From Zoogloea oleivorans (lineage in GTDB: Bacteria; Pseudomonadota; Gammaproteobacteria; Burkholderiales; Rhodocyclaceae): DNA of 64,000 nucleotides. The translations under genes were made by a program, and so were the position numbers. The notes under the pieces were generated by a model. That model was not told the origin of the DNA. It worked only from the letters and a program-made list of their open reading frames with translations, and searched no databases. Of the stretch, positions 1 through 64,000 are shown piece by piece; position 1 is the stretch's first letter, and each line of letters starts with the position of its first letter. Location: positions 1 through 64,000 of the forward strand of contig NZ_SDKK01000006.1 in the NCBI RefSeq assembly GCF_008107625.1, written 5' to 3'.

Positions 1-1
1 C

Positions 2-619
2 GGCACCGCCGGCAACGCCAGCGTGCGCTGCGCCCGGGGCTTCCTGATCACCCCGACCGGCCGCGACTACGACGACTGCAGCGCCGCCGACATGGCCCTG
101 GTTGCCATGGACGGCAGTTGGCAGGGGCCCTTCGCCCCGTCCAGCGAGTGGCGCTTCCACCGGGACATCTTCGCCGCTCACCCGGAAGCCGGCGCCGTCC
201 TCCATGCCCACTCCTCCTTCGCCACCGCCCTCGCCTGTCACCGACGCACCATCCCCGCCTTTCATTACATGATTGCCCGCTTCGGCGGTGACGACATCCG
301 CTGCGCGCCCTACGCCACCTTCGGCACCCAGGCCCTCTCCGAAGGCGCCCTGACCGCCCTCGAAGGACGCAACGCCTGCCTGCTGGCCAATCACGGCATG
401 CTGGTTTTCGGCCGCGACCTGCGCCATACCCTGGCCCTCGCCATCGAATTCGAAACCCTCTGCGAGCAATACTGGCGTGCCTGCCAGCTCGGCGAACCAG
501 CCATCCTGTCCGCCGCCGAAATGCACGAAGTCATCGAAAAATTCCGCACCTACGGCCGCCCCCAGGCCGCCCTGCCGGAAGAAGCCCCCCCACACCACGA
601 CCAGCCCGGCCCTGCCTGA
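2..619 (+). CDS. Class II aldolase/adducin family protein (5' end missing)
   Basis: The gene enters from the left edge; the reading frame is open from base 2, so only about 205 C-terminal residues are seen. Class II aldolases (L-fuculose-phosphate aldolase type) are cytosolic zinc enzymes that cleave or epimerise sugar phosphates. Visible family marks are the phosphate-loop sequence GTAGNASVR at the very start, a glutamate in SSEWRFH at the usual catalytic position, the zinc ligands HAH in VLHAHSS, and a third histidine in ANHGMLVFG. The substrate cannot be told from this fragment. The stop lies 10 bp before the start of the hybrid kinase gene, so the two may be co-transcribed, although their functions show no obvious link. 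The codon usage is strongly GC-rich, like the next genes. Confidence 0.85.
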   Translation, partial: GTAGNASVRCARGFLITPTGRDYDDCSAADMALVAMDGSWQGPFAPSSEWRFHRDIFAAHPEAGAVLHAHSSFATALACHRRTIPAFHYMIARFGGDDIRCAPYATFGTQALSEGALTALEGRNACLLANHGMLVFGRDLRHTLALAIEFETLCEQYWRACQLGEPAILSAAEMHEVIEKFRTYGRPQAALPEEAPPHHDQPGPA

Positions 620-629
620 ATCCCATCCG

Positions 630-3600
630 ATGCCCAACTCCACAACAGGCGGCAGGCGACCGCCACGCCTCGCCCGCAGTCTGTTGTGGCGCATGTCCGC
701 CACCTTCATCGCCTGTCTGCTGCTCTTCGGCACCGCCTTTCACTTTCTGATCGTCGCACCGGCCACCCAGATCCTCGCCCGCGTCCAGCTCGACCTGGCC
801 ACCCGGCACATCCAGTCGGAGGCCGAGCGCACCTTCCGGCGCATGGAGACCCAGTTGCGGACAGCCCGCTCCTGGGGCCAGGCCGAGCGCCTCAAATTCG
901 ACGACACAGCCGGCTTCAACGCCCTGCTGGTGCCGCTCCTCGCCGGTGATGCGCAGATTTCCGCGATCCATCTGGCCGACACCGACGGCCGGGAAGTCAT
1001 GCTGATGCGGGACACGGACGGCTGGCGCAACCGGGTCACCCAGCCGGGCACGCAGGACAAGGGCAACCACTGGCTGCACTGGAGCACCGCCGGCACACTG
1101 CTCGATGACAACTGGAAGAACGGACACTACGATCCGCGCAGCCGTCCGTGGTTCGAGGCGGCCCTGAAAACCGCCAGTGACGATGCCCTCGCATGGACAG
1201 CCCCCTATCGCCTGCTCACCACCGGCGATGGCGGCATTACCGTGTCCACCCGGTGGACCGGCCCCAACGGCAAGACGCGCATCCTGGCCTTCGATGTGCT
1301 TCTCACCGACCTGTCGCGCCTTACCGTCGATACCCCGGTCGGAGAACGGGGCGGCAGCACGGTGCTGACCGACACCGGCGAAGTGGTGGGCGTACCGCGC
1401 TACCCCCGCTTCGCCAACCTCTCCGACCGCCGCGACGCCGTTCTGCAGCCAGCCACCGCCCTCAATGTGGACTTCCTGACCCACGGCTACGCACGCTGGC
1501 TCGATTCCGGCCGGCATGGCGAAAACACGCTGAAGTATGAAAACGAGAACGAAACCTGGCTCGCCCAGTTCGTTCCCCTGCAACTGGGCGAGCAGCAATG
1601 GTGGGTCGGCGGCTTCGCCCGCGAGGCCGACTTCATCCCCGCCCGCCTGCGTGACGTGGCCCCGGCGCTGGCCCTGCTCATCGTGCTGAGCGCCGCGGCT
1701 GCCGCGCACCTCGCCCATCGCGTCTCCCGCCGCATCGAAACCGCCCTCGCCAGCATTGTCGAACGGAGCGAACGCATCGGACGCCTCGACCTCTCGCCCA
1801 ACGAGGCATTGAACGCCCCCTGGCAGGAAATCGCCGAGCTGGCCGAATCCCAGGAGCGCATGCGCATTCATCTGCGTGACGCCACCGAAGGCCTCGCCCA
1901 AAGCCGGGCCGAACTGGAAAAGCGGGTCATCGACAGAACTCACCAACTGGCCGACACGAGCAAGGCCGTGGCCGACCAACTGCTGTTCATCCAGGTCCTG
2001 CTCGACGCACTGCCGAACCCGGTTTTCTACAAGGGGCCGGATGCCCGCTTCCTCGGCTGCAACCGGGCCTACGAAGAAGCCTTCGGCACCACCCGCGGCT
2101 TTCTCATCGGCAAGACCGTCCTCGACCTGCCCTACCTGCCCTCCTCCGAACGCATCGCCTTCCATGACGAGGACCAGCACATCATTGCCAGCGCCGGCAG
2201 CCTGCATCGGGAAGAACGCATCCCCTTCGCCGACGGCAAGCAGCATGACACCCTCTACTGGGTCACCGGCTTTCGCCTGGCCAGTGGCGAACCGGGCGGC
2301 CTGCTTGGGGTACTGGTGGACATCTCGGCCCAGAAGGAAGCCGAACGCATCGTCCGCGCCGCCGAAGAACGCAGCCGCCAGATGCTCGAATCGAGCCCGA
2401 TCGCCGTGGTCATCAACCGGCCGGATGGCGCGCCGCTGTTTGCCAACAGCCGCGCCCTGATGCTGACGGGCACCGACATGGCCACCTTCATGCAGCAACC
2501 GGTCACCCGATGGTTCCGCGACCCGACCGCCGCCGAAAACGCCATCGCCACGCTGCGCGACGGGCGCCCGGTGCGGGATGTCGAGATCGAGTTCCAGAAC
2601 ATCGACGGCAAGTCTTGCTGGACCCTGATGACCACCGAGCAGATCGAAGTGCGGGGCACCCCGGCGCTGATCAGCTGGTGTTACGACATCACCGCCCGCA
2701 AGCACGCCGAGCAGGAACTGCGCAAGCTGTCGCTGGCGGTCGAGCAAAGCCCGTCAATGCTCGTCATCACCACCCCGGGAGGGGCCATCCAGTACGCCAA
2801 CCCACGCTTCCGCCAGGTCACCGGCTTCAGCGCCGACGAACTGACCGGCACCCTGCCTGATCTGGTCGACGCAGCCGGCCTGCCCTTCGAGTTCCACGCC
2901 GAGCAATGGCATGAACTCAAGACCCAAGGCCTGTGGCGACGCGAATGCCAGCTCCGCCGACACAGCGGCGAGCCCCTGTGGGTCGGCATCTCGGTCAGCG
3001 GCCTGGCCGAAGACAGCGGCGAGATCACCCACTGCATCTGGGTGCTCGAAGACCTTTCCCTGTATCGCCAGGCGGTCGACACCCTGCGCGAAGCCAAGCG
3101 CCTCGCCGAAGAGGCCGCCGAGTCCAAGGCCCGCTTCCTGGCCAACATGAGCCACGAAATCCGCACCCCGATGAACGCCATCATCGGCCTCGCCAACCTG
3201 TCCCTCGGCACTGAACTGCCGCCGCGCCAGCACGACTACCTCACCAAGATCCACAACGCCGGCACCTCCCTGCTCGGCGTGGTCAACGACATCCTCGACT
3301 TCTCGAAAATCGAAGCCGGCAAGCTGAACCTCGAACAGACCAGCTTCGCCCTCGACGGGGTGCTCGACAACGTATTCACCTTCGTCGCCCAGAAAGCCCA
3401 GGAAAAAGGCCTCGAACTCATCCTGCAGGTCGCCCCCAACGTGCCGCAAGATCTCCTCGGCGATCCGCTACGCCTGGGCCAGATCCTCACCAACCTGCTC
3501 GGCAACGCCGTCAAGTTCACCGACCGGGGCGAAGTTCAGCTGCGGGTCGATACCGTCGCCCACGACAGCCGTCACGTCCAGCTCCGTTTCGAGGTGTGCG

Positions 3601-5300
3601 ACACCGGAATCGGCATGAATGCCGAGCAACTCGGACGCCTCTTCGAAGCCTTCGCCCAGGCCGACGACTCCATGACCCGCCGCTTCGGCGGCACCGGGCT
3701 CGGGCTGTCCATCTCCCGCCATCTGGTTGAACTGATGGGTGGTCACATCGAGGTGAGCAGCCTGCCCGGCGAAGGCAGCCACTTCAGCTTCAGCATCCGC
3801 TTTGAACTGGCCGAGCAGCGTACCCCCAAGGCCCTGCCCGGCATGCTCGAAGGCCTGCGGGTGCTGGTCGTGGATGACCACCCGGTCGCCCGCATGGTGC
3901 TCCTCGAACTGCTGCGCAACTTCCCGTTCCGCTCCGAAGCCGTCGAGTCGGCTGCCGAAGCCGTGGCAGCCGTGCGCCGTGCCGACAGCGGCGATCGCTT
4001 CGGCCTCGTCCTGATGGATCTGCGCATGCCTGGCCAGAACGGCATCGAGGCAACCCGCCGGATCAAGCAGGACCGCAGCCTCGCCTCGCCGCCAACGGTC
4101 ATCCTGCTCACGGCCTTCGGTGACGACAACACCGCCACCGAAGCCGCCGACGCCGGCGCCGACGCCTATCTGCACAAGCCCGCCACCGCCTCCACCCTGC
4201 TCGACACCATTGTCGGCGCCTTCGGTGTCGGCGCCGGGCCGCAGATCCTGCCGGACCACCACGCCGCCAACGCTGCCCACCAGCTGGCTGGCCTGCGCAT
4301 CCTGGTAGTGGAAGACAACGACATCAACCAGCAGATCGCCCGCGGCCTGCTCGAAAAACTGGGCGCCTGCGTCAGCGTGGTGGACAACGGCCGGATCGCT
4401 GTCGAAACCGTCCTCGACGCCGGGCCGGACGCCTTCGATCTGGTCCTGATGGACCTCCAGATGCCCGAAATGGATGGTCTCGAAGCCACCCGGCGAATCC
4501 GCCTGGATGCTCGCATGGCCAGCCTGCCCATCGTCGCCATGACGGCCCACGCCATGGCCGACCAGCGCCAGCGCTGCGTCGACGCCGGCATGAACGATCA
4601 TGTGGCCAAACCGATTGTTCTTGAACGCCTGCTGGATACCATCAGGCGCCAGACACGGGCCACGGCCGGCAAGCCATACGCCCCGCAGTTGCCGGTGCCG
4701 TCACCCGCCACCACGGGCCTGCCCGAGCTGCCCGGCCTCAATGTCGTCGCCGCCCTGCGACGGGTCGGCAACGAGCCTGCCACCTATCTGTCCTTCCTGC
4801 GCCATTTCGTCAGCACCCAGACCGACTGCCCGCAGCGCATCGACGCCGCCCTGGCAGCCGGGCACCTGGCCGAAGCCGAACGCCTCGCCCACACCCTGCG
4901 GGGCACTGCCGCCAACCTGGGCGCCGGCGCCCTCCAGGAAGCCGCCGCCCAACTGGAAATGGCCCTGCGCAAGGGTACCAACCCGAACGCGGCACAGCAG
5001 AATCTGGCCGCCGAACTCGAAGCCCTCCGGCAGATGCTCGAAAACGCACTGCCATCGCCCGGTCAGGCAGACCACAACGCGCCCCGGCTCGGCGAGGCCG
5101 AACTCGAGCGGGCCATCAACACCCTGATACAGCTGATCGAGAGCGCCGACGGCGATGCGCCGGCCCGTTTCCGACAGATCCGTCCCGATCTGATCACCCG
5201 GATCGGACGGGAAAAAACCACCGAAATCGCCGATGCACTGCAACACTACGATTACGATCAGGCACTTGCATGCCTGCGCCCGGCGGCGCAGAAGGCCTGA
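630..5300 (+). CDS. Membrane hybrid sensor histidine kinase (dCache-like, PAS x3, HisKA-HATPase, REC x2, HPt)
   Basis: A 1556-residue multistep phosphorelay kinase. The open frame extends further upstream, but that part overlaps the aldolase gene; ATG 630 gives a normal N-terminus with a membrane helix (about residues 15-40). Domains in order: a periplasmic sensor region of dCache type (about 45-330), a second membrane helix (about 345-370), a HAMP-like linker, three PAS domains (starting near 455, 585 and 705), HisKA with NMSHEIRTPMNAI (phospho-accepting His842), HATPase_c with the GTGLGLSI box, two receivers with phospho-acceptors Asp1130 and Asp1275, and a C-terminal HPt domain with His1421 in AHTLRGTA. 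All phosphotransfer residues are present. The first receiver has a less canonical acidic pocket (VVDDHPV) than the second (VVEDNDIN). The HD-GYP regulator begins 27 bp downstream and is the likely output partner. The signal sensed is unknown. Confidence 0.92.
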   Translation: MPNSTTGGRRPPRLARSLLWRMSATFIACLLLFGTAFHFLIVAPATQILARVQLDLATRHIQSEAERTFRRMETQLRTARSWGQAERLKFDDTAGFNALLVPLLAGDAQISAIHLADTDGREVMLMRDTDGWRNRVTQPGTQDKGNHWLHWSTAGTLLDDNWKNGHYDPRSRPWFEAALKTASDDALAWTAPYRLLTTGDGGITVSTRWTGPNGKTRILAFDVLLTDLSRLTVDTPVGERGGSTVLTDTGEVVGVPRYPRFANLSDRRDAVLQPATALNVDFLTHGYARWLDSGRHGENTLKYENENETWLAQFVPLQLGEQQWWVGGFAREADFIPARLRDVAPALALLIVLSAAAAAHLAHRVSRRIETALASIVERSERIGRLDLSPNEALNAPWQEIAELAESQERMRIHLRDATEGLAQSRAELEKRVIDRTHQLADTSKAVADQLLFIQVLLDALPNPVFYKGPDARFLGCNRAYEEAFGTTRGFLIGKTVLDLPYLPSSERIAFHDEDQHIIASAGSLHREERIPFADGKQHDTLYWVTGFRLASGEPGGLLGVLVDISAQKEAERIVRAAEERSRQMLESSPIAVVINRPDGAPLFANSRALMLTGTDMATFMQQPVTRWFRDPTAAENAIATLRDGRPVRDVEIEFQNIDGKSCWTLMTTEQIEVRGTPALISWCYDITARKHAEQELRKLSLAVEQSPSMLVITTPGGAIQYANPRFRQVTGFSADELTGTLPDLVDAAGLPFEFHAEQWHELKTQGLWRRECQLRRHSGEPLWVGISVSGLAEDSGEITHCIWVLEDLSLYRQAVDTLREAKRLAEEAAESKARFLANMSHEIRTPMNAIIGLANLSLGTELPPRQHDYLTKIHNAGTSLLGVVNDILDFSKIEAGKLNLEQTSFALDGVLDNVFTFVAQKAQEKGLELILQVAPNVPQDLLGDPLRLGQILTNLLGNAVKFTDRGEVQLRVDTVAHDSRHVQLRFEVCDTGIGMNAEQLGRLFEAFAQADDSMTRRFGGTGLGLSISRHLVELMGGHIEVSSLPGEGSHFSFSIRFELAEQRTPKALPGMLEGLRVLVVDDHPVARMVLLELLRNFPFRSEAVESAAEAVAAVRRADSGDRFGLVLMDLRMPGQNGIEATRRIKQDRSLASPPTVILLTAFGDDNTATEAADAGADAYLHKPATASTLLDTIVGAFGVGAGPQILPDHHAANAAHQLAGLRILVVEDNDINQQIARGLLEKLGACVSVVDNGRIAVETVLDAGPDAFDLVLMDLQMPEMDGLEATRRIRLDARMASLPIVAMTAHAMADQRQRCVDAGMNDHVAKPIVLERLLDTIRRQTRATAGKPYAPQLPVPSPATTGLPELPGLNVVAALRRVGNEPATYLSFLRHFVSTQTDCPQRIDAALAAGHLAEAERLAHTLRGTAANLGAGALQEAAAQLEMALRKGTNPNAAQQNLAAELEALRQMLENALPSPGQADHNAPRLGEAELERAINTLIQLIESADGDAPARFRQIRPDLITRIGREKTTEIADALQHYDYDQALACLRPAAQKA

Positions 5301-5327
5301 ACGGAAGACCATGCCCGGAGACAAACC

Positions 5328-6455
5328 GTGACTCAGCCAGCCGACAACCACCGCCCCCTCATCCTCGTCGTCGATGACGCACCGGACTCCATCGAGCCCA
5401 TCGTCCTGTGCCTGCACCGGGCGGGCTTTCGCACCCGCATCGCCACCAACGGCGAGCGGGCCCTCGCGCTGGCCGCCAGCAAACCCCTGCCCGACCTGAT
5501 CCTCCTCGACATCACCATGCCGGACAAGGACGGCTACCAGGTCTGCCGCATGCTGATGAATGATCCCGTCACCGCCAGCATCCCGGTGATCTTCCTGACC
5601 ATCCGCAACGAGGAAGTGGACGAGCAACTCGGTTTCGATGCCGGCGCGGTGGACTACATCACCAAGCCGATCAGCCCGCCGCTGGTTCTCACCCGCATCC
5701 GCAACCACCTGACCCTCAAGGCCGCCAGCGACTTCCTGCGCGACCGCAACAGCTACCTCGAACAGGAAGTCGTGCGCCGCACCCGCGAGCTCGGCCTGAT
5801 CCAGGACGCCACCATCGTCGCCATGGCCTCATTGGCCGAAACCCGCGACAACGAAACCGGCAACCACATCCGCCGCACCCAGATGTACCTGCGCGCGCTC
5901 GCCCGCCATCTGCAGGGCCACCCGCGCTTCTATGCCGAACTCACCGACGAGAACATCGACCTGATGTACAAGTCGGCGCCGCTCCACGACATCGGCAAGG
6001 TCGGCATCCCCGACCGCATCCTGCTCAAGCCCGGCAAGCTCACCGCCGCCGAGTACGAGATCATGAAGACCCACACCACCCTCGGTCGCGACGCCATCAG
6101 CAAGGCCGAAGCCCTCTTCGGCATCGCCGCCAGCTTCCTGCGCTTCGCCAAGGAAATCGCCTACTCGCACCAGGAAAAATGGGATGGAAGCGGCTACCCC
6201 CTCGGCCTCGCTGGCGAACGCATTCCCCTGTCAGCCCGCCTGATGGCCGTTGCCGATGTGTACGACGCCCTCATCAGCACACGCGTCTACAAGGCCGCCT
6301 ACACCCACGAAGAAGCCGTGGCCATCCTGAGAAAAGGACACGGCAGCCACTTCGATCCGGACATCCTCGACGCCTTCATCGAGCTGCAGGATGACTTTCG
6401 CGCCATTGCCCGGCGCTTTGCCGACTCGGAAATCGAGGGATCGCTGGATCACTGA
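5328..6455 (+). CDS. Response regulator with HD-GYP phosphodiesterase domain (RpfG-like)
   Basis: A 375-residue cytosolic two-domain protein. The N-terminal receiver (about 10-125) has the acidic pair in VVDDAPD and phospho-acceptor Asp61 in LLDITMPDKDG. After a helical linker comes an HD-GYP domain (about 160-360) with HDIGKVGIPD (His220-Asp221) and the GYP motif at 289-291 within DGSGYPLGL. HD-GYP domains hydrolyse c-di-GMP to pGpG or GMP. The GTG start at 5328 is preceded by GGAG at about 7 bases. It follows the hybrid kinase by 27 bp, an arrangement comparable to RpfC/RpfG, so the kinase HPt domain probably feeds this receiver (inference). The metal-binding and signature residues I could check are intact, so it is expected to be active. 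Confidence 0.93.
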   Translation: MTQPADNHRPLILVVDDAPDSIEPIVLCLHRAGFRTRIATNGERALALAASKPLPDLILLDITMPDKDGYQVCRMLMNDPVTASIPVIFLTIRNEEVDEQLGFDAGAVDYITKPISPPLVLTRIRNHLTLKAASDFLRDRNSYLEQEVVRRTRELGLIQDATIVAMASLAETRDNETGNHIRRTQMYLRALARHLQGHPRFYAELTDENIDLMYKSAPLHDIGKVGIPDRILLKPGKLTAAEYEIMKTHTTLGRDAISKAEALFGIAASFLRFAKEIAYSHQEKWDGSGYPLGLAGERIPLSARLMAVADVYDALISTRVYKAAYTHEEAVAILRKGHGSHFDPDILDAFIELQDDFRAIARRFADSEIEGSLDH

Positions 6456-6551
6456 CAGCCGTCGGGCTCAAGAAAGGCATCGGAAAACCGTTAAGCGGAG
6501 GCTAGAGAGGATCCCGTCACGAGAGATCCCGATTGCCTCACAGGAGATCCG

Positions 6552-9317
6552 ATGACAAGCAGCCCGACACCCTTCCAGGTTGTCGACGTGGTTCGCCGCT
6601 GCGGGCTGGCTGTGCTCGTCTTCACCGTCGTCTTCATACTGACGCTGGACAGCTACAACAGCACCGTAAATCAGGAACGGGAAGCCACCCGCAACCGTTT
6701 CCAGTTGATCGCCCAGGAACAGATTGCGCAACTGCGCGACCGGGTCAGTGTGCTCGTTGACCAATCCGGCCAGTTGCAACGCCACATCGCCCTCGCCAAC
6801 CATGCCGACGAAGGACGCCTGGCGCATTTTGTCGCACCAATCCTGGCCCGGTACCCGGAAATCCTCCGCCTCGGCCTGATTCGCTTCGACAAGGGCAAAG
6901 CCGTGCTCGCCGCCACCGTCGGCGAGGCATCACAAGCAGGCAGCACCCCCTTCGTTGATGCCGACGCCCTCCTGGAAGCCGCCACACACAGCACCGGCAG
7001 TCTCGCCAGCCGACCGTATGCGCAGCCGCCCGGCAAAGGCGGCAAGCACAATGCCGTGCTGATTCTCAGCCCCGTCGAACGGCCCGGTACGCCCTCGGGC
7101 GACGCCCGCGAACTGGTCTTCCTGGAAGTCGCCATCGACACCCTTCTTCAGCAGGCCCTCGAACCGGGCATCGCACGGGACGCAAACCGGCGCGTCGAAA
7201 TCGAACTCCTCGATACCGGCGACGACGCCCGGGTGCTCTTTCGCAGCCCGGACTTCCGCATCGGCGAACTGTCCTACGCCGAATCCATTGAAGTCGCCGA
7301 CCGACGCTGGCTGATCATCGCCGCACCGCAAGGACTCATGTTCGGCCTGATGCCCAGCAAGGAGGCCGGCGCCACGCTGTTCGCCGGCCTGTCCCTCGGC
7401 ATCCTCGCCGCCTTCATCCTCTACGTACTGCAAACCCGTGCCGACGCCATCCGCCGGCAGGTCTGCGACAAGACCCTCGCCCTCGCCGAAGCCAACGACG
7501 CCCTCGGGCAATACATCACCGCCCTCGGCGAAACCAACCGGCTCCTCGAGAGCGAAGTGGAAAAACACGCCCGCGCCGAAACCCTGCTGCGGGAAACCAC
7601 CTCCCTGCAGCGGGCCATTCTCGACTGCGCCGAATACGCCATTGTCTACACCGACTCGGCCGGCATCATCCGGGTCATGAATCCCGCCGCAGAACGTCTG
7701 TTCGGCCACCGGGCAGAAGAACTCATCGGCCAGGAAACACCGCTGGTTTTTCACATCGCCGAAGACATCGCCCGCTGGACCCTCGCCCACAACGCCAACG
7801 GTTTTGCCGCCCTCATTGCCGAAAGCGGCACCGTCAGCCAGGAATCCCGCGAGATCAACATGCGCCGCCGGGACGGCAGCACCTTCCCCGCCAACATCGC
7901 CATCTCCGTGGTCCATGACAGCCACAAACAGGTTCGCGGCTACCTGGGCATCGTTGCCGACATCACCCAGCGCCACGCCGCCGAAAGCCGGATCCGCCAC
8001 CTCGCCCACTACGACAACCTCACTTCGCTGCCCAACCGCACCCTGCTCAACGAACATCTGGCCGAGGCCATCGGCGATGCCCACGAGCGTCACCGCAGCG
8101 TCGCCGTGCTGTTTGCCGACCTGGACCGCTTCAAATACGTGAATGACACCCTCGGCCACCAGGCTGGCGACCAGTTGCTGCTGTGCGTCGCCCAGCGCCT
8201 CAGGGCCTGCGTGCGCGATGGCGACCTGGTGGCGCGCACCGGCGGCGATGAATTCGTGATCGTGCTCGGCAACCTGGAAGAAGGCTCCATGCCGGAAGAC
8301 GTGGCCGAACGTATCATCGCCAGCCTGGCCCGCCCCTTCGAGTTGTGCGGCCAGCAATTCACCGTCACGCCAAGCATCGGCATCACCCTCTACCCAACCG
8401 ACGGTCTCGACGGCGAAGCCCTTATCAAGAACGCCGACGCCGCCATGTACCTGGCCAAGGAGCGCGGGCGCAACAACTTCCAGTTCTTCGACCATGGCCT
8501 GTCGGCCCGCTACAGCGAGCGCCTGGAACTCGAAAACCGCCTGCGCCACGCGTTGGACGAAAACCAGCTCGAACTCTTCTACCAGCCCCAGGTAGACACC
8601 CTGTCGGGCGAACTGATCGGCCTCGAAGCCCTGATCCGCTGGCGCCAGCCCGACGGCAGCATGATCCCGCCAGACAAGTTCATCCCGATTGCCGAGGAAT
8701 GCGGCCTCATCGTGCCGATTGGCGCCTGGGTACTCCACGAAGCCTGCCGGCAGAACCAGGCCTGGCTGAAGGAAGGAATCTGCCGCGTACCGGTGGGCGT
8801 CAACCTGTCAGCCCGCCAGTTCGACGACACCGAGCTGCTCGCCACCATCAAGTCGGCCCTGACCAGCGCCCAGCTACCGCCGGCCTACCTCGACCTGGAA
8901 CTCACCGAAAGCCTGGTGATGCGCAATCCCGAACACACCCGCAGCCTGCTCATGGAATGCAAGAAGCTCGGCCTGCAGTTGTCGGTGGATGACTTCGGCA
9001 CGGGTTATTCCAGCCTTGCCAACCTCAAGCGCTTCCCCATCGACCGCCTGAAGATCGACCGTTCCTTCATCAGCGACATCGTGACCGAAGCGGACGATGC
9101 TGCCATTGCCCAGACCATCGTCGCCATGGCCCACACCCTGCGCCTCGAAGTCATCGCCGAAGGCGTCGAAACCGAAGCCCAACTCGCGCTGCTGCGCCGC
9201 TGGCGCTGCGACGCCTACCAGGGCTACCTGTGCAGCCGCCCCATCAGCGCCGCCGACATGACCGTCATGCTGCGCAGCCTGCGCGCCACCCGGATGGTGT
9301 CGCTGGCGCCGCTCTAG
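6552..9317 (+). CDS. Membrane PAS-GGDEF-EAL protein (c-di-GMP synthesis/hydrolysis)
   Basis: A 921-residue protein with an AGGAG ribosome-binding site before ATG 6552. The N-terminus has a membrane helix (about 13-33), a periplasmic sensory region (about 40-270) with no motif I can name, and a second helix (about 275-300). A short coiled linker leads to one PAS domain (about 345-470, ILDCAEYAIVYTD onward), then GGDEF and EAL domains. The GGDEF motif is intact at 564-568 and has an inhibitory-site motif RDGD at 555-558, five residues upstream, as in product-inhibited cyclases. The EAL motif (Glu692-Ala-Leu) and the DDFGTGYSS loop are also intact, so both activities are possible in principle. 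Placed directly after the HD-GYP regulator, it forms a c-di-GMP block with it. Its stop codon shares the palindrome CTAG with the stop of the convergent gene. Confidence 0.93.
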   Translation: MTSSPTPFQVVDVVRRCGLAVLVFTVVFILTLDSYNSTVNQEREATRNRFQLIAQEQIAQLRDRVSVLVDQSGQLQRHIALANHADEGRLAHFVAPILARYPEILRLGLIRFDKGKAVLAATVGEASQAGSTPFVDADALLEAATHSTGSLASRPYAQPPGKGGKHNAVLILSPVERPGTPSGDARELVFLEVAIDTLLQQALEPGIARDANRRVEIELLDTGDDARVLFRSPDFRIGELSYAESIEVADRRWLIIAAPQGLMFGLMPSKEAGATLFAGLSLGILAAFILYVLQTRADAIRRQVCDKTLALAEANDALGQYITALGETNRLLESEVEKHARAETLLRETTSLQRAILDCAEYAIVYTDSAGIIRVMNPAAERLFGHRAEELIGQETPLVFHIAEDIARWTLAHNANGFAALIAESGTVSQESREINMRRRDGSTFPANIAISVVHDSHKQVRGYLGIVADITQRHAAESRIRHLAHYDNLTSLPNRTLLNEHLAEAIGDAHERHRSVAVLFADLDRFKYVNDTLGHQAGDQLLLCVAQRLRACVRDGDLVARTGGDEFVIVLGNLEEGSMPEDVAERIIASLARPFELCGQQFTVTPSIGITLYPTDGLDGEALIKNADAAMYLAKERGRNNFQFFDHGLSARYSERLELENRLRHALDENQLELFYQPQVDTLSGELIGLEALIRWRQPDGSMIPPDKFIPIAEECGLIVPIGAWVLHEACRQNQAWLKEGICRVPVGVNLSARQFDDTELLATIKSALTSAQLPPAYLDLELTESLVMRNPEHTRSLLMECKKLGLQLSVDDFGTGYSSLANLKRFPIDRLKIDRSFISDIVTEADDAAIAQTIVAMAHTLRLEVIAEGVETEAQLALLRRWRCDAYQGYLCSRPISAADMTVMLRSLRATRMVSLAPL

Positions 9318-9841
9318 AACTGCTCCGAAGCCGGCTTCTCGCCGCCATCGGCCGGATCGCCAAGACCCCGCGGCAGGCCCACCTCGCCGCTCTGGTCAAA
9401 ATTGATACCGCCGAAATTACCGGTCACCAGACGACCCTTGATGCGGTACTCCACCTTGTCACGGCCTTTGCGCAGTTCCTTGAGCTGGCGCAGGAAGCTG
9501 GCCAGACCGGTGGTGGCGGTCACCTCCACGGTAGCGTCGCCCAGGCGCGGGATCACCACGGCCTGGTTGCTGACCCCTTTGGCAAAGGGCTGGCCATTCA
9601 AGTCGACGGTAAAGCTCAAGCCCTCGATGGCTATTTCGGTGGTGTTGGGGTTGGTGACCCGCAGGGTCAGCACAAAGCGCTGCGCCAGCAGGTTGCCGTC
9701 GAGCAGCCGGATGTTGACCACCGCCACATCCGGCTTCTGCATACCGAGTTGCCAACCCGCACAGCCGCCGAGCACGCTCAGCCCCACGGAGGCGGCGGCC
9801 AGGGCAACGAAGCGGCGACGCGAAATCCTGATCACGGGCAC
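9314..9841 (-). CDS. LEA type 2 (WHy-domain) lipoprotein
   Basis: A 175-residue exported protein. The N-terminus has a twin-arginine-like SRRRFVA run, a hydrophobic stretch and a lipobox LGGC, indicating a lipoprotein (cleavage before Cys27). The rest (about 35-160) matches the LEA-14/WHy fold: a single beta-sandwich with the typical VTNPNTTEIAIEGLSFTVDLNG segment. Bacterial WHy proteins are linked to desiccation and stress protection, but the molecular role is not established. Its start overlaps the end of the upstream dehydrogenase gene by 10 bp, so it is probably the last gene of that minus-strand operon. The stop shares four bases with the stop of the GGDEF-EAL gene. Confidence 0.82.
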   Translation of the reverse strand: MPVIRISRRRFVALAAASVGLSVLGGCAGWQLGMQKPDVAVVNIRLLDGNLLAQRFVLTLRVTNPNTTEIAIEGLSFTVDLNGQPFAKGVSNQAVVIPRLGDATVEVTATTGLASFLRQLKELRKGRDKVEYRIKGRLVTGNFGGINFDQSGEVGLPRGLGDPADGGEKPASEQF

Positions 9842-10710
9842 TTCCCTTCAAACGGTTCGAGCACCTTCAACAGGCTGGCCGTGTCGTCCCGCCCACCGCC
9901 CAGCGCCATCAGGGCGTTGAGCTGCTGCCAAGTCTGGGCCGCCACCGGCAAGGGCGCGCCAAGCTGGCGGGCCTCTGCCATCAGGATCGCGAAATCCTTG
10001 TGATGCAGACGCGACTGGATGCCCGCCGCAAAATCGCGCCGGGCCATGCGCCCGCCCATCACGTCGAGCACCTTCGAGGCCGCCGAACCGCCCATCAGGG
10101 CCTCGCGCACCTTCGCCGGATCGACCCCGTGGGCACCGGCCAGGCGCATCGCCTCGGCACAGGCCTGAATCGCATTGACCATGATCATCTGGTTGCAGGC
10201 CTTGGCCACTTGGCCGGCGCCGGCCGGGCCGATGTGCACCACCGTCTTGCCCAGGCACGCCAACAGCGGCCGAACCCGCTCCAGCGTTTCTGCCGCACCG
10301 CCGGCCATGATTGCCAGCGTCGCCTCGCGGGCGCCCAGCTCGCCGCCCGACACCGGCGCATCCAGCCAGCCGATGCCCTTTTCGGCATAGCGCGCCGCCA
10401 CCTGGCGGGCCGTGCCTGGCGCGATGGTGCTCATGTCCACGTGAATACCACCGGGCGCAAAGCCCTCGATCAAGCCGCCGGGCCCGAGGGCCAGTTGCGC
10501 CACGTCGGCGCTCGCCGTGATGACCGAGATCACCACTTCGCAACGTGCCGCCAGCTCGGCCGGCGTGACGCACAGTGTGGCACCGGCCGCGACAACAGGC
10601 GCGGCTGATTCCGGCCGCCGCGCCCACACTGCCAGTTCATGACCCGCCGCCAGCAAATGCCCGGCCATCGGCAGCCCCATCACCCCCAGCCCGACAAATC
10701 CGACCCGCAC
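9832..10710 (-). CDS. Beta-hydroxyacid dehydrogenase (3-hydroxyisobutyrate dehydrogenase family), copy 1
   Basis: A 292-residue NAD(P)-dependent oxidoreductase. It has the N-terminal dinucleotide motif GLGVMGLPM (residues 6-14), the substrate-binding motif DAPVSGGELGA, and the catalytic-lysine segment GPAGAGQVAKACNQ, all standard for 3-hydroxyisobutyrate and tartronate semialdehyde reductases; length is normal for the family. The reaction is oxidation or reduction of a short beta-hydroxyacid or semialdehyde; the exact substrate is not determined. It lies 2 bp after a paralogue encoded just upstream on the same strand and overlaps the LEA-2 gene downstream. The two copies are clearly diverged along their length rather than a recent duplication. 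Confidence 0.9.
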   Translation of the reverse strand: MRVGFVGLGVMGLPMAGHLLAAGHELAVWARRPESAAPVVAAGATLCVTPAELAARCEVVISVITASADVAQLALGPGGLIEGFAPGGIHVDMSTIAPGTARQVAARYAEKGIGWLDAPVSGGELGAREATLAIMAGGAAETLERVRPLLACLGKTVVHIGPAGAGQVAKACNQMIMVNAIQACAEAMRLAGAHGVDPAKVREALMGGSAASKVLDVMGGRMARRDFAAGIQSRLHHKDFAILMAEARQLGAPLPVAAQTWQQLNALMALGGGRDDTASLLKVLEPFEGKCP

Positions 10711-10712
10711 GC

Positions 10713-11585
10713 TCAGTCTCCCGACAAGTTTTCCAGCAGCTTGAGGGCGGCGATGGAATCATCCTCGCCCATCCCGCTACCGACCATTGCGTTGAAGAGC
10801 TGCGCCGTCGCCGCGCTGCTCGGCAGCATCAGGCCGAGGCGGTGCGCCTCCTGCATGACGATGTTCATGTCCTTCTGGTGCATCCAGGCCTTGAAGCCCG
10901 GCTTGAAATTGCGGTCGAGCATGCGCTGACCGTGGTTCTCAAGGATGCGGCTGTAGGCAAAGCCGCCGAGCAGCGCCTCGCGCACCTTGCCGGCATCCAC
11001 GCCGCTCTTGCGGGCGAAGTTGAAGGCTTCGGCCACCGCCATCACCCCCACGCCGGTCAGAATCTGGTTACAGGCCTTGGCCACCTGGCCGGCACCGGAC
11101 GCCCCGATCAGCGTTGCCGCCTTGCCCATGCAGGCAAACAGCGGCCTGGCAATCTCGAAGGCTGCCTCGTCACCGCCGACCATGATGGTCAGGCCGGCGT
11201 TGATCGCCCCGACTTCGCCGCCCGACACCGGTGCATCGAGCATCGTCACGCCGCGCTCGGCCATGCGGGCCGCAATCGACTGCACCGCCGCCGGGGCGAT
11301 GGTGCTCATGTCCACGTAGATCAGGCCGGCCTTCGCGCCCTCGGCAACGCCACCAGCACCCAGTGCCACCTGCTCCACGTCGGCCGCGTCGGCGACCATC
11401 GAGAACACCACGTCACAGGCCGCCGCCACCGCCGCGGCATTGGCGCCACCTTGTGCACCGGCTTCCAGCAGCGGCGCCATCGACTCCGCCCGCCGCGCCC
11501 ACACCGTCACTTCGTGGCCGCCCTTGAGGAGGTTGAGCGCCATCGGGCGCCCCATGATGCCCAGACCGATGAAACCGATTTTCAT
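10713..11585 (-). CDS. Beta-hydroxyacid dehydrogenase (2-hydroxy-3-oxopropionate reductase-like), copy 2
   Basis: A 290-residue paralogue of the next gene. It has GLGIMGRPM at the nucleotide-binding N-terminus, DAPVSGGEVGAINAGL for substrate binding, and GASGAGQVAKACNQIL with the catalytic lysine. Residue choice resembles tartronate semialdehyde reductase (GarR/GlxR), which makes D-glycerate from glyoxylate-derived tartronate semialdehyde, but no glyoxylate carboligase or hydroxypyruvate isomerase gene lies nearby, so I leave the symbol blank. It is probably the first or second gene of a minus-strand operon with the other dehydrogenase and the LEA-2 lipoprotein. Confidence 0.9.
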   Translation of the reverse strand: MKIGFIGLGIMGRPMALNLLKGGHEVTVWARRAESMAPLLEAGAQGGANAAAVAAACDVVFSMVADAADVEQVALGAGGVAEGAKAGLIYVDMSTIAPAAVQSIAARMAERGVTMLDAPVSGGEVGAINAGLTIMVGGDEAAFEIARPLFACMGKAATLIGASGAGQVAKACNQILTGVGVMAVAEAFNFARKSGVDAGKVREALLGGFAYSRILENHGQRMLDRNFKPGFKAWMHQKDMNIVMQEAHRLGLMLPSSAATAQLFNAMVGSGMGEDDSIAALKLLENLSGD

Positions 11586-11663
11586 GTGATGCCCCTGTAA
11601 CTTGTCGAAAGGAAGGCAGCCTAGCGGGGGGCGGCAGCCGACGCAATCGGGGGAAACGGGCGC

Positions 11664-12812
11664 TTACGAATCCCGGCCCTCGTAAACCACCCGATAAATC
11701 GCTCCGGTCTGGTCGTCGCTGATCAGCAGAGAACCGTCCGGCAGCACCAGCACATCTGCCGGGCGGCCCCAGACACTTTCCTTGCCCGCCGCATCCACCT
11801 GCAGCCAGCCTTCGACAAAGGCCTCCTGGCGCACCGCCTTGCCGGCCTTGTCCACCTCCACACGCACGACCCGGTAACCCGACTTGCGACTACGGTTCCA
11901 CGAACCGTGTTCAGCGACGAACAGGCTCTTGCGGTACGCCGCCGGAAAGGCCCGCCCCGTGTAGAAACGCATTCCCAGCGCCGCCACGTGGGCGCCCAAC
12001 TTTACCGCAGGCGGGGTAAAGCGGGCGCATTCACGCCCCTTGCCGAACTCCGGATCGGGTACATCGCCCTGGTGGCAATACGGGTAGCCGAAATGTTCGC
12101 CGGGCTTAGACACCCGGTTGAGTTCGTCGGATGGCACATCGTCGCCGAGCATGTCGCGTCCGTTGTCGGTGAACCACAAGCTGCCGTCCGCCGGGTTCCA
12201 GTCGAAGCCCACCGTGTTGCGCACGCCCCGCGCCACCACCTCGACGCCACTGCCATCCGGCCGCATGCGCTGGATGCTGGCATAGCGCGCATCAGGCGAA
12301 TCGCAAACATTGCACGGCGCTCCCACCGGCACGTAGAGCCAGCCATCCGGGCCAAAGGCGATGAACTTCCAGCCGTGATGGGTTTCCGCCGGAAAACCGG
12401 CCGTCACCACCCGCGGCACTGGCGGCTTGTCGAGGCGGCCGGCGATGCCGTCGAGGGCCAGGATGCGCGACACCGCCGAGACGTACAGGCTGCCGTCCCG
12501 ATACGCCACGCCTACCGGCAGCGTCAGACCGCTGGCCAGCGTATGCACGCGCCGCGCCCGGCCCTTGTCGATCTCCACCCCATAGACCTTGCCTTCCGCC
12601 CTGCTGCCGACGTACACCACCCCGCGACCATCGGCAAAATCCCCCAGCGCCATGGCCCGGGCATTGGGCACCTGATCGGTCAGCACCTCAATGCGAAAGC
12701 CGGCTGGCAGGCGCAGGCGCTCCACCGGCAGTTCCGCCAGCGCCGGGCTGGCAATGCCGTACGCCATCATGAAACCCACCAGCTGGTAGCAGCATTTGCG
12801 TAGAGGATTCAT
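11664..12812 (-). CDS. Secreted PQQ-type sugar (sorbosone/glucose) dehydrogenase-like beta-propeller protein
   Basis: A 382-residue protein with a cleavable-looking signal peptide (about residues 1-27, ending ASPALA). The mature part is a six-bladed beta-propeller of the glucose/sorbosone dehydrogenase family: RLPAGFRIEVLTDQVPNARA at the start, FGPDGWLYVPVGAPCN, WFTDNGRDMLGDDVPSDELN, FGYPYCH and FVAEHGSWNRS are all typical conserved segments. Family members oxidise sugars in the periplasm with a PQQ cofactor, but many have no proven activity. Start ATG 12812 has GGAG about 10 bases upstream. No PQQ synthesis genes occur in the window. It is 78 bp upstream of the dehydrogenase pair on the same strand, so co-transcription is possible. 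Confidence 0.87.
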   Translation of the reverse strand: MNPLRKCCYQLVGFMMAYGIASPALAELPVERLRLPAGFRIEVLTDQVPNARAMALGDFADGRGVVYVGSRAEGKVYGVEIDKGRARRVHTLASGLTLPVGVAYRDGSLYVSAVSRILALDGIAGRLDKPPVPRVVTAGFPAETHHGWKFIAFGPDGWLYVPVGAPCNVCDSPDARYASIQRMRPDGSGVEVVARGVRNTVGFDWNPADGSLWFTDNGRDMLGDDVPSDELNRVSKPGEHFGYPYCHQGDVPDPEFGKGRECARFTPPAVKLGAHVAALGMRFYTGRAFPAAYRKSLFVAEHGSWNRSRKSGYRVVRVEVDKAGKAVRQEAFVEGWLQVDAAGKESVWGRPADVLVLPDGSLLISDDQTGAIYRVVYEGRDS

Positions 12813-12960
12813 AACCCGCTCCGTGTGATGTCAGAAGTGAAGCATGCACCGGCCCGTCGATACACACCACCGTCCAGAACGTTCATTTGTGGCCGCCGCA
12901 CGCCTGCCTCGCCTGCAACCCCGTGCCATCCGCTACACTCGCCCCATCTCCAACCCTGTC

Positions 12961-13896
12961 ATGTCCCCCATGTCCTACGCTCCCTTCATCAAGGAAATCG
13001 GCCGCGGGCCGAAAGGCGCCAAGCCCCTCACCGTTGCTCAGGCCGAATCCCTTTTCGGCGACATGATGGACGGCCGCGTACCTGACCTGGAACTGGGCGC
13101 CATCATCCTGTCGATGCGCATCAAGGCCGAATCCCTGGACGAGCTCATCGGCTTTCAGCGCGCCCTCGATACCCGCACCGCCCACGTTCAGGTCCCGGCC
13201 GGCCCGCGCCTGGTTGTGCTGCCGACCTATAACGGAGCCCGTCGCCAGGCCAACCTGATGCCGCTGCTGGCCCTGCTGCTGGCCCGCGAGGGCATCCCGG
13301 TACTGATCCAGGGGCGCCACGACTTCGAAAGCCGGGTCAGCCCCTTCGAGCTGCTGGCCGCCCTCGGCATCACCCCGGCCAGCAGCATCGACGAAGCCGA
13401 AGCCCAACTGGTCGACAAGCACCTCGCCTGCCTGCCGCTGAGTGCCCTGGCCCCCGGTCTTGAGCCACTCCTCGCCCTGCGCCCGCGCCTGGGCGTGCGC
13501 AACAGCAGCCACACCCTCGCCAAGCTCCTCGAACCGGCCCCCGGCCACAGCGTGCGGGTTGTCTCGGTGACCCACCCTGAATACCTCGAACGCATGCATG
13601 CCCACCTGGTTGCCCAGGGCAGCGTCGCCCTGCTGCTGCGCGGCACCGAAGGGGAAGCCTTTGCCAACCCCCGCCGCCGGCCCCAGCTGGAAACCTTTGC
13701 CAAGGGCGAAGCACGCGTCGCCTTCCCTGCCGAAGAAGGCGGCGCGCCGCCCATCGAAGGCCTGCCCGACAACCCCGAAGTCAGTGCCAACGCCGAACTG
13801 ATCCGCGCCATGCTGGCCGGCACCGTCGCCATTCCGCAGCCCCTCCTCGACCAGGTTTCAGCCCTCCGCGAACTGAGCCGCGTCCCCCGCGACTGA
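12961..13896 (+). CDS. ybiB: YbiB/TrpD2-like DNA-binding protein (anthranilate phosphoribosyltransferase fold)
   Basis: A 311-residue protein (308 if ATG 12970 is used). The frame is open further upstream, but family alignment from memory (start near KEIGRG, then VPDLELGAIILSMRIKAES) supports 12961 or 12970; neither has a clear ribosome-binding site. The fold is that of anthranilate phosphoribosyltransferase, but the YbiB/TrpD2 subgroup lacks that activity and binds nucleic acid; E. coli ybiB has been linked to the LexA regulon. The segment LPTYNGARRQANLMPLLALLLAREGIPVLIQG is characteristic. No trp gene is adjacent. A GC-rich hairpin pair follows the stop. Confidence 0.85.
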   Translation: MSPMSYAPFIKEIGRGPKGAKPLTVAQAESLFGDMMDGRVPDLELGAIILSMRIKAESLDELIGFQRALDTRTAHVQVPAGPRLVVLPTYNGARRQANLMPLLALLLAREGIPVLIQGRHDFESRVSPFELLAALGITPASSIDEAEAQLVDKHLACLPLSALAPGLEPLLALRPRLGVRNSSHTLAKLLEPAPGHSVRVVSVTHPEYLERMHAHLVAQGSVALLLRGTEGEAFANPRRRPQLETFAKGEARVAFPAEEGGAPPIEGLPDNPEVSANAELIRAMLAGTVAIPQPLLDQVSALRELSRVPRD

Positions 13897-13903
13897 AGCC
13901 CGC

Positions 13904-13965
13904 CCGCGGCCCCAAAACAGGCGGCCGCGGCACCTTTCCGTCAATCCCGGAGCAACTCCGGGATT
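13904..13965 (+). terminator. Two hairpins after ybiB, possible terminator
   Basis: Two stem-loops follow the ybiB stop. The first pairs CCGCGGCC (13904-13911) with GGCCGCGG (13923-13930). The second is a 10-bp perfect stem, AATCCCGGAG (13943-13952) with CTCCGGGATT (13956-13965), and a CAA loop. Neither is followed by a proper U-run, so intrinsic termination is uncertain; the second could also be a regulatory structure before the caspase gene. Confidence 0.45.
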
Positions 13966-13978
13966 TGACAGGTAGCCG

Positions 13979-14007
13979 TTGACCTTTCACGACCCCGTGC
14001 TTAAATC
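13979..14007 (+). promoter_or_regulatory. Candidate sigma-70 promoter for the caspase gene
   Basis: TTGACC (13979-13984) and TAAATC (14002-14007) are separated by 17 bp, about 92 bp before the caspase start. The -35 matches 5 of 6 consensus bases, the -10 only about 3 of 6. This is a weak match in an otherwise GC-rich gap and is offered only as a candidate. Confidence 0.28.
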
Positions 14008-14099
14008 CATAGGAATAGTCCGAGCACTTTCGACGGACAACATCGCTACGGCCACACCGAAAGGTAAAACCCGGGCGGCATTCAAATGGGAGAGGGATC

Positions 14100-14897
14100 A
14101 TGAACAAAAAAGCGCTGTGCATCGGCATCAACGACTATCCCGGAACACAAAATGATCTGTCCGGCTGCGTCAATGACGCCAACGACTGGGCTGCCACCCT
14201 TGCTGCCCGTGGTTTCACCGTCAGCAAGCTGATCGACGCCCAGGCCACCAAGGCAGCCATGGTCGCCGCGATGAGCGGCCTGATCAGCGGCGCCACCAAG
14301 GGCGACACGGTCATCATCACCTATTCCGGCCACGGCACCTGGGTGCCCGACAAGAACGGCGACGAGCCCGACGGCCGGGATGAAGGTCTGTGCCCCTGGG
14401 ACATCGGCTCCGGCAAGGTGCTCCTCGACGACGAAATCGCCCCCATCTTCACCAACCATGTGACCGGCGTGCGGGTGATCCTCATCTCCGACAGTTGCCA
14501 TTCCGGCAGCGTCACCCGCGGCGACGACAGCGACCTCGACCCGGGCATGCCCCGCGCCCGCTTCCTGCCGCCCAGCGCATGGATGAAAGTCGACGACATC
14601 CCCGCCCCCCGCGCCTCCCGGCTCCCGCTGCTCGGCGGGCTGTCCCGCAGTGGCGGCGACCTGCTGATGGCCGGCTGTACCGACACCCAGTTCAGCTGGG
14701 ACACCAGCTTCAAGGGCCGCCCCAACGGCGCCTTCACCTACTACGCCCTCAAGGCCCTCGCCGCACTGCCGGCCACCGCCAGCTACAACGACTGGTTCAA
14801 GGCGATCTCGCCAACCTACCTGCCCACCACCAGGCTGCCGCAGAACCCGCAGATCTTCGGTAGCCGCACCGCACGCGCCTGGAAAGTCCTCTCCTGA
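14100..14897 (+). CDS. Caspase-family cysteine protease (metacaspase-like, C14)
   Basis: A 265-residue protein made of one caspase-fold domain with no signal peptide or extra domain. It starts ALCIGINDYPG, followed by LSGCVNDANDW. The catalytic dyad is intact: His78 in YSGHGTW and Cys133 in SDSCHSGS. Metacaspases cleave after arginine or lysine. The acidic insert after the histidine (DKNGDEPDGRDEGLCPWD) is seen in type I metacaspase-like bacterial proteins. A strong purine-rich ribosome-binding site (GGGAGAGGG) precedes ATG 14100. The next gene, 108 bp downstream on the same strand, encodes a giant CHAT protease, so two clan-CD proteases of different families sit together. The pair may be activator and effector in a cell-death, defence or stress response (inference); the target is unknown. 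Confidence 0.9.
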   Translation: MNKKALCIGINDYPGTQNDLSGCVNDANDWAATLAARGFTVSKLIDAQATKAAMVAAMSGLISGATKGDTVIITYSGHGTWVPDKNGDEPDGRDEGLCPWDIGSGKVLLDDEIAPIFTNHVTGVRVILISDSCHSGSVTRGDDSDLDPGMPRARFLPPSAWMKVDDIPAPRASRLPLLGGLSRSGGDLLMAGCTDTQFSWDTSFKGRPNGAFTYYALKALAALPATASYNDWFKAISPTYLPTTRLPQNPQIFGSRTARAWKVLS

Positions 14898-14905
14898 CCG
14901 GTACG

Positions 14906-14969
14906 CCGGTCCGCGGCAGCCCATCGGCAGCGGACCGGCCCTGAGCTTCTGACGCCCTGCGCGGGCGTC
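14906..14969 (+). other. Two GC-rich hairpins between the caspase and CHAT genes
   Basis: Stem 1 pairs CCGGTCCGC (14906-14914) with GCGGACCGG (14930-14938). Stem 2 pairs GACGCCC (14951-14957) with GGGCGTC (14963-14969). No U-run follows either stem. They could reduce read-through from the caspase gene to the CHAT gene, stabilise RNA ends, or simply reflect GC-rich sequence. Confidence 0.4.
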
Positions 14970-15005
14970 GCACGCGCGCCCTTCGTCCCGCTTCAGGAGT
15001 CTTCC

Positions 15006-18000
15006 GTGACCGCCCCCACGCCATCCTCGCCCCTCCGTCTCCCCGTCACCCCGGAATCCGCCACCTCGCCGGCTCGCCTGCCCGCCGGCCTGAGCCGCCC
15101 CGGCAGTCGCGGCACCGACGGCACAGCCAGTGCGCTCACCACCAACGTCATCGCCCGACACACCTGGACGCTGACCCAGGCCAGCCGCAGCGAAGACGCC
15201 CCGGCACAGGCCAGCATTCCCGCCGACGCCGGCCTCCTGGCCCTCGAAGCGGCCGACGGGACGACAATCTTCATGCGGGCCGACGCCCTCGCCGAACGGA
15301 TGGCCCGCCTGGCCATGACGCGGCCCGAACTGCTCGGCGCCGATGGCAGTTTCGATCTGGCCGCCTTCCGCCCGCGGGACGCCAACAACCGCGGCGTCGG
15401 CGACTGGATCTGGCGGCAGGTCACCTCGCTGGAGCTGATCCCGGACGAAATCACCCGGCTGGCCAAGGAAAAGGCCAGCGAACTGACTGGCAAGTCAGTC
15501 GAGGATCTGGCTGTCGCCGGGGCTTCCTGGCTCGGCGCCAAGGCCATCGTGTGGGCCATCGAAAACCAGCTCGCCGGCGAACCCGGCCTCTACCCATGGC
15601 GCGGCAGCGCCCTTGAACGACACGAACGCCTCGATGCCAACGCCGCCAGCCTGCAGATACTCAGCAGCCAACCCGGGCTGATCTTCATTCACGGCACTGG
15701 CTCCCACACCCTCGGCTCCTTCGGCGAACTGCCCGGCAGCCACACTTGGGGCAAGCTCGCCGAGCAGTTCGAAGGGCGGGTCTTCGGCTTCGAGCACCGG
15801 ACCTTCTCCGAAAGCCCCATCGACAACGCTCTCGCCCTCGTGCGCGCCCTGCCCCATGGCGCCCGCTTTTCCATCGTCAGCCATTCCCGCGGCGGCCTGG
15901 TCGGCGACCTGCTGTGCCTTGACCCTTCTGCCGACAACGACGCCCTCTTCGCCGAACTGATCAAGGCCTACCGGCGCCGCCCGGGCGCAGAAGAAGACGC
16001 CGGCAACGCCGACGACCAGGAAAAATTCGCCATCCAGGAGCAAGCCAAGCTGACTGAACTGCTCGTACTCCTGCGCGAGAAGGCATTGCTGATCGAACGC
16101 TACGTGCGCGTCGCCTCGCCGGCCCGCGGCACCTCCCTGCTCACCGACAACCTGGATCTGTTCCTGTCCGGCCTGCTGGCCCTGGTACGCCGCTTCGGCA
16201 CCTGGACGGCCGGCACCGTGGGCGGCATGGTGGCCGGCCCCGGAGCAGCCGCGGCGGCCCGGGCTGCCACCGACAAGGGCCTGGCGTTTCTCACCCGCGT
16301 CGTGCTCGAAATCGCCAATCGGCGCCTGCAGCCCCAGCTCCTGCCGGGCATAGAAGCCATGCTCCCGGAAGCACCGATGGGCATGCTGCTGGCGAACGCC
16401 CCAAGCCGTCCCGGCCTGCACATGGCGCTGATCGCCGGCGACATCGAAGGCGGCGGCTTCATCAAGCGCCTGGGCGTGATGTTCACCGACTGGATGTTCT
16501 TTGACCGGGCTGACAACGACCTGGTGGTAGACACCGCCTCCATGTACGGCGGCCTGGCCTTCCAGGCAAAGGCGCGGGCCATCTTCGTGCAGGGAGAGAA
16601 CATCAATCACTTCCGCTACTTCCGCGACGACACCGCCACCGCCGATGGTCACGCACTGCCCCAGGCCCTGCATGGCTGGCTGTCGGCCAGCGACCCGTCG
16701 GCCCTGCCCGAATGGGCCGCCTCGGCCCAGCCCGCGCTTGAAGCGCCGAGAATGCCAGGCGTCAGCCGCGGCGATGCACCGCCAGCCGCGGCCGTGCTCG
16801 TGTACCTCCCCGGCATCATGGGCAGCGAACTGGCCGCCAATGGCAACAAGATCTGGCTCGACCCCCTCGACCTGGCCCGCGGCCGGCTGGACCGGATTGC
16901 CATGGGCAGCGACGCCACAATCACGCACGAAGGGCTGGTCGGCATGGCCTACGGCAAACTCGCCGACCACCTGACCCGCAGCCACGAACTCATCACCTTC
17001 GCCTACGACTGGCGCCTGCCCATCAAAACGCTCGGCGCCACCCTTGTCAGCACCCTGCGCAAGGCGCTTGACGAGCACCCGGACAAGCCGGTGCGCATCC
17101 TTGCCCACAGCATGGGCGGCCTGGTCGTGCGCGCCGCCTTTGCCGCCGACAAAACCCTGTGGGACGACATCATCGCCCGCGACGGTGGCCGGCTCCTCAT
17201 GCTTGGCACGCCCAACCGCGGCTCCCACCTGTTCGTCGAAACCCTGCTCGGCCAGTCGGACACCATCCGCACCCTCGCCCGCGTGGACCTGCGTCACAAC
17301 ATGCAGCAGATCCTCGACATCGTCGCCGGCTTCCCCGGTGCGGTACACCTGCTGCCGGCGCCGGGCTTCACCGACACCGGCAACCTGAACGCCCGCAATT
17401 ATTACGACCGGGACGTGTGGGACAAGCTTGCCGACGTCAACAACGACTTCTGGTTCGGCCGCAAACTGGGCGGCAAACCCACCCCGGAGGTCCTCCAGGC
17501 GGCCCATGACTTCTGGCTGTCGGTGGCCGATACCGCCTGGGTGCGCAAGGCCCCCGAGCGCATCGCCTACGTTTTTGGGCAGAGCGACAACACCCCCTGC
17601 GGGCTGCTCGAACAGACCGACGGCAACAAGGTGATCGGCCTGGCCCTGCGCGGCACCCCCGAAGGCGACGGCTCCGTCACCTGGGCCTCAGGCCACCTGC
17701 CCGACCTGCCCGCCGAGCGCAAATGGCTGATGCCCGTCGATCACATGGGCCTCACCAGCACCACCAAATACTTCGACGAGATCGATGCCCTCCTTACCCG
17801 CGGCAGCCCGCGCAAGCTGGCCGCCCTGCCGGTCAGCCGGGGCGACAGCAGCGCGTCGGTTCGCACCTACCGTGCCGGCCCGCCGGAAGGCTACCCGTCG
17901 GCCCCCGAAGCAACAGCCCGCCTCCTCGGCGGCCGTGTGCAGCGAGCGGCAGCACGGGGCAAGAACCGGCTCCTGCGCGTGTCGGTCAAGGCCATGGACC

Positions 18001-21000
18001 TGCGTTTCGTGCAGATTCCGATCCTGTGCGGCCACTACCGTGGCGATCCGATCGCCGCCGCCGAATCGGTCATCGACCGCTACCTGGTGGACGGCGCCCT
18101 GAGCCAGCGCCAGCGCCTCGGCATCCACTCCGGGGCCCTCGGCAGCGCCACCATCGTGCTGATGCCACGCACCCCTGAAGAGCGCCTGCGCCAGACCGGC
18201 CGCGGCGCCGTGGTGGTGGGCCTGGGAGAAATGGGCACCTTGTCGGCCGAAGGGGTCACCGAAGCGGTGCGCTCCGGCGTGCTGCGCTACCTGCTCCACG
18301 CCGCCGACCGCTACGGTGAAGAGTCGATCACCAACGACACCCGCAGCGACACGTCCCCCACCCTGCGCCTCAGCCTGGCGAGCCTGCTGATCGGCTCGAA
18401 TTCCGCGGCCCAGCTCGACGTGGACGAAGCCATCAAGGCCGTCGTGCTGGGCGTACTGGCAGCCAACCGGGATTTCGATAACGGCACCGGCAAGCAGGCT
18501 GTACGACGCGCCTTCGTGGGCGACCTGCAGTTCGTCGAGATGTACCGCGACGCGGCCATCTCGGCCGCCCACGCCGTCCGGCGCCTCAACACCACCCTGG
18601 CCAGCGATCTCAAACGCCTCAACCTCGACCTGGAAACCGCCACCGAAGTGCGCTACGGCGAGGGCACCCGCCAGCGCCTCAGTGTGTCGCCCTTCACCGA
18701 CTACTGGCCGCGCCTGGTGGTGTGCGACGCCGACCGGGAAGACAACCACTGCACGCCCGAGTGCTACACCCCACGCGTCCAGTTGCCCATCCCGGCGGAA
18801 AGCCTGCGCCAGATCCTGCGCATCTACGGCTGCGGCGACAAAGTTGCCGACGGCCACATGCCGATTCCCACCGGGCTCGACGAAGCCCCCGCACCCCGTT
18901 ACGCCAAGCGTCTGAAGTTCATCTACATGGGTGAAAAGGCCCGTGCCGAAAGCATCGTCCAGCAACGTCAGCCGGGCCTCGTCGAAAAGCTGGCCGACAT
19001 TACTTTCAACGGTCCCGGGCGCACGCTCTATTCCCCCGAAGCAGGCTTCGGCAACACCCTGTTCCAACTGCTCGTCCCCCTCGACTTCAAGGGTGCCGCG
19101 CGCAAGGCCTGCAACCTGATTCTGGTCGTTGATGACAGCACCGCCAACCTGCCGTGGGAAATGCTGGAAGCCGACGGCAAGCCCCTGGTGCTGCGCACCC
19201 GCGTCGTACGCCAGTTCATGACACCACGCTTTCGCCAGCAGGTCGTGCGTAGCGACGACCTGTCGGCCTGCGTGATTGCCAACCCGAGCACCGAAGGCTT
19301 CCACGCTCAGTTCGGCGGACCGGGCTGGAAGCCCGCCAACGGCCCGAATGGCGTGCCCGGCTGCGACAGCCTGGCCGATCTGCCGGGCGCCGCCGGCGAG
19401 GGCGACGCGGTCAGCCGGGTTCTCACCGATGCCGGCTACGCCGTCACCATCGCCCCGCCCGACTCAACCGCCAGCGACGTCTTCACGCGCCTCTTCGCCC
19501 GCCCCTACCGCATTCTGATGGTTTCCGCCCACGGCATCTTCGCCAGGCAGGCCGCCGACGGCAGCTATCGCAGCGGCGTGGTGCTGTCGGATGGTCTGCT
19601 CCTGTCGGCCACCGAAATCAGCCTGATGGAGAACGTCCCCGACCTGGTCTTCCTGAGCTGCTGCCACCTGGGCAAGATCGGCACCGAGGCGGGCTCGAAC
19701 AGCAACCGGCTGGCCTACAGCCTGGCCCGCGAGTTGATCGACATGGGCGTGCGCTGCGTGGTGGCCGCCGGCTGGGAGGTGGACGACGCCGCCGCCCGCA
19801 CCTTCACCGAAACCTTCTTTGACCAGATGACCAACCAGGGCGCCAGCTTTGGAAACGCCATCAGCACTGCCCGCCAGACCACCTTCGACACCCACCCGGC
19901 GTGCAACACCTGGGGTGCCTACCAGGCCTACGGTGACCCGTCCTTCCAGCTTCAGGTGCGCCGGGGCACTGCAACCGACGATACCCCGCTGGGGGCTCCG
20001 GAAGAACTCATCGAGTGGCTTGAACAACGCCGTCTCGACACACGCCTTGGCGCCGCATCCTCAATCATCCCGGAGCCCGACTGCAAAACGCTGACACAAC
20101 GGATCAAGACACGCCTGAAGCATGTGCCCGACGCGTGGGTCGACCTCCCGGAAGTCCAGCAGGCACTCGGGCGCCTCTATACCGAATACGGCCGGGACGG
20201 CTTTCCAGTGGCCCGCCAAGCTCTGCTGCGCGCCATCGGTGAAGACTCCTCCCGCGGGCTGGTGCCGATATCGGCCATCGAGCAACTCGCCAACATGGAA
20301 GCCCGGCAGGCCGAACGCCTCAGTGAACCGGGCCCAGCGCAGGATCTCAAGGCAGCAACGCCACTGGTCAACGACGCCATCGCCCGCCTGAAATCCCTGC
20401 TCGCCCTGTCCAGCCCCAAACCCCACGGTGAACCGGATGCCGTCTCGAACGGGGCCCGACCCAACCTGGAACGGCTGGCCATCCTCGGCAGTGCCTACAA
20501 GCGCAAGGCCATCGTCCTCGCCCGTTCCGGCGAGACATGGAAAAAGATCGCCACCCAACTCGATCTGGCGCGCAATGCCTACACCCTGAGCGAAGGCAGC
20601 CCGGACACCACCACCGACTGGAACCCCTACGGCGCCATCAACCGCATCCAGCTCGATGCCCTGCTGGGTGACGCACCGGCCATCGACGCCCAGCTCACTC
20701 TGTGCGAAAAGGCCGCCCAGGCACGCTTCTCGCAGAGCTACGACTTCTTCGACGCGGTCATGCCCGCCGATACCGCCATCGCCCGCTGGCTGCACGACAG
20801 CACTGCCAGCGTCGCTGCGGACAGCCTGGCCGTACATCTGAAACACTATCGGGACGCCATTCGCGGCCTCAGTTGCACCCGCCGCCAGCGCGATTCGGTC
20901 AGCTCCCAGCTGGTAATCCTGGCCGAGCTTCTCGATTGCCGAAAATCCGACAAGGACAAGGAACGGGCCCGCCTCCTCAGGGATCTGGCCAGCGCCCTCC

Positions 21001-21023
21001 AGACCCCGGGCAACCAGCCATGA
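15006..21023 (+). CDS. Giant CHAT protease with two alpha/beta-hydrolase modules and helical C-terminus
   Basis: A 2005-residue protein, no signal peptide, GTG start at 15006 with AGGAG (14995-14999) six bases upstream. Regions: a poorly conserved N-terminus (1-200); alpha/beta-hydrolase 1 (about 215-490) with LIFIHGTGSHTLGS and nucleophile-type SHSRGG (Ser294); alpha/beta-hydrolase 2 of LCAT/PGAP1-like type (about 595-930) with YLPGIMGSELA and AHSMGG (Ser702); an unassigned mixed alpha/beta region (about 990-1240); a CHAT domain (about 1280-1650) with LPWEMLE, His1509 in VSAHGIF and Cys1553 in LSCCHLG; and a helical, TPR-like tail (about 1660-2005). CHAT domains are caspase-related proteases used as effectors in several bacterial immune systems. 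The hydrolase modules suggest lipid or ester cleavage. It follows a caspase gene and probably acts with it (inference). Both GTG start and frame are clean over 6 kb, so the gene is under selection and intact. Confidence 0.88.
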   Translation: MTAPTPSSPLRLPVTPESATSPARLPAGLSRPGSRGTDGTASALTTNVIARHTWTLTQASRSEDAPAQASIPADAGLLALEAADGTTIFMRADALAERMARLAMTRPELLGADGSFDLAAFRPRDANNRGVGDWIWRQVTSLELIPDEITRLAKEKASELTGKSVEDLAVAGASWLGAKAIVWAIENQLAGEPGLYPWRGSALERHERLDANAASLQILSSQPGLIFIHGTGSHTLGSFGELPGSHTWGKLAEQFEGRVFGFEHRTFSESPIDNALALVRALPHGARFSIVSHSRGGLVGDLLCLDPSADNDALFAELIKAYRRRPGAEEDAGNADDQEKFAIQEQAKLTELLVLLREKALLIERYVRVASPARGTSLLTDNLDLFLSGLLALVRRFGTWTAGTVGGMVAGPGAAAAARAATDKGLAFLTRVVLEIANRRLQPQLLPGIEAMLPEAPMGMLLANAPSRPGLHMALIAGDIEGGGFIKRLGVMFTDWMFFDRADNDLVVDTASMYGGLAFQAKARAIFVQGENINHFRYFRDDTATADGHALPQALHGWLSASDPSALPEWAASAQPALEAPRMPGVSRGDAPPAAAVLVYLPGIMGSELAANGNKIWLDPLDLARGRLDRIAMGSDATITHEGLVGMAYGKLADHLTRSHELITFAYDWRLPIKTLGATLVSTLRKALDEHPDKPVRILAHSMGGLVVRAAFAADKTLWDDIIARDGGRLLMLGTPNRGSHLFVETLLGQSDTIRTLARVDLRHNMQQILDIVAGFPGAVHLLPAPGFTDTGNLNARNYYDRDVWDKLADVNNDFWFGRKLGGKPTPEVLQAAHDFWLSVADTAWVRKAPERIAYVFGQSDNTPCGLLEQTDGNKVIGLALRGTPEGDGSVTWASGHLPDLPAERKWLMPVDHMGLTSTTKYFDEIDALLTRGSPRKLAALPVSRGDSSASVRTYRAGPPEGYPSAPEATARLLGGRVQRAAARGKNRLLRVSVKAMDLRFVQIPILCGHYRGDPIAAAESVIDRYLVDGALSQRQRLGIHSGALGSATIVLMPRTPEERLRQTGRGAVVVGLGEMGTLSAEGVTEAVRSGVLRYLLHAADRYGEESITNDTRSDTSPTLRLSLASLLIGSNSAAQLDVDEAIKAVVLGVLAANRDFDNGTGKQAVRRAFVGDLQFVEMYRDAAISAAHAVRRLNTTLASDLKRLNLDLETATEVRYGEGTRQRLSVSPFTDYWPRLVVCDADREDNHCTPECYTPRVQLPIPAESLRQILRIYGCGDKVADGHMPIPTGLDEAPAPRYAKRLKFIYMGEKARAESIVQQRQPGLVEKLADITFNGPGRTLYSPEAGFGNTLFQLLVPLDFKGAARKACNLILVVDDSTANLPWEMLEADGKPLVLRTRVVRQFMTPRFRQQVVRSDDLSACVIANPSTEGFHAQFGGPGWKPANGPNGVPGCDSLADLPGAAGEGDAVSRVLTDAGYAVTIAPPDSTASDVFTRLFARPYRILMVSAHGIFARQAADGSYRSGVVLSDGLLLSATEISLMENVPDLVFLSCCHLGKIGTEAGSNSNRLAYSLARELIDMGVRCVVAAGWEVDDAAARTFTETFFDQMTNQGASFGNAISTARQTTFDTHPACNTWGAYQAYGDPSFQLQVRRGTATDDTPLGAPEELIEWLEQRRLDTRLGAASSIIPEPDCKTLTQRIKTRLKHVPDAWVDLPEVQQALGRLYTEYGRDGFPVARQALLRAIGEDSSRGLVPISAIEQLANMEARQAERLSEPGPAQDLKAATPLVNDAIARLKSLLALSSPKPHGEPDAVSNGARPNLERLAILGSAYKRKAIVLARSGETWKKIATQLDLARNAYTLSEGSPDTTTDWNPYGAINRIQLDALLGDAPAIDAQLTLCEKAAQARFSQSYDFFDAVMPADTAIARWLHDSTASVAADSLAVHLKHYRDAIRGLSCTRRQRDSVSSQLVILAELLDCRKSDKDKERARLLRDLASALQTPGNQP

Positions 21024-21131
21024 ACCCCAAACGCCCAACAATGGTGCAAACCGGCGATCGCGCACAAGAATAGGTCGGACTTAACCCCACTCTGGTGCGC
21101 CAATATCGATGCTGGGCACGAAAAATCAATA

Positions 21132-21175
21132 CTTTAGTGCATGGCACATGGTTTGCTTGATGCCATGCACTAAAG
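21132..21175. repeat. Perfect 15-bp inverted repeat upstream of nasA
   Basis: CTTTAGTGCATGGCA (21132-21146) and TGCCATGCACTAAAG (21161-21175) are exact reverse complements with a 14-base loop. The repeat encloses the sigma-54 element and its right arm runs into the nasA ribosome-binding site. It may be an operator for a dimeric regulator, or a hairpin if transcription starts further upstream. Confidence 0.8.
21142..21157 (+). promoter_or_regulatory. Sigma-54 -24/-12 promoter of nasA
   Basis: TGGCACATGGTTTGCT matches the sigma-54 consensus TGGCACN5TTGCW, with GG and GC exactly 10 bases apart (21143-21144 and 21155-21156). Transcription should start near 21168, giving a leader of about 16 bases that still includes AAAGGAG (21172-21178) five bases before ATG 21184. 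Sigma-54 with NtrC control of nitrate assimilation is well established in proteobacteria. Single TGGTGC-type half sites at 21042-21048 and 21093-21099 could be part of NtrC sites but lack good partner halves. Confidence 0.7.
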
Positions 21176-21183
21176 GAGTCGTG

Positions 21184-23916
21184 ATGGCAGAAACCAAGTC
21201 CACCTGTTGTTACTGCGGCGTAGGCTGCGGTGTTGTGATCGAACATGAAGCCGGCCGCATCATTGGCGTAAAGGGGGACCCGGACCATCCCGCCAACTTC
21301 GGCCGCCTGTGCACCAAGGGCGCCACCCTGCACCTGTCCGCCGCACCCGACACCCTGATCGCCCGGGCACTCCATCCGGAGCTGCGCAGCAGTCGTGACG
21401 AAGGTCGCCAGCGGGTCAGCTGGGACACCGCCCTCGACACCGCCGCCGACAAGTTTGCCGCAATCATCGCCGAACACGGCCCCGATGCGGTCGCCATCTA
21501 TGGCGCCGGCCAGTTGCTGACCGAGGACTATTACGTCTTCAACAAGCTGATGAAAGGTCTCATCGGCTCGAACAACCTCGATACCAATTCGCGCCTGTGC
21601 ATGTCGAGCGCAGTGGCCGGCTACAAACTCAGCCTGGGCGCCGATGCGCCGCCGTGCAGCTACGCGGACATCGCCCACACCAAAGCCTTGTTCATCACCG
21701 GCAGCAACACCGCCTTCGCCCACCCGATCGCCTTCCGCCGCGTCGAGGACGCCCGCAAGGCCAATCCGGACATCCAGCTGGTTGTCATCGACCCGCGTCG
21801 CACCGACACCGCCGAAGCCGCCGACCTGCACCTGGCCCTGCTGCCCGGCACCGACATCGCCCTCTACAACGCGATGCTCCACGTCATGCTGTGGGAAGGC
21901 TGGATCAACCGCGATTACGTGGACGCCCACACCGAAGGCTTCGACGCCCTCAAGAAGACCGTTCGCGAATACACGCCGGCCATGGCAGCCACCATCTGCG
22001 GCCTCGACAGAAAGCACATCGAGCAGGCGGCGCAGATTTTCGCCACCTCTCCGGCCACCATGTCGATGTATTGCCAGGGACTCAACCAGTTCTCCTTCGG
22101 CACCCACAACAACTCGGCACTGATCAACCTGCACCTGGCTACCGGCCAGATCGGCAAACCGGGCGCCGGCCCCTTCTCCCTCACCGGCCAGCCCAATGCC
22201 ATGGGCGGCCGCGAAGTCGGGGGCCTGTCGAATCTGCTGTCAGCCCACCGGGACATGGCCAACGCCGAACACCGGGCCGAAGTCGCCGCCCTGTGGGGCG
22301 TGGACAGCGTCCCCGAGAAGCCCGGCAAGAGCGCCGTCGAACTGTTCAAGGCACTGCAAACCGGCGAGATCAAGGCCGTATGGATCGCCTGCACCAACCC
22401 GGCCCAGTCGATGCCCGATCAGGCCCTCATCCACGAGGCCCTCAAAACTGCCGAATTCGTCATCGTCCAGGAAGCCTTTGGTCACACCGAAACCTGCGCC
22501 TACGCCGACCTGCTGCTGCCCGCCAGTACCTGGGGCGAGAAAGATGGCACCGTCACCAACTCGGAGCGGGCCATCACCCGCGTCCGGGCCGCCGTGTCCG
22601 CGCCGGGTGAAGCCCGCCACGATTGGGCGATCGTGGTGGATTTCGCCCGGCGTCTGGGCACTCGTCTCGGCAAGGGCGAGCTTGCCGCACGGATGTTCCC
22701 CTACAGCGCGCCGGAAGAAGTCTGGAACGAGCATCGCGAATCCACCCGCGGCCGCGACCTGGACATTACCGGCCTCAGCTATACCATGCTGGAAACCGTC
22801 GGCCCCCAGCAATGGCCCTTCCCCGAAGGCGCCAGCCAGGGCAAGGTCCGGCTCTACGAAGACGGCATCTTCCCGACGCCCTCCGGGCGTGCCCGCTTCG
22901 TCGTCACCGAACACCGCATCACCGCAGAATCGCCCAGCGCCCGCTACCCGCTGCACCTCAACACCGGGCGCCTGCGCGACCAGTGGCACGGCATGAGCCG
23001 CACCGGCCTCGTCGCCCGCCTCTACAGCCATGAGCCAGAACCCATGCTGCACATGCACAAGGACGACATGGAGCGCCGCCAGTTGGCCAATGGCGATCTC
23101 GTCAAGGTGAAGAGCAAACGTGGCGACGTGGTGCTCAAAGTGGTGGAGTCCGCCACCCTGCGCGCCGGACAGAGCTTCCTGCCGATGCACTGGGGCGGCA
23201 ACACCATGGGCGGCCAGGGCGTGAACGTGCTGCTGCCATCCGACTTCGATCCGTACTCGAAACAACCCGAACTCAAGCACGCTGCCGTGCAGGTAGAGAA
23301 ATACACCGCCGGCAAGGCCCTGGTTGCCATGCGCCGCACCGAGGTGGACGCCGACGGCAATCTGCAACCCAACCCGCTGGCAGTGATGGACAGGCTGCGC
23401 CAGTGGCTACCCAATTTCCCCTATGCCAGCCTGACGCTGGCCGGACGCACCGCGCCGGTCATCGTTCTGAAGGCCCGTGGCGAAGAACTGGCACCGGAAC
23501 TGCTGGCGGCCCTCGACCGGGAGCTGTCGCTCGACGATCCGACCAAAGTACTGTCCTACCAGGACAGTCGCAAGGACGTGGCCAAGCGGGCGCTGGTGGA
23601 GGGTGACTCCCTTGCCGCCGTGCGTCTGGCCGGCGAAACCAAGGCCGCCGACTGGCTCACCGACATGATGGTACAAGGGCACTCAGCGGCAGCCGTACGC
23701 CCTTGGCTTCTGGCACCGCTGACCCAGCCGCCTGCCGGACAAGCCGCCCGTGGCAAGGTCATCTGCAACTGTTTCGACGTGGCCGAAGACGATATCCTGA
23801 GCGCTTTCCGCGCCGGGGAATCGCTGGATGCCCTTCAGGCACGTACCAAGTGCGGTACCAACTGCGGCTCCTGCGTGCCGGAACTGAAGCGTCTGCGCCA
23901 CAGCGTATCGAACTGA
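21184..23916 (+). CDS. nasA: Assimilatory nitrate reductase catalytic subunit
   Basis: A 910-residue cytosolic molybdoenzyme that reduces nitrate to nitrite for growth. The frame is open from 21109, but ATG 21184 has an ideal AAAGGAG and gives the usual N-terminus. Cofactor sites are visible: N-terminal 4Fe-4S cysteines in STCCYCGVGC and LCTKG, the likely molybdenum-ligating Cys139 in NSRLCMSSAV, bis-MGD binding segments through the middle, and the C-terminal molydopterin-binding domain near HLNTGRLRDQWH. The extreme C-terminus carries a BFD-like 2Fe-2S domain (about 855-910; ICNCF and KCGTNCGSC), present in the NasA subgroup that takes electrons from an NADH-linked partner. No nitrite reductase, transporter or nasST/ntrBC genes are adjacent, so these must be elsewhere. 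Preceded by a sigma-54 promoter, which fits nitrogen control. Confidence 0.95.
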   Translation: MAETKSTCCYCGVGCGVVIEHEAGRIIGVKGDPDHPANFGRLCTKGATLHLSAAPDTLIARALHPELRSSRDEGRQRVSWDTALDTAADKFAAIIAEHGPDAVAIYGAGQLLTEDYYVFNKLMKGLIGSNNLDTNSRLCMSSAVAGYKLSLGADAPPCSYADIAHTKALFITGSNTAFAHPIAFRRVEDARKANPDIQLVVIDPRRTDTAEAADLHLALLPGTDIALYNAMLHVMLWEGWINRDYVDAHTEGFDALKKTVREYTPAMAATICGLDRKHIEQAAQIFATSPATMSMYCQGLNQFSFGTHNNSALINLHLATGQIGKPGAGPFSLTGQPNAMGGREVGGLSNLLSAHRDMANAEHRAEVAALWGVDSVPEKPGKSAVELFKALQTGEIKAVWIACTNPAQSMPDQALIHEALKTAEFVIVQEAFGHTETCAYADLLLPASTWGEKDGTVTNSERAITRVRAAVSAPGEARHDWAIVVDFARRLGTRLGKGELAARMFPYSAPEEVWNEHRESTRGRDLDITGLSYTMLETVGPQQWPFPEGASQGKVRLYEDGIFPTPSGRARFVVTEHRITAESPSARYPLHLNTGRLRDQWHGMSRTGLVARLYSHEPEPMLHMHKDDMERRQLANGDLVKVKSKRGDVVLKVVESATLRAGQSFLPMHWGGNTMGGQGVNVLLPSDFDPYSKQPELKHAAVQVEKYTAGKALVAMRRTEVDADGNLQPNPLAVMDRLRQWLPNFPYASLTLAGRTAPVIVLKARGEELAPELLAALDRELSLDDPTKVLSYQDSRKDVAKRALVEGDSLAAVRLAGETKAADWLTDMMVQGHSAAAVRPWLLAPLTQPPAGQAARGKVICNCFDVAEDDILSAFRAGESLDALQARTKCGTNCGSCVPELKRLRHSVSN

Positions 23917-23926
23917 AGAATGAAGA

Positions 23927-23951
23927 ACGCCGGGCCAGAACGGTCCGGCGT
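23927..23951. terminator. Hairpin between convergent nasA and hydrolase 1 genes
   Basis: ACGCCGGGCC (23927-23936) pairs with GGTCCGGCGT (23942-23951) over 10 bp with one G-U pair and a 5-base loop. On the minus strand it is followed by TTCTTCATTCTTC, moderately U-rich, so it probably ends transcription of the hydrolase operon and may also serve nasA. Confidence 0.55.
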
Positions 23952-23958
23952 GAATCGA

Positions 23959-24846
23959 TCAGACCCGGGCCAGCCCGTTGGCCTGCATCCACTTGAGCGT
24001 GGCTTCGGCCACGGCGTCGCATTCGCCGACGCCCGAAAAAGTATGATCGGCTTCGGGGAAGTGCAGCACCTCGACCCCCTGACGCCCCAGCACCGCACGC
24101 CATTCAGCGCTTGAAGCCTGCATCTGATCGAACTCCCGCGCCACGTAATCCCGGCCACTCAGCAACACCGCCAGCGGATCATCGCGTCTGGCCAGACCCT
24201 TGGCCATCCGCTCGGGCAGACTGCCGGTCGCCTCCTCCACCTGAACCGCTGCGGCAGCCGACGGTTTGTCGGCACTGCCACCGGCCACCTTGAGCAGGGA
24301 AAACAGGCTGCCGAAAGAACTCAGCACACTGACCTTGCCCCCCAGCAACTTCTTCCAGAAGGCCGGATCAGTCAGTCGCTGCAGATAGTAATGCTTGAGA
24401 AAAACCTTGGCCTCACCCGCCTCGGTGTGCACCCAGGGATTCAGCAGCAGGGAGCCGGCCACCCGCCGATCTGTTTCGGCCGGATACAGGCAAACAGCAC
24501 TGGCCCCGTCGCACAGGCCCCACAGCACCACCCGACTCAACCCCGGCTGGGCCTTGAGAAACGCACCGATGGCGGCATCGATGTCGTCATTGAGCGCCTC
24601 GAAACTACTCGCCGGCCCCGTTGAATCGCCCATCCCGCGATAGTCGAAGCGCATGCACGGTATACCGCGAACAGCCAGATGGCGCGCCACCAGGACAAAC
24701 TGCCGATGGGCACCGGCCCTGTACTGCGGACCGCCGACAATGACCAGCACACCGACCTCGGCAGGCACCAGCGGCGCCGAGACGATGCCCACCAGGGATT
24801 CGCCGGCGCACTCGAACATCACGACGCTATCGTGCCAGTCGCTCAT
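23959..24846 (-). CDS. Exosortase A system-associated hydrolase 1
   Basis: A 295-residue cytosolic alpha/beta-hydrolase. The N-terminal half has VIVGGPQYRAGAHRQFVLVARHLA and the conserved MRFDYRGMGDSTG loop, then WGLCDGASA where the nucleophile elbow is expected; here the residue is Cys or Asp-Gly rather than a plain GxSxG, as in this family (TIGR03100 type). These proteins occur in genomes with the XrtA/PEP-CTERM sorting system and their reaction is not known. ATG 24846 overlaps the stop of hydrolase 2 (ATGA), so the two are translationally coupled in the order ACP, hydrolase 2, hydrolase 1. Probably involved in making or trimming an acyl or aminoacyl group for the cell-surface polymer (inference). 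Confidence 0.87.
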   Translation of the reverse strand: MSDWHDSVVMFECAGESLVGIVSAPLVPAEVGVLVIVGGPQYRAGAHRQFVLVARHLAVRGIPCMRFDYRGMGDSTGPASSFEALNDDIDAAIGAFLKAQPGLSRVVLWGLCDGASAVCLYPAETDRRVAGSLLLNPWVHTEAGEAKVFLKHYYLQRLTDPAFWKKLLGGKVSVLSSFGSLFSLLKVAGGSADKPSAAAAVQVEEATGSLPERMAKGLARRDDPLAVLLSGRDYVAREFDQMQASSAEWRAVLGRQGVEVLHFPEADHTFSGVGECDAVAEATLKWMQANGLARV

Positions 24847-25673
24847 GCAAACTCCTCAAGGGCAAGCAGCGAGGCCTCGATCAATGCCGGACACAATTCG
24901 ATTTCCTGGGTTTGCCAGAAGGCCGGCCCAACCACGGCCTGCGCCCGGCAACGAATGCCGGCCCCAACCCAGCGATCGATAAGCACCCGGAGTGCGGGAG
25001 AGACTTCTTCGCGCTCCGGCGGACCAAGCTCCAGCGCCACAACCGGCGCAGGATAGCCGTTCTGCAGCCCCAGGGTAGCCGACTCCATGCCCCTGGCCAG
25101 ATCGGAAGACAGGCGGTAGCCGGCAACATCAACGCTTTCACCGGCCTTCAGGCTGGCCCGCACGGCTTCCATCGATGCCTTGGCATCGGCATCGGCAAGC
25201 ATCTCGGCAGCACCTTTCAGGCGCAGGAACTGGGTCAGGTGCTGACGCCCGTTACTCACCGGCTGCCACAGCAACAAGGGCGCAGCGACACCGCCCGAGC
25301 GCAGCCAGTCGGCCAGCACGAGGGCGCCACCGCGCATCCCCCAAAGGGCTACCGCACCTTTGAGGTGTGTCGTTACCCACGACCAGGCATCACGGCAGTC
25401 CTGGATCCACAGATCCCAGGATGCATCGCCAAAATCACCGGCACTGTCGCCACATCCGGTCAGATCGACCTGGAGAGTCGACCACCCCCTGGTGGCGAAA
25501 GCTTCTGCGGCAAGGGCAACCATTCGCCGGGACTTGTTCATTTCCTCGGCAAACGGGTGCACAAAAATCAGGGTGCCGACAGGATCTACCGCATGGGTGA
25601 GGAAACAGAAGCGACCACCTGCTGCAGACCCCGGAAGAAAAAATGCCTCCCGCCGGGGCTTCAAGCCCGCCAT
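24843..25673 (-). CDS. Exosortase A system-associated hydrolase 2
   Basis: A 276-residue protein of the alpha/beta-hydrolase superfamily, second type found with XrtA clusters (TIGR03101 type). It begins LKPRREAFFLPGSAAGGRFCFLTHA, continues FVHPFAEEMNKSRRMVALAAEAFA and LQVDLTGCGDSAGDFGDASW, and has WGMRGGALV at the nucleophile-elbow position, again without a standard GxSxG serine. The catalytic mechanism is therefore unclear. The start lies immediately after the ACP stop (no gap), and its stop overlaps the start of hydrolase 1, which marks a tight three-gene operon. Function is unknown; the context points to thioester or lipid chemistry on the ACP. Confidence 0.85.
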   Translation of the reverse strand: MAGLKPRREAFFLPGSAAGGRFCFLTHAVDPVGTLIFVHPFAEEMNKSRRMVALAAEAFATRGWSTLQVDLTGCGDSAGDFGDASWDLWIQDCRDAWSWVTTHLKGAVALWGMRGGALVLADWLRSGGVAAPLLLWQPVSNGRQHLTQFLRLKGAAEMLADADAKASMEAVRASLKAGESVDVAGYRLSSDLARGMESATLGLQNGYPAPVVALELGPPEREEVSPALRVLIDRWVGAGIRCRAQAVVGPAFWQTQEIELCPALIEASLLALEEFA

Positions 25674-25922
25674 TCAGGCAAGCTTTCCGTCCACGAATTC
25701 GACAAGGGAACCCACGCAGGCAAACGTGGAACCATCGATTTCGTCATCCTCAACGATAAAGCCAAAACGCTCTTCAAGCATGTTGATCAAACCGACCACC
25801 GCCATGGAGTCCAGATCAGGCAGCGCACCCAGCAAAGGGGTGTCGAGATCGAACTGGGCAGCGGCGCCCCCCAGGCTCAAAACCTCGTCGAGAATAGACA
25901 GAACTTCCTTCTTCGTATCCAA
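25674..25922 (-). CDS. Acyl carrier protein, XrtA-associated
   Basis: An 82-residue acyl carrier protein. The phosphopantetheine attachment serine is in the DLDSMAVVGLINMLEERF motif (about residue 38), and the protein is acidic and helical as expected. It carries a thioester-linked acyl or aminoacyl group for partner enzymes. The start is TTG at 25922 with GGAG about 8 bases upstream; no in-frame ATG upstream makes sense. It is the first gene of the operon with the two hydrolases. The AMP ligase and PLP decarboxylase of the same gene set are about 5-6 kb away on the other strand, and the ligase is a likely enzyme for loading this carrier (inference). It is a dedicated carrier rather than the fatty-acid AcpP, whose sequence is very different. 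Confidence 0.85.
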   Translation of the reverse strand: MDTKKEVLSILDEVLSLGGAAAQFDLDTPLLGALPDLDSMAVVGLINMLEERFGFIVEDDEIDGSTFACVGSLVEFVDGKLA

Positions 25923-26011
25923 AAGCTGACTCCAAAATGGCTAAAGCAAAGCCGCCCAGGCGCTTGACAAGACATGCCAGCGCAGCCGACTTTTGCAAGA
26001 ATAAGGCCCGC

Positions 26012-26040
26012 ATTATAAGCGACACAGCGGTACCGGTAAC
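26012..26040 (-). promoter_or_regulatory. Candidate sigma-70 promoter for the ACP-hydrolase operon
   Basis: On the minus strand a perfect TATAAT (26012-26017) stands 17 bp after GTTACC (26035-26040). The -10 is ideal, the -35 weak. Transcription would start near 26005, leaving a leader of about 80 bases before the TTG start of the ACP gene. The stretch 25923-26095 holds nothing else that I recognise. Confidence 0.5.
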
Positions 26041-26095
26041 GCTCATATACCAAATACGCCGGCATCCGCCAAGAAGCTTGTGGCGGCACCGTAAG

Positions 26096-27325
26096 CTACG
26101 TTTGTGCTGGATCGGCGGGCGGCCGGTGCAGCATGACTTTTTTCAGAACCCTGACCATCCAGGCCATCTCGGTGGGTCGCAGGGCCTGATGGCAAGGCAA
26201 ATGAAACAGATGCAGACGGTAATCCATGGAAACCGGACATTCCGAAATACCCATTTCATCCCAACGCCAGATCGGCAGGCCCACCCGCTTCAAGTTGTAA
26301 AAATGTGGGTCCGGCAGATCGACATACAGCGGAAACATGTACGGAACGACATCGGGCGGCAGCTGTGAAAAGAGTGGACGACAGCCAGGCAGTCCGTCGA
26401 CGGCCGCCAGCCACGCAGCGAAGTTCCTTCTGCGTGATTCGGCGATCCGGTCCGGCTCACTGGCCTGAATGATCCAGCGGGACGTCATCAAACCCGACAT
26501 CCCTTCCTCGCCGCTGTCGTACATCGCCGAAGTGGTATTGCCGGCCTGCTCGGACTCTGTCCCCCTGTCCCCAAGCACGGAACAGACCCGATCGATTTCT
26601 TCGTCGAGAGCGTCCTGCACGACAAAGGGTTTTCGGGCTGCCAGGCCACGCTGTATCCAGCGCACCAGCCCTTTCAATTCACTGACGACACCCCGCCCAC
26701 GCAACGGCGGGAGCGTCGAAAAATGGCCGCTTTTGGCCACAAGAATTCCGCCATCTTCGGCCGGCGAGAATTTATAGGGGCTTGCCACCACAAATTGGCC
26801 GTGAATACCGAGAGCCGGTCGGGCCGCCGACTGTAAATAAGCGTGAGAACAATCTTCAATAAGCACAATGCCCCGGGCCGCACAGAAAGCCTTGATCGGA
26901 TCCGCATTCTGGGGAAAACCGAAATAATGGGTCAAAAGCAGAGCCCGCACCGGGCGCCGGCACGCGTCTGCAAGTTCCGCCAGAGAGGCCAGATCGGGAG
27001 CCAGCTGGCGGTCAAGCGCGTAAAGCAGGACTTCCCCGCCCAGACTAACCGCCGGATCAATCATCGTGCGGCAATGATAGGCCGGGGCCAGCAGCGCCCC
27101 CTCCACGCCAACCCCCGCCAGCCGAAAGGCATCCAGCAACGCGTACCGTCCGCGGCTGTAAAAGCGCTGTCCGGCTCCGTCGCCAACTGCCTTGAAGCGG
27201 CCGCCACGGGACAGGCCGAACGAGGCACGGCCCGGCGGCGCCAGCAGCGGAACGCGGGGCGAGGGAAAGCGACATGACGCAGGGTGAAATATACGAAATG
27301 AGAGAGGCAAGGAATTTTCGCCCAA
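26096..27325 (-). CDS. DegT/DnrJ/EryC1/StrS-type PLP aminotransferase-like protein
   Basis: A 409-residue fold-type I PLP enzyme of the sugar aminotransferase group. Recognisable parts are RFYSRGRYALLDAFRLAG, the PAYHCRTMIDPAVSLGG segment, IEDCSHAY near the PLP-binding aspartate, and SPYKFSPAEDGGIL with the probable Schiff-base lysine. Such enzymes make amino sugars for surface glycans or, in some cases, act as dehydratases. The only in-frame starts are TTG (27325 or 27310), without a good ribosome-binding site, and the first 35 residues look unlike the family, so the true start is uncertain or the 5' end may be altered. It lies 173 bp upstream of the ACP operon on the same strand, with a promoter candidate between. 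Confidence 0.75.
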   Translation of the reverse strand: MGENSLPLSFRIFHPASCRFPSPRVPLLAPPGRASFGLSRGGRFKAVGDGAGQRFYSRGRYALLDAFRLAGVGVEGALLAPAYHCRTMIDPAVSLGGEVLLYALDRQLAPDLASLAELADACRRPVRALLLTHYFGFPQNADPIKAFCAARGIVLIEDCSHAYLQSAARPALGIHGQFVVASPYKFSPAEDGGILVAKSGHFSTLPPLRGRGVVSELKGLVRWIQRGLAARKPFVVQDALDEEIDRVCSVLGDRGTESEQAGNTTSAMYDSGEEGMSGLMTSRWIIQASEPDRIAESRRRNFAAWLAAVDGLPGCRPLFSQLPPDVVPYMFPLYVDLPDPHFYNLKRVGLPIWRWDEMGISECPVSMDYRLHLFHLPCHQALRPTEMAWMVRVLKKVMLHRPPADPAQT

Positions 27326-27604
27326 AAGAGCCGGAATGGCGGTGACGGAAGCCGGTTTGACCGCAAATATCAGAAGCTGCTGACCAGCATAATTCCCGAC
27401 ATTATCGCCGGCAAGTTAAATGTGGCCCCGGCAAGCCCTGAAGCAAATGTGAAGAATGACACTGAACACCTCTCAAACGACATGCCGCAGCGACGACCGT
27501 AACATCAACTTTGCTATTATCCAGCCTTCAATTCGAACGCCACCAGGACACCCCACAGGAATGACGTTCAATTTTTCCCAACACCCATGCCCCCCGAGCA
27601 ACCC

Positions 27605-28687
27605 ATGACGACCACGAAGTACGCCTGGAAGAATCTGCCTGCCACAGAGCTGAACCGGGATGTTTCCCTGCGCGACGCCTGGAACCGGCTCAACACGCTT
27701 CGTTGCAACGTCTCCTTCCTGGATGCCGAACCCGTCAGCAACGCACTGAACGTGTTCGGAACCGGTAACGAACGCCTGCTCGTCGCCACGGGCACAGCGG
27801 GCATCGTGGCCATGGTGCTTGCCGCCCCGGCGGGACGCTTCCGCTGGATGACCTTCCAGCCGTCGCAAATGCCCCTCGGCGCATGGGTTGCAGAGCCATC
27901 CATCACGCCGGAAGCGCTCGGCGCCAGCCTCAACAAGGGCGGCCTCGGCATCTGCCTGGTGTTCTCCTTCACCCAGACCGACCCGCGCTTCGCCCAGCGC
28001 AGCACCGACAGCGCCACCACACGCGGCACCGACTACATCGAAACCGGCTGGGTCGATATCGCCGGAAGCTTCGAGGACTACTGGAACGCCCGCGGCAAGA
28101 ACCTGCGCCAGAACATGCGCAAGCAGCGCAACAAACTGGAAACAGAAGGCATCAAGGGGCAGATGCGCAAGATCACCGACCCTGCCGCCATGGCTGGCGT
28201 CATCGAGCGCTATGGCGCACTGGAAAGCGCCGGCTGGAAAGCCGCCTCCGGCACCGCCATCCACCCCGACAACGCCCAGGGCCGCTTCTACATCGAACTG
28301 ATGTCCGAACGGGCCGCCAAAGGGGAAGCGATCGCCTACGAGTACTATTTCAACGACCGTTGCGTGGCGATCAACCTTTGCGTAGGCCGCGACAAGGTCA
28401 TCACCATCCTCAAAACCACCTACGACGAATCCACCCATCCGTTCTCCCCGGCCTTCCTGCTGCTGCAGGACATTCTCGAAGAGATGCACGCCGAGGCACG
28501 CTGGAGTCGTGTCGAGTTTTACGGGCGCATGATGGAATGGCATACGCGCTGGACCGAGCAGAAGCGCACGATCTACCATCTGACCTGTTACCGCTGGCCC
28601 TTCATCAAGACGCTTGCCGAGCGGCGCCAGGAACAACAAGCCGAAAAGGCAGAAGCGGCGCCCGCCGAAGCCTCCACCACGACCTGA
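27605..28687 (+). CDS. GNAT/FemAB-like acyl or aminoacyl transferase (BioF2-like)
   Basis: A 360-residue cytosolic protein of the FemAB-like GNAT group found in polysaccharide and XrtA clusters. The C-terminal half has the acetyltransferase fold: NARGKNLRQNMRKQRNKLE, ALESAGWKAASGTAI, YYFNDRCVAINLCVGRDKVITILKTTYDES and a long helix after SPAFLLLQDILEEM. The C-terminal tail is alanine/glutamate-rich. ATG 27605 is chosen; an in-frame ATG 27587 is also possible and neither has a clear ribosome-binding site. A 15-codon ORF (27561-27608), preceded by AGGA, overlaps this start as ATGA and could couple translation. First gene of the plus-strand run; it probably decorates a sugar or lipid intermediate of the glycan (inference). 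Confidence 0.78.
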   Translation: MTTTKYAWKNLPATELNRDVSLRDAWNRLNTLRCNVSFLDAEPVSNALNVFGTGNERLLVATGTAGIVAMVLAAPAGRFRWMTFQPSQMPLGAWVAEPSITPEALGASLNKGGLGICLVFSFTQTDPRFAQRSTDSATTRGTDYIETGWVDIAGSFEDYWNARGKNLRQNMRKQRNKLETEGIKGQMRKITDPAAMAGVIERYGALESAGWKAASGTAIHPDNAQGRFYIELMSERAAKGEAIAYEYYFNDRCVAINLCVGRDKVITILKTTYDESTHPFSPAFLLLQDILEEMHAEARWSRVEFYGRMMEWHTRWTEQKRTIYHLTCYRWPFIKTLAERRQEQQAEKAEAAPAEASTTT

Positions 28688-28745
28688 AGCCGCCACAAGC
28701 GCGCAATCCGGCACCACGACTGACATCCAGCTGAACGAATTTTCC

Positions 28746-29993
28746 ATGACCAACAAACGCGTTCTGATGATCGCCTACCACTACCCGCCGGTGCGGGCCA
28801 GCAGTGGTATCCAGAGAACCCTCAAGTTCTCGGCCTATTTGCGGGACCACGCCTGGGAACCGATGGTGCTGACCATCTCGCCGCGCGCCTACGAAAAGGT
28901 CAGCGATGACCAGATGGGAGAAATCCCTACCGGCATGGTGGTGGAACGCGCCTTCGGACTCGACACGGCGCGCCAACTGTCGTTCAAGGGGCGTTACCTG
29001 CGCTGGATGTCCCTGCCGGACCGCTGGGTAAGCTGGTGGCCAATGGGCGTCATCAAGGGACTGAGCCTGATCCGCCGCTATCGGCCAAAGGCCATTTTCG
29101 CCACCTTTCCGATCGCCACCTCGCCCCTCATCGGCCTGACCCTCCAGCGTCTCACCGGCTTGCCGCTGATCACCGACTTTCGCGATTCGATGACGGAACC
29201 GGGCTATCCCGCCGACCCGCTCACCTGGAAGATCTGGACGCGCCTTGAGCGCGCGCTGGTCAAGCACTCCACGCGAGTCGTGTTCACCACGCCGGGCGCC
29301 CGCCAGATGTACGCCGAACGCTACCCGGAAATCCCGGCCGAACGCTGGACGGTCATCGAAAACGGCTTCGACGAAGAAAACTTCCGCGACGCTGAAGCAG
29401 GCCTGAACACCAACCGCCTGGGCCCGGCAGGCCAGATGGTGCTCGTCCATAGTGGCATCCTGTATCCCAAGGAGCGCGATCCGCGGCCATTCTTCACGGC
29501 CCTCCAGCGCCTGAAGCGCGAAGGCCAGGTGTCTGCCGCGCAACTCAAGGTCATCCTGCGCGCCACCGGCAGCGACGACGCCTACCGGGACATGCTGGCC
29601 AAGTTCGGCATCGATGACATCGTCACCGTCGAGCCCATGGTTGCCTACAAAACGGCGCTACAGGAAATGATGCGCGCCGACGGCCTCCTGCTCATGCAGG
29701 GCGGCGACTGCAATCACCAGATCCCTGCCAAGCTCTACGAATACGCGCGGGCAGGTCGCCCCATCGTCGCACTGACCGACTTTGCCGGTAACACCGCCGA
29801 GTTGCTGGGCAAGCTGGGCAGCCCGCTCATCGCCAATATCGCCGACGCGGATTCGATCCGCACCGTCCTGCTCGACTGCCTGGCAAGCTGGCGTAGCGGC
29901 CAACTTCATGGCGTCCGCCGCGAAGTCGCCGAGACCTGCTCCCGTCGCTCCCGCTCAGACGAACTGGCCCGCCTGCTCGAACAGATCACCTGA
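28746..29993 (+). CDS. Glycosyltransferase, GT4-like (GT-B fold)
   Basis: A 415-residue cytosolic or membrane-associated glycosyltransferase. The N-terminus MIAYHYPPVRASSGIQRTLKFSAYL is typical of GT4-type enzymes in exopolysaccharide clusters (HYPP followed by a glycine-rich acceptor loop). TDFRDSM, FTTPGARQMY, VIENGFDEENF and, in the C-terminal domain, the donor-binding region IPAKLYEYARAGRPIVALTD with the conserved glutamate are all visible. It transfers a sugar from a nucleotide donor to the growing lipid-linked repeat unit; donor and acceptor are not known. ATG 28746 follows the transferase gene by 58 bp. The open frame reaches further upstream but overlaps that gene and is not used. Confidence 0.88.
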   Translation: MTNKRVLMIAYHYPPVRASSGIQRTLKFSAYLRDHAWEPMVLTISPRAYEKVSDDQMGEIPTGMVVERAFGLDTARQLSFKGRYLRWMSLPDRWVSWWPMGVIKGLSLIRRYRPKAIFATFPIATSPLIGLTLQRLTGLPLITDFRDSMTEPGYPADPLTWKIWTRLERALVKHSTRVVFTTPGARQMYAERYPEIPAERWTVIENGFDEENFRDAEAGLNTNRLGPAGQMVLVHSGILYPKERDPRPFFTALQRLKREGQVSAAQLKVILRATGSDDAYRDMLAKFGIDDIVTVEPMVAYKTALQEMMRADGLLLMQGGDCNHQIPAKLYEYARAGRPIVALTDFAGNTAELLGKLGSPLIANIADADSIRTVLLDCLASWRSGQLHGVRREVAETCSRRSRSDELARLLEQIT

Positions 29994-30325
29994 AGATTGA
30001 GGTCAGCGCAAACCGGGCAGGCCGCTGCTGCGATGCAGTATTTCGCAAAGTTCAAACACAGGCTCGGTTACACTTTCAATCCTTGATCCAAAGTGGATTA
30101 TTTGGCTGTCGCCAGCCAGGCGCCTGCTGCCCCCGCACACAGCCACAACCGGCGCTCCCGCATGCGCAAAAGCCTGCCGTGCCCATGCCGGATTGGCAAG
30201 TTGCAACTTTGCACTGCCCGTGAGCAAGCTGGCATGGCACGTCACAGACCTGCTGTAAACTCGAGACGCCGCAGACGCGCGGCGGACTTGCCTGACGATT
30301 GGTTCGACAAACCTGCTCCAGAACG
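29994..30325. other. 332-bp gap with a 12-bp palindrome, no gene seen
   Basis: No convincing coding region. It contains a perfect palindrome AAGTTGCAACTT (30198-30209) flanked by an imperfect inverted repeat, GTGCCCATGCC (30179-30189) and GGCATGGCAC (30231-30240). The arrangement looks like a regulator-binding site upstream of the AMP ligase gene. I found no good -35/-10 or correctly spaced -24/-12 pair. Confidence 0.4.
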
Positions 30326-31930
30326 ATGTTCACTACGACTCTTCTCCACGAACTCATCACTGCCTCTGCCAGTCGGGCTCCCGACTCGTCAGCCCTGACC
30401 GCAGGCGCACGCACCCTCAGCTATCGCGAACTCGATGATCAGGTTGCCGGGATGGCCTCCGGGCTGATCGGGCTCGGCCTCGACCGGGGTGAGCGAGTCG
30501 GCATCTTCCTGGACAAGCGCATTGAGACCGTCGTCGCCAGCTTTGGCGCGGCACGAGCCGGCGGCGCCTTCGTACCGGTCAATCCGATCCTCAAGGCAGA
30601 ACAGGTCGGCCACATCCTGCGCGACTGCAACGCCCGGGTATTGATCACCTCACCCGAACGCCTGCCGCTCATCGCCAGCACCCTCGAAAACTGCCATGAC
30701 CTGCGCCATGTCATCCTGACAGCACCGAGCACCAAGCCGGTCAGTCTGCAGGCCATCGGCATCCACCAGTGGGCCGACCTGCTGGCTTTGCCGCCCCGCC
30801 CCGGACACCGGGTCGTCGACACGGACATGCTGTCCATCCTGTACACCTCCGGCAGCACCGGCCGGCCAAAGGGCGTGGTGCTGTCCCACCGCAACATGGT
30901 GGCCGGCGCCAAGAGCGTCGCCAGCTACCTCGGCAACACCGCCGACGACACCCTGCTGGCAGCCCTGCCGCTGTCCTTCGATGCCGGCTTCTCGCAACTC
31001 ACCACCGCCTTCCACAGCGGAGCCCGGGTTGTGCTGCTGAACTACCTGCTCCCGCAGGATGTGCTCAAGGCGATGGTCAAAGAGAAAGTCACAGGTCTGA
31101 CTGCCGTCCCCCCGCTGTACATCCAGCTAGCCCAGCTCAAGTGGCCGGAAACAGTCACCGATCACCTGCGCTACTTCGCCAACACCGGTGGGCGGATGCC
31201 CCTCGAAACCCTCAAGGCCCTGCGCACCCACCTGCCACGCACCCAGCCCTTCCTGATGTACGGGCTTACCGAAGCCTTCCGCGCTACCTACCTGCCGCCC
31301 GAACAGGCCGACATTCGTCCTGACTCCATCGGCAAGGCCATCCCCAACGCCGAAGTGATGGTTCTGCGGGACGACGGCAGCGAATGTGGTCCGAACGAAC
31401 CGGGCGAACTGGTACAGCGTGGTGCTCACGTGGCCATGGGCTACTGGAACGATCCCGAAAAAACCGCCGAGCGCTTCAAGCCCCTGCCGGTCACGGCACC
31501 CGGCCGCCAGGCGGGCTTCGTGCTGCCTGAAATCGCCGTTTTTTCGGGCGACACGGTGCGCCGCGACGAGGACGGCTACCTGTATTTCATCGGCCGCCGC
31601 GACGAGATGATGAAGACTTCCGGCTATCGGGTCAGCCCGACCGAAGTCGAAGAAGTGCTCTACTCCACCCACTTGGTCGGCGAATGCGTCGCCTTTGGCG
31701 TCCCCCACCCATCCCTTGGCCACGCCATTTGCGTGATTGCCACCGGCAAGGACGGTGCGCCCCTGGATGCCACGGCACTGCTCGCAGAATGTCGCCAGCG
31801 CATGCCGGCCTACATGGTGCCCTCGGTCATCGAGGCCCGCGACGGCCCCCTGCCCCGCAATCCCAACGGCAAGATCGATCGCAAGACCCTTTCCACCGAA
31901 TTCGAAAACGCAAACAAGGTGCCGCGATGA
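30326..31930 (+). CDS. Acyl-CoA ligase (AMP-forming), exosortase A system-associated
   Basis: A 534-residue member of the acyl-/aryl-CoA synthetase and NRPS adenylation superfamily (TIGR03098 type). Core motifs are present: ILYTSGSTGRPKGV (P-loop), YGLTEAFRAT, GDTVRRDEDGYLYFIGRRDEMMKTSGYRVSP and PRNPNGKIDRKTL with the catalytic lysine. It activates a carboxylic acid as an AMP ester and passes it to CoA or, in this context perhaps, to the XrtA-associated acyl carrier protein. The frame is open from 30299; ATG 30326 gives the usual start TTLLHELI. Its stop overlaps the start of the PLP decarboxylase gene (ATGA), so these two enzymes are coupled. The physiological substrate is unknown. Confidence 0.9.
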   Translation: MFTTTLLHELITASASRAPDSSALTAGARTLSYRELDDQVAGMASGLIGLGLDRGERVGIFLDKRIETVVASFGAARAGGAFVPVNPILKAEQVGHILRDCNARVLITSPERLPLIASTLENCHDLRHVILTAPSTKPVSLQAIGIHQWADLLALPPRPGHRVVDTDMLSILYTSGSTGRPKGVVLSHRNMVAGAKSVASYLGNTADDTLLAALPLSFDAGFSQLTTAFHSGARVVLLNYLLPQDVLKAMVKEKVTGLTAVPPLYIQLAQLKWPETVTDHLRYFANTGGRMPLETLKALRTHLPRTQPFLMYGLTEAFRATYLPPEQADIRPDSIGKAIPNAEVMVLRDDGSECGPNEPGELVQRGAHVAMGYWNDPEKTAERFKPLPVTAPGRQAGFVLPEIAVFSGDTVRRDEDGYLYFIGRRDEMMKTSGYRVSPTEVEEVLYSTHLVGECVAFGVPHPSLGHAICVIATGKDGAPLDATALLAECRQRMPAYMVPSVIEARDGPLPRNPNGKIDRKTLSTEFENANKVPR

Positions 31931-33171
31931 GTGAAGTGACCCGCGAGAAACCGGTACACGCCCCAATGGACCAGTTCCAGTCCGAAGGTGGCGAGCTGAT
32001 GGTCGGCGGCATCCCCCTGCGTCGCCTGGCCGAACGCATAGGCCAGACGCCCTTTTATGCCTATGACCGCGAACTGCTGACACGCCGGGTCGCCGAACTG
32101 CGTGCAGCCCTGCCTGCCGGCATCAAGATCCACTACGCCATGAAGGCGAATCCGATGCCCGCCGTGGTCGACCACATGGCCCGGCTCGTGGATGGCATCG
32201 ATGTCGCATCGGGGCGCGAACTGAAGGTTGCCCTCGACAGCGGCGCCAATCCACATGAAATCAGCTTTGCCGGTCCTGGCAAACGCCATGAAGAGCTGCG
32301 TCAGGCCGTCGCAGCCGGCATCCTGATCAACATCGAATCCTTCCGTGAAGTCTCCGAACTGGCTGCCATCCGCCAGGCTACCGGCTGGCCGGTACGCGTC
32401 GCAGTGCGCGTCAATCCGGACTTCGAACTGAAGAGTTCCGGCATGAAAATGGGCGGCGGCCCCAAGCAGTTCGGTGTCGACGCCGAACAGGTCCCGGCCC
32501 TGCTCGCCGAAATCGGCCAGGCTGGCCTTGCCTTCGAAGGCTTCCACCTCTTTGCCGGCTCCCAGAACCTGCGCCCCGAAGCCATCGTCGAAGCCCAGCG
32601 CAAGTGTTTTGATCTGGCCCTGCGCCTGGCCGAAAGCGCGCCGTCAGCCGTCAAATTTCTCAACCTCGGAGGCGGATTCGGCATTCCCTACTTCCCGGGC
32701 GAGCAACGCCTGGACTTGAGCAGCATTTCTGCAAACCTCGCGGCCATCGCAACGGAAGCCAGGGAGAAACTACCTGAAGCCGAGATCGTCATCGAACTGG
32801 GACGCTATCTTGTCGGCGAGGCCGGCATTTACGTCTGCAAGATCCTCGATCGCAAGGTGTCCCGCGGCCACACCTTCCTGGTTGCCGACGGTGGCCTGCA
32901 CCACCATCTTTCGGCCTCGGGAAACTTCGGCCAGGTGATCCGCAAGAACTATCCGGTGACCATCGGTGACCGGAGCGACGCCCCCGCAGGCGAAGCGGTT
33001 TCCGTTGTCGGCCCGCTGTGCACGCCGCTGGACATTCTGGCCGACCGGATGGCCCTGCCTGAAGCGCACCCCGGCAACCTGGTCGTGATCTTTCAATCCG
33101 GCGCCTATGGCGCCAGCGCCAGCCCGCAGGCATTTCTCGACCAACCCAGGGTCGTCGAGGTTCTGGTCTAG
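31927..33171 (+). CDS. PLP-dependent decarboxylase, exosortase A system-associated
   Basis: A 414-residue fold-type III PLP enzyme related to diaminopimelate and ornithine decarboxylases (TIGR03099 type). The PLP lysine is Lys73 in HYAMKANPMPAV; SGRELKVALDSG, SFAGPGKRHEEL, RVNPDFELKSSGMKMGGGPKQFG, NLGGGFGIPYF and ELGRYLVGEAGIYVCKI are standard. The C-terminal part has CTPLDILADR, where the other subunit's active-site cysteine normally lies. It should decarboxylate an amino acid, but which one is unproven; it may act on a carrier-bound or ligase-activated substrate. ATG 31927 overlaps the ligase stop. Probably supplies an amine for decoration of a surface molecule (inference). Confidence 0.9.
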   Translation: MSEVTREKPVHAPMDQFQSEGGELMVGGIPLRRLAERIGQTPFYAYDRELLTRRVAELRAALPAGIKIHYAMKANPMPAVVDHMARLVDGIDVASGRELKVALDSGANPHEISFAGPGKRHEELRQAVAAGILINIESFREVSELAAIRQATGWPVRVAVRVNPDFELKSSGMKMGGGPKQFGVDAEQVPALLAEIGQAGLAFEGFHLFAGSQNLRPEAIVEAQRKCFDLALRLAESAPSAVKFLNLGGGFGIPYFPGEQRLDLSSISANLAAIATEAREKLPEAEIVIELGRYLVGEAGIYVCKILDRKVSRGHTFLVADGGLHHHLSASGNFGQVIRKNYPVTIGDRSDAPAGEAVSVVGPLCTPLDILADRMALPEAHPGNLVVIFQSGAYGASASPQAFLDQPRVVEVLV

Positions 33172-33194
33172 GCTACGGCCCGACCCTCCCGCGC

Positions 33195-34157
33195 ATGGAC
33201 ACGCGACTCACCATCTGCTCTGTCTCGTTTGGACACGGGCACCTGCTAAGGCTTAATGCCCAGCTCAGCGCGCAACTGAACCGGGACTTCGAGCAACGCG
33301 TGATCTGGCGTGTAGCAGAAAATGCTCCGGCCAATACCGAGGACTGCATTACCAGTGAGCACGGACCATTCGCCATAGAACACGGGTCGAACGAAACCTC
33401 ACGCGGCGCCAGCTACCACCATGCCGACGCATTGAACCGGCTCATACACACAACCCGGACGCGTTTTCTGCTGGTGCTCGACCCGGATTTCTATATCCTC
33501 AGTCCGGATTGGGTCGCCACCATTCCAGATTATATGGAACGACACGGACTGGCCTTTTTCGGAACACCGTGGCACCCCCGCTACAACCGAAACTATCGCT
33601 ATTTCCCGGCGGTACATTGCATGTTCATCGACCTGGAAAAAGTCGGCAAGCTGCAACTCGATTTCCTGCCGGAACTGAACCGGATCAAGATGCCGGGAAA
33701 GTCCACCAATACACTCCTCGACAGAATCAGCTATTTCGCAAATCGACGCCGCATTCCCTGGGATACAGGTGTGCGCGTATTCGAGCGTTTCGCCAATCAG
33801 CCACTTATTTCCAGCGAGTGCACCCAACCGGTGTTCAGACTCGACGCCCACAATTTCCCTGAATTCGATGCCCGCAACTGGAAACACCGGCTCGTCGAAG
33901 CACTGTTGCCCGAACGTTATTGCTATATCCCCAAGCGTCGCAATACGTTCACCCAAAGCGGTTTTGTTGAGCACAACTGGCTCGCCTCTCCGCTCCCCAA
34001 TAGATGGGAAGAATCACTCTGGCAAGGGCGTCCATTTGGACTGCACGTACGCCGCAGCTTCAATGCTGGAAGTCGGGACAATCAAATGGAAACAGAAATT
34101 CTGGAACAAGCCCTGGCGGATCTCGCACGCCAGGTCACGAATTCGCCCCTGCGGTGA
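33195..34157 (+). CDS. Putative GT-A-like glycosyltransferase, family not recognised
   Basis: A 320-residue protein without signal peptide or membrane helix. TICSVSFGHGHLLRLNAQL at the start and RFLLVLDPDFYILSPDW with a DxD-like DPD motif (about residues 95-100) resemble the nucleotide-sugar and metal site of GT-A enzymes. The remainder (AFFGTPWHPRYNRNYRYFPAVHCMFIDLEKV, later SGFVEHNWLAS) also fits a glycosyltransferase reading an acceptor, but I cannot assign a family. It sits 23 bp after the decarboxylase and 44 bp before the flippase gene, all on one strand, which supports a role in glycan assembly. Its base composition is less GC-rich than that of the genes before it. Confidence 0.6.
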   Translation: MDTRLTICSVSFGHGHLLRLNAQLSAQLNRDFEQRVIWRVAENAPANTEDCITSEHGPFAIEHGSNETSRGASYHHADALNRLIHTTRTRFLLVLDPDFYILSPDWVATIPDYMERHGLAFFGTPWHPRYNRNYRYFPAVHCMFIDLEKVGKLQLDFLPELNRIKMPGKSTNTLLDRISYFANRRRIPWDTGVRVFERFANQPLISSECTQPVFRLDAHNFPEFDARNWKHRLVEALLPERYCYIPKRRNTFTQSGFVEHNWLASPLPNRWEESLWQGRPFGLHVRRSFNAGSRDNQMETEILEQALADLARQVTNSPLR

Positions 34158-34201
34158 AAACCCCCTCTGTCAAAGCAACCGCATACCGACAAGCCTGATC
34201 A

Positions 34202-35695
34202 ATGACCACGCCACCAAAGAAGAAGAGCATTTTCGCCAGCGCACTGATTGTCGTTGCCATGCGCTGGACCGATCGCCTGATCGGTCTTCTGAGCACATTG
34301 ATTCTCGCCCGGATACTGACTCCGGCAGACTTTGGCATCATCGCCATGGCATCGGTACTGGTCGGACTCGTGGACGTGTTGCTCGACCTCGGCGTCAACA
34401 TGGCCCTCATCCAGAACAGGAACGCCGACGACGATGACTACAATACCGCGTGGACCATCCGCCTGATCCAGGCCACAGCGGTCACCATCATCATCTTTCT
34501 GCTCGCTCCGCTGGCAGCAGACTACTATCGGGACCCCCGCGTCTGTGATGTCACCCGCCTGATGGCCCTGGGCATGTTCATCGGAGGCTTCGAGAATATA
34601 GGGATCGTCAACTTCCAGAAAAACATGGATTTCTCCCGGGACTTCCGCTTCTTTTTCATCCGCCGGCTGGCAGGTTTCCTGGTCACAGTCACCCTCGCCA
34701 TCCAGCTCGAATCCTACTGGGCCATGCCCCTGGGGGCTCTGGCGGGCCGCACGACCGGCGTCATCCTCAGCTACATCATGCATCCGTTCCGGCCGCGATT
34801 TTCCCTGTCGCGTTTTGCAAAACTATGGTCATTCTCCCAATGGGCCTTGCTGCGCTCCATCGGAATCTACTTTGAGACGCAGTTCGACCGGTTTCTCGTT
34901 GGTCGCCTGTCCGACGCATCGACCGTCGGAGCCTACACCCTCGCCGACGAAATATCGGCCATGCCGTCGACCGAACTTCTGCAGCCCCTCGGGCGTGTGC
35001 TGTTCCCCGCCTTCGTCGCGGCCAAACACGACGCACAACGCCTGCGAGATGCCTATCTGCTGGCCCTTGCCGTCCAGACCATGCTCGCGATTCCCGCTGG
35101 CGTAGGGCTGGCGTCTGTTGCGGATCGCGCTGTATTGGTTCTGCTCGGCGAGCAATGGCTTGCCGCCATCCCCTTCGTGCAAACGCTCGCCCTCGTTTTT
35201 TCCCTCGGTGCCATTTCACACGCAGCAGGCTATCTGCTGGTAACCATCGGCAAGATTCGGACGCTCGGCATTTTCATATGGGTCCAGAACATTCTGTTCC
35301 TCGTAGTCGCCGGACTCATCTTCTCGTCGGCCGGCGCCATCGACATTGCACGGATTCGTCTGGTGGTCGCGGCCGTCGGCCTGATCTTTTTCATGGCCGT
35401 CATCCTGCACGAGGTACGCGAATTACGCCTCGCAGATATCATTCGTGTCGCCTGGCGCCCAGTAGCAGCGGCAGCCTCCATGGCCACCATTGATCTATTG
35501 GTCACGCCTCCCGACACCCTGCCCCTGATGCTGGCCTTCCTGCTCGAAGTCCTGCTCGGCGCCCTATCCTATACAACGATACTTCTCGGTCTTTGGTACG
35601 CCAGCGGCCGACCCTATGGCGCCGAAGCCTACATTCTCTCAAAACTCAAACTGGGTCGTTTTCTGCAGCCCGTGCAGCGTAACGACGCGCCCTGA
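34202..35695 (+). CDS. Wzx-like oligosaccharide flippase (MOP superfamily)
   Basis: A 497-residue integral membrane protein with about 12-14 hydrophobic helices. It has the polysaccharide-synthesis flippase features: a conserved N-terminal ARILTPADFGIIAMASVLVGLVDVLLDLGVNMALIQN region and FETQFDRFLVGRLSDASTVGAYTLADEISAMP in the middle. It moves the lipid-linked repeat unit from the inner to the outer face of the cytoplasmic membrane for later polymerisation. No Wzy polymerase or chain-length protein is seen in the window. Genes on both sides are on the same strand, so it is likely part of one transcription unit from 30.3 to 37.5 kb. Confidence 0.9.
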   Translation: MTTPPKKKSIFASALIVVAMRWTDRLIGLLSTLILARILTPADFGIIAMASVLVGLVDVLLDLGVNMALIQNRNADDDDYNTAWTIRLIQATAVTIIIFLLAPLAADYYRDPRVCDVTRLMALGMFIGGFENIGIVNFQKNMDFSRDFRFFFIRRLAGFLVTVTLAIQLESYWAMPLGALAGRTTGVILSYIMHPFRPRFSLSRFAKLWSFSQWALLRSIGIYFETQFDRFLVGRLSDASTVGAYTLADEISAMPSTELLQPLGRVLFPAFVAAKHDAQRLRDAYLLALAVQTMLAIPAGVGLASVADRAVLVLLGEQWLAAIPFVQTLALVFSLGAISHAAGYLLVTIGKIRTLGIFIWVQNILFLVVAGLIFSSAGAIDIARIRLVVAAVGLIFFMAVILHEVRELRLADIIRVAWRPVAAAASMATIDLLVTPPDTLPLMLAFLLEVLLGALSYTTILLGLWYASGRPYGAEAYILSKLKLGRFLQPVQRNDAP

Positions 35696-35708
35696 TTGTC
35701 TATAATTA

Positions 35709-37529
35709 ATGGAGTCGGATTTGGAAAACAGAACCTTGATCCACGCGCGTCTGAAAACGCCCCAGACCGGAACAGCCACCAAGCTTGAGATTCAACTCAC
35801 AGGCAATCAATGGACCTGCAACTGGAATGGCGGCCATCTGACTGCGCAAAAGCCGGCCGATATTGCCGAACATGAAGGCATTCTGTGCATCAGCCTCGGC
35901 AGCCCACGCTTCCCCAATGGTGGCAACAATCAGGCGCAATCCTGGCTTGCCCTGTTTGAAAGCAAGGGAGTCGATGCGGCCAAAGAAGTAAAAGGTCGTT
36001 TCGCCGTCGCTTTCATAGACACCAACCAGAACAGCGCCACTCTGCTCACGGACCGCTTCGACACCCAACCCTGGTGCTATGCCGAAGAAAAAGGCGAACT
36101 GAGCTTTTCTGATCGTGCCGACAGCGTTCCGCTTGACAGCCGAACCATCAATCCACAGGCAATTTTCGATTATCTGTATTTCCACATGATTCCTTCGCCG
36201 GTTACTATTTTCCGGGAAGTAAAGCGCCTGGCGCCGGCCAGCATGCTGGAATGGAAAAAAGGACAATCGCGGATTTCCAAGCACTGGCTACCGGTCTTCA
36301 ACGAGAACCCGCGCCTGAATCTGAATGAAACCAAGGGCCGCTTCCTGGACATCGTTCGCGAATCCGTAAGGAACGAATACAGCGGCTCCGGCACAGGAGC
36401 ATTCCTGTCTGGCGGAACCGACAGCTCCACCGTCTCCGGCATGCTCTGCCAGATAAGCGGCGCATCGGCAAAGACCTACTCGATGGGGTTCGATGCTACC
36501 GGCTACGACGAAATGGAATACGCCCGGCTCGCTGCCCGCCATTTCAAGACCGACCATCACGAATACTACGTGACCCCGGAAGATCTGCTGGAAGGTATTC
36601 CTCTCGTCGCCAGATTTTATGATCAACCCTTTGGCAACTCCTCGGCAGTACCAGCCTGGATTTGCGCCAGTCGGGCAAAAGCTGACGGTATTACAAAGCT
36701 GCTTGCCGGCGATGGCGGAGATGAACTCTTCGGTGGCAATTCGCGCTACGCAAAACAGCGTGTATTTGGCTGGTACGATACCATTCCGGCCTTGCTGCGC
36801 ACTAGCGTTGTGGAACCGATTTCCGGCATACCCGGCCTTGATCGCATTCCCCTGATAAAAAAAGGCGTCAGCTATGTGGAACAGGCTTCCGTCCCCATGC
36901 CAGACCGGATGGAGATGTACAACCTGCTGCTTCGCCTCGGTATCGACACCGTCTTCGAGCCCGCGTTCAAGGCGAAAATAAATCTGGCCGAACCCACCGA
37001 ACTACAAAAAGCAACCTGGTCCGAAGTTAACGATGCCGGCTTGATCAACCGGATGCTCGCTTTCGACTGGAAATACACCCTTGCAGATAACGACCTGCCA
37101 AAGGTTATCGGAACAACTCGACTTGCAGGCGTAGACGTAGGCTTTCCTTTGCTGTCTGACGAGTTGCTGGACTTCTCGCTCACCCTACCCACCGACTGGA
37201 AACTCAAGGGTCTGAAACTTCGCTGGCTATTCAAGGAAGCTTTGCGTGGATTCCTTCCCGACGAAATCATAACCAAGAAAAAACATGGCTTCGGTCTCCC
37301 CTTCGGCGTATGGGCGGTAAAGCATCCTGGGCTGCGCAAACTCGCAACGGAAACTTTGGAAGCCTTCGGAGAACGAGGCGTAATTCGTCCGGCTTTCCTT
37401 CGCGAACTCCACGAAAAATGGCTACCCGAACACCCGGGGTATTACGGCGAGATGGTCTGGATCATCATGATGCTTGAGCAATGGCTCCAGGCACACGCGC
37501 CGGACTGGCGATACGACAGCGCTAGATAA
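35709..37529 (+). CDS. Asparagine synthase-like amidotransferase lacking the N-terminal glutaminase cysteine
   Basis: A 606-residue two-domain protein of the AsnB family. The N-terminal part (1-180) has the fold marks of a class II glutaminase domain (EVKGRFAVAFIDTNQ, LLTDRFDTQPWCYAE, FSDRADSV), but it starts MESDLENRT and has no Cys2, the glutamine-hydrolysing nucleophile. The first cysteine is near residue 38. The C-terminal part has the ATP-pyrophosphatase motif SGGTDSS (from Ser234), GDGGDELFGGN and KKKHGFGLPFG, so adenylating activity is likely. It may use free ammonia or another amine. AsnB-like genes belong to exopolysaccharide/XrtA clusters needed for floc formation in Zoogloea (established for that genus). 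ATG 35709 has little Shine-Dalgarno; TTG 35721 with GGAG six bases upstream is an alternative start. Confidence 0.85.
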   Translation: MESDLENRTLIHARLKTPQTGTATKLEIQLTGNQWTCNWNGGHLTAQKPADIAEHEGILCISLGSPRFPNGGNNQAQSWLALFESKGVDAAKEVKGRFAVAFIDTNQNSATLLTDRFDTQPWCYAEEKGELSFSDRADSVPLDSRTINPQAIFDYLYFHMIPSPVTIFREVKRLAPASMLEWKKGQSRISKHWLPVFNENPRLNLNETKGRFLDIVRESVRNEYSGSGTGAFLSGGTDSSTVSGMLCQISGASAKTYSMGFDATGYDEMEYARLAARHFKTDHHEYYVTPEDLLEGIPLVARFYDQPFGNSSAVPAWICASRAKADGITKLLAGDGGDELFGGNSRYAKQRVFGWYDTIPALLRTSVVEPISGIPGLDRIPLIKKGVSYVEQASVPMPDRMEMYNLLLRLGIDTVFEPAFKAKINLAEPTELQKATWSEVNDAGLINRMLAFDWKYTLADNDLPKVIGTTRLAGVDVGFPLLSDELLDFSLTLPTDWKLKGLKLRWLFKEALRGFLPDEIITKKKHGFGLPFGVWAVKHPGLRKLATETLEAFGERGVIRPAFLRELHEKWLPEHPGYYGEMVWIIMMLEQWLQAHAPDWRYDSAR

Positions 37530-37566
37530 GCCGCCTTAAAAGACTACAGAAACATTATTTGAGCAC

Positions 37567-37599
37567 AAAAAAAGAGGAGGAAATTTCCTCCTCTTTTTT
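37567..37599. terminator. Bidirectional intrinsic terminator
   Basis: A perfect palindrome centred on GAGGAGGAAATTTCCTCCTC, flanked by an A-run on the left and a T-run on the right, so it terminates on both strands. It lies between the convergent asparagine-synthase-like and DUF3579 genes. Confidence 0.9.
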
Positions 37600-37622
37600 A
37601 CGCCTGCCGAACAATCTCCAAT

Positions 37623-37922
37623 CTAACCAAAATGATCATCAGGCAGAGTTTCGATCTGCAGATCATTATCCTTGGCAAAGTTTTTCAGGAAATTATAAGC
37701 AAGGGGTTCAATGTCATGGATACGGGCATCCACAAGAACGGTCTTGTCCCCTCTCAGATTACAGGCCGGCCGCACATGGGGAGAATAAGTCATTCGATTT
37801 CGGTTATCCGAACCGAAAGCAGACATAATCCCGCAAAGACGATCTGCCCAATCGCTGGGGCGAAAAGTCTTACCATCACTGGTACGGCCAACAATCACGA
37901 AGTTTTCGACTTTTTGAATCAT
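37623..37922 (-). CDS. DUF3579 domain protein
   Basis: A 99-residue small protein of the DUF3579 family, common in betaproteobacteria and of unknown function. The conserved core is visible: NFVIVGRTSDGKTFRPSDWADRLCGIMSAFG, then YSPHVRPAC, DARIHDIEPLAYNFLKNFAKDNDLQIE. The open frame extends to 38093, but residues before MIQKVENFVI do not fit the family and the chosen ATG 37922 gives the normal length. No ribosome-binding site stands out. It lies alone between two terminators, so it is transcribed from its own promoter in the 285-bp gap upstream, in which I found no confident -35/-10. Confidence 0.85.
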   Translation of the reverse strand: MIQKVENFVIVGRTSDGKTFRPSDWADRLCGIMSAFGSDNRNRMTYSPHVRPACNLRGDKTVLVDARIHDIEPLAYNFLKNFAKDNDLQIETLPDDHFG

Positions 37923-38124
37923 GTGCGATAACTGAAAATTTGGGGACCGACAAACCAGCGCCGCGAAGACAGACGCCGCACACATTTTACTTACAACCCT
38001 GCGACTATCCAATTCTATCAGGAAACCCGGGCCGCAAGCGTCATCGGCGAAGCTGCAGGCACAAGCAAGCAAACCTGTAGCTCCTGACAACAACAGCTAG
38101 CGGCGTAACAATATCAAGAAAAAA

Positions 38125-38150
38125 TAAACCCGGGATTAATCCCGGGTTTA
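38125..38150 (-). terminator. Intrinsic terminator of the nuo operon
   Basis: A perfect 26-bp palindrome with core AAACCCGGGATT / AATCCCGGGTTT, followed on the minus strand by TTTTTTCTT (38124-38116). It is 58 bp past the nuoN stop and ends the 14.6-kb nuo transcription unit. Confidence 0.9.
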
Positions 38151-38207
38151 CTTTACTTCGACTGGCTATCCTGTTTTCAAAATAGCAATTCACAAACGCC
38201 TTAGGGC

Positions 38208-39674
38208 TTACAGCGACCCGAGAAGAGAATAAGCGCAGAGCGACATCAAAGCCTGCGGTGCCAATCCAAGCCCGGCAATAGCCAAGCCATTCATTGACAA
38301 CAACACTCGCATGTCAGACGTTGCGACCAAAGGCGTGTTGTCGACCGGCTCGTCAAAAAACATGACCTTAACGACCCGAAGATAATAAAACGCGCCGATC
38401 AAGGACATAATCACGGCCAGTACAGCAATCCAGATATAGCCGGCTGCAACGACCGCCTGCAGGACAGAGAACTTAGCAAAGAAACCGACAAAGAACGGAA
38501 TACCTGCCATCGAGAACATGACCATAGCCATCACGCCGGCGAACCAGGAGCTGCGCTTGTTCAAACCCTTGAAATCGTCCAGGGTCTCGGCCTCGACTCC
38601 CACTCGAGAAAGAAGCAGAACAACACCAAACGACGCCATGCTCATCAGTACATACGAGATCACATAGAACATTGAAGAACTGTATGCGTTCAGAGCGAAG
38701 TGCCGATCTCCGCCGACAACTCCCGACATCAGACCCAACAACATGAACCCCATGTGAGAGATGCCGGAATAGCCAAGCATGCGCTTGATGTTGGGCTGTG
38801 CGATTGCCGCAAAGTTACCCAGCACGATGGACAGAATGGCGAGAAACATCAGCATCGACTGCCATTGGTCGGCCAATTCAAACAAGCCGTTAACCAACAG
38901 GCGCATCGCCATCGCAAACGCAGCCAGCTTGGGGGCAGACGCAATAAACAGCGTAATTGCCGTCGGTGCACCATGATAGACGTCAGGAATCCACATGTGA
39001 AACGGAACGACACCAAGCTTGAATGCGAGGCCAGCAACAATGAAGACCAACCCGAACATCAAGACGGTCTTGTTTCCAGCCTGGTGATAAATTGCCTGCG
39101 CAACACCTGAAATTTCGAGAGTCCCGGTCGCACCGTACAACATTGAAATGCCGTAAAGCAAAAGCCCGGAAGCAAGCGCACCGAGAACGAAATACTTCAT
39201 CGCAGCTTCAGTTGCGCGGGCAGAGTCACGCTGCAATGCAACCATCGCGTACAAAGCCAGGGACAGAAGCTCAAGACCCAGATAAAGGGTCAAAAAGTGA
39301 TTGGCCGTAATCATGACCATCATCCCGAGCGTGGCATAGACCGCAAGGACGTAATATTCAGTGGTCTCCATCTTTCTGTCGTTCATGTAGCCGCGGGAAT
39401 ACAGCAGCACGATGGCAACGGAAAAGTACAGAACCAGCTTGAGAAAATCGCCCATCAAGTCATCCACGTACATATTACTGAACGTGAAATTGACCTGCCC
39501 ATCCATTGTTAGCAATGTAATCGCGGCCGCACCGAACAGCGTCAGCTGAGTCAACACATATGTCAAACCTCGTGAATCCTTGGCAAATGTACCTGCCATA
39601 AGAATCACAAAGGACATCGCGACCACAAAAAGCTCCGCTGCCGCAGGGTAAAAATCGGGGATAACAAAGTTCAT
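38208..39674 (-). CDS. nuoN: NADH-quinone oxidoreductase subunit N
   Basis: A 488-residue antiporter-like membrane subunit of respiratory complex I, in the proton-pumping arm next to NuoM. About 14 hydrophobic helices are seen. Conserved charged residues for proton transfer are in the helix with [16 protein letters not shown] (Glu) and [16 protein letters not shown] (Lys), plus [21 protein letters not shown] and [14 protein letters not shown]. It is the last gene of the operon, 43 bp after nuoM, and is followed by a strong terminator. Length and start (MNFVIPDF) are normal. Confidence 0.97.
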
Positions 39675-39717
39675 CTTCAGGCCACAGTCCGCAAGTTTTT
39701 ATCTCGGTTACATGAAG

Positions 39718-41199
39718 TTAAAGCTTGCTCACCGCAACATGCTTGAGCAGATCATTCACCGACGCGTGCATCACCTCCGTCACCGGGAACGGGTAAATAC
39801 CCATCGCCAGGACGCACACAGCAAGAATAGACAGGAAAGCAAACTCCCTGTTATTGAGGTCAGTAAGCTCAGACACGTGATGATTGGTAATGGCACCGAA
39901 CACGACTCTCTTGTACATCCAGAGAGTATATGCCGCCCCCACAATCAGAGTAGTCGCAGCCGCAAAACCCACCCAGAAATTGAACTGAACAGCACCAAGC
40001 ACGACCATGAACTCGCCAACAAAACCCGAGGTCGCCGGCAAACCTGCGTTTGCCATGGAGAACAGCATGAACAACGCTGCGAACTTCGGCATTACGTTGA
40101 CCACACCACCGTAATCGGCGATCTGACGCGAATGCATGCGGTCATACAGGACACCTATACAGGCAAACATTGCTCCGGAAACGAACCCATGGGAAATCAT
40201 CTGCACCAAGGCACCTTCAATCCCAACCGGATTAAAGATGAAGAAGCCCAGGGTCACAAAACCCATGTGTGCAATTGACGAATACGCCACCAACTTCTTC
40301 ATGTCCGTCTGGACTAGTGCGATAAAGCCGATGTACACCACCGCAATCAACGACAAGGTAATGATCAGCGGAGCAAAAGCATGGCTCGCATCCGGAGCAA
40401 TCGGAAGTGAGAAACGCAGAAAACCGTAGGCACCAAGCTTCAAACCAATTGCAGCAAGTACAATCGAGCCACCTGTCGGTGCCTCCACGTGAGCATCCGG
40501 CAACCAGGTATGAACCGGAAACATCGGCACCTTTACGGCAAACGATACGAGAAAAGCCCAGAACAGAAGACTCTGAACGTCCATACCCAGCTTCAGTTGA
40601 TGCCAGTCAAGAATGCTGAAACTACCGCCCGACTCCATAAACAGGTAAAGAAGAGCCACAAGCATCAGCAAAGAGCCGGCGAGCGTATACAGAAAGAACT
40701 TAATCGCTGCGTAAACCCTGTTCGGGCCGCCCCAGACACCGATAATGATGAACAGTGGAATAAGGGATGCCTCGAAGAAAACATAAAACAGCAAACCATC
40801 CAGCGCACTGAAGATTCCATTGATCAGCCCGGACATGATCAGGAAGCCAGCCATGTACTGCGCGACTTTCTCCTTGATCACTTCCCAGCCAGCAACAACA
40901 ACAATCACCGTGATGAAGCTGTTCAGCAGAACAAAGAGGACCGAAATGCCATCAACACCAAGCGTGTAATTGATGTTGAATCGAGGAATCCATGGGTAGG
41001 ACTCCACGAACTGCATGGCACTCTGCGTCACATCGAAACCGGTATAGAGCGGAATACTGACCGCCAAACCCGCAAGAGCAGAAAGAAGCGCCACGAATCT
41101 GGCGACCGACGCATTACGGTCAGACCCCGTAGCGAGTGCTAATAATCCACCAGCGATCGGAACCCAAATCGCTAGGCTGAGGAATGGAATACCCGTCAT
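39718..41199 (-). CDS. nuoM: NADH-quinone oxidoreductase subunit M
   Basis: A 493-residue antiporter-like membrane subunit of complex I. ATG 41199 (MTGIPFLS) is chosen because GGAAAG precedes it; the open frame runs 13 codons further. Conserved parts are FFEASLIPLFIIIGVWGG (key Glu), KFFLYTLAGSLLMLVALLYLF (Lys), VKVPMFPVHTWLPDAHVEAPTGGSIVLA and KKLVAYSSIAHMGFVTLG. It sits between nuoL and nuoN, all on the minus strand, in standard order. Confidence 0.97.
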   Translation of the reverse strand: MTGIPFLSLAIWVPIAGGLLALATGSDRNASVARFVALLSALAGLAVSIPLYTGFDVTQSAMQFVESYPWIPRFNINYTLGVDGISVLFVLLNSFITVIVVVAGWEVIKEKVAQYMAGFLIMSGLINGIFSALDGLLFYVFFEASLIPLFIIIGVWGGPNRVYAAIKFFLYTLAGSLLMLVALLYLFMESGGSFSILDWHQLKLGMDVQSLLFWAFLVSFAVKVPMFPVHTWLPDAHVEAPTGGSIVLAAIGLKLGAYGFLRFSLPIAPDASHAFAPLIITLSLIAVVYIGFIALVQTDMKKLVAYSSIAHMGFVTLGFFIFNPVGIEGALVQMISHGFVSGAMFACIGVLYDRMHSRQIADYGGVVNVMPKFAALFMLFSMANAGLPATSGFVGEFMVVLGAVQFNFWVGFAAATTLIVGAAYTLWMYKRVVFGAITNHHVSELTDLNNREFAFLSILAVCVLAMGIYPFPVTEVMHASVNDLLKHVAVSKL

Positions 41200-41282
41200 C
41201 TCTACTTTCCGTTCTATGCGCCACGATGCGGCGCGCAAGTCCTAAATCTTGTAACTTTCCTCAAATCGACAACATCACGAAG

Positions 41283-43319
41283 TTATCCGCGGTTGAACCA
41301 GAAGGTCAGCAGGATGAACACCCCAATAATCATCGAAAACGCGTACTGATAAATATGACCAGTCTGGAAGAGCCGGGAAAGCTGGGCGATCAAGCCGACG
41401 ACTTTGGCGGAACCATTCACAATCATACCGTCGATGATTGTCTGGTCGCCCACTTTCCACAGTCCGCGGCCCAGAAGACGGGCTCCTCCCGCAAAAACAA
41501 TTTCATTGAACTTGTCAAAGTAATACTTGTTTTCGAGAAGTGTATGGATCGGCTTGAACGTCCGCATGATCGCAGCAGGGATTGCAGGCGCAATCATGTA
41601 GAAGAACCAAGCCAGAATTACCCCAGACATCGCCAAAATGAACGGCAAAGAGGTGAACCCGTGTATGGCCATTGCTGTCGCGCCATGAAACTCCTCCGCC
41701 AACTCTGCCATCGCATGGTGATTCTCGGAGAAATGGATTACACCCTTGAAGAAGTCACCAAACAGCATGGGGCTGATCGTGAGGTAGCCAACCAACATCG
41801 ACGGAATCGCAAGCAAAACAAGCGGAACCGTAACAACCCAAGGAGACTCATGCGGCTTCTGCCCGGGGGCCAAACCGTGATGGTGCTCATCAGCGTGATG
41901 TTCGTCGGCATGCTCGTCACTCCCATGAGCCTCCTCTACGTGAGAATGCTCTGCAGCATGCCCAAACCTTTCCTTGCCGTGAAAAACAAGGAAATACATG
42001 CGGAAAGAATAGAAAGCAGTTACGAAAACACCAGCGATTACACAAAAGTAAGCATAGTCCGAACCCGGCAGGTGCGACAGTTGCACTGCTTCGATGATCG
42101 TATCTTTTGAATAGAAACCCGACATGAACGGAAAACCGATCAGGGCAAGCGAGCCGATCAAAGACGTAAACCAGGTGATGGGCATGTACTTCCAAAGCCC
42201 GCCCATGTTCCGCATATCCTGATCGTGATGCATGCCGATGATGACCGAGCCTGCCCCCAAGAACAACAGGGCCTTGAAGAAGGCATGCGTCATCAGATGG
42301 AAAACAGCCGCCGAATAGGCAGAAACACCGAGCGCAACAGTCATGTAACCAAGTTGCGACAGCGTGGAATACGCAACGACACGCTTGATATCGTTCTGGA
42401 CAATGCCAAGAAAACCCATGAACAAGGCCGTGGTAGCTCCAATGACAAGAACAAAAGAAAGAGCGGTCTCGGACAGTTCAAAAAGGGGTGACATCCGGGC
42501 AACCATGAAGATACCTGCTGTAACCATGGTTGCCGCATGAATAAGGGCCGAAATAGGCGTGGGACCTTCCATGGAGTCAGGCAGCCATACATGCAGGGGT
42601 ACCTGTGCAGACTTACCCATTGCACCGATGAAGAGTCCGATACAGATGGCAGTAACGAGCGGCCACCCGGTCTCAGGAACTGTCATGGCGACAAGTTCGG
42701 GCGCCTTGGCAAACACTTCAGCATAGTTGAGCGAGCCCGAATAGGCTGCAACAAGACCGATACCAAGCAAAAAGCCAAAGTCACCAACCCGATTCACCAG
42801 AAAGGCTTTCATGTTCGCAAAAATTGCGGACGGCCTGGTGTACCAAAAACCAATCAGCAGATAGGACACTAGACCAACAGCCTCCCAGCCAAAGAACAGC
42901 TGCAGGAAGTTGTTCGACATGACCAGCATCAGCATCGAAAAAGTAAACAATGAGATATAGCTGAAGAAGCGCTGGTAACCAGGGTCTTCAGACATGTATC
43001 CAATGGTGTAGATATGCACCATCAAGGACACGAAAGTAACGACAAGCATCATCATTACCGTCAATGAGTCGATGAGGAATCCCACTTCGAATGTCAATGC
43101 ACCACTACTGGCCCACGTGTAAAGGGTGCCATTGAACACATTCCCCGCCTGTACATCTTGAAAGATGACAAGCGACGTAAAGAACGCAATGGCGACACCG
43201 AGAATGGTCACGGTGTGGGCGCCAGCCCGTCCTATGACCTTCCCAAACAGCCCCGCTGCAATCGCACCAAACAAAGGCGCAAGCGGAACCAACAGATAGA
43301 GCTTCTGCATCTCCGTCAT
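41283..43319 (-). CDS. nuoL: NADH-quinone oxidoreductase subunit L
   Basis: A 678-residue membrane subunit of complex I, the distal antiporter-like unit with the long lateral helix at its C-terminus. Typical segments: FFGWEAVGLVSYLLIGFWY, GKSAQVPLHVWLPDSMEGPTPISALIHAATMVTAG, KRVVAYSTLSQLGYM. Between the last transmembrane blocks is a His/Glu-rich loop of about 40 residues (HVEEAHGSDEHADEHHADEHH), longer and more histidine-rich than in E. coli, probably on the cytoplasmic or periplasmic side and possibly metal-binding (inference). GGAAG stands upstream of ATG 43319; an in-frame ATG three codons later is possible. Confidence 0.97.
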   Translation of the reverse strand: MTEMQKLYLLVPLAPLFGAIAAGLFGKVIGRAGAHTVTILGVAIAFFTSLVIFQDVQAGNVFNGTLYTWASSGALTFEVGFLIDSLTVMMMLVVTFVSLMVHIYTIGYMSEDPGYQRFFSYISLFTFSMLMLVMSNNFLQLFFGWEAVGLVSYLLIGFWYTRPSAIFANMKAFLVNRVGDFGFLLGIGLVAAYSGSLNYAEVFAKAPELVAMTVPETGWPLVTAICIGLFIGAMGKSAQVPLHVWLPDSMEGPTPISALIHAATMVTAGIFMVARMSPLFELSETALSFVLVIGATTALFMGFLGIVQNDIKRVVAYSTLSQLGYMTVALGVSAYSAAVFHLMTHAFFKALLFLGAGSVIIGMHHDQDMRNMGGLWKYMPITWFTSLIGSLALIGFPFMSGFYSKDTIIEAVQLSHLPGSDYAYFCVIAGVFVTAFYSFRMYFLVFHGKERFGHAAEHSHVEEAHGSDEHADEHHADEHHHGLAPGQKPHESPWVVTVPLVLLAIPSMLVGYLTISPMLFGDFFKGVIHFSENHHAMAELAEEFHGATAMAIHGFTSLPFILAMSGVILAWFFYMIAPAIPAAIMRTFKPIHTLLENKYYFDKFNEIVFAGGARLLGRGLWKVGDQTIIDGMIVNGSAKVVGLIAQLSRLFQTGHIYQYAFSMIIGVFILLTFWFNRG

Positions 43320-43331
43320 CGAAACGCTTCC

Positions 43332-43637
43332 TTATCCCTTGAGGCTGTCCAGGTCATCAACGTGAATAGTCCGCAAATTACGGAACAACGCCACGAGAAT
43401 AGCCAAACCGATAGCTGACTCAGCTGCCGCTACAGTCAATATGAAGAAAACAAAAATCTGGCCCGCTGCGTCCCCCAAATAATACGAGAAAGCAACAAAA
43501 TTAAGATTGACCGCAAGCAACATGAGCTCGATAGCCATCAACAGAACAATCAAATTTTTGCGATTGAGAAAAATTCCTACAACGCTGATGGCGAAGAGAA
43601 TCGCACCCAATATCAAGTAATGAGACAACGAAAGCAT
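43332..43637 (-). CDS. nuoK: NADH-quinone oxidoreductase subunit K
   Basis: A 101-residue protein with three transmembrane helices, homologous to MrpC/ND4L. The membrane-embedded glutamates in [19 protein letters not shown] and [19 protein letters not shown], needed for proton translocation, are present. Length is exactly as usual. The stop is 12 bp before the nuoL start. Confidence 0.96.
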
Positions 43638-43668
43638 CTACTGTCCTCCCTGACGATCGTCACCGAAT

Positions 43669-44271
43669 TCAATCTTTTTCTGAGCGCATCGAAACGATCC
43701 GCACCCGATCATCACGCTTGACGGAAATCTGCTCCGCCGGATCAATTTTCCTCACATTCTTTCGTTTGCGGAGCGTGAGAGCAACTGCCGCAACCATTGC
43801 AACCAGCAGCACAATGGAAGCAAGTTCGAAGGGATATACGTAATCCGTGTAAAGCAGTCGTCCAAGCTCCTTTGTGTTGCTGTACCCCTGCTGAACTTCA
43901 GCGGGATGAGGCATCTCTTCGAGCCCGAAGTTGCGCCCACCGAGCACCATGACCATTTCGATCACCATAAGGACACCGATCAGCGCACCTACAGGCAAAT
44001 AGCTCCAGAAACCCTGACGAATCCGCTCGATATTGATATCAAGCATCATCACAACAAACAGGAAGAGCACCATGACGGCCCCTACATAGACCATGACCAG
44101 CGCTATCGCCAAAAACTCGGCGTGCAACAACATCCAGATGCCGCCAGCCGTAAAAAACGCCAAAACAAGAAAAAGAGCTGCATGGACCGGGTTCTTGGAG
44201 GTGATAACCGCCAAGGAGGCTAGTACAAGCACTGTAGAAAAGAAATAAAAAATGACCGACTGGAAGTCCAT
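43669..44271 (-). CDS. nuoJ: NADH-quinone oxidoreductase subunit J
   Basis: A 200-residue membrane subunit (ND6 homologue) with five hydrophobic helices and a positively charged C-terminal tail (RKRKNVRKIDPAEQ). The region YVGAVMVLFLFVVMMLDI contains the pi-bulge helix important for coupling quinone chemistry to pumping. It lies between nuoI and nuoK with short gaps of about 30-40 bp. Confidence 0.95.
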   Translation of the reverse strand: MDFQSVIFYFFSTVLVLASLAVITSKNPVHAALFLVLAFFTAGGIWMLLHAEFLAIALVMVYVGAVMVLFLFVVMMLDINIERIRQGFWSYLPVGALIGVLMVIEMVMVLGGRNFGLEEMPHPAEVQQGYSNTKELGRLLYTDYVYPFELASIVLLVAMVAAVALTLRKRKNVRKIDPAEQISVKRDDRVRIVSMRSEKD

Positions 44272-44313
44272 GAGCGTATTCCGTAAGTATGTTTCTGTCC
44301 GCTTTCGCTAACC

Positions 44314-44802
44314 TTACCGGTACTTGGATTCGACTTCTCGATCCTTCGCGATTTGCGATTCGTAGCGGTCCCCAACGGCCAAAAGCATCTGCTTCGTGTA
44401 GTAGAGATCGCCCCGTTTCTCGCCGTGATACTCAAACACGCGCGTCTCAACAACTGCATCTACCGGGCAAGCCTCCTCACAGAAGCCGCAAAAAATACAC
44501 TTCGTCAGATCTATATCGTATCGACTCGTGCGCCGGGAACCATCAGCCCGTTGCTCGGATTCGATCGTAATCGCCATGGCCGGACAAATTGCCTCGCACA
44601 ATTTGCATGCAATGCAACGCTCCTCCCCATTGGGATAGCGACGCAAAGCGTGCAAGCCTCGGAAGCGCGGACTTTGCGGCGTTTTCTCCTCCGGGAACTG
44701 TACCGTAATCTTCCTGGCAAAAAGGTGACGGCCGGTAAGAGCTAGTCCCTTCACCAGTTCTTTCAGGAAGAGGCTTCCTACGTATTCTTTTATAGCACCC
44801 AT
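44314..44802 (-). CDS. nuoI: NADH-quinone oxidoreductase subunit I (two 4Fe-4S)
   Basis: A 162-residue hydrophilic subunit in the peripheral arm of complex I. Two ferredoxin-type cluster motifs are complete: [13 protein letters not shown] and [13 protein letters not shown], binding clusters N6a and N6b that pass electrons toward NuoB. An N-terminal amphipathic segment ([22 protein letters not shown]) anchors it to the membrane arm. Start ATG 44802, 9 bp after the nuoH stop. Confidence 0.97.
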
Positions 44803-44811
44803 TTCACGGCC

Positions 44812-45861
44812 TCACTTCCAGATCGACAACGGAGACATGACCCAGACGGCAACAACAACCACCCAGAACAAGGTCAAGGGAATGAAAACCTTCCAACCCA
44901 ATCGCATGATGTGGTCGTACCTGAACCGCGGGAAAGTTGCACGGAACCACAGGAACAAAAAGAGAATGAAAGCGGTCTTGATCGCCAACCAGAAAAACCC
45001 GTCACCAAGAAAACCGACGGGCGAGAGCCAACCACCGAGAAAAAGGATGGATGTCAGCGCAGAAACCAGAATCATGTTTGCGTATTCCCCAAGGAAGAAC
45101 AGCGCAAACGCCATACCCGAATATTCCACCATATGGCCAGCAACGATTTCAGACTCCCCTTCGACAACGTCGAAAGGCGCACGATTGGTTTCAGCAATGC
45201 CGGAAATCAGGTAAACGATGAACATTGGAAAAAGCGGCAACCAGTTCCAACTAAGGAAACCTAAGCCCATGTCGGCTGCCTGCCCTTTGCCCTGACTCAT
45301 GACGATATCTGTCAGATTGAGACTGGAGGATGTCATCAAAACACATACAAGAGCGAAACCCATGGCGATTTCATACGAAACCATTTGGGCTGCAGCACGC
45401 ATGCCTCCGAGAAAGGCATACTTGGAGTTAGACGCCCATGCGGCAATGATGACCCCATAGACTTCAATGGAGGTCACCGCCAAGAGGAACAAAAGGCCAG
45501 CATCTACGTTCCCGACAACCCATCCCTCGTTGAACGGCACAACAGCCCAGGCAGCCAGAGCAGGACCTAGGGCAAGAACGGGTCCAATAATGAAAAGCCC
45601 TTTGTTTGCGCCGGAAGGAATAATCACTTCTTTAAGCAAAAGCTTTACACCATCAGCGATCGGCTGCAGCAAACCCATTGGCCCCACACGATTTGGGCCA
45701 ATACGCACCTGCATGTAGCCGATAACCTTACGTTCGGCCAGAGTCAAATAGGCCACACACAGAAACAGCGGGGCTACGATGCCAACAATTTTAAGCAAGG
45801 ACCAAACCAGGGGCCAGGCCTCGCCAAAGAACATGGCTACTGGCTCAATGTAGGCTTCCAT
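44812..45861 (-). CDS. nuoH: NADH-quinone oxidoreductase subunit H
   Basis: A 349-residue membrane subunit (ND1 homologue) with about eight helices, forming the quinone chamber with NuoB and NuoD. Conserved stretches: [67 protein letters not shown] and [28 protein letters not shown] with key acidic residues. ATG 45861 is used (the frame also has GTG at 45864); it shares its first base with the nuoG stop (TGATG), so translation is coupled. Confidence 0.97.
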
Positions 45862-48215
45862 CACATGCGCTCCAAGCTGATTTCACCATGCAGAGAACCC
45901 AGCGCTGCCGTCATCGGATGAGCACCAGCCAAGCGCACACAACCATCAGCGACACCATCGTCTTCAGCAACAACTGCCGACACCTCACCATATGCAGATT
46001 TGATACGCACCGCCAAGCCGGCCTGCACACCCAAACGGGTTATGGTTGCCGCACTCAGCCGGGCGCTTGGCGCCACTCCATCCTGAGTTTGCTGCAATGG
46101 GGGAGAACGACGAGCAATGGGATCTGCCGAATAAATCGGAATATCTGCAATGCGTTGAACAGCTGCCTCCACAGCACGGAGGGACTCTACATTAAGTGCA
46201 ACAGAATTATCGAGTTTGGCCGGATTAACTGTTCCGTCAGACTCAAGCACCTCAGCACGGACATCCTCGATCTTTTCAAACCCGAAGCCGTCAAGACCAG
46301 ATGTTTCCCCAAGAACCTTAAGTACCTTCCAGCCGGGACGTGACTCTCCGCGGCTCTTGACCACGGGGAAGAAACTCTGGGCACGTCCTTCGCAATTGAC
46401 AAAAACACCTGCAGTTTCTGTAAATGGCGCGATGGGAAGCATCACGTCTGCGAACTCAAGCGCGCTGTCCGATTTGAAGGCGGATAACATGACGACCATA
46501 TCAGCACCCTTGAGTGCCCCGGCAGCAGCTGCACTGTTGCCCAAATCGAATGCGGGATCCAGTCCAAGCAGCACGTAAGCCTTCAACGGTGCCGACAACA
46601 TTTCCGTCACATTTTTTCCGGGAACGCCCGCAAACGGTACTGCCCCGGCAATATAACCACCAACACTGTTCGCAGCCTCTCCCAAAAAGCCGAAACTAGC
46701 ATCACTCAATCTTGCGATTTCCTGAGCAAAAACGTGAATTTCTGCAGCATGCTCATGCTGGACGGCGTAGTTACCAAGCCAGACAGCAGAACGACGACCA
46801 GAGCCAAGACTGTTCGCAATCGCGAGAGAAGCTTCATCGACCACCAGGCCTGCACATGCGGCGGCAACCTGAACCGACAACTCACGCCCGGTCTGTTCAG
46901 AAAGAGCTTTGGCGATCTTGGCCAAAGCAACAATCATTTCTTGCGGCGGAACACAAACACGATTTGCAACAGGCAACTGCCAGTCATCAAACGCGGGATT
47001 AAGTGCGCTGACCTTCAAGCCGCGCTTTGCTGCCTGTCGAACACGCTGGGCAACCAGCGGATGATCTTTCCGGAAAAAACTGCCCACAACAAACAAACGA
47101 TCGAGATTGGCTATATCCGCCACCGGCATCCCAAGCCACGGAGCGCCACTCATTTTTCCATCAGCAGAAAAATCCGACTGGCGCAAACGGAAGTCAACGT
47201 TACCCGACCCAAGCCCCTGGACTAGTTTCCGGAGAAGATAAAGCTCCTCGAGAGTGCTATGCGGAGATGCCAATGCACCAATCGTATCTGCACCACTTTC
47301 GGCTTTTATCGATTTGAGACCATTCGCAACATATTCAATGGCCGTTTGCCAGTCAGTTTCAATCCAGCGACCACCCTGCTTCAGCATGGGCCGAGCGAGC
47401 CTCTCCTCGCTATTGAGCGCCTCATAGGAAAACCTGTCCTTGTCAGACAGCCAGCACTCATTCAGTGCCTCGTTTTCCAGGGGAAGAACGCGCTTTACAG
47501 CATCATTCTTGACTTGAACGACAAGATTGCTTCCGAGCGAGTCGTGAGGACTTACTGACTTGCGCCTCGACATTTCCCAAGCACGGGCACCAAAACGGAA
47601 AGGCTTTGAAGTGAGGGCGCCAACCGGACAGAGATCAATAATGTTGCCCGACAACTCCGAGTCAATGGTTTTCTCGACGAAGGGCATGATTTCGGCATGC
47701 TCTCCACGAAATGCCTGACCCAACTCCATGAGTCCTGCAATTTCAGTGGTAAATCGAACACAGCGGGTGCAATTAATGCAGCGCGTCATATCAGTTGAAA
47801 CAAGCGGACCGAGATCCTTGTTGCCGACAACCCGCTTCTCTTCCTGATAGCGTGACTCAACACCACCATAGCCGACGGAGAGATCCTGCAACTGACACTC
47901 ACCGCCCTGATCGCAAATGGGGCAATCAAGCGGATGATTGATCAGGAGGAACTCCATCACACCCTTCTGAGCCTTCACTGCCTGCTCAGAATGAGTCCAC
48001 ACTTTCATCCCGTTTGTCACAGGCGTCGCACAAGCCGGCAAAGGCTTCGGCGCCTTTTCTACCTGGACAAGACACATGCGGCAGTTAGCCGCGATTGAGA
48101 GCTTTTTGTGGTAGCAGAAATGCGGCACATAGGCGCCAACTGTATTGGCGGCCTCCATGACGGTAATACCGTCAGGAACCTGCAACTGCTTTCCGTCAAT
48201 TTCGATTTCTAGCAT
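45861..48215 (-). CDS. nuoG: NADH-quinone oxidoreductase subunit G
   Basis: A 784-residue peripheral-arm subunit. The N-terminal 2Fe-2S domain (about 1-80, with [18 protein letters not shown]), the His-ligated 4Fe-4S site ([18 protein letters not shown]) and a further 4Fe-4S motif ([10 protein letters not shown]) are intact. The remaining part is a molybdopterin-oxidoreductase-like domain that does not bind molybdenum. It moves electrons from NuoF to NuoI. The C-terminal region from about residue 550 is alanine-rich and less conserved, as is normal. Start ATG 48215, 7 bp after the nuoF stop. Confidence 0.96.
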
Positions 48216-48222
48216 GTCGAGC

Positions 48223-49533
48223 CTACGCTACGTAAATCTTACTGCCTTCGCGCTGAACATCCTTCGGCACGAGGCACTTCTTGTGTTCAATATGGAATGC
48301 GAACTCATCACCGAAGTGCTTGATGAAACTCTGGACAGGCATAGAGGCCGCATCGCCCAGCGCACAGATGGTACGCCCCATGATGTTGGTCGTAATGCTG
48401 TTCAACAAGTCCAAGTCGTCGGAACGCCCAAGTCCGTTTTCAATGCGATGTATCACACGATACAACCAGCCGGTACCTTCACGGCAAGGAGTGCATTGAC
48501 CGCAGGACTCTTCGAAATAAAAGTACGACAAACGCTCCAAGGCTTTGACCATGCAGGTAGATTCATCCATTACGATCACTGCACCGGAACCCAGCATGGA
48601 ACCGGCCTTGGAGATCGAATCGTAGTCCATGGTGCAATCCATCATCACAGAGCCCGGCAAAACCGGCGCAGATGATCCACCAGGAATCACAGCCTTCAGC
48701 TTTCGACCGCCACGAACGCCGCCAGCCAATTCGAGCAACTCGGAAAACGGAGTCCCCATCGGGATTTCGTAATTGCCAGGCTTATTTACATGACCAGACA
48801 CCGAGAACAGCTTGGTACCGCCGTTATTCGGCTTGCCAAGAGCTAGGAACGCATCCCCCCCTTCACGGATAATGTAAGGGATTGATGCAAACGTCTCTGT
48901 ATTGTTGATGGTCGTTGGTTTACCGTAGAGACCGAAGCTCGCTGGGAACGGTGGCTTGAAACGTGGCTGCCCTTTCTTCCCTTCGATGGACTCAAGCAGT
49001 GCAGTTTCTTCGCCGCATATGTACGCGCCGTAACCGTGATGGGCAAAAAGGTCAAAGCTGAAATCTGAACCGAGAATATTCTTGCCCAGCAATCCGGCGT
49101 CACGTGCCTCTTGGAGAGCTTCTTCAAAACGATCGTAAACTTCGAATATTTCCCCGTGAATGTAGTTATAACCACGCTCACATCCCATTGCATAGCCAGC
49201 AATGATCATCCCCTCTATAACAGAGTGGGGGTTATACCGAAGGATATCCCGATCCTTGAATGTGCCGGGCTCCCCCTCATCGGAGTTGCAGGCCAGATAC
49301 TTGGCACCGGGGAACGCCCGGGGCATGAAGCTCCACTTGAGCCCCGTCGGAAAACCCGCACCACCACGCCCACGGAGTGCTGATTTCTTGACTTCGCTGA
49401 TGACCTGATCGGCGGAAATATTCTCCGCGATGATCTTCTTCAGCGCTGCATATCCGCCTCGCTGAACATAGTCAGCAAGCCGCCAGGTGCGGTCGCCCTC
49501 GAGGCCGGAAAGAATAATCCCTTTAGAAGTCAT
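48223..49533 (-). CDS. nuoF: NADH-quinone oxidoreductase subunit F (NADH and FMN binding)
   Basis: A 436-residue subunit that accepts hydride from NADH on FMN and passes electrons to its 4Fe-4S cluster. The NADH/FMN site is visible in [17 protein letters not shown] and [16 protein letters not shown], and the cluster motif is [14 protein letters not shown] with the fourth cysteine in [10 protein letters not shown]. Its start overlaps the nuoE stop by four bases (ATGA), so translation is coupled. Confidence 0.97.
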
Positions 49534-50006
49534 TTTTTCAGATCAGCCAACAGTTGATCGATTTTTTCCTCGGTCATCCAACTGCACATCTGGTGATTAT
49601 TCACCAGCAGCACCGGGGCATCGCCGCAAGCGCCCATGCACTCACCCTCTTTGAGGGTGAATTGTCCGTCCGCCGTCGTCTCGTTAAAGTCAATTCCCAA
49701 CTTCTTCTTGACATATTCGGCTGCATCAACCCCACCCGAAAGAGCACAAGGGAGATTGGTGCAGACGGTAATTTTCTTGGCTCCAACAGGAGCCAAGTCA
49801 TACATATTATAGAAGCTTGCCACCTCAAAGACGGCAATCGCTGGCATTTCGAGATACTTTGCAACGAACTCAATGGTCTCGTTTGCAAGCCAGCCTTTCT
49901 CCTCCTGCGCAATTCGGAGGGCGGACATCGAAGCGGACTGTTTTTGATCAAGCGGATATTTCGCTATCTCTTGATCAATTTTCTTCAGTGATTCGGAACT
50001 CAGCAT
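49530..50006 (-). CDS. nuoE: NADH-quinone oxidoreductase subunit E
   Basis: A 158-residue thioredoxin-like subunit with one 2Fe-2S cluster (N1a). The ligands are in [11 protein letters not shown] (Cys-x4-Cys) and [16 protein letters not shown] (Cys-x3-Cys). It stands next to NuoF at the NADH-oxidising tip. The N-terminal helical part ([34 protein letters not shown]) is standard. A 64-bp gap separates it from nuoD. Confidence 0.97.
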
Positions 50007-50070
50007 TTTCGTCTCTACTGCCTGCAGAATGTCGATAGGGGAAATCGTTGAGGCTTTTTAAATAGGCACT

Positions 50071-51324
50071 TCAGCGATCCACGTCTCCGAACACGATATC
50101 CATTGTTCCAATGATGGCTACCACGTCAGCAATCATGTGCCCGCGCGACATTTCATCAATGGCCGAGAGATGCGTAAAACCAGGTGATCGCAATTTAATC
50201 CGATAGGGCTTGTTTGCCCCATCGGAAACCGCGTAGACACCAAACTCACCCTTGGGATGCTCAACCGGCGCGTAAACTTCACCAGGTGGTACGTGCATGC
50301 CTTCGGTGAACAACTTGAAGTGGTGAATCAGCTCTTCCATGTTCCCCTTCATCCGCTCTCTGGAAGGAGGTGCAACCTTATGGTTGCTGGAAATCACGGG
50401 GCCCGGATTTTTTCTCAACCAGTCAATACACTGCTTGACGATTCGATTTGATTGACGCATCTCTTCAATCCGACAGAGATAACGGTCATAACAGTCACCC
50501 TCCACGCCAACCGGAATGTCGAAATCAAGCTGATCATAAACTTCGTAGGGCTGTTTTCTGCGGATATCCCACTCAACACCCGATCCACGCAGCATGACAC
50601 CGGAAAAACCAAGGGCTAGTGCGCGCTCGGGCGAAACAACGCCAATACCTACAGTTCGCTGCTTCCAGATACGGTTATCGGTGAGTAGCGTCTCGTACTC
50701 ATCAACATAACGCGGGAATCTGCTAGTGAAGTCTTCGAGAAAATCAAGCAGGGAGCCTTGCCGATTTTCATTCAATTGGGAAACTGTCTTAGTGTTTTTC
50801 CACTTTGAGACTTCGTACTGCGGCATGCGATCCGGAAGATCGCGATAAACGCCACCAGGCCGGTAGTAAGCAGCGTGCATCCGCGCTCCCGACACAGCCT
50901 CATAAGCATCCATCAAATCCTCCCGCTCACGGAAGGTATAAAGCACCATAGTCATGGCGCCGATATCAAGTGCGTGGGTCCCGACAGCAAGCAGGTGATT
51001 CAGAATGCGTGTAATTTCATCGTACAAGACACGGATGTACTGGGCACGAATTGGAACATCGACCCCCAAGAGCCGTTCAATCGCCAGACAATAAGCGTGC
51101 TCATTGCACATCATTGAAACGTAGTCAAGACGATCCATATAGGGTACAGACTGTACCCAGGTTCGTGTCTCAGCCAGCTTCTCTGTACCCCTGTGAAGCA
51201 GCCCGATGTGCGGATCAGCCCGCTCAACCACTTCGCCGTCCAACTCGAGAACCAAACGCAAGACCCCGTGCGCCGCGGGATGCTGGGGGCCAAAGTTAAT
51301 GGTGTAATTACGGATCTCAGCCAT
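50071..51324 (-). CDS. nuoD: NADH-quinone oxidoreductase subunit D
   Basis: A 417-residue peripheral-arm subunit (49-kDa homologue) that shapes the quinone site with NuoB. It starts [24 protein letters not shown], including the His-Pro motif near the quinone head group, and ends with the conserved [28 protein letters not shown]. The open frame continues to 51351, but ATG 51324 gives the normal N-terminus and overlaps the end of nuoC by 8 bp. Separate from NuoC here, unlike the fused NuoCD in E. coli. Confidence 0.97.
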
Positions 51325-51919
51325 GGCCGACATTCCCATAATTTTCGTCACGCACGATACGGGGTGTATTTTCCCGTGGTTCGATGGTAACTGGCTGATA
51401 AATTACGCGACCCAAATCTTGGTCATACCGCATTTCCACATACCCCGAAATCGGAAAATCTTTGCGGAACGGATAACCAACAAAACCATAATCGGTAAGA
51501 ATCCGACGCAAATCCGGATGCCCAACAAACATGACACCGAAAAGATCGAAGGCCTCGCGCTCAAACCAGTTGGCACTGGGCCAGAGTTCGCACAAGGAAT
51601 CAAGAATCGGAAATGAGTCATCTTCCGCAAACGCCCGAAGCCTCAGGCGCAGATTATTACTAACGGAAAGCAGATGAGCAGATACCGCGAAGCGGAATTC
51701 AGTTGCTTCACCAGCAAACCCCGAATAATCAAGTCCGGTAAGATCAACAAGCTGCTCAAAACGGAACTCGGGGTCGTCCCGAAGAGTGCGGGCTACCGAC
51801 AAATAGTCGGAGGCCGAGACGACCACAGTCACCTCGTCACATGCAACGACCGTACTCCGCAGTCGATCACCAAATTTGTCCGCCAAAGACTGGCTGAGAC
51901 GGTCAAGTTTCTCACTCAT
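51317..51919 (-). CDS. nuoC: NADH-quinone oxidoreductase subunit C
   Basis: A 200-residue peripheral-arm subunit (30-kDa homologue), a structural partner of NuoD without a cofactor. The family signature is [43 protein letters not shown] near the C-terminus. Start ATG 51919; it lies 12 bp after the nuoB stop. Confidence 0.96.
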
Positions 51920-51931
51920 GATAGTCGGGAA

Positions 51932-52408
51932 TCAGCGAGCAATCGTACAGTCACGTTTGATCTTGTTCTGCAATTGAACAATGCCATATAGCAGAGCTTC
52001 TGCTGTGGGGGGGCAACCGGGAACATAAACATCCACCGGAACGATACGGTCACACCCACGCACAACAGAGTACGAATAGTGGTAATACCCACCACCGTTC
52101 GCGCAAGACCCCATTGATATCACCCAGCGCGGCTCCGACATCTGATCATAAACCTTGCGCAAAGCCGGGGCCATTTTGTTGCACAAGGTGCCAGCAACAA
52201 TCATCAGATCGGATTGCCGCGGACTCGGACGAAAAACAACACCGAATCGATCCAGGTCGTAACGCGAACAACCGGCGTGAATCATCTCGACCGCACAGCA
52301 CGCAAGACCAAAAGTCATGGGCCACAGCGAACCAGTGCGAGTCCAGTTAATTACCGTATCAAGCGAAGTAGTGACAAACCCTTCCTTGAAAACACCTTCG
52401 ATGCTCAT
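51932..52408 (-). CDS. nuoB: NADH-quinone oxidoreductase subunit B (cluster N2)
   Basis: A 158-residue subunit holding the terminal 4Fe-4S cluster N2 that reduces quinone. Ligands are the adjacent cysteines in [10 protein letters not shown] and those in [11 protein letters not shown] and [12 protein letters not shown] 52408 (MSIEGVF) is preferred over GTG 52414: it has AAGGGTG at good spacing and yields the usual 158 residues. Confidence 0.97.
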
Positions 52409-52454
52409 AGACACCCTTCAAGCAACAATTCACTCGCCAGAGGAACTCGACAGA

Positions 52455-52829
52455 TCACTCCCAGTCGAGCGCGCCTTTCTTCCACACGTAAATATAACCA
52501 AGCAGAAGAATGCCGAGAAAGACAATCATTTCAAAGAAACCAAAAAGCCGGATGGACTCATTGGCTGCAATTTCCCGAAGAATAGTTGCCCAGGGAAACA
52601 GAAATGCGATTTCCAGATCAAAAAGGATAAACAGAATGGCGAGCAGGTAGTAGCGAACATCGAACTTGATGCGCGCATCTTCGAATGGCTCGAAACCACA
52701 CTCAAACGGGGAAAGCTTTTCGGCGTCAGGCTTGTTGGGCCCCAAGACCCAGCCTGCAATTATTGGAATAAAACCGAAAGCAGCCGCAAACAGGATAAAG
52801 ACAAGAACTGGAAAATAAACTTCCAACAT
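52455..52829 (-). CDS. nuoA: NADH-quinone oxidoreductase subunit A
   Basis: A 124-residue membrane subunit (ND3 homologue) with three transmembrane helices and the conserved loop [13 protein letters not shown] whose cysteine changes accessibility between enzyme states. ATG 52829 follows a GTG at 52832 in the same frame. First gene of the operon; the gap to the hairpin behind the tRNA gene is only about 40 bp, so the promoter must overlap that region or transcription continues from secG and the tRNA. Confidence 0.96.
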
Positions 52830-52871
52830 CACTTGAGCTCCCGCAACCGATAGCAGTTATTAGCGCTGCCT

Positions 52872-52905
52872 GCAAGCAAACGCCCGCTGAGTGCGGGCGG
52901 CTTGC
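52872..52905 (-). terminator. Hairpin after tRNA-Leu, probable terminator
   Basis: CGCCCGC (52881-52887) pairs with GCGGGCG (52893-52899), extended by GCAAGC / GCTTGC on the outside with a 3-base bulge. On the minus strand the inner stem is followed by TTTGCTT. It lies just 8 bp past the tRNA 3' end and probably ends or trims the tRNA transcript before the nuo operon. Confidence 0.6.
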
Positions 52906-52913
52906 TTATTTTA

Positions 52914-52998
52914 TGGTGCCGACGATGAGACTCGAACTCATACGGCTTTCGCCACTACCCCCTCAAGATAGCGTGTCTACCAATTTCACCACGTCGGC
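52914..52998 (-). tRNA. tRNA-Leu (anticodon GAG)
   Basis: An 85-base class II tRNA with the CCA end encoded. The acceptor stem pairs GCCGACG with CGTCGGC, the anticodon loop is TTGAGGG between CTATC and GGTAG, giving anticodon GAG, and the T-arm has GTTCGAGTC. A long variable arm (GTGGCGAAAGCC) is present, as expected for leucine tRNA. Its place between secG and nuoA is common in betaproteobacteria. Confidence 0.96.
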
Positions 52999-53060
52999 TT
53001 GTTCGTTTGATGCTGCGCATTATAAGACAATCGACCCGCAGCGCCAAGCATTACATTATT

Positions 53061-53426
53061 TTATCGCGGAATATCCTTCGCTTTCGACCCATCATCCGCA
53101 GGCGCAACAGGAGCGGGAGAAAGACCGGACGAAGGCGCAGAAACAGGCGCAACCCCTTCCATTACGCTCTTTGACGCAGGAGCCCCGGAACTGGCCAGAT
53201 AGCTCAACCCGAGGCTCGTCACAAAGAATACTGCCGCCAAAGCACCGGTTGTCCGGCTAAGAAAATTTGCAGACCCTGAAGACCCGAACAAACTACCGGA
53301 AGCCCCACTCCCAAAGGCCGCACCCATGTCAGCCCCCTTGCCGTGCTGCATAAGGACCAGTCCGATTACACCCAGACCAGCAAGGATATGCACCGTCAAA
53401 ACTATAGAAAAAACCACACCACCCAT
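53061..53426 (-). CDS. secG: Protein-export membrane protein SecG
   Basis: A 121-residue subunit of the SecYEG translocon. Two transmembrane helices flank the conserved GLVLMQHGKGADMGAAFGSGASGSLFGSSGSANFLSR segment. The C-terminal tail is rich in Pro, Ala and Ser and low in conservation. ATG 53426 is chosen over 53432 because GGAG stands six bases before it. It follows tpiA by 21 bp and is probably co-transcribed with it. Confidence 0.94.
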   Translation of the reverse strand: MGGVVFSIVLTVHILAGLGVIGLVLMQHGKGADMGAAFGSGASGSLFGSSGSANFLSRTTGALAAVFFVTSLGLSYLASSGAPASKSVMEGVAPVSAPSSGLSPAPVAPADDGSKAKDIPR

Positions 53427-53447
53427 GACCATCTCCGATGAACCAAC

Positions 53448-54200
53448 TTACGACGCAGCAGCTGCTGCACAAATGGCAGAAAAACCTTCCGCAACCAAGG
53501 ATGCCCCACCCACCAAGGCACCGTCGATATCCGGTTTGCTGAACAACAGGGAGGCGTTTACTGCCGTAACGCTACCCCCATAAAGAATTTTTACACCCTG
53601 CGCAGAAACACCACTCCGCACCAGGCGATCACGAATGAATGCATGCATTGCCTGTGCCTGCTCAGGCGTTGCAGTCTTACCAGTCCCGATCGCCCAGACA
53701 GGCTCATAAGCAAGCACAACAAAAGAGGCCGCCTCGACACCAAGCGCTGAAACCACAGCATCAACCTGAGAGCCAACCACCTCTTCAGCGACACCCGCAT
53801 CACGCTGCTCCAGTGTTTCACCAACGCAGAGAATCGGCCTCACGCCTGAATCGAGGGCCGCCTGCACCTTGGTTGCGACAACAACATTCGTCTCACCATA
53901 ACCACTTCGTCGCTCCGAATGCCCCACGATAACCCACGAGCAGCCCAAGTCCGCCAACATCGATCCGCTAACTTCACCAGTGTAGGCCCCCTCCTTGGCA
54001 GAAGAGAGACTCTGAGCCCCCACAGCAATAATCGCATCCTTGATCAAAGCCTTCACTTGAGACAGGTAGACGAAAGGCGGGCACACCACCACATCCACGC
54101 CATCCGGCCTTAACAGCTTCCTGAGCTCAGCGACCAAAGCTTCGTTGCGAGCAAGGCTGCCGTTCATCTTCCAGTTACCGACTACGAGCTTTTTGCGCAC
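53448..54200 (-). CDS. tpiA: Triose-phosphate isomerase
   Basis: A 250-residue TIM-barrel enzyme that interconverts dihydroxyacetone phosphate and glyceraldehyde 3-phosphate in glycolysis and gluconeogenesis. Active-site residues are present: Lys in GNWKMNGS, His in VIVGHSERR, Glu in [19 protein letters not shown], and the phosphate loop YGGSV. The start is GTG at 54200 with only a weak Shine-Dalgarno. It is the first gene of the tpiA-secG pair and begins 53 bp past the pstB terminator. Confidence 0.96.
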
Positions 54201-54252
54201 CTTGGATCCAGAACCAAATCCTTTAATTCTATCTTGACGGAATGATCAGGTC

Positions 54253-54287
54253 AAAAAAAGAGGGCCGACACCAAGTCAGCCCTCTTT
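54253..54287 (-). terminator. Intrinsic terminator of the pst operon
   Basis: AAAGAGGGC (54257-54265) pairs with GCCCTCTTT (54279-54287) and is followed on the minus strand by a run of seven T. It lies 21 bp past the pstB stop and shows that no phoU gene is co-transcribed here. Confidence 0.9.
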
Positions 54288-54307
54288 GCATGCACGGTTC
54301 AGAACGA

Positions 54308-55144
54308 TCAGCCAAATCTGCCTGTGATGTAGTCCTCGGTTTCCTTCCGCTTGGGCTTGATGAAGATCTCGTCAGTGAGACCAAACTCCACCAATTCTCC
54401 CAGGTACATGTAGGCGGTGTAATCGGACACCCGCGCAGCCTGCTGCATGTTGTGAGTCACAATCGCAATGGTGTACTCACTCTTCAGTTCATGAACCAAC
54501 TCTTCAACCTTCGCCGTGGAAATCGGATCGAGCGCAGATGTCGGCTCATCGAGCAGCAGAACCTCCGGCTTGACCGCAACACCTCGTGCGATGCACAAAC
54601 GCTGCTGCTGCCCACCGGACAAGGACAGACCACTTTGATTGAGCTTGCTCTTCACTTCATCCCAGAGAGCGGCCTTCCGCAGCGCCCACTCGACCCGGTT
54701 GTCCATATCTGCCCTGGAAAGGCTCTCATACAAACGCACACCGAATGCGATGTTCTCATAAATGGACATCGGAAACGGCGTGGGCTTCTGGAAAACCATC
54801 CCAACCTTGGCTCGAAGGGCATTCACATCCTGATCCGGACTCAGCACATTGCGACCGTTCAAAAGTATCTCACCCGTGGCACGCTGCCCGGGGTAAAGGT
54901 CGTACATGCGGTTCAGCGTCCGCAGAAGGGTCGACTTTCCGCACCCGGAAGGACCGATGAACGCAGTCACCATCCCCTCCTGGATGTCCAGATTGATGTG
55001 CTTCAGGCCCTGAAACGACCCATAGAAAAAGTCGAGGTTACGAATCTTGATCTTGGGCGTCGCATCGCTACTGACCACAGACGTCGGTTCGCCCCGAAGT
55101 TGCGAAAAAGGCATGTCACGCTTGGTCGCTACAGGAGATTGCAT
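54308..55144 (-). CDS. pstB: Phosphate ABC transporter ATP-binding protein PstB
   Basis: A 278-residue ABC ATPase that drives high-affinity phosphate import with PstSCA. Walker A is GPSGCGKST, the Q-loop VFQKPTPFP, the signature LSGGQQQR, Walker [13 protein letters not shown] and the switch histidine is in [11 protein letters not shown] 55144 (MQSPVAT) is preferred; the frame is open 14 codons further but lacks a good site there. Starts 10 bp after the pstA stop. Followed by a terminator rather than phoU. Confidence 0.96.
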
Positions 55145-55154
55145 GATGGATTTC

Positions 55155-56000
55155 CTAGATCTTTTTGCGGAACAGGGTCCGAACAACGATGTTCAGGCAA
55201 AGAACACCAAATGTAATGATGATCGCCCCACCCCACGCCAATGAATTCCAGTTTTCATAGGGGCTCATTGCAAACTGGAAGATCACGACCGGCAAATTGG
55301 CCATCGGTCCGTTGAGGTCAAAGCTGGTGAACTGATTGTTAAGTGCAGTAAAAAGCAGCGGGGCCGTTTCACCACTCACTCGCGCAACCGCAAGCAGAAT
55401 CCCGGTCAGAACACCGGCCTGAGCAGAGCGAAGAACCACGTGAAGCACAACCTTCCAGCGCGGAGCCCCCAAGGCTGTCGCAGCCTCCCTGAGGGTGGCA
55501 GGAACCAGATTGAGCATGTTTTCAGTAGTCCGCACGACAACTGGGATGGCGATCAAGGTCAGCGCCATCGAGCCGGCCCAACCGGAAAAATGCTGCACCT
55601 GAGCCACATAAACAGCGTAGATAAAGACACCGATAACAATCGATGGCGCAGAGAGCAGGATGTCGTTGATGAAACGGGTTGCCGGCGCCAACCAGCCCCT
55701 GCGCCCGAATTCCGACAGATAAACACCCGCGAGAATGCCAATCGGGGTGGCAATGAAGGTCGCCGTACCAACCATCATGAGACTGCCAAGAATCGCGTTG
55801 GACAGCCCTCCCTCAGAACCGGGGGCCGGAGTCGGCTGAGTAAAAAGGGTGAGGCTAAGAGCGCCAAACCCCTTGTACAGAAGCACGACCAGAATCCACG
55901 CCAGAAACCCCATCCCGATAGCCATCGCCACCAGAGACAGGACCAACGCGGCGCGATTGGTCCGCATGCGCTTGCGGTAGAGCACCGAAGAGTCACTCAT
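55155..56000 (-). CDS. pstA: Phosphate ABC transporter permease PstA
   Basis: A 281-residue permease with six transmembrane helices and the EAA-type loop [32 protein letters not shown] that contacts PstB. Its start codon shares one base with the pstC stop (TGATG), so translation is coupled. The gene is intact, although its binding protein gene pstS is interrupted upstream. Confidence 0.95.
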
Positions 56001-57046
56001 CAGGTTTTCTCCCCTTCAAGACGGCCAAGACGCATCAAGAGGATCTTGGAGAGCGCCAGAACCACAAAGGTTACAAAAAACAGGATCAAACCCAAGGCAA
56101 TCAGTGAGGACACATGCAAATCGGACGACGCTTCGGCAAACTCGTTCGCCAGCGTGGAAGCGATGCTGTTGCCCGCCTCATACAGGGACGGACTAATCCG
56201 ATGAGCATTGCCAATAACAAAGGTTACCGCCATCGTCTCACCCAGTGCTCGCCCCAGGCCAAGCATCACGCCACCGATCACGCCCACCCGGGTGTACGGC
56301 AAAACAACGTTCCACACGACCTCCCAGGTAGTGGCTCCCAGGCCGTAAGCCGACTCCTTGAGAATCCCGGGCACAACCTCAAAAACGTCGCGCATGACCG
56401 ACGCAATGAACGGAATAACCATCACGGACAAAATCAAGCCGGCAGAAAGGATGCCGATTCCGTTCTTCGGCCCCTGAAAAAGGCCACCAATGAAAGGAAT
56501 ATTTCCCAGAGTGGCCGACAGGAGCGGCTGAACATAATCCGCAAAAAGCGGTGCAAAAACAAACAACCCCCACATGCCGTAGATGATGCTGGGCACAGCA
56601 GCGAGAAGTTCCACCGCAATCCCCAAAGGTCCACGCAAGCTGGGGGGGCAGAGCTCGGTTAGGAACAGCGCAATACCGAAGCTAACGGGAATAGCGACAA
56701 ACAGAGCGATGAAGGACGTGCTGAGCGTGCCATACACAGAGATCAGGCCACCAAACTTGTCGGTGACCGGATTCCAGTCGGCGCTAAAGGGAAATCCTGC
56801 ACCAAACTCCTTTAGTGCGGGCCAAGCTCCGTAGAGCAAAGCCCCAAGGATGGCAACAAGAATGGCCAGAACCGAGAACGCAAAAAAACGAGTGACCTGA
56901 TGGAAAAGCGCATCCTGAAAACGCTGAGCCTGCATCCGGTCGCGAGGCGGACTCGGCGGCCTCACTCCGGTCGCAGCGCCAGCCAGGCCGGCTTCGCCTA
57001 TTTCGAGGGCGCCCCCCGAACCGAGAACTGAGCTATGGGAAGACAT
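56000..57046 (-). CDS. pstC: Phosphate ABC transporter permease PstC
   Basis: A 348-residue permease with six transmembrane helices and the EAA loop [32 protein letters not shown]. The N-terminus has about 40 extra hydrophilic residues before the first helix; an internal ATG (MQAQRFQD) would give a 311-residue protein closer to family length, so the start is not certain. It lies 90 bp downstream of the disrupted pstS and now depends on read-through of the IS element or on an outward promoter. Confidence 0.94.
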
Positions 57047-57910
57047 TGCGGTTCACCGTTTGATTAACCGAAGAAACAAAACACGGATGGAAGAACGACA
57101 CCTGGCCGTTCACCCATCCGTTCGAGAAACAAAAGCTTACTTCAGGATGGGATTTCCAGATGCATCCTTCAAGGAAGTGCGCCAGGCAGCATCGATCTGC
57201 TTGACCAGAGCTGCCGGCAGCGGAACGTAGTCGAGCTCCTCGGCCGTCTTCTGGCCGTTCTTGAAGGCCCAGTCGAAGAACTTGACTACCTCAGCGCCCT
57301 TGGCGGCATCAACCTGCACTTTGTGCATCAACACAAAACTAGCACCAGTGATGGGCCAGCTAGTCTTGCCGGGCTGCTCGGTCAGGATTTCACCAAAGCC
57401 AGGAACCTTGCTCCACTCGGCGAAAGCGGCTGCAGCCTGGAATGTCAGGTCATCCGGCTGAACGTATTCACCCGCCTTGTTCTTCAGCGCGAGATGGGTC
57501 ATCTTGTTTTTCTTGGCGTATGCATATTCCACATAGCCAATACCGCCCTTGATACGCTGAACGTAAGAAGCCACGCCCTCGTTACCCTTGCCGCCCACCC
57601 CTTCAGGCCACTGAACAGCCGTACCTGCACCAATCTTGTCTTTCCATTCAACACTCACTTTAGACAAGTAATTGGTAAACAGGAAGGTCGTACCAGAGCC
57701 ATCGGCGCGACGAACCACCGTAATATTTTCGTCAGGCAGCTTAACGCCTGCGTTCAGGGCAACGATCGCCGGATCGTTCCACTTCTTGATCTTGCCGAGA
57801 TAGATGTCAGCGAGCAGTGCGCCATTCATCTTCATCTGGCCAGGCGTAACACCTTCCAGATTAACAACGGGAACAACGCCACCGATGATGGCCGGGAACT
57901 GAACCAGGCC

Positions 57911-57915
57911 GTCCT
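57911..57915 (+). repeat. Target-site duplication, low-coordinate copy
   Basis: GTCCT on the plus strand, directly outside the IS end; an identical copy lies at 59628-59632. Confidence 0.9.
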
Positions 57916-57930
57916 CCTGAATCCGTGGCC
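57916..57930 (+). repeat. IS terminal inverted repeat, low-coordinate end
   Basis: CCTGAATCCGTGGCC reading into the element from the plus strand. It matches the opposite end at 14 of 15 positions. Confidence 0.9.
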
Positions 57931-58140
57931 GCCACTTTCGCGCCTGGCAGGCTGTCCGCATAGCGCCGTGAAATGGGTTTTGAATTGAAACTTGAGCCCG
58001 TATTTCGCATGAAACCGCATCGCCAGACAAAATTGACGCGTGTTTGCACGGCCAAATCCGGGCTTGCGCCGGCTTTCGCTATGGACGGACGAGCGTTCAC
58101 CTGCCTGGCGGCATCGAATGGCGACCCACGGGGAAGTGCC

Positions 58141-59499
58141 TCAGCCGGAGAACTGGAGCAGGGTCTGGTAGTGACGCTCGAACACGGTGAAGGCGGCGCA
58201 GCGCTGGCCAAGGCCCAAGGTCAGACGCCGGGCATGCGTGATGACGCGGGCGGCGACGCCGATGATTTCCTGCATCACGGTCTTCAGGCGCCGCCGCTTG
58301 GCGGGGTGGCGAACCGGGCTGTCGGGCTCGATCAGGGTCGCCTGGCCGATGGCGCGCAGAATGTTGAAGGCCAGCACGGCCAGGGACAGCACCAGATCGT
58401 TGGTGGCGAATTTGCCCGAAGGCAGGCGCTCCAGGTCCAGATCGGTCTTGAACTCGGAGTGAAACTGCTCATGGGTGCCGTGTGCCTGGTACAGCGCGAC
58501 GATCTCGGCGACGGGCAGTTCAAGGCTGGTGAGCCAGCCTTCGATCTCGAGATCGGGCATCAGTAGGATCTGGCCGTCGCGATCGATCGTGCGCTCAATC
58601 AGATGCATCACCCGGTGCATCGTGACTTTGGTCCCGGCGAATTTGCGGGTGAGGGGTTCGACAACGTACGTTTCGCGCTTGCCCGCGCGCGGATGCGACC
58701 AGACGGTGGCAGGGTCCGCGGCGAGGCGCTCGTGGAGGGTGGCCACCTTGAAACGGCGCGGGTTCCACTTGACCAGCCAGTCCACCGGCCCCGCTTCGCG
58801 CGCGGCGGCCAGAGCCACGAAGATCGCGGCGCCATCGAAGCCCGAGTCGGCGCGCACCAGGAGCGGCAGCGCCGTCACCGCCCGCGCGCGCGGCAGCAGG
58901 CGGCGCAGGAAATCCGGCGTCTCCGAGGCCGAATGCTGGGTGCCGGGGCGCAGTTCGAGCCCGAGGCAGTAGCCTTCCTCGGCCAGATAGCCGGCAATCG
59001 GCGCATAGCCGTCGAAGCCCATGTAGGTGCGCCCCACGCCTTCCTTCTTCGTGCCGCTGTTGTCGAGGGTGAAGACATCGAAGTCCAGCGCCAGATGGCC
59101 GGTGGAGAGCGGCGTGAGGGTCGGTTTGGCGCGCGCCAGGAGGCGCTCGTTGGCCTCGTCCAGCGCCCTCAGTGCGCTGTCGCCGGCCTCGCCCAGGGCG
59201 TCCATGCGTTGGCGCAGCGTCGGCGAGGACGGTACCGTCGAGAGGTCCAGCGCATCGCGGAAGAAGGCGTCGCCGCGCAAGGATTCGATGGCGTCAAAGT
59301 CGGACTTCCCGCTGCACAGCAGCCCGACATAGGCCTTGAGCAGAGAACTGGTCCCAATGCCCCCCTTGCCGGCAATGGGGAAACGCGGATCGATGACCTG
59401 GTCGATCTGCGCAAAGCGCTTGAGGTATTGCCCCACCAGCGACAATCCGGCGTGCGCCGTCAGGTTGTAGGGCAGGCGCTTGATTTGAAAGTCGGGCAT
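58141..59499 (-). CDS. IS1380-family DDE transposase
   Basis: A 452-residue DDE transposase that cuts and joins the element's ends. Family features: the start MPDFQIKRLPYNLTAHAGL, the first catalytic aspartate in LDFDVFTLDNSGTKKEGV, the second in LLVRADSGFDGAAIF, and the glutamate in HEQFHSEFKTDLDLERLPSGKF, which also resembles the YREK signature. Length matches intact members, with no frameshift. The start ATG 59499 has no strong ribosome-binding site, typical for poorly expressed transposases. A long open frame on the other strand (58603-59730) is a by-product of high GC. Confidence 0.95.
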   Translation of the reverse strand: MPDFQIKRLPYNLTAHAGLSLVGQYLKRFAQIDQVIDPRFPIAGKGGIGTSSLLKAYVGLLCSGKSDFDAIESLRGDAFFRDALDLSTVPSSPTLRQRMDALGEAGDSALRALDEANERLLARAKPTLTPLSTGHLALDFDVFTLDNSGTKKEGVGRTYMGFDGYAPIAGYLAEEGYCLGLELRPGTQHSASETPDFLRRLLPRARAVTALPLLVRADSGFDGAAIFVALAAAREAGPVDWLVKWNPRRFKVATLHERLAADPATVWSHPRAGKRETYVVEPLTRKFAGTKVTMHRVMHLIERTIDRDGQILLMPDLEIEGWLTSLELPVAEIVALYQAHGTHEQFHSEFKTDLDLERLPSGKFATNDLVLSLAVLAFNILRAIGQATLIEPDSPVRHPAKRRRLKTVMQEIIGVAARVITHARRLTLGLGQRCAAFTVFERHYQTLLQFSG

Positions 59500-59612
59500 G
59501 GCGGCGGTGGCGGGGGCAAGGCCGTCATTATCTCAAATGCCCGCCGACTTCACCCGGCGGGTGAGCGGAAAAACGCCCGGAACCCGTGCCAGTCAAGGGA
59601 TTGGGCGGTTCT

Positions 59613-59627
59613 GGTCACGGATTCAGG
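59613..59627 (-). repeat. IS terminal inverted repeat, high-coordinate end
   Basis: CCTGAATCCGTGACC reading into the element from the minus strand; one mismatch to the other end. Confidence 0.9.
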
Positions 59628-59632
59628 GTCCT
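59628..59632 (+). repeat. Target-site duplication, high-coordinate copy
   Basis: GTCCT, identical to 57911-57915; on the coding strand AGGAC within codons 87-88 of pstS. Confidence 0.9.
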
Positions 59633-59988
59633 TTTCAAGGTCTTCAGCCTTGAGCGGCATGTCGGAAGCACCGAAATCTACCGTTCTTGCCTTGATCTGC
59701 TTGATGCCACCACCTGAACCGATCGACTGATAGTTGAGACCAGCACCGGTCTTGGCCTTGTAAATCTCAGCCCACTTTGAGTAGATGGGGTACGGGAAGG
59801 TCGCCCCGGCACCAGTAATGTCAGCAGCCTGTGCGACAGCAGCGCCACTCAGGGCAACAACGAGGGAACAGGTGCGAATGAAACCTTGCATGAAATTCTC
59901 CATCTGAGAGAGGAACCGCAAAAGCAGCGGACAGCCTACAAAACAAACCCGGCGGCAAACTGGACTAAACAGTCTGGCACCGGGTTGG

Positions 59989-60022
59989 ATTCTACGACTT
60001 GAAAATTTCAGATTTGTTACAT
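59989..60022 (-). promoter_or_regulatory. Pho-box-like promoter of pstS
   Basis: On the minus strand, ATGTAACAAATCTGAAAT (60022-60005) resembles a Pho box: two 7-base halves (compare CTGTCAT) around an AAAT spacer, about 11 of 14 half-site positions matching. TAGAAT (59994-59989) lies 10 bases downstream, the expected -10 position when PhoB replaces the -35 contact. The site is entirely between glmM and pstS and about 115 bp before the pstS start. Confidence 0.6.
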
Positions 60023-60040
60023 GTCGCACCGCAACAACAT

Positions 60041-61393
60041 TCAGACAGCCACGGACCTCACGACTTCAGCCAGACCGTGGGCAATCCGGTCAACCATGGC
60101 AGGATCACTCCCCTCAACCATCACCCGAAGCAATGGCTCGGTTCCCGAAGGACGCAGAAGAACACGTCCGCTACCCGCCAACTCCGCTGTCGCGGCTTGA
60201 ACAGCGTCAGCAATCGCAGCACTGCTCGACCATGCAAATCCAGCCTTCATGGGAACATTGACCAGTTTCTGAGGATAAAAAACCAGATCGGAGCACATTT
60301 CCTTGAGCGTCGCATTCTCCTGGCGCAACGCTGCGAGCACCTGCAGGCCAGCGATGATGCCATCTCCGGTCGTATGCCGATCCAGGCAGATGATGTGACC
60401 AGAATTTTCTCCACCAAGCCTCCAGCCCTTTTCGTGCATCATTTCAAGCACATAGCGATCTCCAACTTTCGCGCGAGCAAAGGGAAGACCAAGGCGCCCA
60501 ATCGCATGCTCGAAACCCAGATTACTCATCAGCGTGCCAACCACGCCGTTTGCTGAACCTGCGGCCTTGGCAGCCTTGGCGATCACATAAAGGAGCTTGT
60601 CACCGTCGTAAATTTCTCCTTCGGCATCGACCATGACAATACGGTCGCCGTCACCATCAAGAGCAATTCCCAGATCTGCACCACTCTTCAGCACGGCATC
60701 CCTGAGAGCCTGGGGTGCAGTCGCCCCTACCTTGTCATTGATGTTGATGCCGTTTGGCTCAACGCCAACCAGAACCAACTCGGCGCCCAACTCGTGAAAG
60801 ACCTTCGGAGCAACCATGTAGGCCGCGCCATGGGCGCAGTCAAGGGCAATTTTCAAACCGCGCAGATCAAGTTCGTTCGGAAACGTGCTCTTGCAAAATT
60901 CCACGTAGCGCCCTCGGGCATCGTCGATCCGCTGCGCCTTGCCCAGACGGGACGAAGGCTCACAGCCCATCGGCTCATCCAGCCGAGCCTCCATCTCAAG
61001 CTCGACAGCATCCGGCAACTTCGTCCCGGCGGCCGAGAAAAACTTGATTCCGTTATCCTGAAACGGATTGTGCGATGCAGATATTACGACCCCAGCCTGA
61101 AGGCGCAGAGCCCTGGTCAGATAGGCAATTGCCGGAGTCGGCAGCGGTCCGGCAAGATACACATCCACACCTGCAGCAGAAAATCCGGCCTCCAGCGTTG
61201 ACTCAAGCATATAACCGGAAATCCGTGTGTCCTTGCCGATGATCACGGCGGGACGTTCACCTGCACGCAAATGCTCATGGGCAATCAAGGTCTTCCCCGC
61301 TGCGTAACCAAGACGCAGGCAGAAGTCCGGCGTAATTGGCGCCTCCCCGACACAGCCACGCACGCCATCCGTTCCAAAATACCGTCGAGACAT
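60041..61393 (-). CDS. glmM: Phosphoglucosamine mutase
   Basis: A 450-residue cytosolic enzyme that converts glucosamine 6-phosphate to glucosamine 1-phosphate for UDP-GlcNAc, peptidoglycan and LPS synthesis. The active-site serine loop [16 protein letters not shown], the metal loop [11 protein letters not shown], the sugar-binding GGENSGHII and the phosphate-binding [15 protein letters not shown] are all present. ATG 61393 ([10 protein letters not shown]) has a strong GAGGGGG site; the frame extends 8 codons further. It follows folP by 30 bp and forms the usual ftsH-folP-glmM series. Confidence 0.97.
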
Positions 61394-61423
61394 TTTTCCC
61401 CCTCGCTTAAGCTTCACAACTTG

Positions 61424-62278
61424 TCATTTTTCCGCACCAAACCCGCTCGACGTTCTATCCAGCGCACTCCAGAGACGAACCACATCCCGGGTCGCCCTGA
61501 CGTCATGGGTACGAACAATGCGTGCACCGCGCTGAATTGCCACAAGCGCAGCCGCTGCACCGGCAACCACCCGTTCATTCACATCGCGCCCGGTGATCGC
61601 ACCCAGCATCGTCTTTCGCGACATCCCTACAAGCACGGGATAACCCTCTCCGCCAAAACGTTCAAGCCTGTCCAGAAGCGTCAGATTGTGCTCCAGCGTT
61701 TTTCCGAATCCGAAGCCTGGATCCAGCAGGATGCGATCCGGCGACACGCCAGATTTGACCAGCAAGCTTACCCGCTCACAAAGGAAATCTTTCACCTCCA
61801 CAAATACATCACCATAGTGTGGAGCGGCCTGCATCGTACCCGGCTCACCCTGCATATGCATAACGCAAAGTGCGACATTGCTGGCACAAACGGCCTGCAA
61901 AGCGCCGGGGAGACGAAAAGCGGCAATATCGTTTATCAAATCGGCGCCTGCACGAATCGACTCGCGCATCACCGCAGCCTTGACGGTGTCAACCGAGAGT
62001 GGCACACCGAACCCGGCTAGCGCCTCAACCAGCGGGACGACCCTGTCCAACTCTTCCTGCTCCGATACCGCTCGTGCCCCAGGCCTTGACGACTCACCAC
62101 CGATGTCCAGCAGATCCGCCCCCTCCTCCACCGCACACTCAGCCGACCGAATTGCGGCATCCAGACTCCGGCAGCCATCACCGGAAAACGAATCAGACGT
62201 CACATTGATAATGGCCATGATCTTCGGTTGAGAAAGATCCAGGCGAAAACGACCACAGGAAAGAATTGAATGCATCAT
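61424..62278 (-). CDS. folP: Dihydropteroate synthase
   Basis: A 284-residue TIM-barrel enzyme joining p-aminobenzoate to dihydropterin pyrophosphate in folate synthesis; the target of sulfonamides. The pterin-phosphate loop reads MAIINVTSDSFSGDG, a variant of the usual NVTPDSFSDGG in which proline is replaced by serine and the SDGG part is altered. Other motifs, DIGGESSRPGA, LLDPGFGFGKTLEHN and GMSRKTMLG, are standard. Start is ATG 62278 or 62275 (two adjacent ATGs); the frame goes further but family length supports these. The loop change lies where sulfonamide-resistance changes occur, but nothing can be concluded without comparison to relatives. Confidence 0.95.
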   Translation of the reverse strand: MMHSILSCGRFRLDLSQPKIMAIINVTSDSFSGDGCRSLDAAIRSAECAVEEGADLLDIGGESSRPGARAVSEQEELDRVVPLVEALAGFGVPLSVDTVKAAVMRESIRAGADLINDIAAFRLPGALQAVCASNVALCVMHMQGEPGTMQAAPHYGDVFVEVKDFLCERVSLLVKSGVSPDRILLDPGFGFGKTLEHNLTLLDRLERFGGEGYPVLVGMSRKTMLGAITGRDVNERVVAGAAAALVAIQRGARIVRTHDVRATRDVVRLWSALDRTSSGFGAEK

Positions 62279-62297
62279 GCGCTTTATCAAATGAAGA

Positions 62298-62317
62298 GGC
62301 CGGCGTTTCAGCCGGCC
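62298..62317 (-). other. Hairpin between ftsH and folP
   Basis: GGCCGGC (62298-62304) pairs with GCCGGCC (62311-62317). On the minus strand it is followed by TCTTCATTTG, too poor in U for a clear terminator; it may attenuate read-through from ftsH to folP. Confidence 0.4.
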
Positions 62318-62340
62318 CAAAGATGCGTTGGAAGTGCCTG

Positions 62341-64000
62341 TTAAGCTACAGGCGCAGCTGCCGTTGGGGCAGCTGGAGGAGAGTCGTCACTCGGGCGACG
62401 AGGCGCTTGCGAAGAAGGCTTTGGAGGACGCGGTGCGTTACCCGCCATGATGTCGTTGATCTGGTCCGCATCAATGGTTTCCAGCTCAAGCAGCGCCGCA
62501 GTCATTGCCTCGACCTTGTCGCGGTTTTCCTCGATCAGGCGGCGCGCCAACGCGTACTGCTGGTCGAGCATCCGGCGAATTTCTGCATCCACCTTCTGAA
62601 GCGTGGCTTCGGACATGTTCTTGTGCGTCGTCACAGAACGCCCGAGGAAGACTTCTCCATCTTCCTCGCCGTACACCATCGGCCCAAGGTTGTCGGACAT
62701 CCCCCACTGCGTCACCATGCGGCGTGCCAGATCGGTTGCACGCTGAAAATCATTCGACGCACCAGTGGTCATTTGATTCATGAAAATCTCTTCCGCAATA
62801 CGGCCGCCGAACAAGACGGCGATCGTCTGCAGCAGACGCTCACGGTCCTGGCTGTAGCGGTCCTGCTCGGGCAGTTGCATGGTCACACCCAATGCACGAC
62901 CACGCGGAATGATGGTGACCTTGTGAACCGGGTCGGTTTTGGTCAGACACTTGGCGACCACCGCATGACCCGACTCATGATAGGCAGTATTCCGCCGCTC
63001 TTCCTCGGGCATGACCATCGAGCGCCGCTCAGCACCCATCATGATTTTGTCCTTGGCGCGCTCGAAGTCGTCCATATCGACGACACGCTTGCTTCCGCGT
63101 GCGGCAAAAAGAGCGGCCTCATTCACCAGGTTGGCAAGATCCGCACCGGCAAAACCGGGACAGCCGCGAGCCAGAATCATCGCATCGACGTCAGGAGCAA
63201 TCGGCACCTTGCGCATGTGCACACGCAGGATCTGCTCACGCCCGCGGATATCGGGCAAGGGCACAACTACCTGACGGTCGAAACGACCGGGACGCAGCAA
63301 GGCCGGATCGAGTACGTCGGGACGGTTGGTAGCCGCAATCACGATGACACCGGAAACGCCCTCAAAACCATCCATCTCGACAAGAAGCTGGTTGAGCGTT
63401 TGTTCCCGCTCATCGTTGCCGCCGCCCAGACCTGCACCACGCTGACGGCCCACCGCATCGATTTCATCGATAAAAATGATACATGGCGCCTGCTTCTTCG
63501 CTTGCTCGAACATGTCGCGAACGCGGGCAGCACCTACGCCAACGAACATCTCGACAAAATCGGAACCCGAGATGGAAAAGAACGGCACCTTGGCTTCACC
63601 GGCAATGGCCTTGGCCAGCAAAGTCTTGCCCGTACCCGGCGAGCCGACCATCAGGACGCCCTTCGGAATATGGCCGCCCAACTTCTGAAACTTGGACGGG
63701 TCCCGCAGGAACTCAACCAGTTCGGCGACCTCATCCTTGGCCTCGTCACAACCGGCCACATCAGCAAATGTCACCGTGTTGGCCGATTCGTCGAGCATCT
63801 TGGCTTTCGACTTTCCGAAGGAAAATGCGCCACCACGCCCGCCACCCTGCATTTGTCGCATGAAGAATACCCACACGCCGATCAGCAGGACCATCGGGAA
63901 CCAGGAGACAAAGATGTTCATCAGGAAGGACTGCTCCTCCTCTGGCTTGGCTGCAGTGACCTTGACGCCAAAACGCATCAGATCGCCAACCATCCAGATA
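62341..64000 (-). CDS. ftsH: ATP-dependent zinc metalloprotease FtsH (5' end outside the window)
   Basis: About 552 C-terminal residues of the membrane-anchored AAA protease that removes misassembled membrane proteins and regulators such as LpxC in E. coli. The frame is open to the right edge; the missing part is about 90 residues with the first membrane helix and most of the periplasmic domain. Visible are the second helix ([19 protein letters not shown]), Walker A GSPGTGKT, Walker [12 protein letters not shown], the second region of homology near [21 protein letters not shown], and the zinc site HESGH. The C-terminal tail is rich in Pro, Ala and Ser. First gene of the ftsH-folP-glmM group as far as can be seen. 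Confidence 0.97.

Follow-up and report, generated by a model that had tools for sequence, protein, structure and literature searches.

A Caspase Gene Paired with a Gene for a Large Hydrolase-CHAT Protein in Zoogloea oleivorans: A Candidate Protease-Gated Effector Module

The window analyzed here, a stretch of 64,000 nucleotides from the floc-forming genus Zoogloea, carries a stand-alone caspase gene followed by a gene for a protein of 2005 residues (hereafter BIG). BIG joins two α/β-hydrolases to a macro-like domain, a CHAT protease, and a TPR-S region in one polypeptide. The pairing of the two genes in related genomes is far above chance. Many relatives keep the pair, and some have immune-type genes in the place of the caspase. 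This pattern suggests a switch for self-destruction or defence that has yet to be described. We consider the chances about even that caspase and BIG work as a single module in which a protease controls a membrane-damaging effector, in the service of abortive infection or regulated cell death.

Results

Gene Pair and Domain Composition

The two open reading frames of the window are separated by 108 bp and are both on the + strand. The domains of BIG are found in the order N-terminal segment, hydrolase 1, hydrolase 2, macro-like, CHAT, and TPR-S.

14100-14897, + strand: caspase gene, ATG start, 265 residues, stand-alone, metacaspase/orthocaspase type
14331-14333 and 14496-14498, + strand: codons of caspase His78 and Cys133
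15006-21023, + strand: BIG gene, GTG start, 2005 residues
15648-16640, + strand: hydrolase 1, about residues 215-545, DUF7379; Ser294 codon at 15885-15887
16785-17813, + strand: hydrolase 2, about residues 594-936, phospholipase-A2/LCAT-like fold; Ser702 codon at 17109-17111
17964-18620, + strand: macro-like domain, about residues 987-1205, related to the leucyl-aminopeptidase N-terminal domain
19050-19937, + strand: CHAT protease domain, residues 1349-1644; His1509 codon at 19530-19532, Cys1553 codon at 19662-19664
19983-21014, + strand: C-terminal TPR-like helices including TPR-S

The Pfam matches are to Peptidase_C14 for the caspase (E = 3.9e-24) and, for BIG, to CHAT (3.6e-29, residues 1349-1644), DUF7379 (3.8e-28, residues 225-304), TPR-S (3.5e-7, residues 1749-1883), and LCAT (1.4e-4, residues 659-764). 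Among the PADLOC models, PDLC02987 (caspase) was found on the caspase, and on BIG the only match was BovA, inside the CHAT domain. The closest solved structure to the caspase is 3bij (GSU0716, 7.6e-30), and metacaspases come next. Of the 51 homologues aligned, the 40 with at least 50% identity all keep His78, Cys133, Asp26, and Asp131; we take Asp26 and Asp131 to be the acidic S1 residues that confer the Arg/Lys preference of metacaspases. In BIG, His1509 and Cys1553 of the CHAT domain are kept in 63/63 BIG proteins, and both proteins (C14 caspase and CHAT) have the clan CD His-Cys dyad. The hydrolase serines are kept in 61/63 (Ser294) and 59/63 (Ser702), and the HSRGG motif of hydrolase 1 is conserved across the BIG proteins.

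Fold comparison of the predicted model matched the CHAT domain to SAVED-CHAT, gingipain R, separase, and caspase-7. The assignments of the macro and hydrolase domains rest on models with a mean pLDDT of 68-73. Hydrolase 2 resembles phospholipase A2/LCAT in the model and is a predicted phospholipase; the fold matches listed span residues 591-940, and none among them is to hydrolase 1, which was matched to hydrolase 2 by profile-profile comparison (probability 92.8). The macro-like domain was detected by fold comparison and by profile-profile comparison with M17_N, from which 1 of 17 loci was dropped (no open frame); it was negative by Pfam on single sequences and by the PDB profile search. A scan of 13850-21200 was uninformative: it gave a single promoter-like site, on the - strand, against an expectation of 0.6, and seven sites resembling terminators against an expectation of 4.8 (sd 2.2).

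The first-pass annotation had placed two clan-related proteases side by side at 14100-21023 with the catalytic residues listed above, and this was confirmed by the ORF check, Pfam, and conservation. Its assignment of caspase and CHAT to the kinds of domain used as immune effectors agrees with the Pfam, PADLOC, and fold matches. It had overlooked the macro-like domain, the C-terminal TPR-S, and the other genes that replace the caspase in some relatives.

Co-occurrence and Adjacency

BIG was found in 52 of 199 genomes of the family to which Zoogloea belongs; 13 of the 65 genomes with a match were weaker than E 1e-50 and were not counted. A close caspase (at least 55% identity) was found in 32 family genomes, and 32/32 also carry BIG (Fisher p = 1.3e-23), a count that is inflated by the relatedness of the genomes. 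Caspases below 55% identity and a split match in genome G009 (pieces of 40% and 61%) were left out of this class. Counted by genus, the 14 close-caspase genera all fall within the 22 of 68 genera that have BIG (p = 2.6e-9). In wider samples, BIG was found in 11 of 369 genomes of the class and 4 of 299 of the phylum, the genome of the window included.

The caspase lies directly upstream of BIG on the same strand at 25 of the 53 family BIG loci. The same arrangement is seen at 12 of 15 loci from a set of genome contigs (5 of the 15 appear to repeat genomes already counted). A Desulfobacterales MAG and Pseudomonas fluorescens are among the 12, and order and orientation are repeated in other classes and phyla. 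The search for the pair in other genomes proposed by the first-pass annotation showed that the two genes travel together. The caspase does not adjoin BIG in 8 of the 32 caspase genomes, in several of which it lies beside housekeeping-looking genes, and for 18 of the 53 BIG loci in the family no partner could be recognised or the locus is cut short. At locus L042 the upstream gene is partial, has no Pfam match, and was counted as unassigned.

Other genes are found in the place of the caspase. A TIR-type gene lies upstream of BIG at 6 of the 53 family loci, as identified by Pfam (L054, L059, and L062), by clustering (L058), or from the gene listing (L060); at L135 the gene adjoining BIG is a TIR match below the cut-off and the gene before it is a TIR match above the cut-off. 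The TIR gene of L062 matches ThsB models (3.2e-37). Murein hydrolase-type (GH19-like), TPR/DUF7779, and weakly SLOG-like partners were assigned by Pfam at a few further family loci, and an Amidase_2 partner is found upstream of BIG outside the family. TIR and murein hydrolase partners are usual in conflict systems.

Genomic Setting

A ybiB-like gene, the caspase, BIG, and a molybdopterin reductase gene are found in the same order in 8/8 Zoogloea-type loci compared (L032, L033, L072-L076, and L078, with L032 and L073 from one genome). These fixed flanks rule out a variable island at the locus of the window, which the first-pass annotation had raised; in Zoogloea the pair occupies a constant place in the chromosome. 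At L087 and L088 the order is ybiB-like gene, caspase, reductase, and BIG is absent.

By Pfam, the 11 genes that flank the pair (6552-28687) carry other families: no defence or phage family was found among them, no MoxR, vWA, or VMAP family, and no gasdermin adjoining the pair. VgrG and PAAR were absent from these genes and from those scanned at other BIG loci. Relatives of BIG occur on nine plasmids (E ≤ 1e-20), and four of the nine, one without annotation, were inspected; only the Azotobacter copy has restriction-modification, Fic, and recombinase genes as neighbors. A phage or prophage origin was rejected, as a search of 50,697 phage records gave nothing at E ≤ 1e-5. No stretch of the viral contigs matched the six peptide patterns used, and in PHROGs the caspase matched one family of unknown function (4.8e-5) and BIG matched none.

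Conserved Arginines in the Linkers

Four conserved arginines lie in predicted flexible stretches of BIG and are candidate cut sites, cleavage being what we infer from them.

15186-15188, + strand: Arg61, N-terminal segment; Arg in 61/63; pLDDT below 50 at residues 59-63
15390-15392, + strand: Arg129, before hydrolase 1; Arg in 56/63; pLDDT below 50 at residues 123-134
16767-16769, + strand: Arg588, hydrolase 1-2 linker, VSRGD; Arg in 63/63; pLDDT below 50 at residues 573-593
17838-17840, + strand: Arg945, hydrolase 2-macro linker, VSRGD; Arg in 62/63; pLDDT below 50 at residues 943-950

The pLDDT at Arg945 is below 50 in both models, but in each modelled piece this residue falls at the end where the sequence was cut. 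The motif [AST]R[GSA] is two- to threefold above shuffled sequences in the hydrolase-side linkers, with 44/62 in the N-terminal segment (18.9 expected), 57/63 in the hydrolase 1-2 linker (17.5 expected), and 47/63 in the hydrolase 2-macro linker (19.5 expected), where the shuffles leave shared ancestry in place and the motif was picked after the alignment was viewed. Among the 37 representatives taken at 60% identity, 24 have it at Arg129 (8.0 expected); Gly130 is conserved at 94%, and the sequence of the window reads NRG here. The hydrolase 1-2 motif is still found in 8/8 representatives below 38% identity. The linkers on the CHAT side (5/41 and 12/63) and five control loops are at or below expectation. 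A filter that picks conserved residues whose surroundings are poorly conserved returned 17 positions, of which only Arg61 and Arg129 are arginines; Arg588 and Arg945 fail this filter (local means of 0.43 and 0.42). The first-pass annotation had proposed a search for conserved linker arginines, and the outcome is positive in the hydrolase-side linkers.

The hydrolase 1-2 motif is found in 31/31 proteins without an adjacent caspase versus 26/32 with one, and the hydrolase 2-macro motif in 19/31 versus 28/32. Proteins that lack a neighboring caspase thus keep the motif, so that cutting need not depend on the caspase and may be done by CHAT itself. This weakens the caspase as the sole cutter. Of the caspase/CHAT cascade that had been suggested earlier, the pairing and the linker arginines speak in its favor, and the arginines kept without an adjacent caspase speak against the caspase as a needed cutter.

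Discussion

In the mechanism that we propose, BIG would be an executioner kept latent in a form like a polyprotein. A signal would be received by the macro-like and/or TPR-S parts, or by the partner gene, and would switch on a clan CD protease, which may be CHAT acting in cis, the caspase, or both in succession. Cuts by this protease would fall after the conserved linker arginines ahead of hydrolase 1, between the two hydrolases, and ahead of the macro domain. These cuts would free the two α/β-hydrolases, of which the second, the predicted phospholipase, would attack lipids of the cell's own membrane, with defence or death as the presumed outcome.

A wider form of this proposal, a bacterial immune or death switch of a new kind, is put forward tentatively. 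The latent polyprotein, with its own CHAT protease, a ligand-sensing macro-like domain, two lipases, and built-in Arg cut sites, may be combined with an upstream gene that varies between loci (caspase, TIR, murein hydrolase, SLOG-like, or STAND-type). One conserved phospholipase, released by proteolysis, would then take its input from a range of sensors or second executioners.

It is possible, if on the unlikely side, that BIG is self-sufficient. CHAT would then cut BIG in cis, and the upstream caspase, TIR, or murein hydrolase would be a separate effector or signal source working with BIG, much as SAVED-CHAT drives downstream proteolysis; the linker motif kept in proteins without an adjacent caspase is the observation that bears on this. 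We doubt that the linker arginines are structural residues for domain capping or packing that are never cut, with the pair serving in proteolysis for stress response or housekeeping and causing no cell death. The synteny fixed in Zoogloea, the caspase copies without an adjacent BIG, and the 0/11 flanking genes of a defence or phage family are consistent with such a role, but the arginines lie in low-pLDDT, indel-rich linkers with a repeated small-Arg-small motif, and the TIR and murein hydrolase partners are of kinds common in conflict systems.

An exported or injected antibacterial effector, similar to a type VI secretion lipase and with co-secreted murein hydrolases as neighbors, is very improbable, since VgrG and PAAR are absent among the genes scanned and CHAT, TPR-S, TIR, and caspase point to intracellular signaling. 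We give hardly any credence to an incidental adjacency of two independently useful genes in related bacteria. BIG without the caspase and the caspase without an adjacent BIG both occur, and relatedness inflates the counts, but co-occurrence is strong by genus too and order and orientation are kept in other classes and phyla; the counts already disfavor it.

If the protease-gated module is correct, two branches of the caspase clan would be linked in one small cassette, and a proteolytically released phospholipase would join the known bacterial self-killing routes against infection. The targets of a bacterial caspase would be directly testable through four arginines, two catalytic dyads, and two hydrolase serines. 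The TIR gene in the place of the caspase at some loci would tie the module to NAD-based immune signaling.

Comparison with Known Systems

The first-pass annotation knew of no described system of this make-up, and the literature searches, in the portions of the papers that they returned, gave no pointer to one; related pairings are known (VMAP and SAVED-CHAT). In the VMAP ternary (MoxR-vWA) conflict systems, as excerpted from Kaur et al. 2020 (PMC7159879), a caspase occurs with a neighboring α/β-hydrolase, the caspase, trypsin, and TIR effectors are exchangeable, and the systems are tied to a multicellular habit; the terms CHAT and TPR-S are absent from the main text of that paper. The window likewise has a caspase gene adjoining an α/β-hydrolase gene. 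In contrast to VMAP systems, MoxR, vWA, and VMAP are absent from the 11 flanking genes, and the macro-like, CHAT, and TPR-S domains share one polypeptide with two hydrolases.

SAVED-CHAT activates a prokaryotic caspase. BIG shares the CHAT protease domain but has no SAVED among its 11 Pfam matches at E ≤ 1, and it adds two hydrolases and the macro-like domain. The SAVED-CHAT proteolytic cascade of type III CRISPR is named in excerpts of PMC11229360. The TPR-CHAT of Craspase is run by the gRAMP CRISPR effector (PMC9729208, in part); BIG similarly joins CHAT, a caspase-like protease, to TPR-like helices, and 8d9f (Craspase) is among the Foldseek matches, whereas the fused hydrolases and the adjoining caspase, TIR, or other gene are particular to BIG.

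In a fungal two-gene unit, a TPR-bearing CHAT protease activates a membrane-damaging gasdermin (PMC12881547, in part). The pair described here is also a two-gene unit with a TPR-bearing CHAT protease and a candidate membrane-damaging effector, but a single polypeptide holds both the protease and the membrane-active candidate, a caspase is encoded by the second gene, and no gasdermin family was found in the genes scanned. The bacterial gasdermin systems differ in the same respect, as no gasdermin gene lies next to the protease among the 11 flanking genes. For the orthocaspase MaOC1, an adjacent toxin-antitoxin is activated by proteolysis, likely at basic residues (PMC7935541, in part). There too a bacterial caspase gene adjoins a putative latent toxic unit; the target of MaOC1 in those excerpts is the antitoxin, whereas BIG is a lipase-CHAT protein.

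A macro-containing type of Thoeris is described in a portion of PMC11204291. The TIR gene upstream at some BIG loci, with its ThsB match at L062, and the macro-like domain of BIG are points of resemblance to Thoeris. In BIG this domain is of the leucyl-aminopeptidase N-terminal type, and the output would be CHAT and hydrolases. Set against the SIR2-SLOG or membrane-linked macro domain of ThsA effectors, BIG has the macro-like fold and no SIR2 or SLOG family by Pfam; the upstream partner in the window is a Peptidase_C14 and not a TIR, which is seen only at other BIG loci. The BovA profile of Borvo matches the CHAT region of BIG (E = 8.7e-6), and the match is limited to residues 1465-1626, inside CHAT. 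BIG shares the α/β-hydrolase lipase fold with type VI lipase effectors (Tle) but has no VgrG/PAAR gene among the 11 flanking genes. The pair is best regarded as a new variant of the caspase/CHAT conflict systems rather than as a member of any described one.

The Paired Genes and Their Catalytic Residues

The gene for BIG, a protein with two alpha/beta-hydrolases, a macro-like domain, a CHAT domain and a TPR-S region, lies 108 bp downstream of a stand-alone caspase gene.

14100–14897 (+): caspase-family peptidase, 265 aa; open reading frame; Pfam Peptidase_C14 (3.9e-24)
15006–21023 (+): BIG, 2005 aa; open reading frame; Pfam CHAT, DUF7379, TPR-S and LCAT

The solved structures nearest to the caspase are GSU0716 (3bij) and metacaspases. 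BIG is the sole CHAT match in the 5.7-Mb genome at E ≤ 0.001, and its nearest named relatives are from Zoogloea (63–86%), which makes a Zoogloea the most likely host. The catalytic dyads assigned in the first-pass annotation were borne out by the alignments. His78 and Cys133 of the caspase, together with Asp26 and Asp131, are invariant in the 40 homologues with at least 50% identity (51 aligned), and His1509 and Cys1553 of BIG are invariant in 63 distinct BIG proteins. Within the same 63 proteins, Ser294 is retained in 61 and Ser702 in 59. Because the catalytic residues are kept, both proteins look like active enzymes.

Co-occurrence and Gene Order

The suggestion that the two genes form a recurring pair was examined in 199 genomes of the Rhodocyclaceae. 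BIG matches were found in 65 genomes (52 at E < 1e-50) and caspase matches in 86, with 32 at 55% identity or more. All 32 genomes with a close caspase fall within the 52 BIG genomes (Fisher 1.3e-23), and all 14 caspase genera fall within the 22 BIG genera of 68 (p = 2.6e-9); these sets were compiled by hand, and genome relatedness was handled only in part. The pairing held up. In 25 of the 53 BIG loci drawn from the 52 genomes, the window included, the caspase gene stands immediately upstream of BIG and shares its strand (24 of 41 loci, plus L097). A divergent caspase (39%) is directly downstream of BIG in L099, and eight of the 32 genomes with a close caspase carry it elsewhere, away from BIG. 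The pair was also found in 12 of 15 loci from a wider set of genome contigs, 5 of the 15 apparently repeating genomes already counted. It is present in a member of the Desulfobacterales (L081; caspase 64%, BIG 46%) and in Pseudomonas fluorescens (L083; caspase 68%, BIG 53%). At most loci with the pair, sequence conservation is higher for the caspase than for BIG.

The order ybiB-like gene, caspase, BIG, molybdopterin reductase is identical in all eight Zoogloea-type loci (L032, L033, L072–L076 and L078), with L032 and L073 being one genome. In two further genomes of this genus (L087 and L088), the window's order of ybiB-like gene, caspase and reductase is kept with BIG absent, and each genome carries a divergent BIG elsewhere (L068 and L069). 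BIG can therefore be gained or lost independently of the caspase. In the Zoogloea MAG locus L078 (10001–15944), the BIG frame is in several pieces and the caspase is intact; either the gene has decayed or the assembly is wrong here.

None of the 11 genes flanking the pair (6552–28687 of the window) belongs to a defence family; they are of metabolic, signalling or polysaccharide types. Two alpha/beta-hydrolase genes at 23959–25673 (−) resemble exosortase-associated hydrolases, pointing to an exopolysaccharide cluster downstream.

Other Genes Before BIG

A TIR-type gene precedes BIG in 6 of the 53 family loci, with no caspase; the TIR gene of L062 matches ThsB models at 3.2e-37. For 18 family loci the partner was not recognized or the contig ended. 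Azoarcus-type loci have an additional gene before the caspase-BIG pair.

Genes found before BIG or before the caspase-BIG pair
L054, L059, L062: TIR-type (Pfam)
L135: TIR-type (adjacent TPR gene with TIR match below cut-off; gene before that, TIR above cut-off)
L058: TIR-type (clustering)
L060: TIR-type (by inspection)
L034: GH19-like murein hydrolase (family locus, no caspase)
L043: TPR/DUF7779 protein (family locus, no caspase)
L067, 12719–13378 (−): SLOG-like protein (family locus, no caspase; Pfam YAcAr 0.004, below cut-off)
L085, 9173–9898 (+): SLOG-like gene (outside the family; by eye, no Pfam match)
L113: Amidase_2 (outside the family)
L086: metallo-beta-lactamase fold gene (outside the family)
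L107, L111: caspases (outside the family)
L035, 14027–17044 (−): additional CHAT protein before the pair (Azoarcus-type)
L036, 3642–5996 (+): additional TIR and CHAT protein before the pair (Azoarcus-type)

The gene downstream of BIG in L036 and L037 groups with TIR proteins by clustering, and a TIR gene lies downstream of the pair in L081. The order in L083 is GH19-like (below cut-off), caspase, BIG, DUF4062/TPR. Partner exchange of this kind is usual in conflict systems.

The SLOG-like family of 220–240 aa (FSGHMxDAPxR...LTQGAAGGDLLFAEA) is encoded immediately ahead of BIG in the distant genomes of L067 and L085. On Paracoccus plasmids, a protein of 1081–1094 aa immediately precedes a BIG relative, with a 4 bp overlap in L127 (4279–7524) and a 37 bp gap in L126 (4169–7453); only the L126 protein has a Pfam match, to a solute-binding domain. 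On the Azotobacter plasmid NZ_CP066312.1 (L125), a BIG relative is flanked by type I restriction-modification, Fic and recombinase genes, with transposases on the other side.

Conserved Arginines in the BIG Linkers

A search for conserved Arg or Lys cleavage sites in the linkers of BIG had been proposed, and alignment of the 63 proteins revealed single arginines retained inside variable, indel-rich N-side linkers: Arg61 (61/63), Arg129 (56/63), Arg588 (63/63) and Arg945 (62/63). All four are in stretches of the predicted structure with pLDDT < 50, although for Arg945 this is where each of the two modelled pieces was cut off. Speaking against cleavage sites, a screen for positions conserved amid poor conservation returned 17, of which only two are Arg.

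The motif [AST]R[GSA], chosen after the alignment was inspected, was counted alignment-free against residue shuffles. It was found in 44 of 62 N segments (expected 18.9), 57 of 63 linkers between hydrolases 1 and 2 (expected 17.5) and 47 of 63 between hydrolase 2 and the macro-like domain (expected 19.5). There was no excess in the macro-CHAT linker (5/41, expected 7.6), the CHAT-TPR linker (12/63, expected 17.4) or five control loops (0–11, expected 7.2–14.3). Shared ancestry was removed only in part by using 12 representatives below 45% identity, where the four N-side stretches (N segment, before hydrolase 1, hydrolase 1-2 and hydrolase 2-macro) gave 9, 8, 11 and 8 (expected 3.2, 2.3, 3.1 and 4.0), or 8 below 38%, which gave 5, 4, 8 and 5 (expected 2.2, 1.7, 2.1 and 2.4).

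The hydrolase 1-2 motif is more common without an adjacent caspase (31/31) than with one (26/32), whereas in the other three stretches it is rarer (19, 17 and 19 of 31 versus 25, 23 and 28 of 32). Since the motif persists without an adjacent caspase, the putative cutter may be CHAT, the caspase, or both.

Many homologues have an amphipathic-looking stretch after the conserved RG that precedes hydrolase 1 (residues 129–150, 15390–15455; GVGDWIWRQV in the window). After a putative cut at RG, this stretch would form a new N-terminus, which might contact the membrane.

Proposed Function

From the sequences and the structural models, we infer that BIG is a latent executioner and that the pair may have a lethal or defensive role. 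A signal would be received by the macro-like and/or TPR-S parts of BIG or by a partner gene, and CHAT, the caspase, or both would then be activated. Cuts after the linker arginines would release the hydrolases, which could damage the membrane.

Our search of the literature on CHAT together with caspase, hydrolase, TPR-S, DUF7379 or TIR, with most subscription journals outside its coverage, found no apparent description of BIG or of the pair. Zoogloea is floc-forming. This fits the multicellular habit linked to several related conflict systems (PMC7159879). We file the caspase-BIG pair as a new form among the caspase/CHAT conflict systems.
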